Assembly: GCF_000021745.1 (NCBI RefSeq) | Contig: NC_011666.1 | Location: 3,623,001 to 3,687,000 of the forward strand | DNA: 64,000 bases | Direction: 5' to 3' | Source: Methylocella silvestris BL2 | GTDB lineage: Bacteria; Pseudomonadota; Alphaproteobacteria; Rhizobiales; Beijerinckiaceae | Shown here: positions 1 through 64,000 of the stretch, piece after piece | Numbering within the stretch: position 1 is the stretch's first letter | Layout of the letters: each line of letters starts with the position of its first letter | The notes under the pieces: generated by a model | Databases searched by the model: none | The model's input: only the letters and a program-made list of their open reading frames with translations | Told to the model about the DNA's origin: nothing | Program-made: the position numbers and the translations under genes

Positions 1-170
1 GATATCCTTGAAGAATGAGACGCGCCTTAGGCTTTGCATGGCTCTCTCGGTGGAAGGCGGCGATCACGACCGAACGCTGGACGCTGGTCCGGTCGCGGCA
101 GCAGGGTCCGCACGGCGTCCGGACCGTCCGCGGACCGCGGAAATCGGCCGACCATCGTTTCAAAGCATTT

Positions 171-216
171 AGAGCATGCCGGCAGCGCGAAAGTCCGCAT
201 TTTGGCGTCATGCTCT
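171..216. repeat. Palindromic intergenic repeat, RIME-like
   Basis: The sequence AGAGCATG at 171-178 is repeated as its exact inverse CATGCTCT at 209-216, with a 30-base middle that can pair further (GCC near 178 with GGC near 204). It is preceded by a 'caaagcattt' stretch. Palindromes with AGAGCAT ends are abundant intergenic repeats in Hyphomicrobiales genomes. The rest of 1-367 shows no gene I can support. Confidence 0.55.
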
Positions 217-367
217 GGCGAGGCAGATCGTCGCGATCCTCGTGAAGCCTGATTCGACGATGATCTTGCGCAATTATTCCCGCTAAAGCGTCGATTAAGG
301 CTGCGGCGGCGGAACTGTCAATGAGTTGCCCCACATTTGCCGGCGCGCGCGGCGGCAAGTTCTGGCG

Positions 368-1120
368 CTACTGACAGAATTTCGCTTTTCCGTCGGAGCC
401 CCGGGTTTCGAGGTCGAAATGCCAATGCGAGCTGTGAAAGGCGTCGGCGCCGGGCCCGAGCGCCGTGTGGAAATAACCGCAGGCGGCGGCGCGGGCGGCA
501 TGATCGAAGGCGCGCTCCGGCGCATCGGCCAATCGGCCGACTTCGTAAAGGCGTCCGCCCGCGAAATGCAGCGCCGCGATGTCGATCGCTAGCCCCTTTG
601 CATGAGCGCTCAGCTTGCTGTCGGCGATGTGGTTGCGGGATCTGCAATCGAAGCCGGGGCCGGTTCCGATGGCTATGATGGTCGCGTCGAAAGACCCCTT
701 GGCGAGAGGCGCCAGCAACTCGTCGACAAAATCCGCGAAAGTTGCAGCAGTTGGGCAGTCGAGCGTCGGGCGATCGGGCAGATCGACGCGCTGGCCGTTG
801 CGCAGCGTCAAGGAGATGAGCTGGACTGGCGTCGCGATCACGCAGCGAGGATCGGCCGGTGATGCTTGCTCCACAGGCTTTAGGGTGACGCCGCGGGAGG
901 CAAGGCCCACCCGGCAATCGTCCGCCGCTGGCGGCTGATTCGCCGCTGCGGGCGGAGGAGGCGGCGCCGGAGCGGCCGGAGGGGCGCTCGGGGCGGCGGG
1001 CGCCGAGGGGAAAGCTGAGGCCGCCGGCGGGCGCCTCGGCGGCAGCGGCGGTCCGCCACCATCGTCCATCGCGGCCGCCCGGCCGCAATTTGCGTTGATC
1101 GCCGCGACGACGGCGAGCAT
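368..1120 (-). CDS. Extensin-like family protein (secreted)
   Basis: The C-terminal half matches the bacterial extensin-like domain: a cysteine-bearing region (DDCRVGLASRGV), then a SAHAKGLAIDI motif and a near-terminal SSHWHFDLE motif. These His/Asp motifs resemble a metal-site arrangement of M15-like peptidases, although no activity is established for this family. Residues about 20-70 are a Pro/Ala-rich linker. A hydrophobic stretch (LMLAVVAAINANCGRAAA) looks like an export signal. The start is uncertain: the first ATG is at 1120, but the basic residues expected before a signal peptide lie upstream, so a TTG start near 1201 is also possible. The next 300 bases to the following gene hold no other supported feature. 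Confidence 0.7.
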   Translation of the reverse strand: MLAVVAAINANCGRAAAMDDGGGPPLPPRRPPAASAFPSAPAAPSAPPAAPAPPPPPAAANQPPAADDCRVGLASRGVTLKPVEQASPADPRCVIATPVQLISLTLRNGQRVDLPDRPTLDCPTAATFADFVDELLAPLAKGSFDATIIAIGTGPGFDCRSRNHIADSKLSAHAKGLAIDIAALHFAGGRLYEVGRLADAPERAFDHAARAAACGYFHTALGPGADAFHSSHWHFDLETRGSDGKAKFCQ

Positions 1121-1425
1121 GAGCTGGCCACGCTCGAAAAAGCGTCGCCGCTGCGTCTTTGCACGTCGTTCTCGACGGGCTCTGGCGCGGACGCCGCTCA
1201 AAAATTGTCGCAATCTCGATCCGATGGCGCGTCCTCCGGGCGTTGTGCAATCCCGCCCGCATGAAAAGGTTCGCTCTCCGGCCTCCCCCCTGCGGTCGTC
1301 GCTGATCTGGGGAGAAGAGGTCGGAGCCGAAGCGCGACTTTGGCGTGATATTTGCTCATCTTGAGGGGCCGGTCCCAAATGCGCCGGCCAGATGACCCCG
1401 CGCTCCCTCCTTCGAAGTTCATCCC

Positions 1426-2814
1426 ATGCATGACTACGATATGATCGTCATCGGGAGCGGTCCCTCTGGGCGACGGGCCGCGATTCAGTCGGCGAAGCTC
1501 GGCAAATCCGTGCTTGTCGTGGAAAAAGGGCGGCGCGTCGGCGGCGTCTCGGTGCACACGGGGACCATTCCGTCGAAAACCCTACGCGAGACCGTGCTCA
1601 ATCTCGCCGGCTGGCGGGAGCGCGGATTTTACGGACGATCCTATCGCGTCAAGGAGCAGATCGGCGCCGATGATTTGATGGCGCGCATGAGCAAGACGCT
1701 CGACCATGAGGTCGAGGTGCTCGAACATCAGTTCAGCCGCAACGCCGTCCGGACCAAGCGCGGCCACGCCCGCTTTGTCGGCCCGCATGAGGTCGAGATC
1801 AAAGGCGAGAGCGGCGAAACGCAAAATTATTCCGCGGCCCATTTCCTGATCGCGTGCGGCACGCGGCCGTTCAGGCCGGATTATGTGCCCTTCAATGAAA
1901 TTAACGTCTTCGATAGCGACGAAATCGTCGATCTGAAGAAAGTGCCGCGCAGCCTCACCGTCATCGGCGCAGGGGTGATCGGGGTCGAATATGCGACGAT
2001 CTTCAGCGCGCTCGATGTCGCCGTGACCTTGATCGAGCCGCGCCCGACTTTCCTCGATTTTCTCGACAAGGAGGTGATCGAGGAATTCGTGCATGATCTG
2101 CGCGACCGCAATGTCGCGCTGAGGCTTGGCTCGCCGGTGACGTCGATCGCCGTCAACGGCTCGGTCACGACGACGCTGGGCAATGGCCGCGTCGTCAAAT
2201 CGGAGACGTTGCTGTTCGCCGCCGGCCGCGTCGGCGCCACCGACGTGCTCAATCTCGAAGCGGCGGGCATCGAGACGGATCATCGCGGCCGCATCACCGT
2301 GACGCCCGAGACGCTGCAGACTTCCGTCCCCCACATCTACGCCGCCGGCGATGTGATCGGCTTTCCGAGCCTCGCCTCGACCTCGATGGAGCAGGGGCGC
2401 GTCGCCGCATGCCATGCCTTTGGGCTGCAGCCGTCGCCGCCGCCCGAATTCTTTCCCTATGGCATCTATTCAGTGCCGGAGATTTCGACCGTCGGCATGA
2501 CCGAGGAAGAAGTGCGCAAGCGCGAAATTCCTTATGAATGCGGGATCGCGCGCTTCCGCGAGACCTCGCGCGGCCATATCATGGGGCTGAACAGCGGCAT
2601 GATGAAGCTGATCTTTTCGACCAAGACGCGGCGTCTGCTCGGCGCCCATATCGTTGGAGAGGGCGCGACCGAATTGATCCATATCGGCCAGGCGGTTTTG
2701 AACCTCAAAGGCACGATCGACTACTTCATCGAAAACACCTTCAACTATCCGACGCTGGCGGAAGCCTACAAGATCGCCGGCCTCGACGCCTGGAATCGCA
2801 TGGTCCGGCAATAA
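1426..2814 (+). CDS. sthA: Si-specific NAD(P)+ transhydrogenase (soluble)
   Basis: This 462-residue flavoprotein belongs to the pyridine-nucleotide disulfide oxidoreductase fold. It has an N-terminal FAD motif (VIGSGPSGRRAA), a central NAD(P) motif (VIGAGVIGVEYATIF) and a C-terminal dimerisation domain. Where lipoamide dehydrogenase has its redox cysteine pair, this protein has VSVHTGTIPSK with no cysteines, which is the hallmark of SthA. The enzyme moves hydride between NADH and NADP+ in the cytoplasm and so balances the two pools. Its end is 13 bases from the end of the convergent Crp-type regulator gene. Length and motifs are intact. Confidence 0.93.
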   Translation: MHDYDMIVIGSGPSGRRAAIQSAKLGKSVLVVEKGRRVGGVSVHTGTIPSKTLRETVLNLAGWRERGFYGRSYRVKEQIGADDLMARMSKTLDHEVEVLEHQFSRNAVRTKRGHARFVGPHEVEIKGESGETQNYSAAHFLIACGTRPFRPDYVPFNEINVFDSDEIVDLKKVPRSLTVIGAGVIGVEYATIFSALDVAVTLIEPRPTFLDFLDKEVIEEFVHDLRDRNVALRLGSPVTSIAVNGSVTTTLGNGRVVKSETLLFAAGRVGATDVLNLEAAGIETDHRGRITVTPETLQTSVPHIYAAGDVIGFPSLASTSMEQGRVAACHAFGLQPSPPPEFFPYGIYSVPEISTVGMTEEEVRKREIPYECGIARFRETSRGHIMGLNSGMMKLIFSTKTRRLLGAHIVGEGATELIHIGQAVLNLKGTIDYFIENTFNYPTLAEAYKIAGLDAWNRMVRQ

Positions 2815-2827
2815 TCTGGCGCAGCGA

Positions 2828-3559
2828 TTATTTCAGCTTCGAGGCGGCGCCGAAATCCTCCGCCTCCTCCGCGGCGCGGATCGCGCCCATGAGCCGCGGC
2901 ATATCGACGAGGGTCAGGGCGCGGCGGCCGCGCCGCACCAGCCCCTCGCGCTCCATGGCGCTCAGCTCCTTGGTCACGGTCTCGCGGCGGGTGCTGATGC
3001 GGCCGGCGAGATCGGCGTGGAGCGGCGGCGGCGACACGATCGCCTGTTCAGGATCGGCGGGGTTCGCCCGCGAGAGACGCAACAGCTCCATGATCAGCCG
3101 CTCGCGGATCGCGAGGGTGGTGAATTCATTGACCCGGTTCGACAGCATGCGAACCTGTCCGGTGATGAGGCGCAGCAGCTGCAGGCAGACGTCGGCGTGC
3201 TGCGTCACAGTCTCGAGAAAGACCGCGGCGCTCATTTTGGCGATCGTCACATCAGTGACGGCAAGAATGCTCGCCGAACGCGGCCGCCCGTCGATGGCGG
3301 AGAACTCTCCGAAAAACGCGCCGCCGTCGATTTCGCGCAAAATGGTCTCGCGGCCGGAAATCGCCCGAATCATGACGCGGGCGCTGCCGCTGATCAGGAA
3401 AAAGACGTCGGTGCTTTCGTCCTGATAGTCGATGATCCAGTCTTTGGCGTGGGCGCGCCGGAAAATGCAGCGCGCGTTGAGGCGAGTGATTTCGTCCGGC
3501 GTCAGCGAGCGAAAAAGCCCGACGCGGGCAAGCGTTTCAGGCGGCCGGCTGGTCGTCAT
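2828..3559 (-). CDS. Crp/Fnr-family transcriptional regulator
   Basis: An N-terminal cyclic-nucleotide-binding beta-roll is followed by a Crp-type winged helix. The roll contains GEFSAIDGRPRSAS, close to the phosphate-binding cassette of true cAMP/cGMP binders (Glu, Arg and Ser kept). The recognition helix region reads LAGRISTRRETVTKELSAME. There is no cysteine cluster, so it is not an oxygen-sensing Fnr. The frame stays open to 3703, but the ATG at 3559 sits just before the conserved part and gives a normal length of 243 residues. It is transcribed divergently from the LysE-type gene. Target genes are unknown. Confidence 0.85.
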   Translation of the reverse strand: MTTSRPPETLARVGLFRSLTPDEITRLNARCIFRRAHAKDWIIDYQDESTDVFFLISGSARVMIRAISGRETILREIDGGAFFGEFSAIDGRPRSASILAVTDVTIAKMSAAVFLETVTQHADVCLQLLRLITGQVRMLSNRVNEFTTLAIRERLIMELLRLSRANPADPEQAIVSPPPLHADLAGRISTRRETVTKELSAMEREGLVRRGRRALTLVDMPRLMGAIRAAEEAEDFGAASKLK

Positions 3560-3726
3560 GCGCTCGCGGCTTTCTTGCGCGCGCGGAGAAGGCTGCGTCG
3601 CCAGCTTGGCTGCGTGGGGCGATTTTTCATTCGATCCTTCCCAGCCTGCGTCCCGGCCGCGCCATTTCGCATCGAGCGCTTTAAAAATTCCATGAATCGT
3701 CAAAGCGCATTAATGTCCCGCCCGCC

Positions 3727-4314
3727 ATGGAAAACCCTTTCGCCTTCGCCCTTGCGGTTCTCGCTCTTCTGGCCACGCCCGGGCCGACCAATACGCTGCT
3801 CGCCGCTTCGGGCGCGAGCGTCGGGCCATGGCGGTCGCTGCGGCTGATTCCGGCTGAATTGTGCGGCTATTTGATCTCGATTGCGACCCTCATCTTTGTC
3901 ATTGGCCGCGAGATCGAACATAACGCCTTGGCCGCCGCGACGCTGAAAATTGCCGCGGGCCTCTGGCTTGCCGCTTCGGCGGCGGCGCTTTGGCGAAACG
4001 CGGGCCAAAGCGTCCGGCCGACGCAGGCGCCGGCGACGCCGACGCGCGTCTTTGTCACGACGCTCCTCAATCCCAAGGCCCTGATCTTCGCCTTCGTCAT
4101 CATCCCGCCGGCGCCCGCCGCCTTATCCCTTTGGCTTGCCGGCTTTTCCGCGCTTGTCATCCTTGTCGGAGGGATTTGGATCGTCCTTGGCGCTTTTCTG
4201 GCCCGGTCCACGGGCGGGGCGCTGACGCCGGCGCTGATCGCGCGGGGCGCCGCTCTCATCCTTCTCATTTTCGCATCGACGCTGGCGGGTTCGGCGATCG
4301 CCGCGATCCTTTGA
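3727..4314 (+). CDS. LysE/RhtB-family amino-acid exporter
   Basis: This 195-residue protein is almost entirely hydrophobic with about six membrane segments. It starts with the family signature region (LATPGPTNTLLAASGAS), which contains the conserved TPGPTN, and has NPKALIFAF in the middle, another family hallmark. LysE/RhtB proteins export amino acids or related small molecules across the inner membrane. The gene stands alone, divergent from the Crp-type regulator, and the substrate cannot be read from sequence. Confidence 0.83.
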   Translation: MENPFAFALAVLALLATPGPTNTLLAASGASVGPWRSLRLIPAELCGYLISIATLIFVIGREIEHNALAAATLKIAAGLWLAASAAALWRNAGQSVRPTQAPATPTRVFVTTLLNPKALIFAFVIIPPAPAALSLWLAGFSALVILVGGIWIVLGAFLARSTGGALTPALIARGAALILLIFASTLAGSAIAAIL

Positions 4315-4474
4315 ACGAGCGCCAAAGACGATGCCGACGAATTGACTTTCGAAACTTGGCCGCGCAGGCTGCGACGGTCTACGCCTCTTCTAAATCAAGA
4401 CATTTTCCGTCCGACCTCACGCCCTGCCAATGGAAGCGCCTTGCGCCGGCGCTCGCGGACCTCGGAGAATAGCG

Positions 4475-5605
4475 ATGCCTTTTTCGATCGCTTGCGCGCG
4501 AATCGCCCTCCGGCTCGCGCTGACCCTTCCCGCCGCCTTCTGTGCGACTTCTGTTTCGGCGCAAGCCCCGGCGGCGACCCGTGTCGGCACAATTCTGGCC
4601 GCGAGGGAGCCCGTTAACCCGGCGCAGGAGTTCGTCGGCCGCGTCGAGGCGATCGAGCGCGTCAGCGTGCGCGCGCGCATCACCGGCTATTTGCAGGAGG
4701 TCCTGTTCAAGGAAGGCGACCTCGTCAAGCAAGGCGCACTTCTCTACCGCATCGAGCCGGAGCCGTTCCAGGCTGCGCTGCAGCAGGCGCAAGGCGCCCT
4801 CGTCAAAGCGCAGGGGCAGGAGGCGAACGCCGCCGTCCAACTCGATCGCGCCGAAACGCTGTTGAAGACGCAGTCCGGCTCCGTCGCCGTGCGCGACCAA
4901 CGGACCGCCGAATTCCAGACGACGAAAGGCGATGTGCTCGTCGCCGAAGCCAATGTGCAGGCCGCGAAGATCAATCTCAGCTATGCCGAGATCAAATCGC
5001 CGATATCCGGCGTCATCGGCCGCACCAGCGTCACCAAGGGCAATGTGGTCGGCCCAGACAGCGGCGTGCTGACGACGATCGTCAGCCAGGACCCGATGTA
5101 TGTCGTAGCCCCGGTCAGCCAGCGCGAATTCCTTCAGCTGAACGGCGAACAGCGTCGCCCTGGCGGCGGCGGCGGCGCTTTGACCGTGACCCTGCGTTTT
5201 TCCGACGGCTCGGCCTATGAGTTTCCTGGCAAGATCAATTTCATCGATGTCTCGGTCGACAAGGCGACCGACAGCGTGCTGGTGCGGGCGAGCTTTCCGA
5301 ATCCCCAGGGGCGACTGATCGACGGCCAATTGGTCAGATTTTCCATCACGGGCGACAAGCCGGAAGAAAAAATCCTGATCCCGCAGGCGGCGCTGATCGC
5401 CGATCAGCAGGGCGTTTATGTCTTTGTCGTCGAGGACGGCAAAGCCGCCGTCAAACGTCTGAAACTCGGCGGCGAAAGCGGGGCGAACGCCATCGTCGAT
5501 TCAGGGCTCGACGCCGGCGCTCAGGTCATCGTCGAAGGCATGGAGGTCCTGCGCGCCGGCGCGCCGGTGATCGCCTCGCCCGTCAAGACGCTCGGCCGGA
5601 GCTGA
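4475..5605 (+). CDS. RND efflux pump periplasmic adaptor (membrane fusion protein)
   Basis: It has a signal peptide ending near ...SVSAQA, then a lipoyl/barrel-sandwich half (VSVRARITGYLQEVLFKEGD), an alpha-helical hairpin region, the second lipoyl half (INLSYAEIKSPISGVIGRTS) and a C-terminal beta-barrel. This is the AcrA/MexE layout. The ATG at 4475 is preceded by GGAG at good spacing and begins the signal peptide; the frame is open further upstream, to 4430. It ends 3 bases before the RND permease, so the two form an operon. It would join the permease to an outer-membrane channel that is not encoded here. Confidence 0.92.
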   Translation: MPFSIACARIALRLALTLPAAFCATSVSAQAPAATRVGTILAAREPVNPAQEFVGRVEAIERVSVRARITGYLQEVLFKEGDLVKQGALLYRIEPEPFQAALQQAQGALVKAQGQEANAAVQLDRAETLLKTQSGSVAVRDQRTAEFQTTKGDVLVAEANVQAAKINLSYAEIKSPISGVIGRTSVTKGNVVGPDSGVLTTIVSQDPMYVVAPVSQREFLQLNGEQRRPGGGGGALTVTLRFSDGSAYEFPGKINFIDVSVDKATDSVLVRASFPNPQGRLIDGQLVRFSITGDKPEEKILIPQAALIADQQGVYVFVVEDGKAAVKRLKLGGESGANAIVDSGLDAGAQVIVEGMEVLRAGAPVIASPVKTLGRS

Positions 5606-5608
5606 ACG

Positions 5609-8600
5609 ATGATTTCGTCGATCTTCGTCGATCGCCCACGATTCGCAATCGTCATTGCGCTCGTCACCGTGGTCGCCGGCCTCGTCTCGCTGCTGTCGAT
5701 CCCCATCGCACAATATCCCGATATCGTGCCGCCGCAGGTCTCGGTGTCGACCTTTTATCCCGGCGGCTCCGCGGCGGTCGTTGAATCGACCATCGCGCAG
5801 CCGCTCGAAAGCCAGGTCGTCGGCGTCGACAAGGCGATCTATATGAAGAGCGTCAGCGGCAATGACGGCAGCTATTCGCTTCTTGTTTCCTTCGAGCTTG
5901 GCACCAATCCCGACATCAACACCGTCAACGTCAACAACAGGGTGCAGGTCGCGCTGTCGAAATTGCCGGAGGACGTGCAACGGCAAGGCGTGACGGTCAA
6001 AAAGCAGTCCTCGGCGTTGCTCGGCGTTATCGCCCTCTATTCGCCCCAGCGCACGCATGACGAACTTTTCATCTCCAATTACGCGACGATCAATCTTGTC
6101 GACGACATCAGGAGCACGGCGGGCGTCGGCGACGCCAAGCTTTTCGCGGCCCAGGACTATTCGATCCGGGTCTGGGTGCAGACCGACCGCCTGACCGGCC
6201 TCGGCCTCACCTCCGCCGATCTCATCGCCGCGATCAAGAGCCAGAATGTTCAGGCCGCCGTCGGGCGCATCGGCGCGCGGCCCGTCTCCGACGACCAGCA
6301 ATTGCAGCTGAACATCGAGACCAAAGGCCGGTTGTCGTCGATCGACGATTTCAACAAGATCATCATCCGAACCAACGCCGACGGTTCGGTGCTCCGGCTG
6401 TCCGATGTCGCGCGCATCGAACTTGGCGCCGCCAATCTCGACCGCGACACGCGCCTTAACGGCGCTCCGGCGACGCTGATCGGCGTCTATCAGGCGCCGG
6501 GCGCCAACGCGCTTCAGACGCTCGCCGCGGTCAAGAAGCGCCTCGCGGACGCCGCCGAGCGCTTTCCCGAGGACCTTGCCTGGAAGGTCACATACGATCC
6601 GACGGTGTTCGTGTCGGCGACGATCGAGGTCGTCGAGCACACGCTGGTCGAGGCTTTCATCCTCGTCGTGCTCGTCGTCTTTCTCTTCCTCGGCAGCCTG
6701 CGGGCGACGCTGATCCCGACCATCGCCGTGCCGGTCAGCCTGATCGGCACATTCGTCGTTTTGAACGCCATCGGCTATTCGGCCAATACCGTCTCGCTGC
6801 TCGCCCTGATCCTGGCGATCGGCATCGTCGTTGACGACGCGATTGTCGTCGTCGAGGCGGTCGAAGCCAAGATGGCGAGCAAGCCGGAACTGACGCCGGC
6901 GCAGGCGACCAAAGAGGCGATGGAGGAGATCACCGCGCCGATCATCGCCATCACGCTGGTGCTGCTGTCGGTGTTCGTGCCGGTGGCGTTCCTTCCCGGC
7001 ATCACGGGCGAATTGTTCCGCCAGTTCGCGGTGACGGTCGCGACGGCGATGGCCCTCTCGGCGATCAACGCTTTGACGCTGTCGCCGGCGCTTTGCGCGA
7101 TACTGCTAAAACCTCACCACGGCCCACGCCGCGGCCCGATCGGGGCCGTCATGCGCGGCATCGATCATGTGCGCGACTCCTATGGCGCGGTGGTGGCGCG
7201 GTTGGTGCGACTCTCGATTATCGGATTGGCGATGGTCGCCGTTTCGGTGTTCGGAATCATCGCGCTGAACAAGATCACCCCGACCGGATTCCTCCCCGAG
7301 GAAGATCAAGGCGCCTTCTTCGTCGTCGTCCAATTGCCGGACGCGGCCTCGATTGGCCGCACCGGCGAGGCGGTCGGTCAAGTCGAGGAGATCTTGAAGC
7401 AGGAAAGCGCGATCTCCGATTATTCCTCGATCATCGGCCTCAATTTCATCGACAATTACTCGCAGCCGAACGCCGCCTTTGTGATTGTCTCGCTCAAGCC
7501 GTTCGACGAGCGCAAGAATAAAGCTGATTCTGCTCCGGGGATCATTGAACGGCTCGGCCCCAAGTTTGCGGGCGTAAGGGGAGCCAAAGCGATCCCGCTC
7601 GGCCTGCCGCCGATCATCGGTCTCGGCAGCGGCGGCGGCTTCAGCTACGTGCTGAAAGCGTTGAACAGCAGCGATCCGAAAGCGCTGGCGCGGGTTCTGC
7701 GCGGGCTCCTCGTCGCCGCCAATCAGGATCCGCAGCTCTCGCGCGTGTTCAGCACGTTCTCGGCCAGCAATCCATCGATCTATCTCGACATCGATCGCGA
7801 CAAGGCCAAAATCCTCGGCGTCGAGATCAGCGATATTTTCCAGGCGCTGCAGACCTCGCTCGGCGGCTCCTACATCAACGACGTCAATCTGTTCGGCCGC
7901 ACCTGGCAAGTGCAGGCGCAGGCGGAATCGAGCGACCGCAAAAGCATCGACGACATCAACCGCATCAACGTCCGGAGCAAGGACGGCAAGATGATCGCGC
8001 TGCGCAGCCTCGTCGAGACGAAGATCGCGATCGGCCCGCAGGCGCTGATCCGCTACAACAACCGTCTCGCCGTGACGGTGCAGGGCGCGCCGGCGCCGGG
8101 CGTCTCATCCGGTCAGGCGCTGAACGCCATGGAGGCTGTGGCCGCCAAGGCGCTGCCGTCCGGCTATAGCGGCGAGTGGACGGACATCTCGTTCCAGGAG
8201 AAGCGCGCCGAGGGCAAGATGGGCGCTATCCTCGGCTTCGCCGTGCTGTTCGCCTTCCTGTTCCTCGTGGCGCTCTATGAAAGCTGGACGATTCCGGTGC
8301 CGGTGCTGCTCTCGGTCACCATTGGCATTCTGGGCGCCTTTGCGGCGATCGTCGTCGCTCATCTGACGCTCGATCTTTATGGCCAGATCGGCATCATCGT
8401 CTTGATCGGGCTCGCCGCCAAGAACGGTATTCTGATTGTCGAATTCGCCAAGGAGCGCCGCGAGCATGGCGTTCCCTTGCTCGAGGCGGCGACGGAGGGC
8501 GCGCGGCTGCGTTTCCGGCCTGTGATGATGACGTCCTTCGCCTTCATTCTCGGCCTCGCGCCGCTGGTGTTCGGCAGCGGCGCCGCGATGCTGGCGCGGC

Positions 8601-8758
8601 GCAATGTTTCGACGCCGGTGTTCGGCGGCATGATCGCCGCGTCCTTCATTGGCATTTTTGCCATTCCCGCGCTGTATGTCTTATTTCAAGGGATGCGCGA
8701 ACGCATCAAGGGCGGCTTCGGCAAGAAGGACGCCGTCCCGGCCGAAGCTGCGAAATAG
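5609..8758 (+). CDS. RND multidrug efflux permease (HAE1, AcrB/MexF type)
   Basis: This full-length 1049-residue inner-membrane transporter has the repeated 6-TM bundles and two large periplasmic loops of the AcrB family. The start ([20 protein letters not shown]) is typical. The TM4 proton-relay aspartate pair is present in [18 protein letters not shown], and TM10 has [14 protein letters not shown]. It would use the proton gradient to extrude hydrophobic drugs or metabolites from the periplasm and membrane. No TolC/OprM-type gene follows; the chromosome must supply the channel elsewhere. Substrates are unknown. Confidence 0.95.
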
Positions 8759-8779
8759 CCGCCGGCGTTTTCCGGCGGC
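8758..8779 (+). terminator. GC-rich hairpin after the RND permease gene
   Basis: An exact 8-base inverted repeat (GCCGCCGG, 6-base loop, CCGGCGGC) begins within the stop codon of the permease gene and precedes the next gene. No T-run follows, so it may stabilise the upstream mRNA or act as a partial terminator. Confidence 0.45.
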
Positions 8780-8797
8780 AAGCAGGGGGAATGCGAA

Positions 8798-9229
8798 ATG
8801 ACCGCTGAAGCCGACATGAAAGCGGCGATCCGGGCCGGCTATGCTGCGCGTCTCGCAGAAGACGTGCCGAAGATGCTGTCCTTTTTTACGGAGGACGCGG
8901 AATTTGCGTTCAACGTCGAGGGCCTGAACCTGACCGGCGACGGCGCGCCGGTCCGCGGCCGCAAGGCTCTGGAGGCGATTTTCACCGCTCTCGTCGCCGC
9001 CTTCAAGATTGAGGATTGGACCGAAATCAGCCTGACGGCAGAGGGCGACAGGGCCGTGTTGCACTGGCGGGCGACGGTGAAAAGCACAAAGACCGGCGCC
9101 TCAAGCCTGTTCGACGTCGTCGATCTGGTCACCTTCCGCGATGGCCTTTTCGCCTCGCTGTATCAACATACCGATACGGCGAAACTGGCGGCGATCGCGG
9201 GGCCGGGCGCGCTGTTGGCTTCGGCTTAG
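8798..9229 (+). CDS. SnoaL-like / NTF2-fold protein
   Basis: This is a 143-residue single-domain protein with the SnoaL-like pattern: an N-terminal helix pair (MKAAIRAGYAARLAEDVPKMLSFFTED), a short AEFAFN strand, the GRKALEAIFTALVAAF helix and C-terminal strands with VVDLVTFRDGLFASL. Members act as small polyketide cyclases, isomerases or ligand binders, and many have no known role. GGGGGA lies about 7 bases before the ATG. It follows the RND genes by 39 bases and ends 14 bases from the convergent encapsulin gene. Confidence 0.75.
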   Translation: MTAEADMKAAIRAGYAARLAEDVPKMLSFFTEDAEFAFNVEGLNLTGDGAPVRGRKALEAIFTALVAAFKIEDWTEISLTAEGDRAVLHWRATVKSTKTGASSLFDVVDLVTFRDGLFASLYQHTDTAKLAAIAGPGALLASA

Positions 9230-9243
9230 CCCGAGGGCCGCCG

Positions 9244-10050
9244 TCAGCTCGCCGGAGGCGCGAGGGCGACCGCCGCCTCGCTCGTCAAATAGCGGAACGT
9301 AAAGCTTTCCTGAAGATAAAGCTGAACGGTTTCGGCGGTGTGGCTCAGATAGCCGATCGAGACGTCCTGGCCGAGCGTCAGTTCGAAATCGCCGCCGCGC
9401 GTCGTCAGCACGAAGGCCCCGGCGATGGCGGGCGCCCAGAAGATCTGATCCTCGACCAACCGCTTGACGTGCTCCAGCACTGGGAAGCCGTGATCGCTGG
9501 TCTCGGCGAGCGCGGTATAGGCCTCTGCGCCGAACAGGACGGCATAGGGGCCATTGACCCCGACGAGGCGCAATTGGCTCAAGGCGTGCGCGATCGCGTC
9601 GGGGTAATCGCGGACGTCGGCCGGGAGCGTCATGATCGGATTGCTGGTTCCCTGCCGCACGCCGGTAATGGCGGCGTCCGCATAACCGTCGAAAATCGCC
9701 CTGTCTTCGGCGAAGGCGATGGTCTTTGCCGCATCCTTGGCCGGCTGCCAGTCGGAATCGTCGGCGCCGCGCTCGACGTCGTCGATCGCCGCGCGCGAAA
9801 GTTCAAAGGGCACGCGCAATTCGACAAGCGGCTTGACCTCGCGCTGGCGCGCCAACACGCCCTCCGCCGGCGCGGCGATCGATAGAAGATGGCCCGTGCC
9901 CACGGCGGAAAGCGCGACGCCGCCGGTCTGCGGCATGTCGACGACCCGCCGGCCCGCGAGGTATCGCTTGAGGGTGCGGGTCGTCTCCTCTTCGATCTGA
10001 GCCCATGCGGCGTCGGAAATTGGCGCGAGCTCGCGATGAAGATTATTCAT
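9244..10050 (-). CDS. Family 1 encapsulin shell protein
   Basis: This 268-residue protein matches encapsulin/linocin-M18 (HK97-fold) shells. It begins MNNLHRELAPISDAAWAQIEE, a characteristic N-terminal cargo-binding helix, and carries the P-domain and the A-domain/C-terminal region with FELTLGQDVSIGYLSH and YLQESFTFRYLTSEAAV. Such proteins normally assemble into a 60-subunit cage about 24 nm wide in the cytoplasm. The ATG at 10050 overlaps the 3' end of the DyP gene by 8 bases, so translation is probably coupled. The cargo is the neighbouring peroxidase, whose C-terminus carries the targeting peptide. Confidence 0.95.
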   Translation of the reverse strand: MNNLHRELAPISDAAWAQIEEETTRTLKRYLAGRRVVDMPQTGGVALSAVGTGHLLSIAAPAEGVLARQREVKPLVELRVPFELSRAAIDDVERGADDSDWQPAKDAAKTIAFAEDRAIFDGYADAAITGVRQGTSNPIMTLPADVRDYPDAIAHALSQLRLVGVNGPYAVLFGAEAYTALAETSDHGFPVLEHVKRLVEDQIFWAPAIAGAFVLTTRGGDFELTLGQDVSIGYLSHTAETVQLYLQESFTFRYLTSEAAVALAPPAS

Positions 10051-11125
10051 GCCTTTTTTCTCCTTTGAGGGACCCGATGGCGAGGGATTCATTTTTTGTC
10101 CGCGGGGCGGCCGGCGCCGGCTCGGGCGCCGCCGCTGACTCGTCCGCGACATTGTCCAAAAAGGTCGCGGTGGGCACGAAAAACAGATTGCCCGTGACAG
10201 GTCGGCTGACGTCGAGCAGCTTGTCGTAATTGCCGGGCGGGCGGCCGATGAACATATTTTCCAGCATCTGCTCGATGGTGCGCGGCGAGCGGCTGTAGCC
10301 GATGAAATAGGTGCCGAATTCGCCCTGCGTCGGGCTCCCGAACGGCATGTTGGCGCGCAGGATCTTGATTTCCTTGCCGCCCTCTTCGATGATCGTTAAA
10401 GCGGCGTGCGCCCAGCTTGGCTTGACGCTTTCGTCGAGTTCAACGTCGGACAATTTCTTGCGGCCGACGATGAGCTCCTGCATCTCCGTTGGGATCGCGT
10501 TCCACGCCTTCATGTCATGCAGATATTTTTGCACGATGACATAACTGCCGCCGGTGAAATCTGCGTCTTCCCCGCCGATGAGGGCGGCCTCCACGGCGGC
10601 GGCGTCGACTGGATTTTCGGTGCCGTCGACGAAGCCGAGCAGATCGCGATCGTCGAAGTAGCGAAAACCTTGCGCCTCATCGACCGGAGAAACGAATGCG
10701 CCGATGCGCTCCATGATCTGCGCGGCCAGCTCGAAACAAAGATCCATGCGGCTGGCGCGGATGTGAAACAGGATGTCGCCCGGGGTCGCTATGGCGGCGC
10801 GGCTGCCGGAGCGGATCTCGCGGAAAGGATGCAGCTCCGCGGGCCGCGGCGCGCCAAAAAGCGCGTCCCAGGCCTCGGAGCCAAATCCGATGACGCAGGA
10901 CAGGCCGCCTTCGATATCGCGAAAGCCGACCGCCCGGATGAGGCCGGAAAGATCGCCGCAAAATGACCGCAGCGCGGCCCGGCTGTCCGGACCGGGGTTG
11001 ATCGCAACCACTATGAAGATGGCGGCTCGAGTAAGCGGGGCGACGACAGGCTGCGGAATCGGGGGTGGAGCGGTCTCGCCCGACGGCGCGGCGCTCCCGC
11101 CGCCAAGCTTATATTCCTTGAACAC
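10043..11125 (-). CDS. DyP-type peroxidase, encapsulin cargo
   Basis: The protein begins its conserved part at PIPQPVVAPLTRAAIFIVV. It has the family GxxDG motif (GFVDGTENP), a KPSWAHAAL segment carrying the proximal heme histidine, and ILRANMPFG with the distal arginine. It ends in SLAIGSLKGEKRHE after an Ala/Pro-rich linker; LAIGSLKG is the classical encapsulin targeting peptide. It would oxidise substrates with peroxide inside the shell. The start is uncertain: the GTG at 11125 has GGAG about 10 bases upstream and gives 360 residues, but the frame is open to 11278. The 380 bases upstream to the kinase gene contain only the palindrome listed next. Confidence 0.93.
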   Translation of the reverse strand: MFKEYKLGGGSAAPSGETAPPPIPQPVVAPLTRAAIFIVVAINPGPDSRAALRSFCGDLSGLIRAVGFRDIEGGLSCVIGFGSEAWDALFGAPRPAELHPFREIRSGSRAAIATPGDILFHIRASRMDLCFELAAQIMERIGAFVSPVDEAQGFRYFDDRDLLGFVDGTENPVDAAAVEAALIGGEDADFTGGSYVIVQKYLHDMKAWNAIPTEMQELIVGRKKLSDVELDESVKPSWAHAALTIIEEGGKEIKILRANMPFGSPTQGEFGTYFIGYSRSPRTIEQMLENMFIGRPPGNYDKLLDVSRPVTGNLFFVPTATFLDNVADESAAAPEPAPAAPRTKNESLAIGSLKGEKRHE

Positions 11126-11283
11126 GAATCGCCATCTCCACGCCAGAGTTGAACCGCGCCGGATCGGCAGATTTGCGCGCCGACGCCGCATAGCCGGAAA
11201 ACCCCGGCGCCGCCCGCAAGGAGGAAAAGACCGCGGGCAATTTGTTGGATCAAGGCTCATCGCCTCGATCACGGGCAAATCGC

Positions 11284-11298
11284 ATAATCATCGATTAT
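11284..11298. promoter_or_regulatory. Perfect palindrome upstream of the DyP-encapsulin operon
   Basis: ATAATC-ATC-GATTAT is an exact 6+3+6 inverted repeat in an otherwise G+C-rich region, about 160 bases before the proposed DyP start. It could bind a regulator. I cannot match it to a specific factor. Confidence 0.35.
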
Positions 11299-11507
11299 AA
11301 AGCAAGGGTAAAGCTCTCGCCGGCCTCCGCTGCGGGAGGGAAGGGGCGTTTTGCCGCCCCTCCTTGCTGCGTCGGCCGTCGCGGCGCGCTACGCGCATGC
11401 GCCCGCAGCGCTATTGACGCGCGGCGCCGTGCTCCGGATTTTTGCAGTTTGAGCGGGAGTTTTCCCGCGTCGGACGAGCTACTCGCGCGTCGGGATCGAC
11501 TGGCCGG

Positions 11508-14294
11508 TCAGATGGCCTCGACGCGATCCAGATAGGTGGACAATTCCGTCACCCATTTTCGCGACGCGTCGACGTCGGCGCGCTCGGCCGCCTGTTGAAG
11601 GCCGGCGCCGATGTCCGTAATGGCCTGGAATCCGAACGCGCCGCCAGAACCCCTCATATTGTGCCCAAGGATCGTAACGGCCTCGAAGTCAGCGCGATCA
11701 AGGGCCTCATCCATCGCAACGACATTCTGCCGACAATTTTTCAGATAGGCGGGGGTGCGTTCCGCTAATTTCCGGTTGGCCCGGAAGCTCTTATCCGGCG
11801 GCTCGCGATCCTGTTGGGACGGCGGCGGCGCAATCACGGAATAGTCCTTTATCGCTTGCAGAAGCACGTTCTGTTTGATCGGTTTGGTCAAATAGGCCGT
11901 GCATCCCGACGCGAGACAAACTTCGCGATCGCCCTTCAGGGCAGAGGCGGTTACGGCGATGATCGGCGTCGGCGGCCGATTATTCGCCTTCTCCCACGCG
12001 CGGATGGTCCGCGTCGCGGTCAAGCCGTCCATGACCGGCATTTGCCGGTCCATCAGGACAAGGTCGTATTGGCCCGCCGTAAACATTTGGCAGGCGACCG
12101 CTCCAGTCTCGGCGACGTCGATCAGGTAGGGCGTATCCTACAGGTAGGCGAGCGCGATCGTGCAATTGTCGGGCGAGTCCTCGGCGAGAAGAATTCGCAG
12201 CGGGCGCAACGGCGCCTCTGCTCCCGCGCCCACGGGCGCGGCCGCCGGCCGGTTCGCGTCGCGCCAGACCTCGAAGGGTACGGCGAAGCCGAATACGCTC
12301 CCCTTCCCGACTTCGCTTTCAACCCAGATGCGCCCGCCCATCAACTCCACCAGGCGCTTCGAAATCGTGAGACCCAGCCCCGATCCTCCAAACCTGCGGG
12401 TGGTGGATGAATCGGCTTGAGTGAAGCGTTCAAACACACGGCCCAATTTCGCGCGCGGAATGCCAATCCCGGTGTCCGAGACGGTGAACCGCAAGGCGGT
12501 TGGAACTGAGCAGTCCCCATCCAGCTCGACCTTCAGGGATATCTCGCCTGACGGCGTGAATTTGATTGCATTGCCAAGCAGGTTGAGGAGCACTTGCCGC
12601 AGCCGGGTCGGATCGCCGACGAGGCTATTGCCGACGCCGGGCGCAATCTCGCACAGCAGAGTGAGCGCTTTTTCGTGGGCCCGAGGCGCCACCATCTCGA
12701 TCATCTTCTCGAGGTGGTCGCTCAACGAAAAGCCGGTTCGTTCGAGGTCGAGCTGAGAGGCCTCAACCTTGGAGAGGTCGAGGATGTCATTGATGAGATT
12801 CAGCAGATTGTCGCCGGAACGGCGGAAGATCTGCACGTATTTGTCTTGCTCTGGAGACAGCGGGGTCTTTGCGAGCAGGTCCGCGATGCCCATGATCGCA
12901 TTCATGGGCGTGCGGATCTCATGGCTCATGCTGGCGAGAAACTCCGATTTGGTTCGGCTCGCGCTTTCTGCATCGGCCTTGGCCCGTTGCAGCTCCACTT
13001 CCACCCGTTTGCGTTCCGTGACGTCGCGCGCCGCGGCGAAGACCCCCTGCAGCGTGCGGCTCCGGTCGTAAAAGGTGGTGGCGTTATAGGACACCACTGT
13101 CTGCTTGCCATCGCGGGCGCGCGCCGTGAGCTCATAGTCGGTCACCGACTTTTCACTCAGCACACGTTTGATTCCCGCTTCCGCCCGCTCCGGGTCGGTG
13201 AAGCAGTCTTTGAACGGCGCCCCGATCAACTCGTCCCGGGTGCAGCCGGTGAGGGCCTCCGTCTGCTTGTTGACGTCGGTGATGATGCCGGCCGGGTCGA
13301 CGGTCATCAGGGCGTCGATGTTCGATTCGATCAAGGAGCGTGTATAGAATTGCTGATCGCGCAGGCGCTGATCGGACTTCTTTTGCTCTTCTTCGACCAA
13401 TTTGCGCGCGGTGTTGTCCGTGCCGATCAACAGATATCCGATGATGGCGCCCTGCGCGTCTCGCAGCGCCGTGACCGATACAACCGCAGGGAAGCGCGTG
13501 CCATCCTTGCGGATGTAGGTCAGCTCGTAAATGTCTTCGATTCCGCGCGAGGCCTTGAACACCAGGGCCTCAAACCCTGGTTCGATCGCGGTCGCGAGCT
13601 CGACGCTCAACGCCAGAGCGCGCGAGATGAGCTCCTGCGGATCAGAGATGTCGGCTGGGGTAATTCTGTTCATCACTTCGGACGCCGTGTAGCCGAGCAT
13701 GCGTTCGGCGCCGACATTGAAGATCTGGATCACGCCGCTGGCGTCGGTGGCGATGCTGGAAAAGTTGGCGCTGTTGAAGATCGCGCTCTGCAACGCGCCT
13801 GCCTTGAGCAGCGCCTCCTCGGCTTCCTTCCGCGCGGTATTGTCGGTGCCGATCAGGAGGTATCCGATGACGGCGCCCAGCGCGTCGCGCAGCGCCGTGA
13901 CGGAGACGACCGCAGGAAAGCGGCTCCCATCCTTGCGGATATAAGTCAGCTCATAAATGTCCTCGATCCCGCGCGAGGCCTTGAACACCAAGGCTTCGAA
14001 GCCCGGCGTGATGGGGGTCGCAAGCTCCGCGCTCAAGGCTTGAGCGCGCGCGATCAACTCCTGCGGATCGGAGATGTCGGCCGGGGTGATCGTGTTCATC
14101 ACTTCGGCCGCCGTGTAGCCGAGCATCCGCTCGGCGCCGACGTTAAAGATCTGGATCACGCCGTTGGCGTCCGTGGCTATGCTGGAAAAATTCGCGCTGT
14201 TGAAGATCGCGCTCTGCAGGGCGCCCGTCTTAACGATCGACTCCTCCGTCTGGCGATGCGCCGCCTTATCGTGGGAGGGCAGTTTCTTCGTGAC
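11508..14294 (-). pseudogene. Hybrid sensor histidine kinase (PAS-PAS-PAS-HisKA-HATPase-REC-Hpt), interrupted
   Basis: Reading from 14294 down, one frame encodes two near-identical PAS units, a third PAS, HisKA (SMSHEIRTPMNAIMG), HATPase (GNAIKFTPSGE, SDTGIGIP, GSGLGLTISKRLVELMGG), then a receiver. An in-frame TAG at 12138-12140 falls just after the receiver's acidic pair (ILLAEDSPDNCTIALAYL) and the same frame continues with DTPYLID...LVLMDRQMPVMDG, the phospho-acceptor Asp, TKPIKQ lysine and an Hpt domain (ILGHNMRGSGGAFGF). At the 5' end an in-frame TAA (14295-14297) is followed by PAS sequence with no ATG/GTG/TTG until a GTG at 14159, inside the first PAS. Either the gene is decaying, or it makes a split protein: a kinase half (14159-12138) and a receiver-Hpt half (from the ATG at 12086). 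Confidence 0.8.
13401..14225 (-). repeat. Tandem duplication of a 426-bp PAS-coding unit
   Basis: The unit starting GALQSAIFNSANFSSIATDA recurs exactly 142 codons later, with only scattered differences across the whole PAS/PAC domain. DNA is also closely similar (for example the stretches around 13690-13790 and 14116-14216). This indicates a fairly recent in-frame duplication. Confidence 0.85.
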
Positions 14295-14382
14295 TTATCC
14301 GCCGGTAAGGGTGCGATCCAGGCTTTTAATATTTGAAATCCGCGCGACCTTACACTTTTTATTCGGAAACAACGAGGCGATA

Positions 14383-14745
14383 TCAGTGCAAAAGCTCGCC
14401 GATCGAATGTTCAAGCTGAGCGGGAGAATAGGGTTTCTGAAGGAATTGGCCGCCGCCAACGAATAATTCTGTCATATCGGCCGACAGACAACTGCCAGAC
14501 GTGTAGAGCACGCGCAATGCAGGATGAAGCTTGATGGCCTGGTTGGCGACGTCGTATCCGCCGAAAATCGATGCAGCGAGCCGAATATCGACAAAGAGGG
14601 CGTCGATTTGCCGAGAGCCGGAAAGGTGCAGAAGCGCGCTGTCGAGGTCCATCGCTAACAGGATCGTGTGGCCCATATCCTCGATCGTCCACTCCGCGCT
14701 CTGGCGAATAAACATCTCATCCTCGACGATGAGAATAATTGCCAT
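14383..14745 (-). CDS. Single-domain response regulator
   Basis: This 120-residue protein is a stand-alone receiver domain. It has the acidic pair in VEDEMF, the phospho-acceptor Asp in LFVDIRL, the Thr/Ser switch in VLYTSG and the conserved Lys in FLQKPY. No output domain follows, so it would act by protein-protein contact or as a phosphate relay. It lies just upstream of the broken hybrid kinase on the same strand, and the two probably belong together. Only 88 bases separate it from the first readable codon of the kinase frame. Confidence 0.85.
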   Translation of the reverse strand: MAIILIVEDEMFIRQSAEWTIEDMGHTILLAMDLDSALLHLSGSRQIDALFVDIRLAASIFGGYDVANQAIKLHPALRVLYTSGSCLSADMTELFVGGGQFLQKPYSPAQLEHSIGELLH

Positions 14746-14955
14746 CAGAGATTCAGCGGCTGAGAATTCGGCACTTCAAACAACCTTTGCGCCGTTTTTC
14801 GGATTCCCGACGCTTAACTCAATCCCCATAAGGGGGGAAGGTTCCCCCTGGAAGTGAGATCTTTTCGCAAACGCGCCGATGGCGAGTGCGTCACTCTGCA
14901 CGCCAAAGTAGAACGTCCCGGCTCCGGCAACGAGATGGTCGGTTTGCCTTTTATC

Positions 14956-15585
14956 CTAGGTGCGAGGCGGCCGCAGCCCATCCATCAGAATGTCGATCAG
15001 ACGCCTTGCGCTGGCCTCCCAGCCCGGAGCGGCATTGCCATAGGTAAAGCCCACGAGCGCGCGCAGAAGGTCGTTCGGATCGACGTCAGCGCGTATGTCG
15101 CCGCTCGCGCCCGCCCGCTCCACCAGCAATGACATCGCCGCTGTGATCCGCGCGCCCGAGGACGCGTAAAGCTCCGATGCCCCGCCGACAATCGACCCCA
15201 GCGCCGGCGCGATCACCTTTTTGGTGGCGATATAGTCGACGAACAGCCGCATCCATTCGCGGAGCGCCTCGCCAGGAGACAGCGACTGAAGGAGGCTCGC
15301 CGCCGAGTCGGCCAATTGCTGCACTTCGCGGCGGTAGACCGCCTCAACAATCGCGTCGCGGTTTGGAAAGTGCCGGTACAGCGTGCCGATCCCGACGCCG
15401 GCGCGGCGCGCAATCTCGTCGAGGCCGACGTCCACGCCCACATCGGCAAAGGCGGCCTTCGCCATTTCGACCAGCCGCTCGTGGTTCCGCTTTGCGTCCG
15501 CGCGCGGTTTCCGCGGGGACCCCGCGGCTGGCGCCCGCTTCTCTTTGGATATCCGAGGGCCCGGCCCCTTGGGGTCGACGCTCAC
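14956..15585 (-). CDS. TetR-family repressor
   Basis: The N-terminal 30 residues are basic and disordered-looking. They are followed by a typical TetR HTH: HERLVEMAKAAFADVGVDVGLDEIARRAGVGIGTLYRHFPNRDAIVEAV. The rest is a helical ligand-binding domain of the usual size (209 residues in total). It is divergent from the SDR gene and sits beside a strong double inverted repeat, so it most likely represses both genes until a ligand binds. Confidence 0.9.
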   Translation of the reverse strand: MSVDPKGPGPRISKEKRAPAAGSPRKPRADAKRNHERLVEMAKAAFADVGVDVGLDEIARRAGVGIGTLYRHFPNRDAIVEAVYRREVQQLADSAASLLQSLSPGEALREWMRLFVDYIATKKVIAPALGSIVGGASELYASSGARITAAMSLLVERAGASGDIRADVDPNDLLRALVGFTYGNAAPGWEASARRLIDILMDGLRPPRT

Positions 15586-15597
15586 AATGTCGCGCTC

Positions 15598-15650
15598 TTG
15601 ATAAACGGAGGAACCCTCCGCATATAAGCCGGAGGCGCCCTCCGTTTACA
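15598..15650. promoter_or_regulatory. Overlapping divergent promoters with a double TetR operator
   Basis: CGGAGG-N3-CCTCCG occurs twice, at 15606-15620 and 15630-15644, with centres 24 bp apart; the whole block is symmetric, bounded by TAAA and TTTA. Towards the SDR gene, TTGATA (15598-15603), 17 bases and CATATA fit a sigma-70 promoter. Towards the regulator gene, TGTAAA (15645-15650), 17 bases and TTATAT fit another. The two -10 boxes coincide, and each operator copy fills one spacer. Confidence 0.8.
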
Positions 15651-15731
15651 GGTTCTGCGGGATTTTGGCAATGTTCAAGCCCAGCCTCGAAGCGGACGGA
15701 GCTGAATTGACCCCAAACATCGGAAAAAATC

Positions 15732-16694
15732 ATGGCCAAGATATTTGGAGCGACATCCACCACAGACGAGGTGCTTGAAGGCGTAGACCTGAGCGGCAAG
15801 CGCATTCTGGTAACGGGCGTTTCCGCCGGGCTCGGCGTCGAGACCGCCCGCACATTGGCCGCTCACGGCGCCTTGGTGGTCGGCGCCGCGCGCGACCTGA
15901 GCAAGGCCAAGGCCGCAACCGAGCAGGTTCGCGCAGGGGCGGCCAAAGGCGGCGGATTGGAGCTGGTTGAGCTCGATCTGGCGTCCCTCGCCAGCGTGCG
16001 CGCCTGCGGCGACGCCCTGGTGTCGAGCGGGAAGCCGTTTGACCTCGTCATCGCCAATGCGGGCGTCATGGCCTGCCCGAAGAGCCAGACGGCAGACGGC
16101 TTCGAGACCCAGTTCGGCACCAACCACCTCGGCCACTTCGTGTTGGTGAACCGGATCGCCTCGCTGCTGAAACCCGGCTCGCGGGTGGTCAATCTGTCTT
16201 CGGCGGGCCACCGGTTTTCCGATGTCGACCTCGAGGATCCGAACTTCGAACATACGCCCTATACGGAGTTCGGCGCTTATGGCCGCTCCAAAACGGCCAA
16301 TATCCTGTTCGCCGTCGAATTCGATCGGCGGCACAAGGCGAATGGCGTGCGAGCCACAGCCGTGCATCCCGGCGGCATCCAGACCGAACTCGGTCGCCAC
16401 ATGACTCCTGAGGCCATGCAGAACCTTGTCGATCAGATCACTGCGGCGGCCGCGGCTTCCGGTCAGCCGGCCTTCGCCTGGAAGACGATCCCGCAGGGAG
16501 CGGCGACGACGGTCTGGAGCGGCGTGGTTGCGTCCGCCGACGAGGTCGGCGGCCTCTATTGCGAAGACTGCCACGTGGCCGAGCTCGCGGAAGGCGAGGG
16601 CATCCGCGGCGGCGTGCGCGCCTACGCGCTCGACCCGGATCACGCCAAGGCGCTCTGGGCCAAGAGCGAGCAGATGGTCGGCGAGCAGTTCTGA
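15732..16694 (+). CDS. Short-chain dehydrogenase/reductase
   Basis: This 320-residue SDR has the cofactor motif TGVSAGLGVETARTLA, the structural ANAGVMACP motif, the catalytic Ser in VNLSSAGHRFSDVD and the YGRSK catalytic Tyr/Lys. The arrangement and length resemble the retinol dehydrogenase/WWOX-like subgroup of NAD(P)-dependent oxidoreductases. The substrate is unknown. It is probably controlled by the divergent TetR protein and may process that regulator's ligand or a related toxic carbonyl compound. Confidence 0.88.
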   Translation: MAKIFGATSTTDEVLEGVDLSGKRILVTGVSAGLGVETARTLAAHGALVVGAARDLSKAKAATEQVRAGAAKGGGLELVELDLASLASVRACGDALVSSGKPFDLVIANAGVMACPKSQTADGFETQFGTNHLGHFVLVNRIASLLKPGSRVVNLSSAGHRFSDVDLEDPNFEHTPYTEFGAYGRSKTANILFAVEFDRRHKANGVRATAVHPGGIQTELGRHMTPEAMQNLVDQITAAAAASGQPAFAWKTIPQGAATTVWSGVVASADEVGGLYCEDCHVAELAEGEGIRGGVRAYALDPDHAKALWAKSEQMVGEQF

Positions 16695-16872
16695 CAGCCG
16701 GGATCGCGTCGGGCGGGATCTCGCGGCGATCCGCCGCGGGAGCCTTGCCTGGGGAGCCTGTTGGAGATTTATCGCGGCGTTCGATGACGCCGGATGGATG
16801 GGGCCGGGAAGTCGGGATCAAACAGCTCTAACGCCGATCTCTCCGCGCCCGGCCCGGTCTTATGCCCTGAAG

Positions 16873-17262
16873 TCAGTGATCGCGCATCCAGCCTGTCATG
16901 CTGAAGCTCTTCCCCTCTCGCGCGGCGTCCGGCTGGACCGGAGCGCCTCCAACTTTCAGCCACAGCGCGAAAATGGCTGCAAATCCTGCGGCGGCGGCGC
17001 CAAATCCAAGCCAAACTTCCCGACGCAAACCGAGCGGCGGCCGCTTCGCGCGAGCAGCCAGCGTCAGCGCCGGCCGCTCCAAATCATTCCAAAGGTGAAC
17101 CGCGTCCCGGAAGGCCGTCTGATGGCGAGGATCCGTTTGCAGCCAACGCGCCAGTTTCGCCTTTTGCGCCTCGCCAAGCGAACCGCCGGCGCAGCGTGCG
17201 AGCCAAAGCGCCGCCATGTTTCGCTGTCTGTCGTCCGGCGCCCTTTCGTCTTGCGATGGCAC
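16873..17262 (-). CDS. FecR-like anti-sigma factor, truncated
   Basis: The 129 residues show the FecR N-terminal cytoplasmic region (AALWLARCAGGSLGEAQKAKLARWLQTDPRHQTAFRDAV, with the typical WL...W pattern) and one membrane helix (WLGFGAAAAGFAAIFALWLKV). The frame then stops about 25 residues later, so the whole periplasmic FecR domain (normally about 200 more residues) is missing. No remainder is visible in other frames before the SDR gene. In FecR the cytoplasmic segment binds and can activate FecI, so this form might be signal-independent. It follows the sigma gene, as fecR follows fecI. Confidence 0.75.
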   Translation of the reverse strand: MPSQDERAPDDRQRNMAALWLARCAGGSLGEAQKAKLARWLQTDPRHQTAFRDAVHLWNDLERPALTLAARAKRPPLGLRREVWLGFGAAAAGFAAIFALWLKVGGAPVQPDAAREGKSFSMTGWMRDH

Positions 17263-17384
17263 TTCGTCACCTTAGCCGTCGTGGGGCGCCGAGCCGCGCC
17301 AGGGAAATAACTTATATCCATTCTAATAAACGAATCGGCGGCAAAAAACCGCACATCGCCCGACGAATTCGACAGCCGGGCAAT

Positions 17385-17900
17385 TCAAGGGGGGCCGAGA
17401 TAATCCTGGAGGCGATTCTGGCAATGGCGCAGGGCCCGAGCCAGCTGCTTCTCCACCGCGCTGACGCTGATCCCGAGCCGGCGCGCGATTTCCATGTTCG
17501 ATGCGCCGTAAACCCGGTGCATCAAGAAAATCTGCCGGGCGCGCGGCGTCAGCTCTTCGAGCGCGCGATCAAGCGCTGCGATCGCTTGCCGGGATTCAAG
17601 CTCCGCGTCCGCCGACGGGGGCGCCGGCATGATCTGTTCCGGCAACACGCTTGAAAGCAAACGCGTTCGACGCGCTGTCATAAGGCCGCGATCGATCGCG
17701 GCGTTGCGGGCGGCCGCAAAGAGCACCCGCGTGTCAGCGTCCTGCGAACCCTTGGTGCCGGAGGCAAGGACGTTGGCGAAGACGTCCTGCACGATATCGG
17801 CGGCCGCGTCGCGATCGCGAATGCGCCGGACGACGATCGCCTCCAGCTTCGCCCTGTGCCGGGCAAAGAGCCTGCCGATTGCATCGGGCCACGTGCTCAT
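17385..17900 (-). CDS. FecI-like ECF RNA polymerase sigma factor
   Basis: This small sigma factor (171 residues) has region 2 (ARHRAKLEAIVVRRIRDRDAAADIVQDVF) and region 4 (LEELTPRARQIFLMHRVYGASNMEIARRLGISVSAVEKQLARALRHC), which are typical of the iron-starvation FecI group. The ATG at 17900 was chosen because upstream codons add a non-conserved tail. It is followed by the truncated FecR gene and preceded by the PepSY gene of the siderophore locus, so it probably directs transcription of iron-uptake genes. Confidence 0.88.
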   Translation of the reverse strand: MSTWPDAIGRLFARHRAKLEAIVVRRIRDRDAAADIVQDVFANVLASGTKGSQDADTRVLFAAARNAAIDRGLMTARRTRLLSSVLPEQIMPAPPSADAELESRQAIAALDRALEELTPRARQIFLMHRVYGASNMEIARRLGISVSAVEKQLARALRHCQNRLQDYLGPP

Positions 17901-18018
17901 CGGGACGCGATGTCGAGCACCCGCGCAAAGCGTTCTGTAGAGTAGTCGCTGGATCGCGGCATTGAGCCAAGTCAAGGTGAAGATCGGTCGTCAAGTTACT
18001 TTTCCCTGCGCAGAGAGC

Positions 18019-18047
18019 AATCAAAATGATTTATACTTAGACTAAGT
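18019..18047. promoter_or_regulatory. Two adjacent palindromes upstream of the FecI-like gene
   Basis: AATCA-AAA-TGATT (18019-18031) and ACTTAGACTAAGT (18035-18047) are exact inverted repeats in an A+T-rich patch between the PepSY stop codon and the sigma gene. An iron-responsive repressor (Fur, RirA or Irr type) would be expected to act here, but neither repeat is a clean match to a consensus I can name. Confidence 0.4.
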
Positions 18048-20009
18048 TTAAGTCTTATATTGAGTATGGCTCTGTTTCCGCAGAGCTGACGAATCCGAGA
18101 CCGCAATGATGTTGTTGTCCCTCGGCCAGGCGGCGCGCGCCGTCGCGGTCTTTTTTCTTCGCGCGTTGCGCTTTTGCAGCCATATGACGACGCCGGTGAC
18201 GGCCAGAGCCGCGACGGCAAGCCCCATCGCGGAAATGAGGACGCGGCCGAAAAAGCCGGCGATCCGCCCCGAATGCAGCGGAAATTGAACCTGCAGAAAA
18301 AGATCGCCTGCTGTGCCGCGCCAGGGCAATCGGTCGCCAAGAACGCGTCCCTCTTCGTGATCAAGGAAGAGTTCGGCGGGGCCTACGCCCGCCACGCCGT
18401 GATCGTCTCCCGGCCTGAAAAAATAGACGCTGTAGATTCCATGTTGTTGGCGATAACCGACGGCGCCGGCCGGCTCCTCCCAACCCCGGCGCTCGGCTTC
18501 CGCCTCAGCGCGTGAGGCGATGTCCGCGAGGCCGAGCCGGGGCATGATCGGCTCGTTGATCGGGCGCTCCTCGCGAATATCGACCGGCGACGGCGTAATG
18601 CTGGAAAAGAAATTGACGACCGGCTCCGCGACCTCTTTGGAAAGATTGAGTGAAGCGCCCGTCAGCGCCAGCAGAAAAAGCAGCGCCCAGAGCCACAGTC
18701 CAGAGGCGCGGTGAAGATCGAAGTTGAGGCGATAGGGCGCGCTCGGCAATTTGATCCGCCAGGCTTTCTCCCAGCGGCGGACCCAGACGCCGCTCGCGGA
18801 GGCGTCGCGCCCGCGAGCTCCTGGCGGCAAGGTCAGAAAGAGGCCAAAGAAACAGTCGGCCATCCAGAGCAGAGCGATGGAGCCCATCAGCACCTCGCCC
18901 CAGCGGTCGAAGTTCAAAAACGGAGGCGCGCACAGGCTGTAGTGGAGCTTGTACAGAAAGGGGACAAGATGACGCCGATCGATCCCGATCTCGCCCCATT
19001 CGCGGCGCCCCAGAATCTGTCCCGTGATGGGGTCGACGAAAACCTGATCGTAGCCAAGATTATAAAGTTGCCGGGTTGCAGGATCGACTCGCGCGTCGAC
19101 CAATATTGACAAGGCTTCGCCGGGCTTGGCGTGGAGCGGTAGATAGGTGACAAGCGCGCGCGGATCGTCCGCCTCGACGCGGCGGGCAAGTTCAAAGGCC
19201 GATAGCGGCGCGCCTTGGCTGGCCCGCCAGAGCTCCGGGTTCAGCCACTCGTCGAGCTCATGATCCCAGGAAATCACAGCGCCCGTTAGCCCTGCGACGA
19301 TCAAAAAGCCCGCCATTGTGAGGCCGGCCCAGCGATGAAGCATGACGATCGTCGGCCGAAGGGAGAATTTCTTGTGTTGCGATGACAAGACGTTTGGCGT
19401 TCGCGCCCGCAAGCGCAGGAGAGCCGCTTCGGTGAGCGAGACGCGCAGCGTGGCGGCGAACCGGACGCAATCATCGAGCCGCGCCGTCGCCCTTTCGACG
19501 ACGCTCTTCCGCCACGCCGTATCGGAGGCCAGTCCGGCGCGCGCCAGCGCCTGACTTTGCGCGGCCACGATCAGCCTGTCGAATTGCGCGGCGGCGCGCC
19601 CGGCCCAGAGCATGAATTGGGCGCGAGCGGCGCGCGAGCGTCGGCGAATTTGGGCCCGGGAGGCTGTTGTCGCCGCTTGCTGGCTTGTCCATACAAACAA
19701 GCGTTCGGTCAGCGCCACGAGCCGCCGGGCGGCGCTGGCGGTCCACCGTGTAAACAGCGCGCGAAGCTGTTGGCCGCGGGCGAGGCGCCATTCAGGCCGG
19801 GACGCATTTCTGGCCAATGTTACAGCGCGCCGCCGGCCGGACGCAACGAAGGGCGACAAGCGCGAATCGATCGCTTGCTTCTGGCAATGCAGCCAAAGGA
19901 AAGCGCGTTGGACAGAAGGATGATTTTTCGCGGAATGCAGCGCCTTGACCGATCGCTGGAGCGCGTTCTTGCAAAGCTCTCTCGCGCGCCAAAACTGAGC
20001 GTTGTGCAA
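18048..20009 (-). CDS. PepSY-associated TM protein with a basic N-terminal extension
   Basis: From about residue 220 the protein is a PepSY/PiuB-type membrane protein: VMLHRWAGLTMAGFLIVAGLTGAVISWDHELDEWLNPELW, further TM segments, the HYSLCAPPF and NFDLHRASGLW histidine motifs, and a last helix (VLISAMGLAVAALAVTGVVIW). Such proteins accompany siderophore receptors and may reduce or release iron in the inner membrane. Residues 1-215 are Arg/Ala-rich, amphipathic-looking and match no family I know. The TTG at 20009 has GGAAAGG upstream; a later start near residue 210 would remove this extension. It lies between the N-hydroxylase and sigma genes. Confidence 0.75.
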   Translation of the reverse strand: MHNAQFWRARELCKNALQRSVKALHSAKNHPSVQRAFLWLHCQKQAIDSRLSPFVASGRRRAVTLARNASRPEWRLARGQQLRALFTRWTASAARRLVALTERLFVWTSQQAATTASRAQIRRRSRAARAQFMLWAGRAAAQFDRLIVAAQSQALARAGLASDTAWRKSVVERATARLDDCVRFAATLRVSLTEAALLRLRARTPNVLSSQHKKFSLRPTIVMLHRWAGLTMAGFLIVAGLTGAVISWDHELDEWLNPELWRASQGAPLSAFELARRVEADDPRALVTYLPLHAKPGEALSILVDARVDPATRQLYNLGYDQVFVDPITGQILGRREWGEIGIDRRHLVPFLYKLHYSLCAPPFLNFDRWGEVLMGSIALLWMADCFFGLFLTLPPGARGRDASASGVWVRRWEKAWRIKLPSAPYRLNFDLHRASGLWLWALLFLLALTGASLNLSKEVAEPVVNFFSSITPSPVDIREERPINEPIMPRLGLADIASRAEAEAERRGWEEPAGAVGYRQQHGIYSVYFFRPGDDHGVAGVGPAELFLDHEEGRVLGDRLPWRGTAGDLFLQVQFPLHSGRIAGFFGRVLISAMGLAVAALAVTGVVIWLQKRNARRKKTATARAAWPRDNNIIAVSDSSALRKQSHTQYKT

Positions 20010-20061
20010 TCCGAGCGCCTTTCCTTTCGGGATTTCGGGACTCGTAAGACCAGCCAGGCCG

Positions 20062-21387
20062 TCAGCCCGCGATCGATACGGCTCCGCCAGCTGATTTTAC
20101 ATAGACATCGTCGCCTGTCGACCAGCGCATGAGGGATGGTGGCAGAGACAAATCGAAATGAGGCTTGCGGAGAAGCGCATTGACGATGACGGCGCTGCGC
20201 CAGGCTGTCAGGCTGAGCTGCGGCTCGGCGACGCCATAGCTTGACCTTCCGGCATTGAGCGCAAAGATGTGATGACGCCGCGGCCCATCCCACTTCACCG
20301 AGAAATCGTCGCCAAGAATAAAATTGCCGTGGCGATCGATGCTGATCCGATCCTTGAGCGGCGCCAGAAACTCTGGAAATTTGAATGTGTATCCGGTGGC
20401 GAGAATGATTGTCCGCGCTGTGATGACTTCAATGCCGCCATCGAATCCGTTGCGCATGACGAGCTTGAATTCCTTGCCCTGCCGATCGACCTCGATCACG
20501 TCGCGATGCGGCAGAAGGCCGATATCGACATCATTGTCCTCCAGATATTTCATCGCGTATATGCGCCGGTAGAGCGCTCGCAAAGTCGAAGCCGACGCGC
20601 CGTCGGCGGCGAGTTTCTGCGAGGCGACGAGAGCGTGCCGTCGATCCTCGCCCAGGCGACGGAAGCTGTCCACATATTCGGGAGTGAACAGCTCGTTGGT
20701 AAAGGGCGTTGCGTCGAGCGGCTCGAAATTGGGTCGTCTGCTCACCCATCTGATTTCAGCCGGCGTATGTCGGCCTTCGGATAGCAGGTGAAGCATGATT
20801 TCGGCGCCGCTCTGGCCTCCGCCAACCACCACGATGCGCTCGCCTGTCATGCCGTCGAGACGGCGCGTGGTCGTTGACGAATGAAAGCAATCGTCGCCGA
20901 TCTGCTCATCCGCCCATGCCGGCAGGAAGGGCGATAGGCCTATGCCCAGCGCGATATGTTGAGCGCTGCAGGAGTCTTCGTCAAACCGCACCTTGAACGC
21001 CGATCGGTCGAATGAGATTTCCCTGACGCGCGTGTTGAATTGCAGATTCGGCAATCCATTCGCCGCCCATTCGAGATAATTCGCGAATTCCCTTCGCGGC
21101 GTCGCCTCGAATTCGGCGTTGAGGAATTTGAGAAAGCGCTTCTGGGCGACAAGATAGGCGAGGAACGACCAGGGGCTTGTCGGATGGGTCGCCGTGACGA
21201 GATCCTTGAGGAAGGACGTTTGCAAATCGGCGTTTGGCAACATCAAGCCTGGATGCCAATCGAGCCTGTCTCGCTGCTCGAAAAAGCGGACGTCGAGCTC
21301 GGGGATGGAATCGAGATGAGCCGCCAAACTCAGATTGAAAGGACCAACCCCGATGCCGGCAAGATCTAGCGTCTGTTCCGTCGTCAC
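20062..21387 (-). CDS. Lysine/ornithine N-monooxygenase (siderophore hydroxamate formation)
   Basis: This is a full-length (441 residues) class B flavin monooxygenase of the IucD/PvdA/SidA family. It has the FAD motif GIGVGPFNLSLAAHL, the conserved LMLPNADLQTSFLKDLVT and SPWSFLAYL regions, the NADPH motif VVVGGGQSGAEIMLHLL and the ATGY motif (ILATGYTFKFPEFL). It would hydroxylate the side-chain amine of lysine or ornithine with NADPH and oxygen, the first step to a hydroxamate. Neighbouring NRPS and IucB-type acyltransferase genes agree. The choice between lysine and ornithine is not clear from sequence alone. Confidence 0.93.
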   Translation of the reverse strand: MTTEQTLDLAGIGVGPFNLSLAAHLDSIPELDVRFFEQRDRLDWHPGLMLPNADLQTSFLKDLVTATHPTSPWSFLAYLVAQKRFLKFLNAEFEATPRREFANYLEWAANGLPNLQFNTRVREISFDRSAFKVRFDEDSCSAQHIALGIGLSPFLPAWADEQIGDDCFHSSTTTRRLDGMTGERIVVVGGGQSGAEIMLHLLSEGRHTPAEIRWVSRRPNFEPLDATPFTNELFTPEYVDSFRRLGEDRRHALVASQKLAADGASASTLRALYRRIYAMKYLEDNDVDIGLLPHRDVIEVDRQGKEFKLVMRNGFDGGIEVITARTIILATGYTFKFPEFLAPLKDRISIDRHGNFILGDDFSVKWDGPRRHHIFALNAGRSSYGVAEPQLSLTAWRSAVIVNALLRKPHFDLSLPPSLMRWSTGDDVYVKSAGGAVSIAG

Positions 21388-21453
21388 AACTTAAGCTCCA
21401 TCGTTTGGTCAACATGCATTGTAGCCGACGCGCTCGCCGCGCTGAAATCGGGA

Positions 21454-24400
21454 TCAGCGGAAGGCTGCGCCTCGCCCCATGGCGCCGACTGCTTCTTCGA
21501 TACGCAGGGCGAGGCGGGCGTGGAACGCCGCGGCGCCGATAATGTGAAGATGCGTGGTTCCCGCGACGATTTCGGCGGCGCCCGCCTGCCGGGAAAGCGA
21601 TCGCCAGTCGATCAGGTTCAATCCGCGATTGAGCGAATCCTCAGCCGCCCATGAGTGAATTGGACAATCGAAAGGCCGCATCTGGTATCGACGGAAAATC
21701 AGCGCGTTATCTATGAGGATCCAGAATGTGTGCTCGCGGCTGCCGACCTCGGGGCCGTCCGTCGGCAGGTCCTCTTCGCTGTTTCCGACGTAGTGGAGGA
21801 ACTGTTCGAAGGCCTGCCGGTCCATCGCCTGCAGCAAGCGGTCCCAATCGGCGCGCATTTGCGTTCGTTCGAGCCACGCCATGACGCGCCGGTAGAGTTC
21901 GTCGCGTTCGCCCGGATGGAACGCAGGCTCGGCGCCGACTGCAAAGTCCGTGTCCATGTCGCAGACGTCGACCATGCCGATCAGACGTACGTCGACGTCG
22001 TCCTTCAACATTTTCGCGGCCTCGAATGCGAGCAGTCCGCCCCACGACCAGCCGAGGAAGAAGCAGGGCTGGCCCTTGCTTTCGTCCCGAACGCGATCGG
22101 CGTAGCGCGCCGTGATTTCCTCAACCGATGCGTCGACTTTCTTCTCTTCCGAAAGCGAATAGCAAAGAAAGCCGGTGGCGGGCTGGTTCGGGCCAAGATA
22201 ATCGACGAGTTTGATATATTCGCGGGTGCTGACAAGCAGGCCGGGGAAGCAGTAGAGCGGCGGGTTCGCGCCGCGCGCGCGCAGACGCACGACTTGCGCG
22301 CCGGACGGCTTCTCACGCCGCCTTCCGGCAAGAGGCGCCAGCGAGCGAATGTCCTGATGGTTGAAGAGATCGACGATCTCGATGCCGCTTTGCGGATCGA
22401 GCGCTTTGATGCGGCTCAGCATTCTCAATGCGGCGAGGGAGTTGCCGCCGATCTCGAAGAAGTTTTGCGTCACGCCGACGCTCGCCAATCCCAGAACGTC
22501 CCGCCAGATCGCCGCCAGCTTCTCTTCCCAGGGCGTCGCCGGCGGCTCGAGGTCCATCATCTGCGTCAAGGGCGATGGCAGCGCGTCGCGATCGAGCTTT
22601 GAGTTGGCGTTGAGCGGCAGCCTGTCCAGGATGAGAATTGCGCTTGGCAGCATGTAGTCCGGCAAGCGGCGTGCGAGCGCGCGGCGCAGCGCCTTGCCGT
22701 CAAGTACGACGCCTTCCGCCGGCACGGCGTAGGCGGCCAAAATCGGAGCCTGCCCAGCCTCGGCGCGCATCACGACCGCGCAAGCGCTGACGCCAGGCTC
22801 ATTGCCAAGCGCCGTCTCGATCTCGCCAAGTTCGATCCGAAAGCCGCGTAGTTTGACCTGATGGTCGACGCGGCCCATGAACTCCACGGCGCCGTCCTCG
22901 CGCCAGCGCGCAAGATCTCCGGAGCGGTAGAGCCGGCCTCCGGCCGCGAAGGGATCGCGGATGAAGCGATCCTCGGTCAGCGCGGGATTGCCGAGATAGC
23001 CGCGCGCGATTCCGTCGCCGCCAATGAACAGCTCGCCCGTCACGCCCGCCGGCGCCAGATTTCCGTCCGCGTCGAGAATATAGATCCTGCGCCGCCCGAC
23101 CGCCCGGCCGATGGGCGCGTAGGTTCCGTCAAACCGCGCTCCGGGCCGAACCTTCCAGACCATGGGCGTCATGACCGTTTCAGTCGGGCCATAGCCGTTG
23201 ATGAGCCATTCCGCGCGCAAAGCTTCGGACAGGAGATCGAAGGTTTTTTGCGGAAGGCCCTCACCGCCGAACGAATAGAGCCGCATCGGCGGGGCGTCTC
23301 CGGTCGCCTCGGCCCACTCCGCGAGCTGCTGGAGGTAGGTGGTGGGGAAGCTCGCATTGTTGACGCCGTAGCGCCGTATCGCGGCGAAGGTCTCTTCGGG
23401 CGTCCACAGACGGTCGGGCAGAACCACGCTGCCGCCGGCCAGGAGCGGGACGATCCAGCGCTCGTGACCGCCGTCAGAGCTGAACGGGAGAAAGGCCAGT
23501 TCGCAAGACAGCGCGCTCATCTCATAGACGCGCGCCGTGCATTGGCAATGTCGCGTCAAGGCGCCATGCTCAACCGCGACGCCCTTGGGCAGACCCGTCG
23601 AGCCCGACGTGTAAATCACATAGGCGAGCTGATCGAGCGCGTGGCGGGCGTGTGGCGGCGCGGCCGGCCCGCTTTCGAGATCGATGCGATCGATCTCAAC
23701 CACCGCGGCCTCGACGCCGGAGGGCAGGCAGGCTCGTAGCCGGCTGTCCGTGACGATGATCGCGACGCCAGCGTCCTGTAGAATGTGATGATTGCGGGAC
23801 GCCGGATGATCGGGCTCGATCGGAACGAAAGCCGCGCCGGCTTTGAGCGTGGCGAGAATTGCCGCGACCGCCTCAGGGGACCGTCGCAAGGCGATGGCGA
23901 CGCGGACCTCCGGGCCTGCCCCAAGCTGCATCAGCCGGCCGGCGATGCGATTTGCGGCGCCGTCCAGCCGCCCATGCGTCCAGCATTGATCTGCCTGAAA
24001 AACCGCGGGGGCGTCGGGCCGCTTCTGGGCCTGCGCGGCGATCAGCTCATGGATTGGACGCTCGTCGTCTGTCTCGAAATCCTCGTAAGGCGCCGAAAGC
24101 CGGTCGAGCTCAACGCCGTCAAGCAGCGCGACTGCGCGAAATTCAAGATCGGGATCGGCCGCGGCAGCGGCGACGATCCTGACAAAATGCCGGGCGGCCT
24201 GCTCGATCAGCCAGGGTTCAAAAAAGCGCGCCGAGAAATTGATGCGTCCCTCGATCGATCCTTGCGCGGTCTCCACGGTCTTGAAGACGAGATTCGCATC
24301 GCAGCGCGACGCAGTCATCTTTGCAACATCGATACGCAAATCTTCAACGTCGCGCGAAAGATCGGCCGCGCCGGAATGATGCTCGAAGATCGCTTCCAGG

Positions 24401-25485
24401 AAATTTTTCCCAACCTCGCCGTCGCGTTCGGAAAATTCCTGAGCCAGGCGTTCAAACGGAACCGCATTGCAGACGGCGTCCTCGAGCTGTTGCGCCAGAT
24501 GCGTCGCCGCTTCCGAAAAGCTCATGCTCGCCGCGATGCTCGTCCTCAGCGGGACGACGTTCTCGAAACGGCCGACGACATTCGCCCAGTCCTCGCCCGC
24601 GCGGTTTTCGACGACGACGCCAAGCGTCACGCCGGCGCCGCCGCCATAACGGCAGATCAACCCATTGAAAGCCGCCAACAGGAGAATGCCCATTGGGCAA
24701 GCCGCGGTCTCAAGCCGGCGCAGCCTCGCGCAAAGATCCGCATCAAGATGAAAGCCGACAGATCCTTGCGACGTTGTTGATGCGCGCGCGTCGCCCGGAC
24801 GCGTCGGCAGCAGCGATCCGCCGCCTTCCGTCGCGAGCCGCTCGCGCCAATAGGCCAGCCGCTGCCGGACGGCGTCCGAGCGGAGCCAAGCCTGCTCATT
24901 GCTAGCAAAGCTTGCAAAGTCGCGAAGGGCCGAGGGCGCCGGCAGGCGGTCGTTCGCGAGCGCCGCATAGATCTCGATGAAATCGCGCGCAAGAATGAAC
25001 AGAGAGCCGCCGTCGCAGAGGATCGCATGAATGGTTATCGCGAAGAGATATTCGCCGGATGTGAGGCGGATCAGCCGAAGATGGACGGGCAAACCTTCGG
25101 TGAGATCGAAGGACAGATCGTCTTCAAGAAGACGCGCGCTCTCGCGCTCCTGCTGCTGATCGTCCGCACCGGTGAGATCGTCAAGGTTCAAATCCGCCGT
25201 CGACTGGGAATCGACGATCTGGTCGATCCGCCCCCCGGCGGAGCGTATGAAGCGCGTGCTCAAGGCGCCATGACGCTCGATCAACACGCGGTAGGCGCGC
25301 CGAAAGAGGTCGAGGTCGAGTGGGCCACGCAAGCGCAGCACAAGCCTGTAGGGACCAACGACGGAATCATTGCCGATCTGGTCCAGCGACCAGATCCGCC
25401 TTTGCGCGAGCGTCAGAGGCGCGCCGCTGCAAGACGCATGCGGGTTGTCATCGGCGGCAAAGCGAATTGAGGCTGCAAGATTCAC
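21454..25485 (-). CDS. Single-module NRPS, C-A-PCP-TE (siderophore synthetase)
   Basis: Domains in order: condensation (about 20-455), adenylation (475-970), carrier protein (985-1055, Ser1016 in EIGGNSLAAL) and thioesterase (1075-1330, nucleophile Ser1147 in GWSWGG, His near 1312). Adenylation cores are clear (YVIYTSGSTGLPKG, INGYGPTET, Lys963). The predicted binding-pocket residues are D671, G672, E675, S712, Y737, F739, G764, M772, T773; the acidic E675 would suit a basic or amine-bearing substrate, but I do not assign one. The condensation motif HHxxxDG reads HAILCDG, so the catalytic second His is Ala154. No MbtH or PPTase gene is nearby. Confidence 0.93.
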   Translation of the reverse strand: MNLAASIRFAADDNPHASCSGAPLTLAQRRIWSLDQIGNDSVVGPYRLVLRLRGPLDLDLFRRAYRVLIERHGALSTRFIRSAGGRIDQIVDSQSTADLNLDDLTGADDQQQERESARLLEDDLSFDLTEGLPVHLRLIRLTSGEYLFAITIHAILCDGGSLFILARDFIEIYAALANDRLPAPSALRDFASFASNEQAWLRSDAVRQRLAYWRERLATEGGGSLLPTRPGDARASTTSQGSVGFHLDADLCARLRRLETAACPMGILLLAAFNGLICRYGGGAGVTLGVVVENRAGEDWANVVGRFENVVPLRTSIAASMSFSEAATHLAQQLEDAVCNAVPFERLAQEFSERDGEVGKNFLEAIFEHHSGAADLSRDVEDLRIDVAKMTASRCDANLVFKTVETAQGSIEGRINFSARFFEPWLIEQAARHFVRIVAAAAADPDLEFRAVALLDGVELDRLSAPYEDFETDDERPIHELIAAQAQKRPDAPAVFQADQCWTHGRLDGAANRIAGRLMQLGAGPEVRVAIALRRSPEAVAAILATLKAGAAFVPIEPDHPASRNHHILQDAGVAIIVTDSRLRACLPSGVEAAVVEIDRIDLESGPAAPPHARHALDQLAYVIYTSGSTGLPKGVAVEHGALTRHCQCTARVYEMSALSCELAFLPFSSDGGHERWIVPLLAGGSVVLPDRLWTPEETFAAIRRYGVNNASFPTTYLQQLAEWAEATGDAPPMRLYSFGGEGLPQKTFDLLSEALRAEWLINGYGPTETVMTPMVWKVRPGARFDGTYAPIGRAVGRRRIYILDADGNLAPAGVTGELFIGGDGIARGYLGNPALTEDRFIRDPFAAGGRLYRSGDLARWREDGAVEFMGRVDHQVKLRGFRIELGEIETALGNEPGVSACAVVMRAEAGQAPILAAYAVPAEGVVLDGKALRRALARRLPDYMLPSAILILDRLPLNANSKLDRDALPSPLTQMMDLEPPATPWEEKLAAIWRDVLGLASVGVTQNFFEIGGNSLAALRMLSRIKALDPQSGIEIVDLFNHQDIRSLAPLAGRRREKPSGAQVVRLRARGANPPLYCFPGLLVSTREYIKLVDYLGPNQPATGFLCYSLSEEKKVDASVEEITARYADRVRDESKGQPCFFLGWSWGGLLAFEAAKMLKDDVDVRLIGMVDVCDMDTDFAVGAEPAFHPGERDELYRRVMAWLERTQMRADWDRLLQAMDRQAFEQFLHYVGNSEEDLPTDGPEVGSREHTFWILIDNALIFRRYQMRPFDCPIHSWAAEDSLNRGLNLIDWRSLSRQAGAAEIVAGTTHLHIIGAAAFHARLALRIEEAVGAMGRGAAFR

Positions 25486-25751
25486 AATTTCGTTCCCGAG
25501 TTTTGAACCAACGCCAAGGCAGCGCGCGGCGCCCGCGAAAGCGCGTTGTTTATTTGGCGCCGCGTGAAGCTTTGCAGATAGGACGGACAGGCGTTGGCGA
25601 AATTTAGCCGTCCGATTGAAAAATTTTCACTGTCATCATTTTTAGCCGAAGGACTAAACAGTCGGGATCGAGGTTCGTCTTAACGGCAGACGTTCAGTGC
25701 GAGGGGCCTCGACGATCGAGCTCAATCCGCTGCCGCCAACGGAGACATTGA
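25486..25751. promoter_or_regulatory. Divergent control region between the NRPS and acyltransferase operons
   Basis: This 266-base gap separates the two divergent siderophore operons and must hold both promoters. It is locally A+T-rich near 25610-25660 and contains TTTAG-N8-CTAAA (25641-25658), an inverted repeat that could be an iron-regulator site. No confident sigma-70 or FecI-type promoter could be picked by eye. Confidence 0.4.
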
Positions 25752-26894
25752 ATGACAGGGCCGCAGCAAGCGTCGTACCTTCATGGCTACAGCGCGTTCA
25801 ACGCCGATCGTGCGTCTCGTCTTGAAATTGCCGCGGCGGCCGATGCATTGTTCGTGGATGGCGACGACGGCTCGCGCTTTGCGCTTCAGGTTCAGGACAA
25901 TCCGCCGGCTTTGATTTATCCTGCCGGCGCTCCGCCAATGAGCCTCGACATTCTCCTCGCCGGCATCGAAGCGCTTCTGGCAAACAGGCCGGATATTAAC
26001 CGTCTGGCGCTCCGGCTCGAGGGCGCCGAGGCGCTGATCGCTGAGCTTCTCGCCCAGGGGGTCGCGATAAGGGAGGGCGAGGCCGTCGTAGTCGCGCCGG
26101 CAATGTTCTGGCAGTTGCGGGCGCCCTGGCTGGCGGGCGCTGCCGCCGAGCCTTTTCCGCTGCTGTATACAATGACGAACGGGAAGCGGCATCCCATCCG
26201 TCGGCCAAAACGCGAAGGCGTCCTCTACGCGCGATACATCCCTTGGCTGGATCAGGTGTTATCTTTTCGTCTGGCTTTCCCGCGGACGGATCTTTGCGCC
26301 TTCAATCGCTGGATGAATGAAGAGGAAGTTGCGAGGATCTGGGAAGAAACCGGCGACATCGACCATCATCGCGCCTATCTTCTGGAGCGGCTGGCCGATC
26401 CGCACACATTGCCTGTCATCGGCTGTTTCGATGATGCGCCATTTGGCTATTTCGAAATCTATTGGGCCAAAGAAAATCGGCTCGGCCCCTATTACGACGC
26501 CGACGATTACGACCGCGGTTGGCATGTGGCGATCGGCGAGCCGGCGTTCAGAGGCAAGGCGTGGATCACGGCGTGGTTGCCCTCCCTGATGCATTTCATG
26601 TTTCTCGATGATCCGCGCACGCAGCGCATCCTTGGCGAACCTGCCGCGGCGCATGCGCAACAAATACGCAATCTGGAGCGATCCGGCTTTGCGAAGGTCA
26701 AACACTTCAACTTTCCGCACAAGCGCGCGCTGCTGGTCATGCTGTTGCGCGAGAGGTTTTTCAATGATCGGCTGTGGATGCCGAATGAGGCGGGCCCGCC
26801 TCTCGACCGACGCAGAGACAGAGCGCAAGCCGACGCTGGCGGAGGCGTAGACGCCATCGCGGGCGCCTCGATCGAGGTCGAGCGCGTCCAATGA
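25752..26894 (+). CDS. IucB/RhbD-type siderophore N-acyltransferase (GNAT)
   Basis: The C-terminal half (about 160-360) is the acetyltransferase domain of aerobactin/rhizobactin/mycobactin pathways, with FNRWMNEEEVARIWEE, PVIGCFDDAPFGYFEIYWAKE, the GWHVAIGEPAFRGKA acyl-CoA loop and the RTQRILGEPAAAH strand-helix. The N-terminal 150 residues are the variable accessory domain also found in this family. It would transfer an acyl group from acyl-CoA to the N-hydroxylated amine made by the IucD-type enzyme, giving the iron-binding hydroxamate. Its stop overlaps the MATE start by ATGA, so the two are co-translated. Confidence 0.9.
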   Translation: MTGPQQASYLHGYSAFNADRASRLEIAAAADALFVDGDDGSRFALQVQDNPPALIYPAGAPPMSLDILLAGIEALLANRPDINRLALRLEGAEALIAELLAQGVAIREGEAVVVAPAMFWQLRAPWLAGAAAEPFPLLYTMTNGKRHPIRRPKREGVLYARYIPWLDQVLSFRLAFPRTDLCAFNRWMNEEEVARIWEETGDIDHHRAYLLERLADPHTLPVIGCFDDAPFGYFEIYWAKENRLGPYYDADDYDRGWHVAIGEPAFRGKAWITAWLPSLMHFMFLDDPRTQRILGEPAAAHAQQIRNLERSGFAKVKHFNFPHKRALLVMLLRERFFNDRLWMPNEAGPPLDRRRDRAQADAGGGVDAIAGASIEVERVQ

Positions 26895-28360
26895 ATGAAT
26901 CGTTCCCGGTCGATGCGCCGCGCGCGCCGGAGCAGGCGCCTGCATCCGATTTGTTCCTACCAAAGCCGGTCGATCTCGGCGATCCGCGATTGCGTTCGCT
27001 TATCATGAGACTTGCATTGCCCTCGGTGTTCGGCCTGTCGATCAACGCCTTGCATCAAGTCGTAAACGCGGCTTTCGTCGGCGCTCTTGGCGCCGAGGCG
27101 ATCGCCGCCGTCACGCTCGCCTTGCCGATTTTCATCTTCATTTCTGCTGTCGGGCATGGTCTTGGCGTCGGCGCCGCCGCCTCGATCGGACGCTTGCTCG
27201 GCGCCAATGAACCCGAGGAAGCCAATGCGACCGCGACAGTCGCGCTGGCGCTTGCGGCCCCGTTTGGCGTCGCCTGCGCGGCCGCGCTCCTCTTATGGCT
27301 TACGCCTATTCTTGAGCTCTTCGGCGCGACGCCGACGAGCGCGCCCTTCGCGCGCGCCTATATCGGCGTTTTGGCGTTCGGCGCGCCCTTCATGCTGTTG
27401 CAGATTCTTTGCGACTTCATCGCTATAGCGGAAGGCAACACCCGCTTCAGCATGTGGACGCTGGTCGGCGCCTTTACGCTCAACATCATCCTCGATCCGA
27501 TCCTGATTTTCGGCTTTCATCTCGGCGTCGCTGGAGCCGCCGCCGCGACGATCGCGTCGGAGCTCGCGGCGCTCGCCGCATTTGCGTTCTATTTCGCCAA
27601 TCGCGTCGGCCGGCTTCGAATTGGCGCGAAGTGGTTGCGCCCGCGGTTTGCAATCCTGCGCCCGATCTTCAGCGTCGGCGCGCCAACTTCCCTCAGCACG
27701 GCGCTCGCGGCGGTTTCGTTCGTCCTGATCTACCGCGCCGCGGCCAACCACGGCGGCGACGCGGCGATCGCCGGCGCGGGCATAGCGTTGCGCCTTCTCA
27801 CCTTCGGAGAACTTCCGCTGGTCGGTTTTTGCCTCGGGGCTCAAGCGGTGCTGAGCTATGCTTTTGGGGCGGGGCAGCCTGCGCGCGTCGTCGCGGCGAC
27901 GCGTTTCATGCTTGTGGTCACGACGACTTTCGCCGCCGCCTATTCGCTTGTCATATTGGCCTTTCCCCATACGGTGATCAGCCTCTTCACAGATGACGCG
28001 CCAACCCGCGCGATGGCCGTACAGGCGGTGGTCGCCTTCCATGCTGTTTTCGCTCTCAGCGGGCTGCAGCTTGTCACCCTTGTGCTGCTGCAATCGCTCG
28101 ATGAAGGACGCCTCGCCGGAGCGGTGGGGCTCGCTCCGCAAGGCTATCTCCTAATTCCGCTCCTCGTCGCCTTGCCGCCGGCCTTTGGCATGACTGGAGT
28201 CATTTTAAGTCAGCCGATCGCCATGGCGTTGACTGCGGTTCTGTCCGCTGTGCTGCTGTGGCGGCGCATCGGGTCGCTTCGGCGCGAGGCGGCGGAGGAT
28301 AAGGGCGGCGCTGATCAGGCGTCCGCTCAGAGCGGATCTACTCTTATGGCGGAGGCTTAA
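26891..28360 (+). CDS. MATE-family efflux transporter, likely siderophore exporter
   Basis: This 489-residue protein has about twelve membrane helices in two similar halves, typical of MATE exporters; the first half has LRSLIMRLALPSVFGLSINALHQVVNAAFVG and the second RPIFSVGAPTSLSTALAAVSFV. It overlaps the acyltransferase by 4 bases and the PLP enzyme by 1 base, so it is the middle gene of a tight operon. From context it is likely to export the finished siderophore. The family also exports drugs and other metabolites. Confidence 0.88.
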   Translation: MNESFPVDAPRAPEQAPASDLFLPKPVDLGDPRLRSLIMRLALPSVFGLSINALHQVVNAAFVGALGAEAIAAVTLALPIFIFISAVGHGLGVGAAASIGRLLGANEPEEANATATVALALAAPFGVACAAALLLWLTPILELFGATPTSAPFARAYIGVLAFGAPFMLLQILCDFIAIAEGNTRFSMWTLVGAFTLNIILDPILIFGFHLGVAGAAAATIASELAALAAFAFYFANRVGRLRIGAKWLRPRFAILRPIFSVGAPTSLSTALAAVSFVLIYRAAANHGGDAAIAGAGIALRLLTFGELPLVGFCLGAQAVLSYAFGAGQPARVVAATRFMLVVTTTFAAAYSLVILAFPHTVISLFTDDAPTRAMAVQAVVAFHAVFALSGLQLVTLVLLQSLDEGRLAGAVGLAPQGYLLIPLLVALPPAFGMTGVILSQPIAMALTAVLSAVLLWRRIGSLRREAAEDKGGADQASAQSGSTLMAEA

Positions 28361-29538
28361 TGAACCGCGTTTTCATTCCCCCCTCAGGTTCAGAGCCCGC
28401 GACGGGAAGCGCCGGGCGGACGCGCGCCTATGCGCTCGACGCCGCATCCCCGCCCATATTTCAGACATCATCGTTCTTCTTCGACAATTTCGACGATATG
28501 GCGGATGTCTATGCGGGCCGGTCGCGCCGGCTCATTTATTCGCGCGGCGACAATCCGACCGTTATGGAGTTCGAGCGCGTGATGGCCGAGCTCGACGGCG
28601 CCGAGGCGGCCCGCGCTTTTTCAAGCGGCATGGGCGCGATTGCGGCGACGATCATCGCTTTTGTTTCGGCTGGCGATCGTATCGTCACGGTTCGAAACGT
28701 CTACAGCGACGCCTATCGCCTGTTCGAACTCGTGCTCGCGAAATTCGGCGTTACGGTCGATTATTTAGATGGCGCCGACGCTGGCGCGATCGCTGCGGCT
28801 CTGCCGGGCGCCAAGCTGCTCTATCTCGAAACGCCGACTTCACTGACATTCGAGCTGCAGGATATCGCGACGCTCGCCGCGCTCGCGCGCGCGCAGGGCG
28901 TCGTCAGCGTCATCGATAATTCCTGGGCGACGCCGCAGTTTCAAAAGCCGATCGCCCATGGCGTCGATCTCGTCATCCATGCCGCCTCGAAATATCTTGG
29001 CGGCCACAGCGACACCGTCGCTGGCGTCGTGTCGGGCTCAGCTGAACATGTCGCTCGCATCAACGCCGGGGCCTACGCTTATCTTGGCGCCAAGCTCTCT
29101 CCCTTCGAGGCCTGGCTCTTGTTGCGCGGGCTCGCCACCTTGGAGTTGCGTCTGCCTCGCCATATGCAGAGCGGGCTTTTGATCGCAGGACGGTTGAAGG
29201 CCCACCCCAATGTTTCGCTCGTCCGTCACCCGGCCTATTCCGATCACCCCGGCAAGGCTACGCTATCGGGATTTTCGGGGCTCTTTTCAATCGAGGTTGG
29301 CGAAAACATCGACGTGCGGACCTTCGCCAATGCGCTCAAACTGTTTCGCCTCGGCGTGAGCTGGGGCGGTCCCGAAAGCCTCGTTGTCCCCGCCCTCGCG
29401 CCGCTGCAGCTTCGAACGGCCAATTGCTTCGCGCGTTTTGGCGTAAGTCCGCGCCTGATCCGTCTTCATGTCGGACTTGAGGATGCGGAGGCGCTTTGGG
29501 ACGATCTCGAACGCGCGCTGGCGCTGGCGCGCAGCTGA
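28360..29538 (+). CDS. Cystathionine gamma-synthase-type PLP enzyme
   Basis: This 392-residue protein belongs to the Cys/Met-metabolism PLP family. It has YSRGDNPTVMEFERVMAELDGAEAARAFSSGMGAI, the cofactor-binding Asp in VIDNSWATPQFQKP (D186) and the Schiff-base Lys in HAASKYLGGHSD (K211). Family members do gamma- or beta-replacement on homoserine esters or cysteine-type substrates. The ATG overlaps the MATE stop (TAATG), so it is expressed with the siderophore genes and probably supplies an unusual amino-acid building block. Ordinary methionine metabolism is the alternative, though no met genes are near. Confidence 0.87.
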   Translation: MNRVFIPPSGSEPATGSAGRTRAYALDAASPPIFQTSSFFFDNFDDMADVYAGRSRRLIYSRGDNPTVMEFERVMAELDGAEAARAFSSGMGAIAATIIAFVSAGDRIVTVRNVYSDAYRLFELVLAKFGVTVDYLDGADAGAIAAALPGAKLLYLETPTSLTFELQDIATLAALARAQGVVSVIDNSWATPQFQKPIAHGVDLVIHAASKYLGGHSDTVAGVVSGSAEHVARINAGAYAYLGAKLSPFEAWLLLRGLATLELRLPRHMQSGLLIAGRLKAHPNVSLVRHPAYSDHPGKATLSGFSGLFSIEVGENIDVRTFANALKLFRLGVSWGGPESLVVPALAPLQLRTANCFARFGVSPRLIRLHVGLEDAEALWDDLERALALARS

Positions 29539-29558
29539 AGCCGCGCGCTTTGGCGGGC

Positions 29559-30173
29559 TCAACTCGCGAGAGCGCTCGGCGGCTTCTGGCGCTTTCTCTT
29601 GCTTAGCTCCTTGCGCTTTCGGGCAAACGCCTCCGGGCCATCCAGAAGGGCCTCCCCCGATTCCTGCAGCCGCGCGAGGCAATGGCGGTGGGCTGACTGA
29701 ACCATGAAATTGACCAGCGTCGGAGATACGCCAAGGTCCGACGCCACGGTTCTTTGCGCGCAGCCTTCGATCCGGACCCGATAGAATACGTCGCGCGTAC
29801 GATCCGGCAATTCCTCAAGGGCGGCGAAGACGCGCCTCAGCGCGTCGCGCGCCTCGATTTCCGACAATGAATCGGGCGCAAGACGCGCAATCGAGTCAAC
29901 ATCGGCGTCCGGCGCGGCGTAAGTCGTTTCGCGCCGGCGTCGGCGCGCATGGTCGATCGCGAGATTGCGGACCATGCATTTGGCGAAACGCGCGGGACAT
30001 CCAACCGCACAGTCTTCCATGCGGCTTGCTTTCACGGCGACGTCCTGGACGACGTCCTCGGCGAGATGGGGGCAACGTAAAATGCGTTTGGCGACGGTGA
30101 TCAGCTGGCGCCGTTCACTGATCATAACGCGCAGGAGCGCATCTCGCGTTTCAGCGTGCGTGGAAAGAGACAT
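29559..30173 (-). CDS. ECF-type RNA polymerase sigma factor
   Basis: This 204-residue sigma factor has region 2 (RRQLITVAKRILRCPHLAEDVVQDVAVKASR, with ARFAKCMVRNLAIDHARRRRRE) and region 4 (LEELPDRTRDVFYRVRIEGCAQRTVASDLGVSPTLVNFMVQSAHRHC), close to the FecI/PvdS iron-starvation group. It lies directly downstream of the TonB receptor gene. No anti-sigma gene accompanies it, unlike classic FecI/FecR pairs. The ATG at 30173 was preferred, with AGGA 11 bases upstream; the open frame continues into the receptor gene. The tail is Lys/Arg-rich. Confidence 0.85.
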   Translation of the reverse strand: MSLSTHAETRDALLRVMISERRQLITVAKRILRCPHLAEDVVQDVAVKASRMEDCAVGCPARFAKCMVRNLAIDHARRRRRETTYAAPDADVDSIARLAPDSLSEIEARDALRRVFAALEELPDRTRDVFYRVRIEGCAQRTVASDLGVSPTLVNFMVQSAHRHCLARLQESGEALLDGPEAFARKRKELSKRKRQKPPSALAS

Positions 30174-30259
30174 GACGTAGAAAGTCCTTAGGGTCCGCAT
30201 GTTCGATTCGGGGATCGTTCGCGGACCGCGCGAACGGATGAGCCGTCCTGCAACGCCGT

Positions 30260-32497
30260 TCACCAGCGGTAGCGAAGCGACGCGACGATGGTGCGGTCCT
30301 GGCCCCAATAGCCAAAGCCCGCTTGCGAAACTTGATATTTGGTGTTGAACAGATTGGTGGCGTTGACCTGAAGCCTCACGCCGGCGAGGCTTCGATCGAG
30401 GTTTGCGAAATCATAGTGCAGCGCCGCGTCGAACAGCGTCGTCTGCGGGTTTATCATAGTGTTTTGATCGTTGCCGTAGCTCTGGCCGATGAAACGCATG
30501 CCGAATCCGCCGCCAAGCCCGGGTGCGAACGTATCCGGTTGCAAGGTGTAGTCGCCCCAAACGGAAAAGCTCTGGGCCGGAATTCCCGAGGGCGATTTTC
30601 CGATCGTATCGGCGTCGCCATCGAGGATCTTCTGATCGAGATAGGTGTAAGCGAGCGTGACGTTCAAAGCCGGCAAGGGGTTGAGCACGCCTTCGAGTTC
30701 GAAGCCGCGCGAGCGTATCTCCCCGGTCTGGATCTGGAACGCCTGATTGTTCGGATCCATGCTCAAGCTGTTAAACTGGTGAATATCGAACAGCGAAGCC
30801 GTGATCAGTCCGTTGATTCCAGGGGGCTGATATTTGACGCCAACCTCTTTCTGATCGCCCGTCACTGGCCCGAATGCGGCGCCATTGGCGCCGGTTCCGA
30901 GCGTCGGCGTAAAGGCGGTTGCATAGCTGACATAAGGCGCAAGCCCGATCGGCGAGAGATAGGTCAGTCCGACCCGTCCTGTGGATGCCTCGTCGTTCTG
31001 AACGGTGCTGGTCGCGCCGATGACGTCGTCCGTTCTCGTGCTCACCCAATCGTTGCGTCCGCTGAGGGTCAGGACGAACGGACCAAATTTGATCTGATCT
31101 TGCAGATAGACGGCCATATCCTGCTGCGACTGATAGGTGTTGTAGGTGAACAATGGGGACGGGATAAATTGACCGCCGTAATTGGGCTGCGGCGCTGCAA
31201 GGTTCAGGTCCGGCGCCCAGCCGAAGCCGGTTTTGTCGCTGAAGGCCGAGTTGGTGTATTCGAATCCGAAAAGAACGAAATGGCTGACCGGCCCCGTATT
31301 AAATTTTACAAGCGCCTGATTGTCGGCGCCGAAAGTGTTGAGATGATCGATGACGCGTCCGGTCGAGCGCGAGGCGTTATACGTTTCCGGGTCGACGAAA
31401 TCGATCTGCGTATATCGTACGTCCGCAAAGACATAGGAATAGCGGGCGTTTTGCCGGAAGGTCACCGCTTCGTTGAACGCGTGCTCAAAAATATAGCCAA
31501 TTCGAAACTGCGTCTGATTGAAATTCTGAAATGCCGGATCGCCGCTATAGATGTTCGTCAGCTGGCCCCCAGGCGTCTGGTAAAATCCGGGATTTCCGGT
31601 GGTCAGCTGATTCTGAAAGGCCGTCAGGATCGTCAGGGAAGTCGCCGCGTCCGGATGAAAGCTGAAGGCCGGGGCGATAAAATAACGATTGTCTGGCGCG
31701 TCAAGCAACTGTGTGCCGCTGTTGCGGACAAGGCCGGTCAGGCGATAGGAATAGATCCCCTGCGGGTCGAGCGGGCCCCCAAAGTCGAACTGGCCTTGAT
31801 AGCGCTCGAAATTGCCGATCTGAAACTCCGCTTCGCGCAAAGAGGTCGAAGGCGGCCGCTTGCTTATGAGATCGATAAGACCGCCGGGCGATCCGAGCCC
31901 GTAGAGTGCCGAGGTCGGCCCCCGGACGACGGCTATGCTTTGCAGCCCATATGGCTCGTTTCTGTAGATCGAGAAGCTCCCCGCAGGTTCGCGCAATCCA
32001 TCGCGGAATACCCCGGTGTAGGTCATGTCGAAGCCGCGGATATAGAATGAATCAAATCGCGGATCGAAGCCGAACATGCCGGTCTCGACGCCCGCTGTGT
32101 AGTTGACAGCTTCTGTGACCGTCTGAACGTTGCGATCCTGCATCTGCTGCTGGGTGACAATGGAAACGGATTGCGGGACTTCGATCAAGGGCGTATCGGT
32201 CTTTGTCGCGGCGGCGCTGTCGGTGGCGACGTAACCCTTTGCGTCGCGGTCGGCCCCCTCGCCTGCGCCCGGCCCCTGAACGTCGACAGCGTCAAGCTGG
32301 ATCGATTCTGCGGCTGAACGCCCGGCGATCGTCACGCCGTCCGACGACGGCTTTGCCGAGAAATCGAGGGCGGGAAGCGGAGGCTGCGCCTGCACGACCT
32401 CTCGCGTTTCTTGGCTATGGACGCTTGCGAGAGGCGCGAATATGCCGATGACGCTCGCGATCAGGCGGGAGCGTCCGCTCTTTCGTCCAATCCACAT
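30260..32497 (-). CDS. TonB-dependent siderophore receptor
   Basis: This 745-residue outer-membrane protein has a signal peptide ending near VHSQ, a plug domain (LIEVPQSVSIVTQQQMQDRNVQTVTEAVNYTAGV, then FDSFYIRGFDMTYTGVFRDGLRE and VVRGPTSALYGLGSPGGLIDLISKRP) and a 22-strand barrel ending in ASLRYRW with a terminal aromatic residue. This is the FhuA/FpvA-like siderophore group. No STN signalling domain is recognisable in the residues between signal peptide and plug, so it is unlikely to signal directly to a FecR protein. It probably imports the iron complex of the siderophore made here. Confidence 0.93.
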   Translation of the reverse strand: MWIGRKSGRSRLIASVIGIFAPLASVHSQETREVVQAQPPLPALDFSAKPSSDGVTIAGRSAAESIQLDAVDVQGPGAGEGADRDAKGYVATDSAAATKTDTPLIEVPQSVSIVTQQQMQDRNVQTVTEAVNYTAGVETGMFGFDPRFDSFYIRGFDMTYTGVFRDGLREPAGSFSIYRNEPYGLQSIAVVRGPTSALYGLGSPGGLIDLISKRPPSTSLREAEFQIGNFERYQGQFDFGGPLDPQGIYSYRLTGLVRNSGTQLLDAPDNRYFIAPAFSFHPDAATSLTILTAFQNQLTTGNPGFYQTPGGQLTNIYSGDPAFQNFNQTQFRIGYIFEHAFNEAVTFRQNARYSYVFADVRYTQIDFVDPETYNASRSTGRVIDHLNTFGADNQALVKFNTGPVSHFVLFGFEYTNSAFSDKTGFGWAPDLNLAAPQPNYGGQFIPSPLFTYNTYQSQQDMAVYLQDQIKFGPFVLTLSGRNDWVSTRTDDVIGATSTVQNDEASTGRVGLTYLSPIGLAPYVSYATAFTPTLGTGANGAAFGPVTGDQKEVGVKYQPPGINGLITASLFDIHQFNSLSMDPNNQAFQIQTGEIRSRGFELEGVLNPLPALNVTLAYTYLDQKILDGDADTIGKSPSGIPAQSFSVWGDYTLQPDTFAPGLGGGFGMRFIGQSYGNDQNTMINPQTTLFDAALHYDFANLDRSLAGVRLQVNATNLFNTKYQVSQAGFGYWGQDRTIVASLRYRW

Positions 32498-32980
32498 TCC
32501 AGAAATCCCCCTCGGTCTCGACGAGGCGGACTGATTCCAATGTATGGGCGCCGGGCTCGTCAGGACTCAAGACGAATGTCCCGCGCCGATCCGCACCAAA
32601 GCCGTCCGAATTATTTGGCGTCGCGCTCGGCTGTTGCAGATTTACTACACCATGCGTCTGGACGGCGCCGACGGTTTGGCGTCCCTGGCGATTGCGCGGA
32701 GCGCGCATATCCGCCAAAGCACAAATTAAGAGTTGTAACGCTGACATATGACGTCCGATTTCATACGCCGCGCGCGCCAGTCGTTTCGATGAAACAAGAT
32801 ATTCCCTGTATGATATAGCATAAACATCGTCGGGTGGGCGGGCAAAGGGACGCGTTGCGGCAAGCAAAGCGATATTTCAGCCAGAGGATCGTAGCATTCA
32901 CCTCGCCGCAACTTGGCCAGATCTCCCAAGCTGAACTTCAAATCACTCCAGCAAGCGGCAAAGCCACTGCTAGAACAGGC
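32498..32980. other. Gene-free gap between the receptor and formate dehydrogenase operons
   Basis: This stretch must hold the promoter of the receptor gene (minus strand) and leader DNA of the formate dehydrogenase operon. It has an A+T-rich patch near 32790-32830. I see no supported gene, tRNA or repeat in it. Confidence 0.5.
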
Positions 32981-33008
32981 TTGTGCCGCGATCCGGCTTG
33001 GCTATACT
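32981..33008 (+). promoter_or_regulatory. Candidate sigma-70 promoter of the formate dehydrogenase operon
   Basis: TTGTGC (32981-32986), a 16-base spacer and TATACT (33003-33008) lie about 60 bases before the start codon. This is a reasonable sigma-70 arrangement, found by eye only. Confidence 0.45.
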
Positions 33009-33075
33009 CGGCGTTTGTCGGACGGATCCGCGGCGCGTGTGCCCCGGTTTGGCTCAGTTGACGGAGCGGATGGCA

Positions 33076-36000
33076 ATGAACGTCAGTCGTCGCGGCTTTA
33101 TCAAGCTCACCGGCGCCGGGCTAGCGGCGTCAAGCCTCGGGGCGCTTGGCTTCGACCTCGCCGGCGCAGCGCTCGCCGCCGCAGTGCGGCCGTTCAAGCT
33201 CACGGCGACGACCGAGACGCGAAACACCTGCACCTATTGCTCGGTCGCCTGCGGCATTCTCATCTATAGCATGGGCGACCGCGCCAAGAATGCGCGCTCG
33301 GAGATCATGCACATCGAGGGCGATCCGGATCATCCGGTCAATCGCGGCACGCTCTGCCCCAAGGGATCGGCGCTGCTCGATATCGTGCATTCGCCGGGAC
33401 GCCTGACATCGCCTCAATATCGCGCCCCCGGCGCCAGCGCCTTCAGGCCGGTTTCTTGGGATTTCGCGCTCGGCCGCATCGCCACGCTGATGAAAGAGGA
33501 CCGTGACGCCAATTTCGTCGCCAAGAATGCGGCGGGAACCACGGTCAACCGCTGGCTCACGACCGGCATGCTGGCGGCGTCCGCGTCGTCGAGCGAGACG
33601 GCGATGCTGACGTGGAAAGTCGCCCGATCGTTCGGAATGCTCGTCTTCGACAATCAGGCGCGCGTCTGACACGGACCAACGGTGGCCAGTCTGGCTCCAA
33701 CATTTGGTCGCGGCGCAATGACGAACACCTGGCAGGACATCAAGAACGCTGATGTCGTGCTGGTGATGGGAGGCAATGCGGCCGAAGCGCATCCCTGCGG
33801 CTTCAAATGGGTGATCGAAGCCAAGCTTGAGAACAACGCCAAGCTGGTGGTCGTCGATCCGCGCTTTACGCGTACGGCCTCGGTCGCGGATTTCCACGCC
33901 CCGATCCGGCCCGGCACGGACATCGCCTTCCTCAACGGCGTCATCCGCTATCTGCTCGAAAAGGATGCGATCCAGCACGATTACGTGCGCGCCTACACCA
34001 GCGCCAGCCTGATCGTGAAGGATGGCTTTGGCTTCGAGGACGGGCTTTTCACCGGCTATAAGGAGGAGACGCGCAGCTACGACAAATCGAGCTGGAACTA
34101 TGATCTCGACGAGCAGGGCTTCGCCCGGATCGACGACACGTGGCAGGATCCGCGCTGCGTCATCAATCTGCTGCGCAAGCATGTCGACAGATATACGCCC
34201 GAGACGGTGTCGCGAATCTGCGGCACGCCGCAGGACAAATATCTGAAAGTCTGCGAAATGATCGCCGCGACGGCGGCGCCGGACAAGGCGCTGACCAGCC
34301 TGTTCGCGCTCGGCTGGACACAGCATTCGGTTGGCGCCCAGAACATCCGGGCGATGGCGATGGTCCAGCTGCTGCTCGGTAATATTGGCGTCGCCGGCGG
34401 CGGCATGAACGCCTTGCGCGGCCATTCCAATATTCAGGGCCTGACCGACGTCGGCCTGCTGTCGAACCAGATGCCCGGCTATATGACGCTGCCGAGCGAC
34501 AAGGAGCTCACCTTCGAAGACTATATGAAAACGCGGCAGTTCAAGCCGCTGCGTCCGGCCCAGACCAGCTATTGGCAGAACTACCGCAAATTCTTTGTGA
34601 GCTTCCAGAAGGCGGTCTATGGCGAGGCGGCGCGCGCCGACAATGATTGGGCCTATGACTGGCTGCCGAAGCTCGACGTGCCGATGTATGACATCATCCG
34701 CGCCTTCGAGATGATGGCGAACGGTCAGATGAACGGCTACATCTGCCAGGGCTTCAATCCGCTGCAGGCGTTCCCCGACAAGGGCAAGATCCGCAGGGGG
34801 CTGAGCAAGCTGAAGTTCCTCGTGACGATGGATCCGCTCGACACCGAGACGTCGCGGTTTTGGGAGAATTTCGGTCCGCAGAACCCGTCCGACCCGGCCA
34901 GCATCGCGACGGAAGTGTTCCAGCTGCCGACGACCTGCTTCGCCGAGGAAAACGGTTCGCTCGTGAATTCGGCGCGCTGGCTGCAATGGCACTGGAAGGC
35001 GGCGGACGGCCCGGGCGAGGCCAAATCCGATCTTTGGATTATGTCTGGCATCTTCCATCGCATGCGCGAAATGTACCGCAAGGACGGCGGCGCATTTGCG
35101 GATCCGATCTTGAACCTGACATGGGACTATGTCGATCCGGTCGAGCCGAATCCGGAAGAGCTTGCGAAGGAGATGAACGGCAAGGCGCTGACCGAGGTGA
35201 AGGATGCGTCGGGCGCCGTCACGCTGAAGGCCGGGCAGCTGCTCGACGGCTTCGCGCAATTGCGCGACGACGGGACGACGGCGTCTGGCTGCTGGATCTT
35301 TTCGGGGTGCTATACCGAGAAGGGCAATCAGATGGCGCGCCGCGACGCGAGCGACCCGCGCGAGCAGGGCATTGCGCCAAACTGGGCCTGGGCGTGGCCG
35401 GCCAACCGGCGCATTCTTTATAATCGCGCCAGCGCCGACGTCGCCGGCAAGGCGTGGAATCCGCAAAAGCCGATCATCGAATGGAACGGCAGCCGATGGG
35501 CGGGCATCGACGTGCCCGATTATGGCCCGACGGTGAAGCCGTCGGACGGCGTCGGTCCGTTCATCATGAATGCGGAAGGGGTTGGGCGCTTGTTTGCGCG
35601 CGACCAGATGGCGGAGGGACCGTTCCCGGAGCATTACGAGCCCTTCGAATCGCCTTCGCCGAATATTCTGCATCCGAAGGTGCGCTCGAACCCGGCGGCG
35701 CGGGTGTTCGCCGACGACAGGGCCGCCTTCGGCGAAGCTTCGGAGTTCCCCTATGTGGCGACCACCTACCGGTTGACGGAGCATTTCCACTACTGGACCA
35801 AACATGCGCTGATCAACGCCATCCTGCAGCCGGAAGAGTTTATCGAAATCGGCGAAGTTCTGGCGAAGGAAAAAGGCATCGAGCAGGGCGGCTGGGTCCG
35901 TCTTGCCTCGAAGCGCGGCGTCGTCGTTTGCAAGGCCTATGTGACCAAACGCATCAAGCCGATGCTGGTCGACGGAAAACCAACGCATGTAATCGGGGTG

Positions 36001-36147
36001 CCCATCCATTGGGGCTTCACGGGGCAGGCCCGTAAGGGCTACGGCGCGAATACGCTGACGCCCTCCGTCGGCGACGCCAATACGCAGACGCCGGAATTCA
36101 AGGCGTTCCTTGTCAGTATCGAAAGAACAACCGCCCCTGTGGCCTGA
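33076..36147 (+). CDS. fdnG: Formate dehydrogenase-N alpha subunit, selenoprotein (UGA = Sec)
   Basis: The product is a molybdopterin enzyme of 1023 residues if the in-frame TGA at 33667-33669 is read as selenocysteine (Sec198). The TGA falls between DNQARV and [19 protein letters not shown], exactly where E. coli FdnG/FdoG has Sec. A Tat signal opens the protein ([15 protein letters not shown]), so it is exported folded. A 4Fe-4S site follows (CTYCSVACG with CPKG). It oxidises periplasmic formate and passes electrons to the beta and gamma subunits. The ATG at 33076 has GGAG 9 bases upstream; an ATG at 33070 is too close. Read as a stop, the TGA would leave two fragments. Confidence 0.96.
33667..33709 (+). 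promoter_or_regulatory. Bacterial SECIS element for the fdnG UGA codon
   Basis: Directly after the UGA a hairpin can form: a lower stem GACCAA (33674-33679) with TTGGTC (33704-33709), and an apical part at 33681-33698 with GG/CC, a bulged U at 33683, a short stem (GCCA/TGGC) and a GUC loop. The bulged U and G-U loop, and the distance from the UGA, follow the E. coli fdhF/fdnG SECIS that SelB recognises. Confidence 0.85.
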
Positions 36148-36158
36148 AGGAGCAGTCG

Positions 36159-37067
36159 ATGGCCGATCTTCAGTCTCAGGATTATGTCAGGCGTTCGGCG
36201 TCGACGATGACGCCGCCATCGGCCCGCAGCCACGAGATAGAGGTCGCCAAGCTGATCGACGTCAGCCGATGCATTGGCTGCAAGGCCTGTCAGGCGGCCT
36301 GCATGGAGTGGAACAATCTGCGCGGGGAGATCGGGCATTTCGAGGGGACCTATGACAATCCGCTCGATCTTGATCCGCACACATGGACCCTGATGCGCTT
36401 CACCGAATGGGACAATGACGAGGGCAATCTCGAATGGCTGATCCGCAAGGACGGCTGCATGCATTGCGCCGACCCCGGTTGCCTCAAGGCCTGTCCGGCG
36501 CCGGGCGCCATCGTGCAATACGCCAACGGCATCGTCGATTTCATCAGCGAGGCCTGCATCGGCTGCGGCTATTGCGTCAAGGGCTGCCCGTTCAATATCC
36601 CGCGCATCAGTCAGGTCGACCATAAATCCTATAAATGCACCCTGTGCTCGGATCGTGTCGCGGTCGGGCTGGAGCCCGCCTGCGTCAAGGCGTGCCCGAC
36701 CGGCGCGATCATGTTCGGCTCCAAGACCGACATGACGGCCTGGGCCGGAGAGCGGGTCGCCGAGCTGAAGACGCGCGGCTTCGCCAAGGCGGGGCTTTAC
36801 GATCCGCCCGGCGTCGGCGGCACGCATGTGATGTATGTTCTGCATCATGCCGACCGTCCGTCGCTCTATGCCGGCCTGCCGGACGATCCGCACATCAGCG
36901 CGCTTGTCTCCGTTTGGAAAGGCCTCTTCAAACCCGTCGCGGTGGCCGGCGTCGCCTTCGCGGCGGTCGCGGGATTCCTGCACTGGATCGTCGCCGGACC
37001 GAACGAAGTGCAGCCGCTCGATGAGGCGGAAGCGAAACATCTGATACATGCGGACGAGCCGCAATGA
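36159..37067 (+). CDS. fdnH: Formate dehydrogenase-N beta subunit (iron-sulfur)
   Basis: This 302-residue protein carries four ferredoxin-type clusters: [37 protein letters not shown] and CTLCSDRV...CVKACP. A single C-terminal membrane helix follows ([17 protein letters not shown]). This is the electron-transfer subunit that links the alpha subunit's active site to cytochrome b. It starts 11 bases after fdnG with AAGGAG overlapping that stop region, and overlaps fdnI by ATGA. Confidence 0.95.
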
Positions 37068-37750
37068 CCTATCCCAAGGGAACATTCATCCGCAATACGA
37101 CCGTGACGCGGATAAATCACTGGCTCACGGGCGGCTGTTTCGTGCTGCTGGTCTTGTCCGGCCTCTCGATGTTCGACCCGATGCTGTTCTTTCTGTCGGG
37201 CCTGTTCGGCGGGGGCCAGTCGGCGCGCGCGATCCATCCGTGGATCGGCTGCGTGCTTCTCGTGAGCTACCTCGGTCTGATGATCCAGTTCTGGCGCGAC
37301 AATATGTGGAATCGCGACGATCTCGCCTGGATGAAGGCGATCGACAAGGTCCTCGTCAATGAGGAGGAGGGGGTTCCCGAAGTCGGCCGCTTCAACGCCG
37401 GCCAGAAATTCGTGTTCTGGTCGATGGCGCTGTTGGTGCCTGTGCTTTTCTTGACCGGCCTCGTCATCTGGGAATATTATTTTTCAACCTACACTACAAT
37501 CGAGCTGCAGCGCGCGGCCGTGCTGATCCACAGCCTCGCCGCCTTCGCCGCGATCATTGTCTGGATCATTCATGTCTATGCCGCGATCTGGGTCAGGGGC
37601 TCGATGCGGGCGATGACGCAAGGCTATGTTACGCCGGGCTGGGCGTTCCGGCATCACCGCAAATGGCTGCGCAGCCTCATCGCGACGAACTCGATCGGGC
37701 CGCGGCCGCGGACCGGCGACGATTCGCCAAGGCCATTGGAGCGCCCATGA
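37064..37750 (+). CDS. fdnI: Formate dehydrogenase-N gamma subunit (cytochrome b556)
   Basis: This 228-residue membrane protein has four predicted helices and the family's N-terminal [20 protein letters not shown], with further His residues ([42 protein letters not shown]) placed for two b hemes. It anchors the complex and passes electrons to the quinone pool. It is the third gene of the operon, overlapping fdnH by 4 bases. Confidence 0.93.
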
Positions 37751-37772
37751 GATCGCGCATAAGGGCGTCTAA

Positions 37773-38702
37773 GTGAGGCAGGGCGAGGTCGCCCCCAAAG
37801 GCGCCTGGATCGGCGATCCTCAGGGCGGCGTCAAGGCGCCGGAGCCGCTGCTGCTGCCCAACCCTTTGACTCGGTTTACGCGCAGCGCCGCGCGGCTGCG
37901 ACATCTATCGGACGGCCATCCGCTGATGGAATGGCTGCGCTTCATGGCTCAGCTGTCGGACGCCCAGCACGCCGCGGCCCTTGCCTTGGGTCCGCTCGCC
38001 GCGCCGGATGCTATGGCCGTGGAGCGGGCGGTCGACGCCCGCATGCCGCCGCTCGCCGCCGACGGGCATCGCCGCAATCCGATATGGCGCGAAGGCCTCG
38101 CCGTCTTGCTGGGCCATCTCGACCAGCCCGCCGCGCCCGAGCCGGCGCTCTCGCTCATGGCGGCTCTGCGCCAATGCGACGCTGGCGCGATTGAGGCCCA
38201 TGCCGATGACTTTCTGCATGGTGAGATCGAGCCGCAGCAGATCGGCGCGACGCTCTATATCGCCGCCGCGCTGCAGGTCTATTTCACGCTTTCGGCCGCC
38301 GCGCTCCCTGCGGCTTCGCTGCGGCTGCTGCCGCAGCGCGGGCTTTGCCCCTGTTGCGGTTCGACGCCCGTCGCGGGCGTCATCACCGCGTCGGGGACGA
38401 CGCCGGGAACGCGCTATCTCTATTGTTCGCTGTGCTCGACCGCCTGGAACCATGTGCGCGCCATCTGCATCACCTGCGGCGAGTCGCGTTCCCTTTCTCT
38501 GAAGGGAATTGAAGGCGATTCCGGCGCGATCAAGGCCGAGGTTTGCGACGCCTGCCACAGCTACGCGAAGATGCTTTATTCCGCCCGAGACATGGAGGTC
38601 GATCCTTATGCGGACGACCTTGCGACGCTCGGGCTCGATCTCCTTGTCACGGAAGCGGGCTGGGCGCGCCACGCGCCAAATCCGCTGCTGCTCAGCGCGT
38701 AG
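37773..38702 (+). CDS. fdhE: Formate dehydrogenase accessory protein FdhE
   Basis: The 309-residue protein has the FdhE set of cysteine pairs: LCPCCGSTPVAG, YCSLCSTAWNHVRAICITCGES and VCDACHSYAKML, likely a rubredoxin-like iron site. FdhE assists maturation of respiratory formate dehydrogenases. The start is a GTG at 37773 with AGGG upstream. It lies 22 bases after fdnI and completes the operon. Confidence 0.92.
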   Translation: MRQGEVAPKGAWIGDPQGGVKAPEPLLLPNPLTRFTRSAARLRHLSDGHPLMEWLRFMAQLSDAQHAAALALGPLAAPDAMAVERAVDARMPPLAADGHRRNPIWREGLAVLLGHLDQPAAPEPALSLMAALRQCDAGAIEAHADDFLHGEIEPQQIGATLYIAAALQVYFTLSAAALPAASLRLLPQRGLCPCCGSTPVAGVITASGTTPGTRYLYCSLCSTAWNHVRAICITCGESRSLSLKGIEGDSGAIKAEVCDACHSYAKMLYSARDMEVDPYADDLATLGLDLLVTEAGWARHAPNPLLLSA

Positions 38703-38711
38703 GCCTCACCC

Positions 38712-39764
38712 CTAAAATTTCAGCCAGACCGCCAGCAATCCCGCGGCGACGCCAAATCCGACGACACAGACCGTGACCAGCGCGAGCGTCACGGGCCGGA
38801 ATGAGCGCGCGAGCATCGCCAGCGAGGGCGCGCTGATCGGCGGCAGGGTCATCAGCAGGGCGCCTGCGGGACCGACGCCCATGCCGAGCGAAAGCATCGC
38901 CTGGATGATCGGCACTTCGCCGGCGGTCGGAATGACGAAGATCATTCCCGCGACGGCAAAGGCGACGATCCAGAAAAGGCTATTGTCGATCTCAGGGCCG
39001 ATCTGTGGAAACAGCCACGCGCGCGCAGCCCCGAGAAGCAGGATCAGCACGATATATTCCGGGACAAGCCGCAGCGTCATGCGCCACAGGATCTGCATCC
39101 AGCGCAGGAAGGGGCCTGTGTCGGGCTCTGTCTCCTTGAAGGCGGCGAGCTGGGCCTCGGCTGCCGCGATTTCCTGGGGGCTCGCCAGCCGGTTGGCGAG
39201 ATAGCCAAGCCCGAACACCATGAGAACGCCGAGCAGGAGTCGGAGCCCGGTCCAATTCCAGCCGAGCACGAAGCCCATGAAGACGAGCGCCGCCGGGTTC
39301 AACACCGTATTGCCGAGCCAGAAGGCGATGGCGGCGCCGGGCGACGCCTGCCGTTCGCGCAGGCCAACGACGACGGGCGCTGCGCAGCAGGTGCACATCA
39401 TGCCGGGAATCGACAACAGGCCGCCGGCGGCGACGCTGCCAAATCCCGTGCGGCCAAGCACCCTCGCCACCCAATTTGGTGGGATCAGCGCCTGCACCGC
39501 CGAACCAAGCAGAAGGCCAAGCACCATCGCTTGCCAGATCGCTTTGCCGTAAGCGAAAGCGTAGCCAAGCGCGGCGTCGAGCGAAGGCGCTGGCGGGCCG
39601 CTCGCCTTTCCCATCAGGATCGACTGGCCGATCGAATGCGTTTCCGCCGCGACAAAGGCCCTGTTGTAATAGGGGAACCATTTTACATAAAAAAGCCCGG
39701 CAATGGCGATCAGCAGAAACGTCATCCATCCGAATACCGGATTAACCTCTTGCCGCGTAGTCAT
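38712..39764 (-). CDS. DUF318/YraQ-ArsP-type permease
   Basis: This 350-residue protein with about eight membrane helices has the hallmark cysteine motif [16 protein letters not shown] and [20 protein letters not shown]. Related ArsP proteins export trivalent organoarsenicals through the Cys motif; other members have unknown substrates. It converges on fdhE (gap of 9 bases) and diverges from selD, so it lies between formate dehydrogenase and selenium genes. Transport of a selenium or thiol-reactive compound is a guess from context. Confidence 0.85.
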
Positions 39765-39932
39765 GACCGTGTCTCGTCGTGTGTGGACGCGTTGTGGCTT
39801 GCACAGCGTAACTCACAGGCCTTCGCTTTGTCGACGCCTGCAATCGTCGCGCTTGATCGACATGCGACGGATGTCGATATACTGCTGATCAAGCTTTCGT
39901 CGCCGCGCGCCGCCGCCGCAGAAAGGTCCGCA

Positions 39933-40979
39933 ATGCTCGATGCTCCCGTGCGCCTCACCGATCTCGCCCATGGCGGCGGCTGCGGCTGTAAACTGGCGCC
40001 CTCCGTTCTGCAGCAGCTCCTCGCCAATCAACCTCAGGCTGCGCCTTATGCGCAGCTTCTGGTCGGCACGGAGACCGGCGACGACGCGGCAGTCTGGCAG
40101 ATCGACGAGGAGCGCTGCGTCATCGCCACGACCGACTTCTTCATGCCGATGGTCGACGATCCGCGGGATTTCGGCCGCATCGCGGCGGCCAATGCGCTGT
40201 CGGATATTTACGCCATGGGCGGAACGCCGATCATGGCGCTGGCCATTCTCGGAATGCCGCTCGGAAAGCTGCCGATTGAAACCGTGCGCGCGATCCTTGC
40301 GGGCGGCGCCTCGATCTGCGCCGAGGCCAGCATTCCTGTCGCGGGGGGCCATTCGATCGACTCGCCGGAGCCGATCTACGGACTTGCGGTCGTCGGGCTT
40401 TGCGCCGTCAGCGATATCCGCCGCAATTCGGGCGCGCGCCCCGGCGACGCGCTGATCCTGACCAAGGGCATCGGCGTCGGCGTCTATTCGGCGGCGTTCA
40501 AGAAGCAGGCGCTGAGTAATGCGGCCTATGAAGAGATGATGGCCTCGACGACGCTGTTGAACCGCGTCGGCCACAAGCTGGCGAAGGACGACGACGTCCA
40601 CGCCATGACGGATGTGACCGGCTTCGGCCTGCTTGGCCATGGCGTCGAGCTCGCGCGCGGCGGAGGCGTCGCGCTCGACATCGATTTCGCCCGCATCCCT
40701 TTCCTGAAGGAGGCTCAGGAGCTGGCCGAGGCCGGCCTAATTACCGGAGCCTCCGGACGCAACTGGGCGAGCTATGGCGACGCCGTTGTGCTGCCGGCTG
40801 AAACGCCGGACTGGCGGCGCGCGCTGCTGACCGATCCGCAGACCTCCGGCGGGCTCCTCATCGCCTGCGCTCCGGAGCGCGCCGAAGCGATCCGCGGGAC
40901 CATCGAGGCTGCGGGCTTTCCTCGCGCGACGATCATCGGCGCCGTCGCCGCGGGCGAGCCAGCCGTCCGGATCGGCTGA
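39933..40979 (+). CDS. selD: Selenide, water dikinase (selenophosphate synthetase)
   Basis: This 348-residue protein begins the SelD family core at [21 protein letters not shown]; the position that is Sec or Cys in the family is Cys here. Gly-rich ATP sites ([25 protein letters not shown]) and [11 protein letters not shown] are present. The enzyme uses ATP and selenide to make selenophosphate, the Se donor for SelA. The ATG at 39933 has AAGG upstream; an open frame extends further back but overlaps the divergent permease gene. Confidence 0.96.
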
Positions 40980-40985
40980 CGCCCA

Positions 40986-41369
40986 TTACTGTTTGGCTAT
41001 TTCCTCAAGCTTGAGCCGCAAACCCTGCGCGTTGAAAAACGCGCCCTCGTTCAGGAGCGACCGGTCCTTGGCGAGATGGCGTCCGAGCGCCGCCAGCCGC
41101 CGTCCCGCGGTCGCGTCGTCCACCAGCCCCGCCCGGTCCGCCTGAAAAAAAGCCGCGCCGTTCCAGCGCGCGCCGGAGGCGGCGAACAGGGCGGTCATAT
41201 CCGGCCATCGCGTCGCATCGCCGATGACATGGAGATAGGACGAGGCGGCGAGATCGACCGAAGTCGCGCCAATCTCCACGAGCACGATCAGCATGGTGAA
41301 GGCGCCGGTCCGTTCGAAGACGCCAGCGAGCCAGTCATCGAAATCAACGAGGCGAGGCGGCGCGCTCAT
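40986..41369 (-). CDS. Unknown small protein coupled to selB
   Basis: This 127-residue protein is not recognised. It starts with ATGA overlapping the selB stop codon, so it is translated directly after SelB. It contains a short hydrophobic stretch (FTMLIVLVEIGATSVDLAAS) and a mixed helical remainder (AGRRLAALGRHLAKDRSLLNEGAFFNAQGLRLKLEEIAKQ). There is no signal peptide, cysteine pair or recognisable motif. Its position suggests a role in selenocysteine incorporation or formate dehydrogenase maturation; this is inference. Confidence 0.7.
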   Translation of the reverse strand: MSAPPRLVDFDDWLAGVFERTGAFTMLIVLVEIGATSVDLAASSYLHVIGDATRWPDMTALFAASGARWNGAAFFQADRAGLVDDATAGRRLAALGRHLAKDRSLLNEGAFFNAQGLRLKLEEIAKQ

Positions 41370-43441
41370 GTCCCACCCCGTGGAGGGAACAGGGAATTTG
41401 GCGGAAGAGAATGGGAGTCGAACCCACCTGAAACAGTCTCGCTGCCCCACCCGGATTTGAAGTCCGGACGCCCCACCGGGGACGATTCTCCTCCGTCCGC
41501 GCCCGATGATGGCCTCGGGGCGCCAAACAAGTCCAGCCGGCGGGGATCCAGCCGGCGAAGATCGCCCTTATGCACAGTGACGCCATGGCGATCGAAAAAT
41601 TCGAGGATCTGGATCGCCACCTTGCGGCCATTGCCGAGCAGATCGCGAAATTGCGCCGCCGTGAAAGCGCCGTCCGGCTGGGCGCCCGCGAGTTTAGCGA
41701 TGATGTCCGTCATTTCATGGACGATGGGGCGCAAGAAGAAATGGTCGTGCGCGACCTCATCCGCGAGGCCCATCCGCCCGGCGAGCTTCAACAGGCGGCG
41801 CACGTCGCCCTCCAGCCGTCCTGTCGCCGCTGCGATATCGCGCACCCTTGGCGGACGAAACCGCGCATCGCCGCCAAGCAACGGGGCAATGGCCTCCCAC
41901 GCCGCTTCATCCTTCGGCGCGAAACGCGCCTCATGCGCGGCGAGCCTGACAAACGAGCCGTCGAGGGCGATCGCCATCTCCCGCGCCGCCTTTTGCAGCG
42001 CCGCGAGGAAGGCGGGCGCGGGCAGGCGCGGGAGCAAAAAGAGCCGAAGCTTTTCCCGTCCGATTCCCTGAAGGTCCGGATTTTCGATATGAAAGGCGGA
42101 GAGTCTCTCCATGATGCTCGTCATGAAATCTCGCCACCTTGCGGCAGAAATGGCGAAGCGGGTCGCGCCCGCTGGCAGAACGACCAGGCTCAACGCCTTT
42201 TCCAGCTCCTCCGTCTGCGCCTCGCTCAAAACCCGGTCGCCTGCGAAAATCGCGAGGTCCGCGGTAAACGGCGCCGTCTCCAAAAGAGCGCCGAAGGCCG
42301 AGCGCGGATCTTCAAGCGCAAGCGCGGCGCGCTGCGCTGCGCGCTCGGGCGTTCGCCGGCGTCGCAAAGGCGGACGCAGATCGATGAAGACGCCCCCGCC
42401 GATGGTGCGCTGCGCCGACACGTCGCGGATCACATAGCGGTCCTGCGCCGCGGCGGCGATCGGCGCGTCGAGCGCAAGCTGGACGTCAGCCGAGGCGCCC
42501 GGCCGGATCGGCTCGTCGCCGAGCAGAACAATGCGCGCGCCGACCTCGGCGGCGGCGTGGTGCAGCCGCACCGGAAACCATTGGCCGATCGGTTTGGCTT
42601 CATGAGCCAAAATCCGTAGTCGGGCGTCGATACGGTCCGTCGGCGCATGCAGCCCGGGGTCAAGCACGATATCGCCGCGCTGAACCGTCTCTTTCGACAC
42701 GTCGGGGCCGGCGAGATTGAGCGCGCAGCGATCGCCCGCCCTGCCGCTCTCGGCGGGTCTGTTTTGCGCATGCAGCGAGCGCACGCGCGCCGGGACGCCC
42801 GAAGGGCTGATCATGACATGGTCGCCGACATGCACCGATCCCGATAGAACGGCGCCAGTCACCACCACGCCAACGCCCTGCAGCGTAAAGGAACGGTCGA
42901 CCGGCAGCCGGAAGCGGCCTTGCGCCGGTCGCGTGGTCTCCGCAATCGCTGTGGCGACAAGCCGGGCGCGCAGTTGGTCGATCCCCGCGCCGGTCAGCGT
43001 CGAGACCGCTGCGACATCGGCGCCCTCCAGCGCGGTTCCGGCGACCGCCCGCTGGATCTCGGCCTCCACTTCCGCGAGCCGACCGGGGCCCGTAAGATCA
43101 GCCTTGGTGATGACGATAAGGCCGCGCGCAATGCCGAGCAGATCGATGATGGCGAGATGCTCCAGCGTCTGCGGTTTGATCCCATCATCAGCGGCGACCG
43201 CGAGAAGAACGAAATCGATCCCGCTCGCGCCGGCCAGCATCGTGTGCACGAAGCGCTCATGGCCCGGAACATCGACGAAGCCGAGCGTTTGTCCGCCCTC
43301 GACCGGCAGATAGGCAAAGCCGAGATCGATGGTCATGCCGCGCGCTTTTTCCTGCGCGAGGCGATCGCCCTCGACCCCTGTCAGAGCCTTGACGAGGGCG
43401 GTCTTGCCATGGTCGATATGGCCGGCGACGCCAATAATCAT
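41366..43441 (-). CDS. selB: Selenocysteine-specific elongation factor SelB, frame runs through selC
   Basis: The N-terminal GTPase has G1 GHIDHGKT (residues 7-14), DVPGHERF (57-64) and TKAD (112-115), followed by two beta-barrel domains and C-terminal winged-helix repeats that bind the SECIS. SelB brings Sec-tRNA to UGA codons. The winged-helix part ends near DPRRLDLFG; the frame then runs about 50 residues further, and codons 650-681 are the tRNA-Sec gene itself. The stop (TGA) overlaps the next gene's ATG. The tail is not expected in the family. Confidence 0.93.
41399..41494 (-). tRNA. selC: tRNA-Sec (selenocysteine, anticodon UCA)
   Basis: The 96-base sequence folds as tRNA-Sec: an 8-bp acceptor stem (GGAGGAGA with TCTCTTCC, one G-T pair), an anticodon arm GGACTTCAAATCC with UCA at 41458-41460, a long variable arm, the T arm GTGGGTTCGACTCCCA-like sequence and an encoded CCA at 41399-41401. 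The 8-bp acceptor and long extra arm are diagnostic. It lies wholly inside the 3' part of the selB frame on the same strand. Confidence 0.93.
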
Positions 43442-44214
43442 GCCGCCTCGAGCTTCTGCCGCGCCCGCCCTTCGGCGTCTGCGATCTGCTGCGGCGAGAG
43501 CGCCGCGCGGGCGGCCCCGACGAAAGGCGCGGCCAGCGCGCTGCCGCCGGTCTCTCCGCGCAGCAGCCAGATCAGCGCCTCGCTCTGATCAGCCGGCGCG
43601 CCGGCGCCCAGATGGAGCGCCGCGCCCAGCATCGCCTGCGCATCGGCTTCGCCGAGCAAAGCGGCGCGCCGCCACCAGGCGACGGCGGCCGACGCGTCCC
43701 GCTCGACCCCGGTTGCGTTGTGGTAGAACATGCCTAGTCGGGCCATCGCTGCGGCGACGCCGTTTTCGGCGGCGGCGAGCGCGAGGCGCCGCGATTCGTC
43801 CAGATTGGCCGGGATCAACCGGCCCTCGAGCAACATCCAGCTCAGCATGTCCTGCGCCGGCCCATCTCCCTGTTCGGCGGCGGCGCGGTAGAGTTCGGCG
43901 GCTCTCACGCCGTCGCTCTCAACGCCGCTCCCCTTGAAATAGGCGGTGGCGAGGTTCCGCTGCCCCACCGGATCGCCGGCTTCCGCGGCAAGGGCCAGCC
44001 ATTTCAGCGCGAGGGCAGAGTCGCGCGCGACGCCGAGTCCTTCAGAAAAACAGGCGCCGATATTGTTTTGCGCGCGCGCCACTCCAGCGTGGGCGAGCGG
44101 TCCCCATATCGCCAGCGCGGCCGCGTAATCGCCGGCGTCGGCGGCCGCGCGCGCCTTGGCCATCACGGCGGCGACGTCTTCGCGGCCCCTTGTCAGTCGC
44201 TCAAGCCAGCGCAT
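43438..44214 (-). CDS. Sel1/tetratricopeptide-repeat protein in the selA-selB operon
   Basis: This 258-residue protein has at least five Sel1-like repeats, for example [34 protein letters not shown] and [35 protein letters not shown]. Such repeats form helical solenoids that bind other proteins. No signal peptide is evident. It overlaps selA by 14 bases and selB by ATGA, so it is part of the selenium operon. Its role there is unknown; scaffold or adaptor is inference. Confidence 0.85.
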
Positions 44215-45643
44215 CGGCGTCAAGCGCGGAAAGGGACGACAAAAACCCCGCCTCATCGGTGAGACAGCGCAGATCGAGCAACAGGCCGCCATCCTCGATG
44301 CGACCGATTATGGGCCTTGCGAGCGCCCGCAAGGCGCCCGCTAGCCGCTCGAGCGAACGGCTTCCATTGGTGGGGCGGATGATCAGGCCCGCACTCTCGA
44401 TCGTATCGAGCGGAAGCGCGCCGGAACCGACCTGGCTGCGGCAAAGGCGAAGCGCGACCTGATAGGCCGGCTCGACCGCCACCGCCGCGGCAGGCAGGAG
44501 ACGGCGCGCCTGCGCTTCGATCTCCGCCAGCGGCCGGGCCAGCAGCCGCAGGGTCGGCAGCCGCTCCGCGAGCCGATCCGGATCGCGATAGAGTTTCAGC
44601 GTCGCCTCGATCGCCGCCAGCCGGATCTTGTCGACCCGGAGCGCGCGCTTCATCGGATTGCGGTTGACGGCCTCGATCAGCGCGCGGGCGCCGACGATGA
44701 AGCCCGCCTGCGGACCGCCGAGCAATTTGTCGCCGGAAAAGGTCACGAGCCCGGAGCCCTCCCGCACCGCCTCGCGCACTGTCGGCTCTCTTTGCAGCCC
44801 GTAACGCGACAGATCGATCAACGTGCCCGAGCCGAGATCGTTCATCAGCGGCACATTCGCCTGTCCCGCCAGGGCGGCGAGCTCCGCTGCGCCGACCTCG
44901 GCGGTAAAGCCCTCGATGCGGTAGTTCGAGGTGTGCACTTTCAGGATCACCCCGGTTTGCGCGCTGAGCGCCACGCGGTAATCCTTAAGATGGGTGCGAT
45001 TCGTCGTGCCGACCTCCACAAGCTTCGCGCCGGCGCGGGCCATGATGTCCGGCATGCGGAAGGCGCCGCCGATTTCGATCAGTTCGCCGCGCGACACGAT
45101 CGCCTCGCGGCCGGCGGCCAGCGTGTTGAGACAGAGCAGCACGGCAGCCGCATTGTTGTTGACGAGCGTCGCATCCTCCGCGCCGGTGAGCTCGCAGAGC
45201 AGGGCGCGGACATGATCGTCGCGCTCGCCGCGCTTGCCGGTTTCGAGGTCGAACTCAAGCGCGACCGGATCGCGCATCGCGGCGACGGCGGCCTCGATCG
45301 CCGCCTCAGCCAGCACCGCGCGGCCGAGATTGGTGTGCAGCACCGTGCCGGTGAGGTTGAACAGCGGCCGCATGTTGGAGAGCTCGTCCGCCTCGAGCGA
45401 TGCTTCCGCCGCCCGCGCCAGCACGGCGGCGTCGGGCGCGTGGGAGGCGCCGCCGGCGATGGCCGCGCGCGCATCCGCCAGCGCGGCGCGGACGGCGTCG
45501 GTCGAGGCGGCGCGCCCAAAACGCTCCAGCATCGCGAGCGCTGCGGGCGCCTTCAAAACGGCGTCGACGGACGGGAGATCGCGCAGGCGGCCGGAGCTGG
45601 ATCCTTCCATCAGAGCCTCAGGCGCCGAAACGATCTGCGCCAA
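44201..45643 (-). CDS. selA: L-seryl-tRNA(Sec) selenium transferase
   Basis: The 480-residue PLP enzyme has the SelA core: FNLTGTVLHTNLGRAVLAE, RDDHVRALLCELTGAEDATLVNNNAAAVLL, and the PLP lysine K306 in TFSGDKLLGGPQAG. It converts seryl-tRNA(Sec) to selenocysteyl-tRNA(Sec) with selenophosphate from SelD. It is the first gene of the minus-strand selenium operon, followed with overlap by the Sel1-repeat gene and selB. Length and motifs are normal. Confidence 0.96.
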   Translation of the reverse strand: MAQIVSAPEALMEGSSSGRLRDLPSVDAVLKAPAALAMLERFGRAASTDAVRAALADARAAIAGGASHAPDAAVLARAAEASLEADELSNMRPLFNLTGTVLHTNLGRAVLAEAAIEAAVAAMRDPVALEFDLETGKRGERDDHVRALLCELTGAEDATLVNNNAAAVLLCLNTLAAGREAIVSRGELIEIGGAFRMPDIMARAGAKLVEVGTTNRTHLKDYRVALSAQTGVILKVHTSNYRIEGFTAEVGAAELAALAGQANVPLMNDLGSGTLIDLSRYGLQREPTVREAVREGSGLVTFSGDKLLGGPQAGFIVGARALIEAVNRNPMKRALRVDKIRLAAIEATLKLYRDPDRLAERLPTLRLLARPLAEIEAQARRLLPAAAVAVEPAYQVALRLCRSQVGSGALPLDTIESAGLIIRPTNGSRSLERLAGALRALARPIIGRIEDGGLLLDLRCLTDEAGFLSSLSALDADALA

Positions 45644-45779
45644 ACATGAGAAACGGGCCGCGCATAGATCGCTTCCCGGTGATGCGTCCCGCCAAATTAC
45701 GTCCGCCCGGGCGGACCGGCAAGGTCAGGCCGAGCTTAAAACGCGGCGGCCCGGATGCGCCTGAAGCCGCGTTGCCTTC

Positions 45780-47864
45780 TCATCGCCACATGCCCCGCAT
45801 GCGGGAGCCGAGATCGAATCGTCGGCTCTGATCAAAAGTTCGGGCCGCAGTTTCAGCGCTGATTTTTGGCCAGCTTGTCTTTTCGAACAGGCCCAGCAAA
45901 CTGGCCGGGATGAAGCGGGTGCGCGAGGCGTAAACGTGCCGGTCGCCTTGCGCGGCCTGGCCGTGCGTAAAGAAGCGCTGCGGCACGACGAGGTGAAGGT
46001 CATCCTTGGCGCGCGTCATTGCGACGTAAAGCAGGCGCCGCTCCTCCTCAAGTTCGGCCGTCGTGCCGGCGCCGAGGTCGGAGGGAATGCAACCGTCGAC
46101 GACATTGAGGATAAATACGGACGCCCACTCCTGACCCTTCGCGGAATGGATCGTCGACAGGATCAAATAATCCTCATCGAGCAAGGGTGCGCCGGCGTGG
46201 TCGCTGGTGGCGTCGGGCGGATCGAGCGTCAGTTCAGTCAAAAATCGCTCGCGTGACGCATATCCGCTTGCGATCTGCTCCAGCTGGATCAAATCGGCGA
46301 GCCGGGCGGCCGCATCTTCGTGCATACGATCAAGATGCGGCTCATACCAAAGACGGGCTCGCTCGATCTCGGATGGCCATCCGGCGCGGCCGGATCCAAG
46401 TTGAGCGACGATCTCGACAAAGCTCCGCCACTCCTCGCCGGCGCGACGGGGGGCGGGGGCGTCGGCCAGGGCGCCGATCGGATCGGAAGCTTGAGCCATA
46501 AAGTCGAGGGCGCGCTGCGCCGACGCCGGGCCGACCCCTGGCATCAACAGCATCACGCGAAATCCGGCGACGCGGTCACGCGGATTTTCGGCGAAGCGCA
46601 GCAGCGCCAGAATGTCTTTGATGTGAGCGGCGTCCAAAAACTTGAGCCCGCCGAATTTTACAAATGGGATATTGCGACGGGTGAGTTCGACCTCGAGGGA
46701 GCCGCTGTGATGCGAGGCGCGGAATAGCGCCGCCTGTTGCTTCAGAGTCAATCCGCCTTCGCGATTTTCAAGGACGCGCTCGACAATGTAGCGAGCCTGG
46801 TCGGCCTCGTCGCGGACGCCGACCAATTGTGGCGGCGCCGCCGCTTTCCGTTCGGTCCAGAGATTCTTGGTGAAGCGCTCGCTGGCCAGATCGATCACGC
46901 CATTGGCGGCCGCCAGAATGGCGGGCGTCGAGCGGTAGTTTCGATCAAGCGTGATAATTTTGGCCGGAGGGCTGAACGCTTGCGGGAACTCCAGAATATT
47001 GCGGACTGTGGCGGCGCGGAAGGAATAAATCGATTGCGCGTCGTCGCCGACCACCGTCAGACCACGACCGCTCGGCTTCAGCGCTTTCAGGATCGACGCC
47101 TGGAGTCTGTTCGTGTCCTGATATTCGTCGACGAGCACATGATCGAAGCGGTCGCCGATATCATCGGCGAGGGCGGCCTCGCCGACGGCCTGGGCCCAAT
47201 AGAGCAGCAGATCGTCGTAATCAAGCACGTTCTGCCGCTGCTTGGCGTCTACATAGGCGGCAAAGAGCTGCTTTAGTTCGATCGCCCACGCCGAACACCA
47301 CGGGAACGACGCGCCGAGGACCGGTTCGATCGCCAGCTCGGCGTTCACGCAGCGGGAATAGATGGAAAGACATGTTCCCTTGGTTGGAAAGCGGCTTTCC
47401 GTTTTGGAGAAGCCGAGTTCATGCCGAACCAGATTCATCAAATCGGCAGAGTCTTCGCGGTCATGAATCGTGAAGGCCGGATCGAGCCCGATCTGATCGG
47501 CATAGTCGCGCAGCAGCCGGGCGCCGATGGCGTGGAATGTGCCCGACCAGCGCAGGGCCTGCGTCATTTGGCCCGCGCGATCGCCCATCGCCTTGCGGGC
47601 GATCGTCTCGACGCGCCGCGTCATCTCCGCCGCCGCGCGGCGCGAGAACGTCATCAGCAGGATTCGATGCGGATGGGCGCCGTTGACGATGAGATGCGCG
47701 ACGCGATGGGCGAGCGTATTGGTCTTGCCGGAGCCGGCGCCCGCAATGATGAGGAGCGGCGCGGCAGGAGACGCGTCGTTTTCACAAACGCCGTGCTCGA
47801 CCGCCCGCCGCTGTTCCGGATTGAGGGTTTCCAGGTAGGGGGCTGCTGACACGTTGCGAATCAT
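45780..47864 (-). CDS. UvrD/PcrA-type ATP-dependent DNA helicase
   Basis: This 694-residue superfamily 1 helicase has motif I AGAGSGKT, motif Ia (ILLMTFSRRAAAEMTRRV), motif II LVDEYQDTN, motif III GDDAQSIYSFRAA, motif IV (ITLDRNYRS) and motif V/VI (LSTIHSAKGQEW and LLYVAMTRAKDDLHLVVP). It unwinds DNA 3' to 5', in repair or replication-fork rescue. The start at 47864 begins the conserved LNPEQRRAVEHG region; the open frame continues upstream but overlaps the aldo/keto reductase gene. It is shorter than canonical UvrD (about 720). Confidence 0.9.
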   Translation of the reverse strand: MIRNVSAAPYLETLNPEQRRAVEHGVCENDASPAAPLLIIAGAGSGKTNTLAHRVAHLIVNGAHPHRILLMTFSRRAAAEMTRRVETIARKAMGDRAGQMTQALRWSGTFHAIGARLLRDYADQIGLDPAFTIHDREDSADLMNLVRHELGFSKTESRFPTKGTCLSIYSRCVNAELAIEPVLGASFPWCSAWAIELKQLFAAYVDAKQRQNVLDYDDLLLYWAQAVGEAALADDIGDRFDHVLVDEYQDTNRLQASILKALKPSGRGLTVVGDDAQSIYSFRAATVRNILEFPQAFSPPAKIITLDRNYRSTPAILAAANGVIDLASERFTKNLWTERKAAAPPQLVGVRDEADQARYIVERVLENREGGLTLKQQAALFRASHHSGSLEVELTRRNIPFVKFGGLKFLDAAHIKDILALLRFAENPRDRVAGFRVMLLMPGVGPASAQRALDFMAQASDPIGALADAPAPRRAGEEWRSFVEIVAQLGSGRAGWPSEIERARLWYEPHLDRMHEDAAARLADLIQLEQIASGYASRERFLTELTLDPPDATSDHAGAPLLDEDYLILSTIHSAKGQEWASVFILNVVDGCIPSDLGAGTTAELEEERRLLYVAMTRAKDDLHLVVPQRFFTHGQAAQGDRHVYASRTRFIPASLLGLFEKTSWPKISAETAARTFDQSRRFDLGSRMRGMWR

Positions 47865-48003
47865 TTGAGAGGACCGACAGCACGATCGTCGATTCCTGTT
47901 TTGTTCGCAACGCCGCCGGCGACGATATCGAGCGATCCGGCATATTTGGCGCGTGGCTCTTTGGCGGCGCGGGCGGTCTGCGCCCGGCGCCGGCCAGCAT
48001 CCG

Positions 48004-48984
48004 CTATTCGAAGCCGGTGACGGCGTGAGGAATGTAAGGCGCTTCCAGCGCCGCGCATTCTTCCGCAGACAGCGCAATGTCGAGCGCTGCGATGGCGTCG
48101 TCGAGATGGCGCGGCTTCGACGCGCCGACGATCGGCGCGGTGACGGCAGCCTTGCCGAGCAGCCAGGCGAGGGCGATCTGCGCGCGCGGGACGCCGCGTT
48201 TGGCTGCGACCGCCGCGACTGCTTCGACCACGCGGCGGTCCGCCTCGCCGGTCTTCGCATAGAGCGTCTTGCCGAACTCGTCGCTTTCCTGCCGTTCGCT
48301 GGTCTCGGTCCAGTCGCGGGTGAGACGGCCGCGGGCAAGCGGACTCCACGGGATGACGCCGACGCCCTGATCCAGACAAAGCGGCAGCATCTCGCGCTCC
48401 TCCTCGCGGTAAAGCAGGTTGAGATAATTCTGCATGGTGATAAAGCGCGTCCAGCCCTTCGCCTCGGCGACATGGAGCGCCTTGGCGAACTGCCAGGCGA
48501 ACATCGACGACGCGCCAATATAGCGCGCCTTGCCGGCTTTCACGATATCGTGCAGCGCCTCCATCGTCTCCTCGATCGGCGTCCGATAGTCCCAGCGATG
48601 GATCTGGTAGAGATCGACATAGTCCGTCCCGAGCCGGGTCAGGCTGGCGTCGATCTCGTGAAAAATCGCCTTGCGCGACAGGCCGCTCCCGTTCGGCCCG
48701 GGCCGCATGCGGCCATGGACCTTGGTGGCGAGCACGACCTCGTCGCGCCTGGCGAAGTCGTTCAGCGCGCGGCCGACGATTTCTTCGGACGTGCCGTCAG
48801 AATAGACATTGGCGGTGTCGAAGAAGTTGACGCCGCTCTCCAACGCCTGGCGGATCAAAGGCCGGCTGGCGTCTTCGTCGAGCGTCCAGCGATGCGGGCC
48901 GCGACCCGGAACGCCATAGGTCATGCAGCCGAGGCAGATCCGTGAGACTTCGAGGCCGGTGCGGCCGAGGCGGGCGTATTTCAT
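48004..48984 (-). CDS. Aldo/keto reductase
   Basis: This 326-residue NADPH-dependent oxidoreductase of the AKR fold has the catalytic tetrad: Asp and Tyr in NFFDTANVYSDG, Lys in VLATKVHG and His in LYQIHRWD. The C-terminal NADP-binding loop reads TAPIVGASKPRHLDDA. The size and CMTYG start are typical of YajO/Tas-like members acting on aldehydes or ketones. AGGA lies 7 bases before the ATG at 48984. The substrate is unknown and no operon partner is evident. Confidence 0.9.
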   Translation of the reverse strand: MKYARLGRTGLEVSRICLGCMTYGVPGRGPHRWTLDEDASRPLIRQALESGVNFFDTANVYSDGTSEEIVGRALNDFARRDEVVLATKVHGRMRPGPNGSGLSRKAIFHEIDASLTRLGTDYVDLYQIHRWDYRTPIEETMEALHDIVKAGKARYIGASSMFAWQFAKALHVAEAKGWTRFITMQNYLNLLYREEEREMLPLCLDQGVGVIPWSPLARGRLTRDWTETSERQESDEFGKTLYAKTGEADRRVVEAVAAVAAKRGVPRAQIALAWLLGKAAVTAPIVGASKPRHLDDAIAALDIALSAEECAALEAPYIPHAVTGFE

Positions 48985-49116
48985 ATCTCGTTCCTTCAAG
49001 TCATTCGAAGAGCGCCATGGCGCGCGCCATCCTGCCGCTTCAGACCGGAGGGCCAGAAGTCCGCGGACGCGTCCTGCCAGAAGGGAGCCTCTTGCCTGCG
49101 CCCTTGGCGCAAGGCG

Positions 49117-49683
49117 TCAATTGGAAAGCGCGCGAAAGCCGAGGCCCAGGGTGGCAATCTCAGCGCCCCTCAGGACGAGGTTGATTCCGATAAAGAGACC
49201 GATCGCCCACAAGCCGGTGATGGGCCAGCCGGACAGGAGAATCGCGCCGAGGGCAACGCTCACGACGCCGTCCAGAATGGGCAGCCATTCGCCGCGGACG
49301 TGGGCAAACAGAGCAAAACCGATGCTGAAAACGCCTGCAATCAAGAAATAGAAGGCCATCACCAGCGTAATCGCTTCTGCGCTGATCGCCGGCCGGCTCA
49401 CAAGGATAAGCCCGATGATTCCAAGCAGAATAGCCCACAGGACATGAACGAAAAACGCGGTCCAATAACCGGTGAGCGAAAACGCAACGACCAGAACAGC
49501 CGCGGCCGCGACCAGGAGGATCGCGCCAAGAAACATGACGTAAACCAGCGTCGCCGTCCTCGCCCGCCAGATCGCCAGGGCGCCAAGAAGGGCGAGCCCC
49601 AGCCCCAGCGCGACGAGCCAGCCCCAATGGACCGCGAGGCTGCCAGGCGCCTCAGCGACGAAGATGTCGAATTGTTTTTCCAT
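49117..49683 (-). CDS. HdeD-family membrane protein
   Basis: This 188-residue protein has six hydrophobic helices, including WGWLVALGLGLALLGALAIW and LDGVVSVALGAILLSGWP, characteristic of the DUF308/HdeD family. HdeD is associated with acid resistance in E. coli, but most family members are uncharacterised. GGGGGA lies just before the ATG at 49683; an ATG at 49719 is also possible and would add twelve residues. Confidence 0.83.
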   Translation of the reverse strand: MEKQFDIFVAEAPGSLAVHWGWLVALGLGLALLGALAIWRARTATLVYVMFLGAILLVAAAAVLVVAFSLTGYWTAFFVHVLWAILLGIIGLILVSRPAISAEAITLVMAFYFLIAGVFSIGFALFAHVRGEWLPILDGVVSVALGAILLSGWPITGLWAIGLFIGINLVLRGAEIATLGLGFRALSN

Positions 49684-50130
49684 AGCGTCCCCCGACTCAG
49701 CTGGCGCGCTTTGGTTCATATTCGGCCAGCGCCAAGCTTGGCGGGCGGAGATTGCTGCTTTCGGCGGGTTTTGGCAATGTCGCGATCCTGCCGCCAGCGG
49801 CCTCGGCAAGCATAAGGCGACGCCTGCGCCGGCGCAGCGCTTTCCGCTCAAGCAAGCGTGATCGCGGAGGCGCCCCAAGACGGGCGGCTCTCCTTGCGGA
49901 TGTTTCGCGATTACCGCGGTCTGGCGTTACCAAATCGTAAATTGGCGGCATTAATGGAATAATGTTTTTGATTTAGATCAGCTAGTCGGCGGCTCCCCGC
50001 CGCGCCATCTTGGCTATCGGACGGCGGGACGCGAGGCGCCCGCAAATCAAGAGCAACGTCAGGCTTGTTTGATCCCGCCGGAGAAGAGGCGCGTGGGTAG
50101 GACCTGCGGCGTCCTGGAGAACGCTGACCA
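49684..50130. other. Gene-free gap with an A+T-rich promoter-like patch
   Basis: This stretch separates the HdeD-like gene from the divergent DUF1656 gene. It is G+C-rich except around 49945-49985 (taatggaataatgtttttga), which may hold the promoter for the DUF1656-HlyD pair. I see no supported gene in it. Confidence 0.45.
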
Positions 50131-50331
50131 ATGATGCAGGAAGTCGATATCTACGGAATCTTCGTCCCGGCTCTTGCCCTTTGGATGTTTGGAGCGCTCG
50201 CGCTCAGCGTTCTCCTGCGCCGCATCCTGGCCCTGTGCGGAGCGCATAAGTTGTTGTGGCATCCGCCATTGTTCGAGTTTTCCGCCTTCGTCACGATCCT
50301 TGGCGCCCTGACGCTGCTTCATCTTGAGTGA
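50131..50331 (+). CDS. DUF1656 (AaeX-like) small membrane protein
   Basis: This 66-residue protein has two hydrophobic helices and the DUF1656 pattern: EVDIYGIFVPALALWMFGALALSVLLRR and HPPLFEFSAFVTILGALTLL. In E. coli AaeX is the small companion of the AaeA/AaeB hydroxybenzoate efflux pump. It is 4 bases from the HlyD gene, so both are expressed together. The FUSC partner lies 3 kb downstream. Confidence 0.85.
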   Translation: MMQEVDIYGIFVPALALWMFGALALSVLLRRILALCGAHKLLWHPPLFEFSAFVTILGALTLLHLE

Positions 50332-50335
50332 TGTG

Positions 50336-51280
50336 ATGACAATCCTGTTTTCTTGGCTTGGCCGTTTCGCGATCACAGCCTTGATGGTCGCGGTCGGCGC
50401 GCTCTTCGGCTCGGAGCTCTGGGCCTATTACGTCGACGCGCCGTGGACGCGGGACGGGCGCGTGCGCGCCGACATCGTCGCCGTCGCGCCCGATGTTTCG
50501 GGGCTGGTGACGGATGTGCTCGTTCAGGACAATGAGATCGTCCGGCGCGGCGACCTGCTGTTCAGGATCGACCGGGAGCGTTTCGCACTGGCGCTTCAGC
50601 AGGCGCAAGCCGTGGCCGAGGGACGGCTCGCCGCGCTGACCGAGGCGAACAGCGACCTCGCGCGCTACAAGCAATTGAGCGACAAGGTTGTCTCGCAGCA
50701 GAAATTTGAGCAGGTGTTGGCGACGCAGCAACTCGCCGACGCGGCCTATAAGGAGGCCGTCGCCCAGCGCGATGTGGCGAAACTCAATCTCGATCGGAGC
50801 GATGTGCGCGCTTCGGTCAATGGAGCGGTCACCAATTTTGACCTGCGTCCCGGCGCCTATGTCTCCGCGGGCAAGGGCGTCTTTGCGCTGGTCGACAGCG
50901 ACAGCCTCCATATCGAGGGATATTTCGAGGAAACCAAGCTGCCGCGCATTCACGCTGGAGACCGTGTTTCGGTGCGGCTGATGGGCGAGTCGCGGATGCT
51001 GACCGGCCGCGTCGAGAGCATTGCAGGCGCGATCGAGGATCGGGAGCGCAGCGCCGGCGCCTCGCTTGTCGCGAATGTCAATCCGACCTTCAGCTGGGTT
51101 AGGCTTGCGCAAAGGGTCCCGGTTCGGATCGCGCTCGACGAGACGCCGCAGGAGGTTCGTCTTCTGCCTGGCCGCACGGCGACCGTGTCCGTTGATGAGC
51201 CGCAGCATCCGTCGCGATGGGAGACGACCCTGAGGCTGCTCGCCCGCATCAATCCGCTTCGCTTTTGGCCGAGCGTGTAA
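50336..51280 (+). CDS. HlyD-family efflux adaptor (AaeA/EmrA-like)
   Basis: This 314-residue protein has one N-terminal membrane anchor (FAITALMVAVGALFGSELWAYYV), then DAPWTRDGRVRADIVAVAPDVSGLVTDVLVQDNE, a helical hairpin and DRSDVRASVNGAVTNFDLRPGAY, the classical membrane-fusion-protein layout. It would join an inner-membrane FUSC pump to the outer membrane. The ATG at 50336 was chosen; a TTG at 50324 overlaps the previous gene. Confidence 0.9.
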   Translation: MTILFSWLGRFAITALMVAVGALFGSELWAYYVDAPWTRDGRVRADIVAVAPDVSGLVTDVLVQDNEIVRRGDLLFRIDRERFALALQQAQAVAEGRLAALTEANSDLARYKQLSDKVVSQQKFEQVLATQQLADAAYKEAVAQRDVAKLNLDRSDVRASVNGAVTNFDLRPGAYVSAGKGVFALVDSDSLHIEGYFEETKLPRIHAGDRVSVRLMGESRMLTGRVESIAGAIEDRERSAGASLVANVNPTFSWVRLAQRVPVRIALDETPQEVRLLPGRTATVSVDEPQHPSRWETTLRLLARINPLRFWPSV

Positions 51281-51532
51281 AATCGAACGGGCAAAAGAGC
51301 CGCGGCTTTTTCAGATTTGACATTTGAAAACAAGAGGATATGAGCCGCGCGACGATCCTTCGAACGCGTCCCGCTCTAGTATGACGCTAATGTGATGCTT
51401 ATATTACAATCATCGCCAGAGCGCTGATTCACACGCGCCGGCGGGGCAGACTTGGCCCCGTCCCTTCTATTCCGCCTGCGGTCCGTTTTCCGCAGCAAGA
51501 CGAGAAGTCCATAAAGGATCGATAGTCCCAAA

Positions 51533-52432
51533 ATGCAAAAGCTTGATGACCTCATCACCTTTGTTCGTGTGGTCGAGCGCGGAAGTTTCATCGCGGCGGC
51601 GCGCCAGCTCGGCATTCCCCCCGCGACCGCGAGCCGCAAGGTTCAAGATCTTGAAAGCCGCCTCGGCGCGGAGCTCCTGCGCCGCACCACGCGGCGGCTT
51701 GTCGTGACCGACGCCGGCCGCGAAGTCTATGAACGCGCCGCGCAGGGGCTCAATCTCATCGATGAGGCGGAGCTCGTCGCCAAGACGCATACCTCAAAGC
51801 CTTCGGGCGTGCTGCGGGTGCTGGCGCCCTATGCGATCGGGGGGCTCCTCATCGACCGCATGCTCTCCGACTTTCAAAAGCTTTGTCCCGAGGTCCAGAT
51901 CCAGCTTACCTTGAACAATGAGCCTCTGGATCTGATTGAGCACGGCTTCGATGTCGCGCTGCGAATCGGAGCCTTGAAGGATTCAGGATATGTCGTACGT
52001 CATCTTCTGAATGGCGAACGCCGCATCGTCGCCTCGCCCGCTTATCTCGCAGCGAATGGGCCGATTGAATCGATCGAGGATCTTGAGACGCACGCCTTTC
52101 TGGCGGCCAGCATCGATTCGTCTGGCGGGGCGGCCGCCTATAATTTCTCGAACGGCGCCGAGGCGAAACAATTGACGCTCTCGCCGCGCATCGCTTCGAA
52201 CGAACCATCCGTTGCGCTCAATCATGCGTTAAATGGCGAGGGCTTCGCCATTCTCGCCGAATTCTATGTCCGCCCTCATCTTGAGGATGGCGCGCTGAAA
52301 GTCGTTCTGCCGCAATGGCACAGCGCGGAGGATCTTTGCGCCTCGCTCATTTTCCCCCGTCATGCGACGAGCGATCCGAAGATCAGGATGTTTATCGACT
52401 TTCTGGGCGGATCGTCGCGCCATCTCGTTTGA
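51533..52432 (+). CDS. LysR-family transcriptional regulator
   Basis: This 299-residue LysR protein has an N-terminal winged HTH (MQKLDDLITFVRVVERGSFIAAARQLGIPPATASRKVQDLESRLGAELL) followed by the effector-binding domain (GVLRVLAPYAIGGLLIDRMLSDF, LIEHGFDVALRIG). It resembles the AaeR/YhjC-like subgroup. It lies between the HlyD gene and the FUSC gene, so it probably controls the efflux set. The 252 bases before it contain an A+T-rich patch (51380-51415) that may be its promoter. Confidence 0.9.
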   Translation: MQKLDDLITFVRVVERGSFIAAARQLGIPPATASRKVQDLESRLGAELLRRTTRRLVVTDAGREVYERAAQGLNLIDEAELVAKTHTSKPSGVLRVLAPYAIGGLLIDRMLSDFQKLCPEVQIQLTLNNEPLDLIEHGFDVALRIGALKDSGYVVRHLLNGERRIVASPAYLAANGPIESIEDLETHAFLAASIDSSGGAAAYNFSNGAEAKQLTLSPRIASNEPSVALNHALNGEGFAILAEFYVRPHLEDGALKVVLPQWHSAEDLCASLIFPRHATSDPKIRMFIDFLGGSSRHLV

Positions 52433-52725
52433 GGCTGCTTTTCGCATCTGCGGATGCAAGCGGTATCTCCCGGCAAATGGGCTCGGATTCAGGCGCCTTC
52501 GTCGCAAGGGCTCCGGCCCTCGCGCGAAACGCCTGTGGTCGGCATATTGGCTTGATCTGGAGGCAGGCCGAGGCCATGGGCTTGACGCTCGCCCCACGGT
52601 TAATTGTTGGCTCCGCCAATATTCTATGATGCAAAGTCAGCTCATTATCGCAAGCCCTTCAATAGACTAAATGTCTCTCATGAAACGAAGAGAGCCGCGG
52701 CTCTCGGTTTTAGGGAGATGCGAAT

Positions 52726-52962
52726 ATGAAAGCGTTTCGATTGGCGATGGCTGCGTTTGCTGTTGTCTCTTCTGCCTCCATGATTGTGGCGAAGGATGCG
52801 GGCGCGCAGTCGCTACAGAAGAAATATTCTGTCCATCATCCTGTTGAGATCGGCCGCTCCGTCGGCTGGCAGAACGAAGCGCTGCGCCAGGTCCCATCAA
52901 CGGACAGCTACGCCGGCGTCATCATGCGGGATCCGGCCGCACCGGCTAATTTTTCGGACTGA
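52726..52962 (+). CDS. Small secreted protein of unknown function
   Basis: This 78-residue protein has a clear signal peptide (MKAFRLAMAAFAVVSSASMIVAKDAGAQS) and a short polar mature part (HHPVEIGRSVGWQNEALRQVP) ending DPAAPANFSD. GGGAG lies 9 bases before the ATG. It is not recognised beyond that. It is the first of several short secreted proteins in this region. Confidence 0.7.
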   Translation: MKAFRLAMAAFAVVSSASMIVAKDAGAQSLQKKYSVHHPVEIGRSVGWQNEALRQVPSTDSYAGVIMRDPAAPANFSD

Positions 52963-53049
52963 TTGCGTTTGAATCCCCGCAACGGCGCCGAAGCCGAAAG
53001 CCCGGGATCGAAGAATACGCGCGCCAACCTCGGCTGAGGATGCTGGATC

Positions 53050-53289
53050 ATGAAATCCCTTTACGTGAGCGTGGTCCTGATGGCGCCGCTCGTTTGCCTC
53101 GGCGCCGCGATCGCCAAAGTTCCGGCGTCGGGCGGCGCGCGAGTCTGCTTTCTCCCCTTCATGGAGATGCAGCTGCGTGAACTGCCGCCACGGCGAAAGC
53201 CTTACGAGCCAAAAAACATCTATGAGGCAAATAATTGGAATGCGGCGGCGAGCGCGCCGCCCGATCGCGCCCGCCGTTGTCAATCCTGA
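53050..53289 (+). CDS. Small putative secreted protein of unknown function
   Basis: This 79-residue protein starts with a hydrophobic signal-like stretch (MKSLYVSVVLMAPLVCLGAAIA). The rest is short, basic and Pro-rich (LRELPPRRKPYEPKNIYEANN) with two cysteines. No family is recognised. It lies 87 bases after the previous small gene, with no obvious promoter between, so they may be co-transcribed. Confidence 0.5.
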   Translation: MKSLYVSVVLMAPLVCLGAAIAKVPASGGARVCFLPFMEMQLRELPPRRKPYEPKNIYEANNWNAAASAPPDRARRCQS

Positions 53290-53369
53290 ACGAACGCCCC
53301 ATTACCGATGGCGGCAGAACCGGAAGTCGACGCGCAAAGATAGATCCCGCGCGCGGAAGGCGTTAGGCG

Positions 53370-55436
53370 ATGACTCCCTATACTGTTCGCGACTGGTTGT
53401 TCGCGCTCAAGACCTTCGCCGCCGCGGCGGCGGCGCTCTATCTCTGTTTCTGGCTACAGTTGCAGCGTCCCTACTGGGCCGTCGCGACCGTCTATATCTG
53501 TTCGCAGCAGCTGTCCGGCGCGACGCGCTCAAAGGCGTTTTATCGCGCCTGCGGGACAGTTCTCGGCGCCGCGATGAGCGTCGCGCTCGTCCCCAATCTC
53601 GTCAACGCCCCCGAACTGCTGAGCCTTGCGATCGCGCTGTGGATCGCGTGTTGTCTGTATTTTTCGCTGCTTGACCGAACGCCGCGCGGCTACATGTTTA
53701 TCCTGGCTGGCTATACCGCTGCGCTGATCGGATTTCCGAGCGTCGACGCGCCGGGCATGATTTTCGACGTCGCTGTGGCGCGGGTTGAGGAAATCCTCGT
53801 CGGCATCGCCTGCGCCACCGTCTTTTCCACGGTCTTCTTTCCGCGTCAGGTCGGTCCGCTTGCCGCCGGGCGGCTGAAGGCCTGGTTCACGGACGCCGAC
53901 CTTTGGGCCTGCGATGCTCTGGAGGCGCGTATCGGCGATGATGTGTTGAGCGCGCGGCGCCTGCGTCTAGCAGCAGACGCAACACAACTCGACGCTCTGT
54001 CGATTCATCTCGCTTTCGACGCCTCTATCCAGAGCTATGCGGCGCGGGCCATTCGGCTGTTGCGGCTCCGGCTCTTGATGCTGCTGCCGGTCATCTCCTC
54101 GATCGAGGAACGAATGCGCACGATCGCCGGCGGCGGACGTCTGGCTCTCGCGGAGACGCAGGCGCTTGTCGACAGCATTTGCGCGACCTTGCGCGATGAC
54201 GCCGACATCAGCGCGGAACAGGAAGCGCAGACGGACGATTTGATCGCCGCTTACGAGCGGCGGCTCGATGCGGGCTCCTGCGCGCGGGAGATCGTCGAGG
54301 CGGGTCTGCTGCTGCGTCTCAGGGATTTCGTCAACATTAGACGCGACTGCCGGCTCCTTTGTGGACAGATCGAGACAGGGGCGCGGCAATTGAAACGGCC
54401 GCTCGCCTTCCAGTCGCCGGCGGGGGTCGTTGACGCGCGTCATCGCGACCGGTTCGGCGCGGCGGTTTCCGCCCTGACGGCCTTCGTCTGCGTCGGCGGG
54501 GTCTGCCTTTTCTGGATCGCGACGGCGTGGCCGGACGGCGCGACGGCGGCGATGATCGCTGCGATCGTCTGCTGCATTTTCGCTTCGCAGGCCGATCCCG
54601 CGGCGGTGTTGCGCGCCTTTGCCGTCTGGTCCGTCGTCGCGGTTGGCGTAACGATGCTCTATCTCTTCGCCATTCTTCCGCGTATTCAGACTTTCGAGAT
54701 GCTGGTTATCGCGCTGAGTCCGGCCTTTATCTTGTTCGGCCTGCTCGCAACGCGGCCGAAAACTGCGGAGGCCAGCGTCGCGCTTTCGCTCTGGACTGCG
54801 ACTCTGCTCGCCTTGCAGGACAATTACAGCGCCGATTTCTCCGCTGTCGCCAACTCGGGCGCCGCACTCCTTGCCGGCATATGGATTTCGACCCTGGCGT
54901 TCCAACTCATGCGCGTCACCCGGGCCGACTGGCGCCTGCGCCGGCTGGTCGAGGCGAGTCGCGCGGACCTCGCCTCCGCCGCGACGGGAAGGGGAAAGCG
55001 CGACCGCGCGCATTTTGCAGCCATCATGCTCGACCGGCTGGGGCTTGCCGCCTCGCTCCTCGCATCGTCCGGCGCAATGGATGCTACGGCCGTCGCTCTT
55101 CTCGCCGAATTGCGGGTGGGCCTCAACATCATCGAATTGCGTTATGCCCGTCATGGCCTTCCCTCCACCGCCGTCATCAAAGTCGACGCCATGCTGATTG
55201 AGCTCGGCCGATATTTCCGTGGGCGGAGCGCGCCGCCCGCTCCCCGTTTGCTTGCGCTGATCGATGACGCGCTCCATGCCGTCGCTTCGTCGCCTCCAGG
55301 CAAACACAGGCGCGCCGCCCTGCTTGGCGCGGGCGGCGTTCGCTACACGCTGTTTGCGACGGCGCCCGAGCCCGGCGCTATGTCGGTCGCGAGAGTGCTC
55401 ACGCTTGACATGTTTTTCGCGCGGCGGGTCCAGTGA
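53370..55436 (+). CDS. FUSC-family (AaeB-like) efflux pump
   Basis: This 688-residue inner-membrane protein has two sets of hydrophobic helices around a long cytoplasmic region. The first set (YTVRDWLFALKTFAAAAAALYLCFWLQLQRPYWAVATVYI) carries the FUSC signature RPYWA, and a second set follows near residue 360. AaeB exports hydroxylated aromatic acids, so this pump may too. GGAAGG lies before the ATG. Its DUF1656 and HlyD partners are 3 kb upstream, separated by the LysR gene and two small genes. Confidence 0.9.
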   Translation: MTPYTVRDWLFALKTFAAAAAALYLCFWLQLQRPYWAVATVYICSQQLSGATRSKAFYRACGTVLGAAMSVALVPNLVNAPELLSLAIALWIACCLYFSLLDRTPRGYMFILAGYTAALIGFPSVDAPGMIFDVAVARVEEILVGIACATVFSTVFFPRQVGPLAAGRLKAWFTDADLWACDALEARIGDDVLSARRLRLAADATQLDALSIHLAFDASIQSYAARAIRLLRLRLLMLLPVISSIEERMRTIAGGGRLALAETQALVDSICATLRDDADISAEQEAQTDDLIAAYERRLDAGSCAREIVEAGLLLRLRDFVNIRRDCRLLCGQIETGARQLKRPLAFQSPAGVVDARHRDRFGAAVSALTAFVCVGGVCLFWIATAWPDGATAAMIAAIVCCIFASQADPAAVLRAFAVWSVVAVGVTMLYLFAILPRIQTFEMLVIALSPAFILFGLLATRPKTAEASVALSLWTATLLALQDNYSADFSAVANSGAALLAGIWISTLAFQLMRVTRADWRLRRLVEASRADLASAATGRGKRDRAHFAAIMLDRLGLAASLLASSGAMDATAVALLAELRVGLNIIELRYARHGLPSTAVIKVDAMLIELGRYFRGRSAPPAPRLLALIDDALHAVASSPPGKHRRAALLGAGGVRYTLFATAPEPGAMSVARVLTLDMFFARRVQ

Positions 55437-55677
55437 ACAGGCCAAAACGGAAGCCTGCCACGACACCACTTTCACCGGGAATAGCGGGAGCGATGTTCGA
55501 GCCCGGCGCCAAAAAGTTACCGACTTTGCGGACCGCCATCAGGCTCGAGACATACAGGCGGCGCCGCGCCCAACATGGTAGGTGGGGCCGGCCCGGAGTG
55601 CGGGGGGAATCCAGGCCGGCGCACGCGTCCGCGGACGTCTGCGCCGGCGTTCGGCGATGTGTCTTCGGAATGAAAAT

Positions 55678-55932
55678 TCAGGGGATGTTGGAGGCGGGAT
55701 TGCGGCCTTCGAGCACGGCTCCGAAGCTGCCGCTGACGCCGCGCGGATTGGCGACGACGCCGTATTGAACCGTCCAATCGGGCGCCTCATGCGCTGCTGA
55801 GGCGGCTGGCGCCTGGCTTTCATGCAGAGAGCGCCGACGCATGTGATCTTGATCCGTGTGAGCGGGGCTCACAAGCGCAATGCCAAGAGAAACACCGAGA
55901 GAAAGCGCGCAGAATGTGATGATCTTGTGCAT
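55678..55932 (-). CDS. Small secreted protein of unknown function
   Basis: This 84-residue protein has a signal peptide (MHKIITFCALSLGVSLGIALVSPAHT) and a mature part with SQAPAASAAHEAPDWTVQYG and a tail FGAVLEGRNPASNIP. AGGA lies about 5 bases before the ATG at 55932. No family is recognised. The 240 bases between it and the FUSC gene hold no supported gene. Confidence 0.65.
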   Translation of the reverse strand: MHKIITFCALSLGVSLGIALVSPAHTDQDHMRRRSLHESQAPAASAAHEAPDWTVQYGVVANPRGVSGSFGAVLEGRNPASNIP

Positions 55933-56107
55933 TGTCGTCCTAGCGACACCGGAAGTTCCTGTCGCCCACATGAAAAGAAAATGGCGGATCTACCTGTGAA
56001 GGAGACTTCGCGCAGATCCGCCAAGGCGACGCTCGCCGGGGGGCCGGGGAGGGGCGAGCGTGACGCCAAAGGCTTGGGGTGTTCGAAACGCCCGCTTGAG
56101 CCGGCGA

Positions 56108-56374
56108 TCAATCGGCGACGCCGCCGGGTCCTTCCGGATGAGCCGGGCTGCCGCCCAGGCCCTGGCGTCCGCGGGCCCCGGACTCCTGATAGGAAAGATG
56201 ATCGGACTCTTCCGGCGTCAGGCTGCGCGCCGGGCTCTGGTAGATCCCATAGTATCTGTTCGCGTCGGCGGGGTATTTGTCCTTCGCCGCGACCGCGCCG
56301 GCTGAAGCGGCGAGGAGCGTGGCGGCGATCATGACGCTGTTAACGCGGACGGAATGTTTTGCGAGGCTGCGCAC
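56108..56374 (-). CDS. Small secreted protein of unknown function
   Basis: The GTG at 56374 has GGAG 7 bases upstream and opens an 88-residue protein with a signal peptide (SVMIAATLLAASAGAVAAKDK). The mature part reads YPADANRYYGIYQSPARS and ends YQESGARGRQGLGGSPAHPEGPGGVAD, a Gly-rich C-terminal pattern I have seen in short alphaproteobacterial secreted proteins. The family is not named with confidence. Confidence 0.65.
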   Translation of the reverse strand: MRSLAKHSVRVNSVMIAATLLAASAGAVAAKDKYPADANRYYGIYQSPARSLTPEESDHLSYQESGARGRQGLGGSPAHPEGPGGVAD

Positions 56375-56725
56375 GGGAATGCTCCTATAAGCAATCGAGC
56401 CATCATATAAATATATCCGCGGCTCATGAGAGCTATATAGTACAATCAGGCAACTTCGCGTAGCGCTAAACATGGTTTATACTTGTTAGTCTTGCAATTC
56501 AGTATTCCGGATTCAATAGCGAGTCGCCCACTTGACGCGCTCCGGGCAAGGGAAGCCTTGGCCGATGAATGAGATCGGGTTGACGGCCGCCCAGTGAGCG
56601 TTGGCCCATTGGCTGTGCGCCCTTGACGGGCTCAGCGTTCGGCGTCGGTAAATCGGGTGGGCGTCAGAGCTGTGCGAAAGCATGCGCGCGAACGGCGAAC
56701 GCCGACGCATTCTGTTCCGCGCCGG
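56375..56725. other. Gene-free gap with an A+T-rich promoter-like patch
   Basis: The 350 bases between two minus-strand small genes include an A+T-rich section at about 56395-56450 (atataaatatatccgcggc), likely the promoter of the GTG-started gene. No supported gene lies in the rest. Confidence 0.45.
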
Positions 56726-56971
56726 TCAGTTGTCGCCAGAGGCTTTGCCTTTGTCGCGATCGCCTGACGGCTTTTCACCGCTCGGCGGGGTCGGCGAGGG
56801 CATTCCGTCCTGGCCTGCGGCTGCTCCGCTCTCCTTCGACTGGCCTCCCGGCGTCACGTTGCCGCCAGCGCCGGCGTCATTCCGGCTTTGACCGGTCGGG
56901 TTCGTATTGGAAGCCATGGCGAGCGGGGACAGAGCGAGTAAGGCGGCTGAAAATACGATGGCGAGCCTCAT
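56726..56971 (-). CDS. Small secreted Gly/Ser/Pro-rich protein
   Basis: This 81-residue protein has a signal peptide (MRLAIVFSAALLALSPLAMAS) and a low-complexity mature part rich in Gly, Ser and Pro (GNVTPGGQSKESGAAAGQDG, PSGEKPSGDRDKGKASGDN). It lacks cysteines and is probably disordered. GGGAGG is 5 bases before the ATG at 56971, which is a strong ribosome-binding site. Unknown function. Confidence 0.7.
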   Translation of the reverse strand: MRLAIVFSAALLALSPLAMASNTNPTGQSRNDAGAGGNVTPGGQSKESGAAAGQDGMPSPTPPSGEKPSGDRDKGKASGDN

Positions 56972-57169
56972 TGATTCCTCCCTGGCGAACAGCATTTGTA
57001 ACGACCCGCGGCTTGAAAAGGTCCACGACCGTCGTAACAAACAGGCGCTGTCGATCCATCGCGGTGATACGGCGGCGAGGGATGCGCGAGGGGGCCGGCC
57101 GGGATCAATCCATCGTTGCGTTTATCTTGAGCCAATATAAACTTGCGTTTGTCGTCCGCTCCCTCGTGA

Positions 57170-57901
57170 ATGGGATTTGCTGACGTGAATCATGATCTGA
57201 TCGAGCAAATTGAGGGCTGTTGGGCCGATGGCGGATTAGAAGAGCTGCTGGAGCTCGTCTGCCGCAGCTATGATCTGTTTTCCGTCATATATATCTGCCC
57301 GTCTTTCATCGGATTCAGTCTTTCCGCTCCGTTTATTGTTCAACCGCCTTGCCGAGGTTGGGCCGATCAGCAAAAAATCCAGTCGCTCCTGTCGACGGAT
57401 CCGATGGTTCGGGCGATGTCGCGCACTGTGCTGCCGATGGACTGGGCCGCTCTTCGGCAAAAGAGCGCGCACGAAACCGGAATTCACTTCCTGCCGGGCG
57501 AGGATGGCGCTCTGCGGCAAGGCCTGACGATCCCTGTGCGTGGTCCCTCGAACAGTGTTTGGGGGCTTTTCATCGCTACATCGAACGAAAGCGAAATTTG
57601 CTGGGCGTCACGTCGGCATGAGCTGATGATCGACCTGGCTCATATCGCGCATTATGTCCATAAGCGCGCATGCGACATACATGGCGAGGGGCACACGATC
57701 GATCTCAGCACGATCACGCGCCGCGAGATCGAGGCGCTCGCGCTTGTGGCGCAAGGCAAAAAGCCTGGCGAGATCGCAATGCTCATGCGAATTTCGAACG
57801 ACACGGTCAAGGCGCATCTCGATTCGGCCCGCGACAAGCTACAGGCGCTCAATCGCGTACATGCGGCCGCAAAGGCGCTGCGAGCCGGGCTCATTTCATG
57901 A
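57170..57901 (+). CDS. LuxR-type transcriptional regulator, no LuxI partner nearby
   Basis: This 243-residue protein has an N-terminal autoinducer-type domain and a C-terminal LuxR HTH (LSTITRREIEALALVAQGKKPGEIAMLMRISNDTVKAHLDSARDKLQALN). The DP pair of acyl-homoserine-lactone pockets is present (STDPMVRA) and a Trp follows at MDW, but the usual WxxxY segment is not evident. No synthase lies next to it, so it is a LuxR 'solo'. The ligand, if any, is unknown. Confidence 0.83.
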   Translation: MGFADVNHDLIEQIEGCWADGGLEELLELVCRSYDLFSVIYICPSFIGFSLSAPFIVQPPCRGWADQQKIQSLLSTDPMVRAMSRTVLPMDWAALRQKSAHETGIHFLPGEDGALRQGLTIPVRGPSNSVWGLFIATSNESEICWASRRHELMIDLAHIAHYVHKRACDIHGEGHTIDLSTITRREIEALALVAQGKKPGEIAMLMRISNDTVKAHLDSARDKLQALNRVHAAAKALRAGLIS

Positions 57902-58125
57902 AGGGGCAGGGGGCTCGGCTACAGAGCGGCTTGCTGTCGCCTATGCTTGAAAGGCGCTCTTTTCTTTACGAAAGAAGCGAACGGATAGATTTCGATATTT
58001 AACATTTACTAGTATTTAGGACTTGTGTAATTTTTTGTTACTGGACATTTAAGCAAAAGGTAAGAGTATTTATTTACTTTAGTATGCGTCAATTTTCTAA
58101 TTTGGTTCCGGGCAAAGCTTAAATT

Positions 58126-58202
58126 CCACAACTTATGGTTGTGGCGGCGTCATTGCCGTCACGGGAGAGCATCAGGCGCTCGTTCTGAACGTCTGATGCT
58201 CT
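58126..58202. other. Cluster of three hairpins in the LuxR-downstream gap
   Basis: Three inverted repeats lie end to end: CCACAAC/GTTGTGG (58126-58144), CGGC/GCCG (58145-58158), and a perfect 10-bp stem AGAGCATCAG/CTGATGCTCT (58166-58202, extendable to 13 bp with one wobble). They follow an A+T-rich stretch of about 140 bases with no gene. This might be a terminator region, a small RNA or repeats. Confidence 0.5.
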
Positions 58203-58368
58203 TATCGCCATTTTCGCTATAACGTTGGCGACGCCAGTTGAGCGGAAACGGCTGCGCGACGCTCGTTAGAGGCCGTTTGGAAATACGTTTTCCTCATCCT
58301 CGAAGGATGCGGTCAGGGCGTATTGTTGACGCCCTCGTGTCCTGAGCTTGTCGAAGGACGACACGGCC

Positions 58369-58396
58369 GTCAAAGTCGGGCTTTCCCGACTTTGAC
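58369..58396. repeat. Perfect 12-bp inverted repeat with a 4-base loop
   Basis: GTCAAAGTCGGG at 58369-58380 and CCCGACTTTGAC at 58385-58396 form an exact 12-bp stem with loop CTTT. Just before it lies CCTGAGCTTGTCGAAGGA (58341-58358), a half-palindromic motif of the kind dispersed in many genomes. No T-run follows. Confidence 0.6.
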
Positions 58397-58475
58397 ATCA
58401 AGGAACCTGATCTCGGCAGCAGCCCTGATCTGGGGGTCTCCTCACCATGAGGGCTTTGGAGAAATAGGGGCTTTG

Positions 58476-59264
58476 TCAGCGCGGCGCTGCGCTTGTTGCG
58501 TTAAGGAGCGCCGAAACCTTGCCGCCCAGATTCACGAAATCATTCGGCGGCTGAGCCAGGGCGCCCTCGAACGGATAATCGAGCAGGCGCGCGACGATCA
58601 GGATGCTGGCGATTCCGGCTGAGAAACAGGCGGCGACCGCGACGGCCGTCGATGCATATTGAAGAGCCGAAAACGATACGGATAACGCCAGCACGAGCGC
58701 CAACCCAATCAGCACGCACCACAGCGCGATCGGAACGCCGCTTCCGCCTTCATAGATCCGGATCCCACGCTGCGTATGGGCCTGGGTCAGAAGTGAAAGG
58801 ATCGCATTCTTTGTGTCGTGTTGATCGGGATCCGTCGTCCGGACATTGAGCGCCGCCTTGATCAGCATCTGCAGTTTCTGATCGGAGCCGGTATCTTCCC
58901 CGCGCGTTTTTGCAACTACCGGATATTCGTCGGAGACAACAGTTTGCAGGTAGCTTTGCTCGGCGGACAAAATTGCGGCAGCGTCCGCGGCGGGCAGCGT
59001 GGCCGCCAGAAGCGCGGCGCCATGCAGCGCGCCGGCTTCCAGATTGGCGGCCTGCGCGGCGTCGTTATATTCGTTCCAGGTCCCGCTAAACACAAAGGCG
59101 AGAAGGACGGCGAACACAACGCCAAGCTGCAGAAAGACCACCGAGCCGACTTCATGGTGCTGCCGCCGAACGTCAAAGTCGATCCATCGCTGGATGATGG
59201 CCGTCACGACGGCCGCCAACAGGGCTGCGGCCAAGACAATCGAAATGGCAACGGCGTAACTCAT
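58476..59264 (-). CDS. DUF4239-like (bestrophin-like) membrane protein
   Basis: This 262-residue protein has two N-terminal helices, with HEVGSVVFLQLGVVFAVLLAFVFSGTWNEY, a central soluble part and two C-terminal helices (GVPIALWCVLIGLALVLALSVSF, AVAVAACFSAGIASILIVARLL). This layout matches the DUF4239 group of putative bestrophin-like membrane proteins of unknown function. The ATG at 59264 opens the first helix. Confidence 0.7.
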   Translation of the reverse strand: MSYAVAISIVLAAALLAAVVTAIIQRWIDFDVRRQHHEVGSVVFLQLGVVFAVLLAFVFSGTWNEYNDAAQAANLEAGALHGAALLAATLPAADAAAILSAEQSYLQTVVSDEYPVVAKTRGEDTGSDQKLQMLIKAALNVRTTDPDQHDTKNAILSLLTQAHTQRGIRIYEGGSGVPIALWCVLIGLALVLALSVSFSALQYASTAVAVAACFSAGIASILIVARLLDYPFEGALAQPPNDFVNLGGKVSALLNATSAAPR

Positions 59265-59302
59265 CGGGCCAATCTTTCTGCGGCGTTGCGCGAAACCCGG
59301 GA

Positions 59303-59806
59303 TCAGGTCAGCTCTAGGCCGATAACAAGACCGGTCAACGCGACTGCGGACAGGACGATGGCGTAAAAAGCTGCGACCGCCAAGCGCCACGCCCGACCGC
59401 GTCTGCGCCCTCCGATGATCGGCGCTCCCTTCAGATTTGGGTGGATCACCTCAAAGGAATAAGAGAGGCCTTTGGCTTCGGCCTTGACGCCGGTTGCGGC
59501 CTGTCCGGCGCTGACGCCGGCAAGCCAGCCATCCGCTTGCGGCGTCTCCAGCCGCTGGCGCGTTCCCGCCATCACGGCGTCCGCTTCTTCGACCGATCGA
59601 AACGCGAAGACCACCGGCGTCGCCACGCCCACGGATGGCCCGCCGGCGGGAGACGGGGCTCGGCTGATCATGACGGCGCCATCGGAACGCATCATGACGA
59701 AGATGTTTGCGGCGGCGCGGTGAGCGCGCGCGCTCGAGCCGAAAAGGCGCGCGCGGGATCTGGAGCCGAAATTGCCGGGGGCGGAGCGCCGGCATTGCGT
59801 GGTCAT
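59303..59806 (-). CDS. Unknown protein with a C-terminal membrane helix
   Basis: This protein has an Arg-rich N-terminal region, a middle part (FAFRSVEEADAVMAGTRQRLETPQADGWLAGVSAG) and one C-terminal helix (LAVAAFYAIVLSAVALTGLVIGLEL). The frame is open from 59983; an ATG at 59806 is used because AAGGAG lies upstream. It is not recognised and the start is weakly supported. About 470 bases upstream, to the next gene, hold no other supported gene. Confidence 0.45.
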   Translation of the reverse strand: MTTQCRRSAPGNFGSRSRARLFGSSARAHRAAANIFVMMRSDGAVMISRAPSPAGGPSVGVATPVVFAFRSVEEADAVMAGTRQRLETPQADGWLAGVSAGQAATGVKAEAKGLSYSFEVIHPNLKGAPIIGGRRRGRAWRLAVAAFYAIVLSAVALTGLVIGLELT

Positions 59807-60276
59807 TGGCGCTCGGCGCTCCTTCATGGCGGACGTTCCGAGCGGCCCGCGGCTCAAGCCGAAGGCTGACGGATTTTTCAATCCCTCACTCGTAACAACG
59901 CCAGCATCAAGGAAAAGTGTCATAAAGCACCCGAGGAAATGGGCGCTCTTGCCGGCGAGCGTGCGGTATATGCTCGCCATCACGTCGGCATCATGCGTTT
60001 TTCAACGGATGCGCGAAGCCGGAATTTTTTGCTTGTAGCGTGTGTCCCATCGAACAGCCAGCCGCGCACGGCGATGCGCCGTCGCGCCCGCCTGCGCAGT
60101 TCTGCCAGACGATCCCTGTTGGGAAACGGCGGCCCTCGATCTCGTCTGACGCGACTCGCGTCCGTTCGACGTTGCTGCCAGGGCCTCAGATCGGGAGGAG
60201 ATCGCGGCGGCGCCGTCGTTCACAGCGCGCCGACCGTAATGGGAGAGCGCTATGAACGCCGCACGCGACGCCTTGC

Positions 60277-61326
60277 TCAGGGGACCAGGATGCTATGGTC
60301 GTAATCGACGAGGCCGCGGCTCGTTACGACGATCCAGCCGCCGCCGCGCCGCTCGATCGATTTGACGGTGCCCGCGCCCGGAATCTGATCGCCGATGGCG
60401 ACTTCCATCGAGCCGCGCGCATTCTCGATCAGCGCGACGCCGTCATAGACCTCCCGGACGACCCAACTCGTGATCAACTGCAGTCGCGCGCCGGCGTCGG
60501 CGGCTGGCTGGCTTTTCGGCGGCGCGTTCTTCTGCTCCTGCGTCGCCGCCTTGACGATCGGCGCGATCGATCCCGTCGGCAGGGCCGTCTGTTTTTCGAT
60601 CCGGTTCAGACGATCGGCGACCTGCTTCAACCCCGGATCGCGCTGAAGCTTGTCGACCTTTGTGGAAAGTTCGGCGAGCGCGGCAGACGTATCCGTCTTG
60701 ATCGAATCGACTTTCGCCTTCAGGGCGTCGACGCTTTTCTCCACGCCGCGCTGATCCTTGCCAGACTGGGCTTGCGCGACGGAGACGCGCAACGCCTCAA
60801 CATTGGCTTTGAGGGCGCCGATCTCTGTAACCATGGCCTGCGTCTTGCGCAGCAATTCGGCGCGGTCCGCGCTCTCGCGCAAGGCGATGTCCGAGGCCGC
60901 CCTTTCGGACCCCGTCCCCGGATTGCCGCCGAAGAAATAAGTTCCGGCGGCGAAGGCAAAGCCAAGCACCGCAAGCACGAAGGCCGCGCTGGAGCCGTAA
61001 TTGATGAAGGCGGCGAGCTTGCCGGCCGGCGGTTCGGGCGGCGGCTCTTGCTCCCGCGTGGCGAAAAACGGCGCGAGGTCGGATAGCCCGGCGTCCACCG
61101 GGCGAAGGCCGCCGCCATGCTCCCCGCCGGGCGTAGAATGTTCGGCGTCCTCCCCGGCGTCGTCCGCCCGGATCTCCCCCTCGGCGTCGCCATCGCCATC
61201 ATGCGGGGCGCCGCCGTCAGCTGGAACGATATTTCTGGAGCTTGCGTCAGACGCGCCGGGCTCAAAGCCATGGGGGCGTTCCTCGGGGCCATCGCCCGGC
61301 GGCGGAACGTCTGGTTCGTGGTCCAT
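60277..61326 (-). CDS. Membrane-anchored coiled-coil protein of unknown function
   Basis: This 349-residue protein has an acidic, Gly/Pro-rich N-terminal 100 residues, one membrane helix (AAFINYGSSAAFVLAVLGFAFAAGTYFFGG), a long coiled coil (about 140-235: ESADRAELLRKTQAMVTEIGALKANVEALRVSVAQAQ) and a compact C-terminal domain (WVVREVYDGVALIENARGSMEVAIGDQIPGAGTVKSIERRGGGWIVVTSRGLVDYDHS). The last part resembles the periplasmic PilP/GspC-like small beta-domain, but I do not assign a function. Confidence 0.75.
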   Translation of the reverse strand: MDHEPDVPPPGDGPEERPHGFEPGASDASSRNIVPADGGAPHDGDGDAEGEIRADDAGEDAEHSTPGGEHGGGLRPVDAGLSDLAPFFATREQEPPPEPPAGKLAAFINYGSSAAFVLAVLGFAFAAGTYFFGGNPGTGSERAASDIALRESADRAELLRKTQAMVTEIGALKANVEALRVSVAQAQSGKDQRGVEKSVDALKAKVDSIKTDTSAALAELSTKVDKLQRDPGLKQVADRLNRIEKQTALPTGSIAPIVKAATQEQKNAPPKSQPAADAGARLQLITSWVVREVYDGVALIENARGSMEVAIGDQIPGAGTVKSIERRGGGWIVVTSRGLVDYDHSILVP

Positions 61327-61582
61327 AGGTTTCGTCCTTAAAGGCTCGTCAATTCCCGATTGACGATTGAACCTCTACTCTTAAATCTGCGTTAAGAATT
61401 AGGCGAAGGGGATCGCTTTTGCGTGATAAGGCGGCGCTTATGGCGTTCCTTTCCCCTCCCGATAGGTTGCTTTCTGCGAGAGAGTAGGGCCATCCTCAAC
61501 TTGATTTGAAGCGAATGATCCAGATCAACCACGGCTTGCGCAACTCTGCGATCGTCCGGGTTGATCAACAAGGACGACGAGG

Positions 61583-61825
61583 ATGAAAGCGATTGTTCTT
61601 ACGACCCTCCTGGCTGCGCTCGTCGGAGGCGCGGCGCTGGCCCAGACCGCTCCGGAGCTGTCGCAACCGAAGCCAGGACAACTGCTTGATAGGGACTATC
61701 TGACCTCGACCGGCGAAGTGGTGCCGCGTCCGGGCGTGCCCCAGGCTTCGGGCCCGACCAAGCTCGACCGCTCCATCCAGCACCGCGACGACAAGATCGA
61801 CAAGAGCATCTGCAGCAATTGCTGA
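61583..61825 (+). CDS. Small secreted protein ending in a CxxC motif
   Basis: This 80-residue protein has a signal peptide (MKAIVLTTLLAALVGGAALAQ) and a short polar mature part (PKPGQLLDRDYLTSTGEVVPRPG) that ends DKIDKSICSNC. The final CSNC could bind a metal or form a disulfide. GAGG lies next to the ATG. It is not recognised. The 256 bases before it hold no supported gene. Confidence 0.7.
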   Translation: MKAIVLTTLLAALVGGAALAQTAPELSQPKPGQLLDRDYLTSTGEVVPRPGVPQASGPTKLDRSIQHRDDKIDKSICSNC

Positions 61826-61895
61826 GCACGGCCTCGCGTCCGGCTTCCGGCTCTTTTGATCGAGGAACTTCCCTTCATTTCGGCAAGGCACAGGC

Positions 61896-62996
61896 ATGCG
61901 CGTCGAGGGCAAGCCATACACGACCATTTGGACTGGCGAGGACGGCGCAAGCATCAAGATCATCGATCAGACGCGGCTGCCGCACCGGTTCGAGATCATC
62001 GCGATTTCGGACGTCGAGGCGGCCGCGCGCGCCATCGCGGAGATGTGGGTGCGCGGCGCGCCGCTGATCGGCGTCACCGCCGCCTATGGCCTCGCTTTGG
62101 CCATGCGGGCGGATCCGTCGGACGCCAATCTCGAGCGCGCCTCTGCCCATCTCAAGGCGACGCGTCCGACCGCCGTTAATCTGCAATGGGCCGTCGATCG
62201 CGTGCGGCGGCTGATCGAATCGGCGCCGCCGCCGCAGCGCTTCGCGGCGGCCTTCGCCGAGGCGGGCGTCATCGCGCGCGACGATATCGCCCTATGCGAG
62301 GCGATCGGCATGCATGGGCTTTCCCTTATCAAGACCATCGCCGCCGGCAAGCCTCCCGGCGCGCCGGTCAATGTGCTGACGCATTGCAACGCGGGCTGGC
62401 TCGCCACCGTGGATTGGGGCACGGCGACGGCGCCGGTCTACAAGGCCCATGACGCAGGGCTGGCCGTCCATGTCTATGTCGATGAAACGCGTCCCCGCAA
62501 TCAGGGCGCCGCGCTCACCGCTTTTGAGCTCGGCCAGCACGGCGTCCCCCATACGGTGATCGTCGACAATGCCGGCGGCCATCTGATGCAGCATGGTGGG
62601 ATCGACATGGTGATTGTCGGAACCGACCGCACGACCGCCTCCGGCGACGTTTGCAACAAGATCGGCACCTATCTGAAGGCGCTCGCCGCCAGGGACAACA
62701 ACATCCCCTTTTATGTCGCCGCGCCGTCTCCCTCGATCGATTTTTCGATCGCCGACGGCGTTCGCGAGGTCCCGATCGAGATCCGGTCCGAAGCCGAGGT
62801 GACGCATATTTCCGGATTGTCAGCGGACGGCGAAATCACGCGCGTGCGTCTGACGCCTGAGGGCAGCCGCGCCCTTAATCCGGCCTTTGACGTCACGCCG
62901 GCGCGGCTGGTGACGGGGCTGATCACCGAACGCGGGGTGATCAAGGCCAATGCATCGGCTCTCGCCGCCGCCTTTCGCGAGCGCGTCGCCGGCTAG
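61896..62996 (+). CDS. mtnA: S-methyl-5-thioribose-1-phosphate isomerase
   Basis: This 366-residue protein matches MtnA of the methionine salvage pathway. It has [22 protein letters not shown] near the N-terminus, the catalytic Cys in [13 protein letters not shown] and the catalytic Asp in [21 protein letters not shown]. It converts 5-methylthioribose-1-phosphate to the ribulose isomer. AAGG lies before the ATG. No other salvage genes are adjacent in this window. Confidence 0.95.
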
Positions 62997-62997
62997 A

Positions 62998-63040
62998 GTA
63001 TTTTCCGCAAAGACTGCGACCTTTTGCGATGAGAAAATGC
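62998..63040. repeat. Second palindromic intergenic repeat (RIME-like)
   Basis: GTATTTTC (62998-63005) pairs with GAAAATGC (63033-63040), and inside that CGCAAAG (63006-63012) pairs with CTTTTGCG (63021-63028) with one bulge. It starts 2 bases after the mtnA stop, so it may also aid termination. It resembles the repeat at 171-216 in type, not in exact sequence. Confidence 0.55.
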
Positions 63041-63092
63041 ATGATTTCAAAGAGATCGGGAATCCTCACGAATCCATAATTCGCGAAAATGC

Positions 63093-63647
63093 TTAGATCG
63101 CGTCGACTCGCTTCTCCCGCCGCCACCAGAGGAATGCGAAGCCAATTCCAGCGAGCGCGATGACGACCAGCGCGATGAACAGCGCCGACTGATCGAGCCA
63201 GGCGATCGCCGGGACGCAAAGCGCCATGACGACGCCATTGGCGCACATCCGCCACGAGCCGATATGCACGCCGGCGATAAAGGCGCCAAGCGCCAGCAGA
63301 AGCAGGATGGTGAGGCTTGTCGTATCTGTGTCGGCGATTGCCTGAACGCTCGGCAGCAGCACGAGATTCATGGCGACGAGGAAAGCGCCCCAATGCAGCG
63401 CCTGCGTCCAGATCAGCCGCCAGCGGCCGGCGCCCTCGCCGGCCGAGGACCAGCCCGCGGCGATGCAGACTACGGCGATGACCAGCGCCATGAACTCCCA
63501 ATAGCCGACCAGCGGCTGGCGCGACATGCTGATATAGGCCACGCCGCCAAGCGTCAGCGCGAGAATCAGCAGATAGGGCAGTTCGCGCAGCCAGAATTCC
63601 TTGAGGCTCGACGGCTCCGAAGGGTATGCATCGTCAAACTCAGTCAT
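63093..63647 (-). CDS. Small multi-helix membrane protein of unknown function
   Basis: This 184-residue protein has about five hydrophobic helices (for example LPYLLILALTLGGVAYISM, GYWEFMALVIAVVCIAAGW, TDTTSLTILLLLALGAFIAG and ALFIALVVIALAGIGFAFLWW). No known family motif is seen. It is paralogous to the next gene: the order of helices and phrases such as LTILLLLALG/LTVLLLLGLG and VMALCVPAIAWLDQS/VMALAVPGIAWLQQS match. Both lie on the same strand. Confidence 0.75.
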   Translation of the reverse strand: MTEFDDAYPSEPSSLKEFWLRELPYLLILALTLGGVAYISMSRQPLVGYWEFMALVIAVVCIAAGWSSAGEGAGRWRLIWTQALHWGAFLVAMNLVLLPSVQAIADTDTTSLTILLLLALGAFIAGVHIGSWRMCANGVVMALCVPAIAWLDQSALFIALVVIALAGIGFAFLWWRREKRVDAI

Positions 63648-63709
63648 CTCGCTCGCTCATTTTAGCCGCTGTCCATGAGGTTGCGTCCATGGCGCCGGTG
63701 GAAGCCCGA

Positions 63710-64000
63710 TCAGTCGGCGCTGGACTGTTTCGGCGCGGCGGGCGCCTCGCGTTGCGCGCCGCGGTGCCAGGAGTAAACGACGCCGAGGCCGAGCAGGGCG
63801 ACGATCAGCCCAAGGACCACGGCGATCGCCGATTGCTGGAGCCAGGCGATGCCGGGCACGGCGAGAGCCATGACGACGCCGATAAAGCAGATCTGCCAGG
63901 ATAGAATGTTGATGCCGGCGGTGACCGTCCCGAGCCCAAGCAGCAAAAGCACGGTGAGGCCCGTGGCTTCCGGATTGAGCAGCCTTTGCACGCCGGGCAG
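63710..64000 (-). CDS. Paralogous membrane protein, cut by the window end
   Basis: Only the C-terminal part of this gene lies in the window. It reads TGLTVLLLLGLGTVTAGIN, CFIGVVMALAVPGIAWLQQSAIAVVLGLIVALLGLGVVY and a polar tail QREAPAAPKQSSAD. It aligns closely with the C-terminal half of the preceding 184-residue protein, and the coding frame continues past 64000. The GTG near the end corresponds to an internal Val in the paralogue, not a start. Confidence 0.75.
   Translation of the reverse strand: MPGVQRLLNPEATGLTVLLLLGLGTVTAGINILSWQICFIGVVMALAVPGIAWLQQSAIAVVLGLIVALLGLGVVYSWHRGAQREAPAAPKQSSAD

Follow-up and report, generated by a model that had tools for sequence, protein, structure and literature searches.

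Comparative evidence for selection on the selB reading frame that runs through the tRNA-Sec gene of Methylocella silvestris

In the 64,000-nucleotide stretch of Methylocella silvestris BL2 DNA analysed here, hereafter the window, the reading frame of selB continues past the end of the SelB core and runs through the entire gene for tRNA-Sec (selC). This raises the question of whether ribosomes pass through the tRNA sequence, and whether the frame is kept open by selection or is open by chance. The nested arrangement as such is already known: Mukai 2021 (PMC8124441) described it across Alphaproteobacteria, together with an overlap of the selB stop and the following start, and proposed a model in which tRNA processing yields a nonstop selB mRNA and thereby represses full-length SelB. 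The nesting is restated in two reviews (PMC9312934, PMC13188914), and a literature search, with most subscription papers outside its scope, returned no experimental test of it. What is added here is quantitative evidence, obtained by comparing sequences, that the part of the frame crossing the tRNA is under selection as a reading frame.

The selB frame occupies positions 43441-41366 of the minus strand and comprises 691 codons, from an ATG to a TGA at 41368-41366, as taken from the ORF listing and the sequence. Residues 1-631 match the selB model TIGR00475 with 401.4 bits (equivalog cut-off 242.25); this model and the Pfam model SelB-wing_3 both finish at residue 631, and alignment places the conserved DLF end of the SelB core at residue 639. 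A spacer of ten codons (41495-41524, minus strand; sequence and alignment) leads from this DLF motif, which closes the last winged helix, to nucleotide 1 of selC, a tRNA-Sec gene of 96 nucleotides including an encoded CCA (41494-41399, minus strand), which is followed by a tail of ten codons and the TGA (41366-41398, minus strand; sequence). ARAGORN reported a tRNA-Sec with the anticodon UCA at 41399-41495 on the strand of selB, and Rfam RF01852 matched positions 41494-41403 with 77.2 bits (gathering score 47); once the discriminator and the CCA are counted, the gene spans 41494-41399 and, as read from the sequence, begins at selB codon 650. Its length is a multiple of three, and the selB frame remains in register across the entire tRNA and open to the CCA. 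The original prediction that selB runs through the whole 96-nt selC gene (codons 650-681) was thus borne out by the ORF listing, ARAGORN and RF01852, as was the tail of roughly 50 residues past the winged helix: with the core ending at residue 631-639, about 50-60 residues are predicted to extend past the known SelB protein.

A scan of the single-contig genome (4,305,430 bp) with RF01852 returned 13 matches, the strongest of which is selC; the second best (50.2 bits) is a tRNA-Ser with the anticodon TGA according to ARAGORN, and selC is the sole strong tRNA-Sec match in the genome. The arrangement recurs, open and in phase and with an identical ATGA at the selB stop, in Methylocella silvestris TVC (L009), whose SelB is 95% identical, and a sequencing error as the source of the open frame is therefore very unlikely. 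The RNA around the tRNA is predicted to fold no more stably than shuffled sequences (z 0.84).

The overlap of the selB TGA with the start of the next gene, likewise predicted, is an ATGA at 41369-41366 shared with ORF-A (40986-41369, minus strand; 127 aa), a member of a family of unknown function with matches in 26 other loci of our set. Upstream of selB lies a Sel1-repeat gene (43438-44292, minus strand; Pfam Sel1, 114.1 bits), the stop of which overlaps the selB ATG, again as ATGA; it is in turn overlapped by selA (44201-45643, minus strand; Pfam SelA, 544 bits), provided that the Sel1-repeat gene begins at its listed ATG. The order on the minus strand is selA, Sel1-repeat gene, selB, selC and ORF-A, with the protein genes overlapping successively, and all five are probably carried on one transcript. 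Convergent to this operon is a gene at 39933-40979 of the plus strand, which we read as selD from its Pfam AIRS and AIRS_C domains and its neighbourhood; its N-terminal GGGCGCK motif, read from the sequence, contains Cys codons and no UGA. SECIS_3 matches the genome only once (33664-33722, plus strand), inside a gene identified by eye as formate dehydrogenase-like. The genome also encodes a tmRNA of the alpha type.

The locus resembles the nested genes of Mukai 2021 (PMC8124441) in that the entire tRNA-Sec lies in register and adds C-terminal residues to SelB, in the overlap of the selB stop with the start of an ORF that Mukai found to be limited to Alphaproteobacteria, and in the proximity of fdo and a sel cluster, represented here by the SECIS_3 element in the formate dehydrogenase-like gene and by SelA, Sel1 and selD-type domains. 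Methylocella is not named in the text of that study, which lists species in its figures, and the tests for frame selection made here are absent from its text. It reports that most of the tRNAs have a length divisible by three, with the frame kept to the CCA end; it also reports nested tRNAs of 95 nucleotides, whereas none occurred among our 60 nested loci. Mukai 2021 (PMC8124441) also cites a further comparable case, the mitochondrial tRNA-Lys in cox1 of Armadillidium, where a tRNA likewise lies inside a protein-coding frame and in the same orientation, albeit in a compact animal mitochondrial genome.

To compare SelB C-termini and the position of selC across relatives, we collected loci from the best 80 of 235 SelB relatives and sampled tRNA-Sec loci across the order, the phylum and the class. 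The resulting set holds 209 loci (L009-L216 and the window; L001-L008, from the same genome as the window, were excluded), and ARAGORN found a full tRNA-Sec in 206 of them, the exceptions being L066, L080 and L085. A selB gene was found upstream in 149 loci, and these comprise 60 nested, 11 partial and 78 separate arrangements; in the other 57 of 206 no selB was found upstream, some of these loci coming from short contigs or 1.5-kb flanks or carrying a SelB too distant for tblastn. Some genomes are present twice, as identical or same-length pairs (among them L010/L090, L016/L174, L063/L103, L053/L166 and L074/L196); clustering of SelB at 70% identity removes such duplicates, and beyond that the counts are not phylogenetically independent. 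Changes were counted on a SelB tree from a quick IQ-TREE run, in which 48 of 142 inner branches are open. The sample of the best 80 is biased to nested loci, as the query contained the tail, and prevalence was thus taken from the order and class samples only: among genomes with tRNA-Sec, nesting occurs in 8 of 31 in the former and in 3 of 55 in the latter (the window being counted in both), and is a minority arrangement in either.

Wherever the tRNA is nested, selB enters it in phase 0 (60/60 loci, and 19/19 representatives of the 70% clusters), whereas the separate loci are spread evenly over the three phases (26/25/27, n=78). The tRNA is 96 nucleotides long in all 60 nested loci as compared with 54 of the 78 separate ones, and 97 nucleotides long in 6 of the 11 partial ones; nested tRNAs end in an encoded CCA in 55 cases and in CCG or CCC in five. 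The spacer of nested loci ranges from 0 to 99 nucleotides, and on the SelB tree its length changed at least 21 times, every time by a multiple of three, as opposed to at least 32 changes of spacer phase in the separate loci.

Could a tRNA gene that happens to be free of stops, in GC-rich DNA beside a selB gene that lost its own stop, account for the arrangement? An open frame is indeed cheap: 49 of the 78 separate loci and 40 of the 57 loci for which no selB was found upstream, about two thirds of the non-nested genes, have no stop in frame 0 of tRNA-Sec, and we therefore discarded openness by itself as evidence and relied on the phase, the spacer and the position of the stop. Nested tRNAs are open in their other two frames in 48/60 and 55/60 loci, so that a frameshift alone would not end the frame inside the tRNA. 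Past the tRNA, the selB frame meets a stop within 15 codons in 59 of the 60 nested loci, the other frames in only 17 and 18, with median distances of 7, 41.5 and 32 codons, respectively; the sole exception (L027) stops at 48 codons. Among 113 distinct control tRNAs the corresponding counts are 35, 47 and 42. As frame +2 codes for the next ORF wherever an ATGA is present, frame +1 and the 41 nested loci without an ATGA-type overlap provide the fairer comparison, and in these loci the stop lies within 15 codons in 41/41 cases in frame 0 and in 13 and 17 cases in the other frames. The 70% clusters gave the same picture (18/19 against 3 and 3). Although the tail changed in length at least 29 times, the stop remained close. 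By the phase, spacer and stop tests, which agree across many lineages, the nested arrangement is more than chance; we regard chance as a very improbable explanation for its upkeep, though it could still be the origin.

Codon 16 of the tRNA (nucleotides 46-48) is a stop in no nested locus, but in 25 of 78 separate loci, in 16 of the 57 in which no selB was found upstream, and in all 11 partial loci, where it is the stop of selB. Seven of these partial loci are named Dyella and one Mesorhizobium. As in the partial selB-selC genes of Dyella and Luteibacter (PMC8124441), selB in the nested loci enters the tRNA in phase 0; the partial genes differ in ending at a TGA at nucleotides 46-48.

We then asked whether the additional peptide itself might be the object of selection, for instance as a functional SelB domain with the tRNA or the ribosome as its binding partner. 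In keeping with this idea the frame is kept, and remnants of a tRNA still lie in the translated frame in Mesorhizobium temperatum (L066) and Microvirga calopogonii (L080), as also described for Sinorhizobium meliloti (Mukai 2021, PMC8124441). However, the spacer varies from 0 to 99 nucleotides, and in 20 close pairs, with tails included only where they are equal in length, dN/dS amounts to 0.68 in the spacer and 0.70 in the tail, as compared with 0.15 in the last 100 codons of the SelB core; the value for the tRNA stretch is 0.87, and the conservation seen there is accounted for by the RNA alone. A functional tail domain hence appears improbable, and the data fit ribosome passage with an ending just past the tRNA better. 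As the frame stays continuous and ends early even as its residues drift, selection appears to act on the passage of ribosomes: it holds the frame open and closes it soon, and the peptide made seems hardly to matter. With the peptide nearly neutral and the frame both kept open and promptly ended, ribosomes very probably cross the tRNA sequence. The original prediction that they run through the tRNA is in this respect well supported by the comparison, that is, by the conserved frame, tRNA length and prompt in-frame stop. Given the nearly neutral spacer and tail and 8 state changes on the SelB tree, nesting is favoured rather than essential.

Our preferred reading, to which we assign a probability of about 0.6, is that of a single transcript on which selection maintains ribosome passage. 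Ribosomes translating selB would run past the protein core and across the tRNA, extending SelB by about 50 tolerated residues, and would end at the ATGA, where they might start ORF-A. If instead RNase P and the enzymes of 3′ processing excised the folded tRNA, nonstop SelB, which tmRNA would presumably clear, would be the only SelB product of that transcript, and ORF-A would receive no ribosomes. Tail-bearing SelB and ORF-A on the one hand and tRNA-Sec on the other would then stem from separate transcript molecules. Provided that selC lacks its own promoter, the release of the tRNA and the synthesis of SelB would draw on the same RNA, as in the model of Mukai 2021 (PMC8124441), and we infer competition of ribosome passage with tRNA processing on this basis. 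Somewhat more tentatively, one may picture a choice made on each transcript, in which either the ribosome unfolds the tRNA, giving SelB and ORF-A, or RNase P cuts the tRNA out first and SelB synthesis on that RNA ceases; a stoichiometry switch between the tRNA and its elongation factor would then be held by selection on passage alone; this is possible, though we lean against it.

One alternative is that selC is served by a promoter of its own inside selB, the tail being translated but harmless, the transcripts separate and the nesting without regulatory effect. The repeated switching of the nesting state and the almost unconstrained spacer and tail peptide would agree with it, and so would the 57 of 206 loci in which no selB was found upstream of tRNA-Sec, some of them from short flanks or with distant SelB: as such loci are common, a tRNA-Sec gene need not depend on selB for its expression. 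A consensus scan limited to the sigma-70 type, however, revealed no sigma-70-like promoter in 40900-43500, and an own promoter leaves the maintenance of the frame unexplained. Fourfold sites in the last 25 core codons show no extra conservation in 20 nested pairs (0.27 different) relative to 16 separate pairs (0.23), which might carry a promoter too. Altogether, we consider an own promoter rather unlikely. If ribosomes and tRNA processing as in the single-transcript reading truly compete for one RNA, this would be a simple tie between the amounts of an elongation factor and of its single tRNA, and the tRNA gene would be doubly constrained, as an RNA and as an open frame. The prediction stems from the earlier publication; the results on frame selection make its translated half credible.

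The need for the frame may come partly from the next gene. The selB stop overlaps the following ORF by ATGA in 17 of 60 nested loci (11 with ORF-A and 6 with a second family, ORF-B), a tally that covers only the region past the tRNA and for which separate and partial loci give no control. In addition, selB and ORF-A overlap by TGATG in L016 and L174, which represent either one genome or two that are very similar, and ORF-B starts within the selB tail in L044 and L049. As 37 of 60 nested loci lack an ORF of 80 aa or more that starts at or before the selB stop, and the ORFs of two more (L043, L045) are doubtful, coupling cannot be the whole reason, and another factor, such as the matching of SelB to the tRNA supply, may contribute. 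Excision of the tRNA would leave ORF-A or ORF-B with a leader of at most 29 nucleotides in 16 of the 17 ATGA loci. The pairing that would hide a ribosome-binding site for ORF-A was mixed. The notion that coupled ORFs lack ribosome-binding sites of their own was contradicted by the anti-Shine-Dalgarno energies, with medians of -4.1 kcal/mol for 17 coupled starts and -2.65 kcal/mol for 8 of 10 uncoupled ORFs (two are without a start coordinate).

ORF-A (about 126 aa) and ORF-B (about 150 aa, mostly helical) represent two uncharacterised families that accompany selB-selC in many loci. Neither matched a family above the cut-off; their predicted structures have mean pLDDT values of 84.8 and 88.4, respectively, and the models gave no fold match in a PDB library at E <= 0.001. 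In Faunimonas pinastri (L085, about 4923-5366; L217), selB and ORF-A are joined by ATGA while the tRNA-Sec is elsewhere in the genome, and coupling of the two is therefore possible without a tRNA between them. In Rhizobiales bacterium 32-66-11 (L027), a long, repeat-like tail of 147 nucleotides extends from the tRNA to the end of selB, which forms an ATGA with ORF-B.

Mesorhizobium temperatum (L066, 4960-5025; L218) carries about half a tRNA-Sec in frame in selB, with an intact tRNA-Sec, to which ORF-B is adjoined downstream, elsewhere in the genome, a split that resembles the one described for Sinorhizobium meliloti. The selB gene of Microvirga calopogonii (L080, 4954-5026) contains a degenerate tRNA-Sec, and a search of its assembly for a tRNA-Sec elsewhere gave two matches that ARAGORN identified as tRNA-Ser and tRNA-Tyr and no tRNA-Sec, which points either to a gap in the assembly or to a selenocysteine system in decay. 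Finally, a metagenome-assembled genome labelled Candidatus Eremiobacteraeota (L020) has a partial selB-selC and groups with Dyella in the SelB tree, a placement that reflects either bin contamination or transfer.
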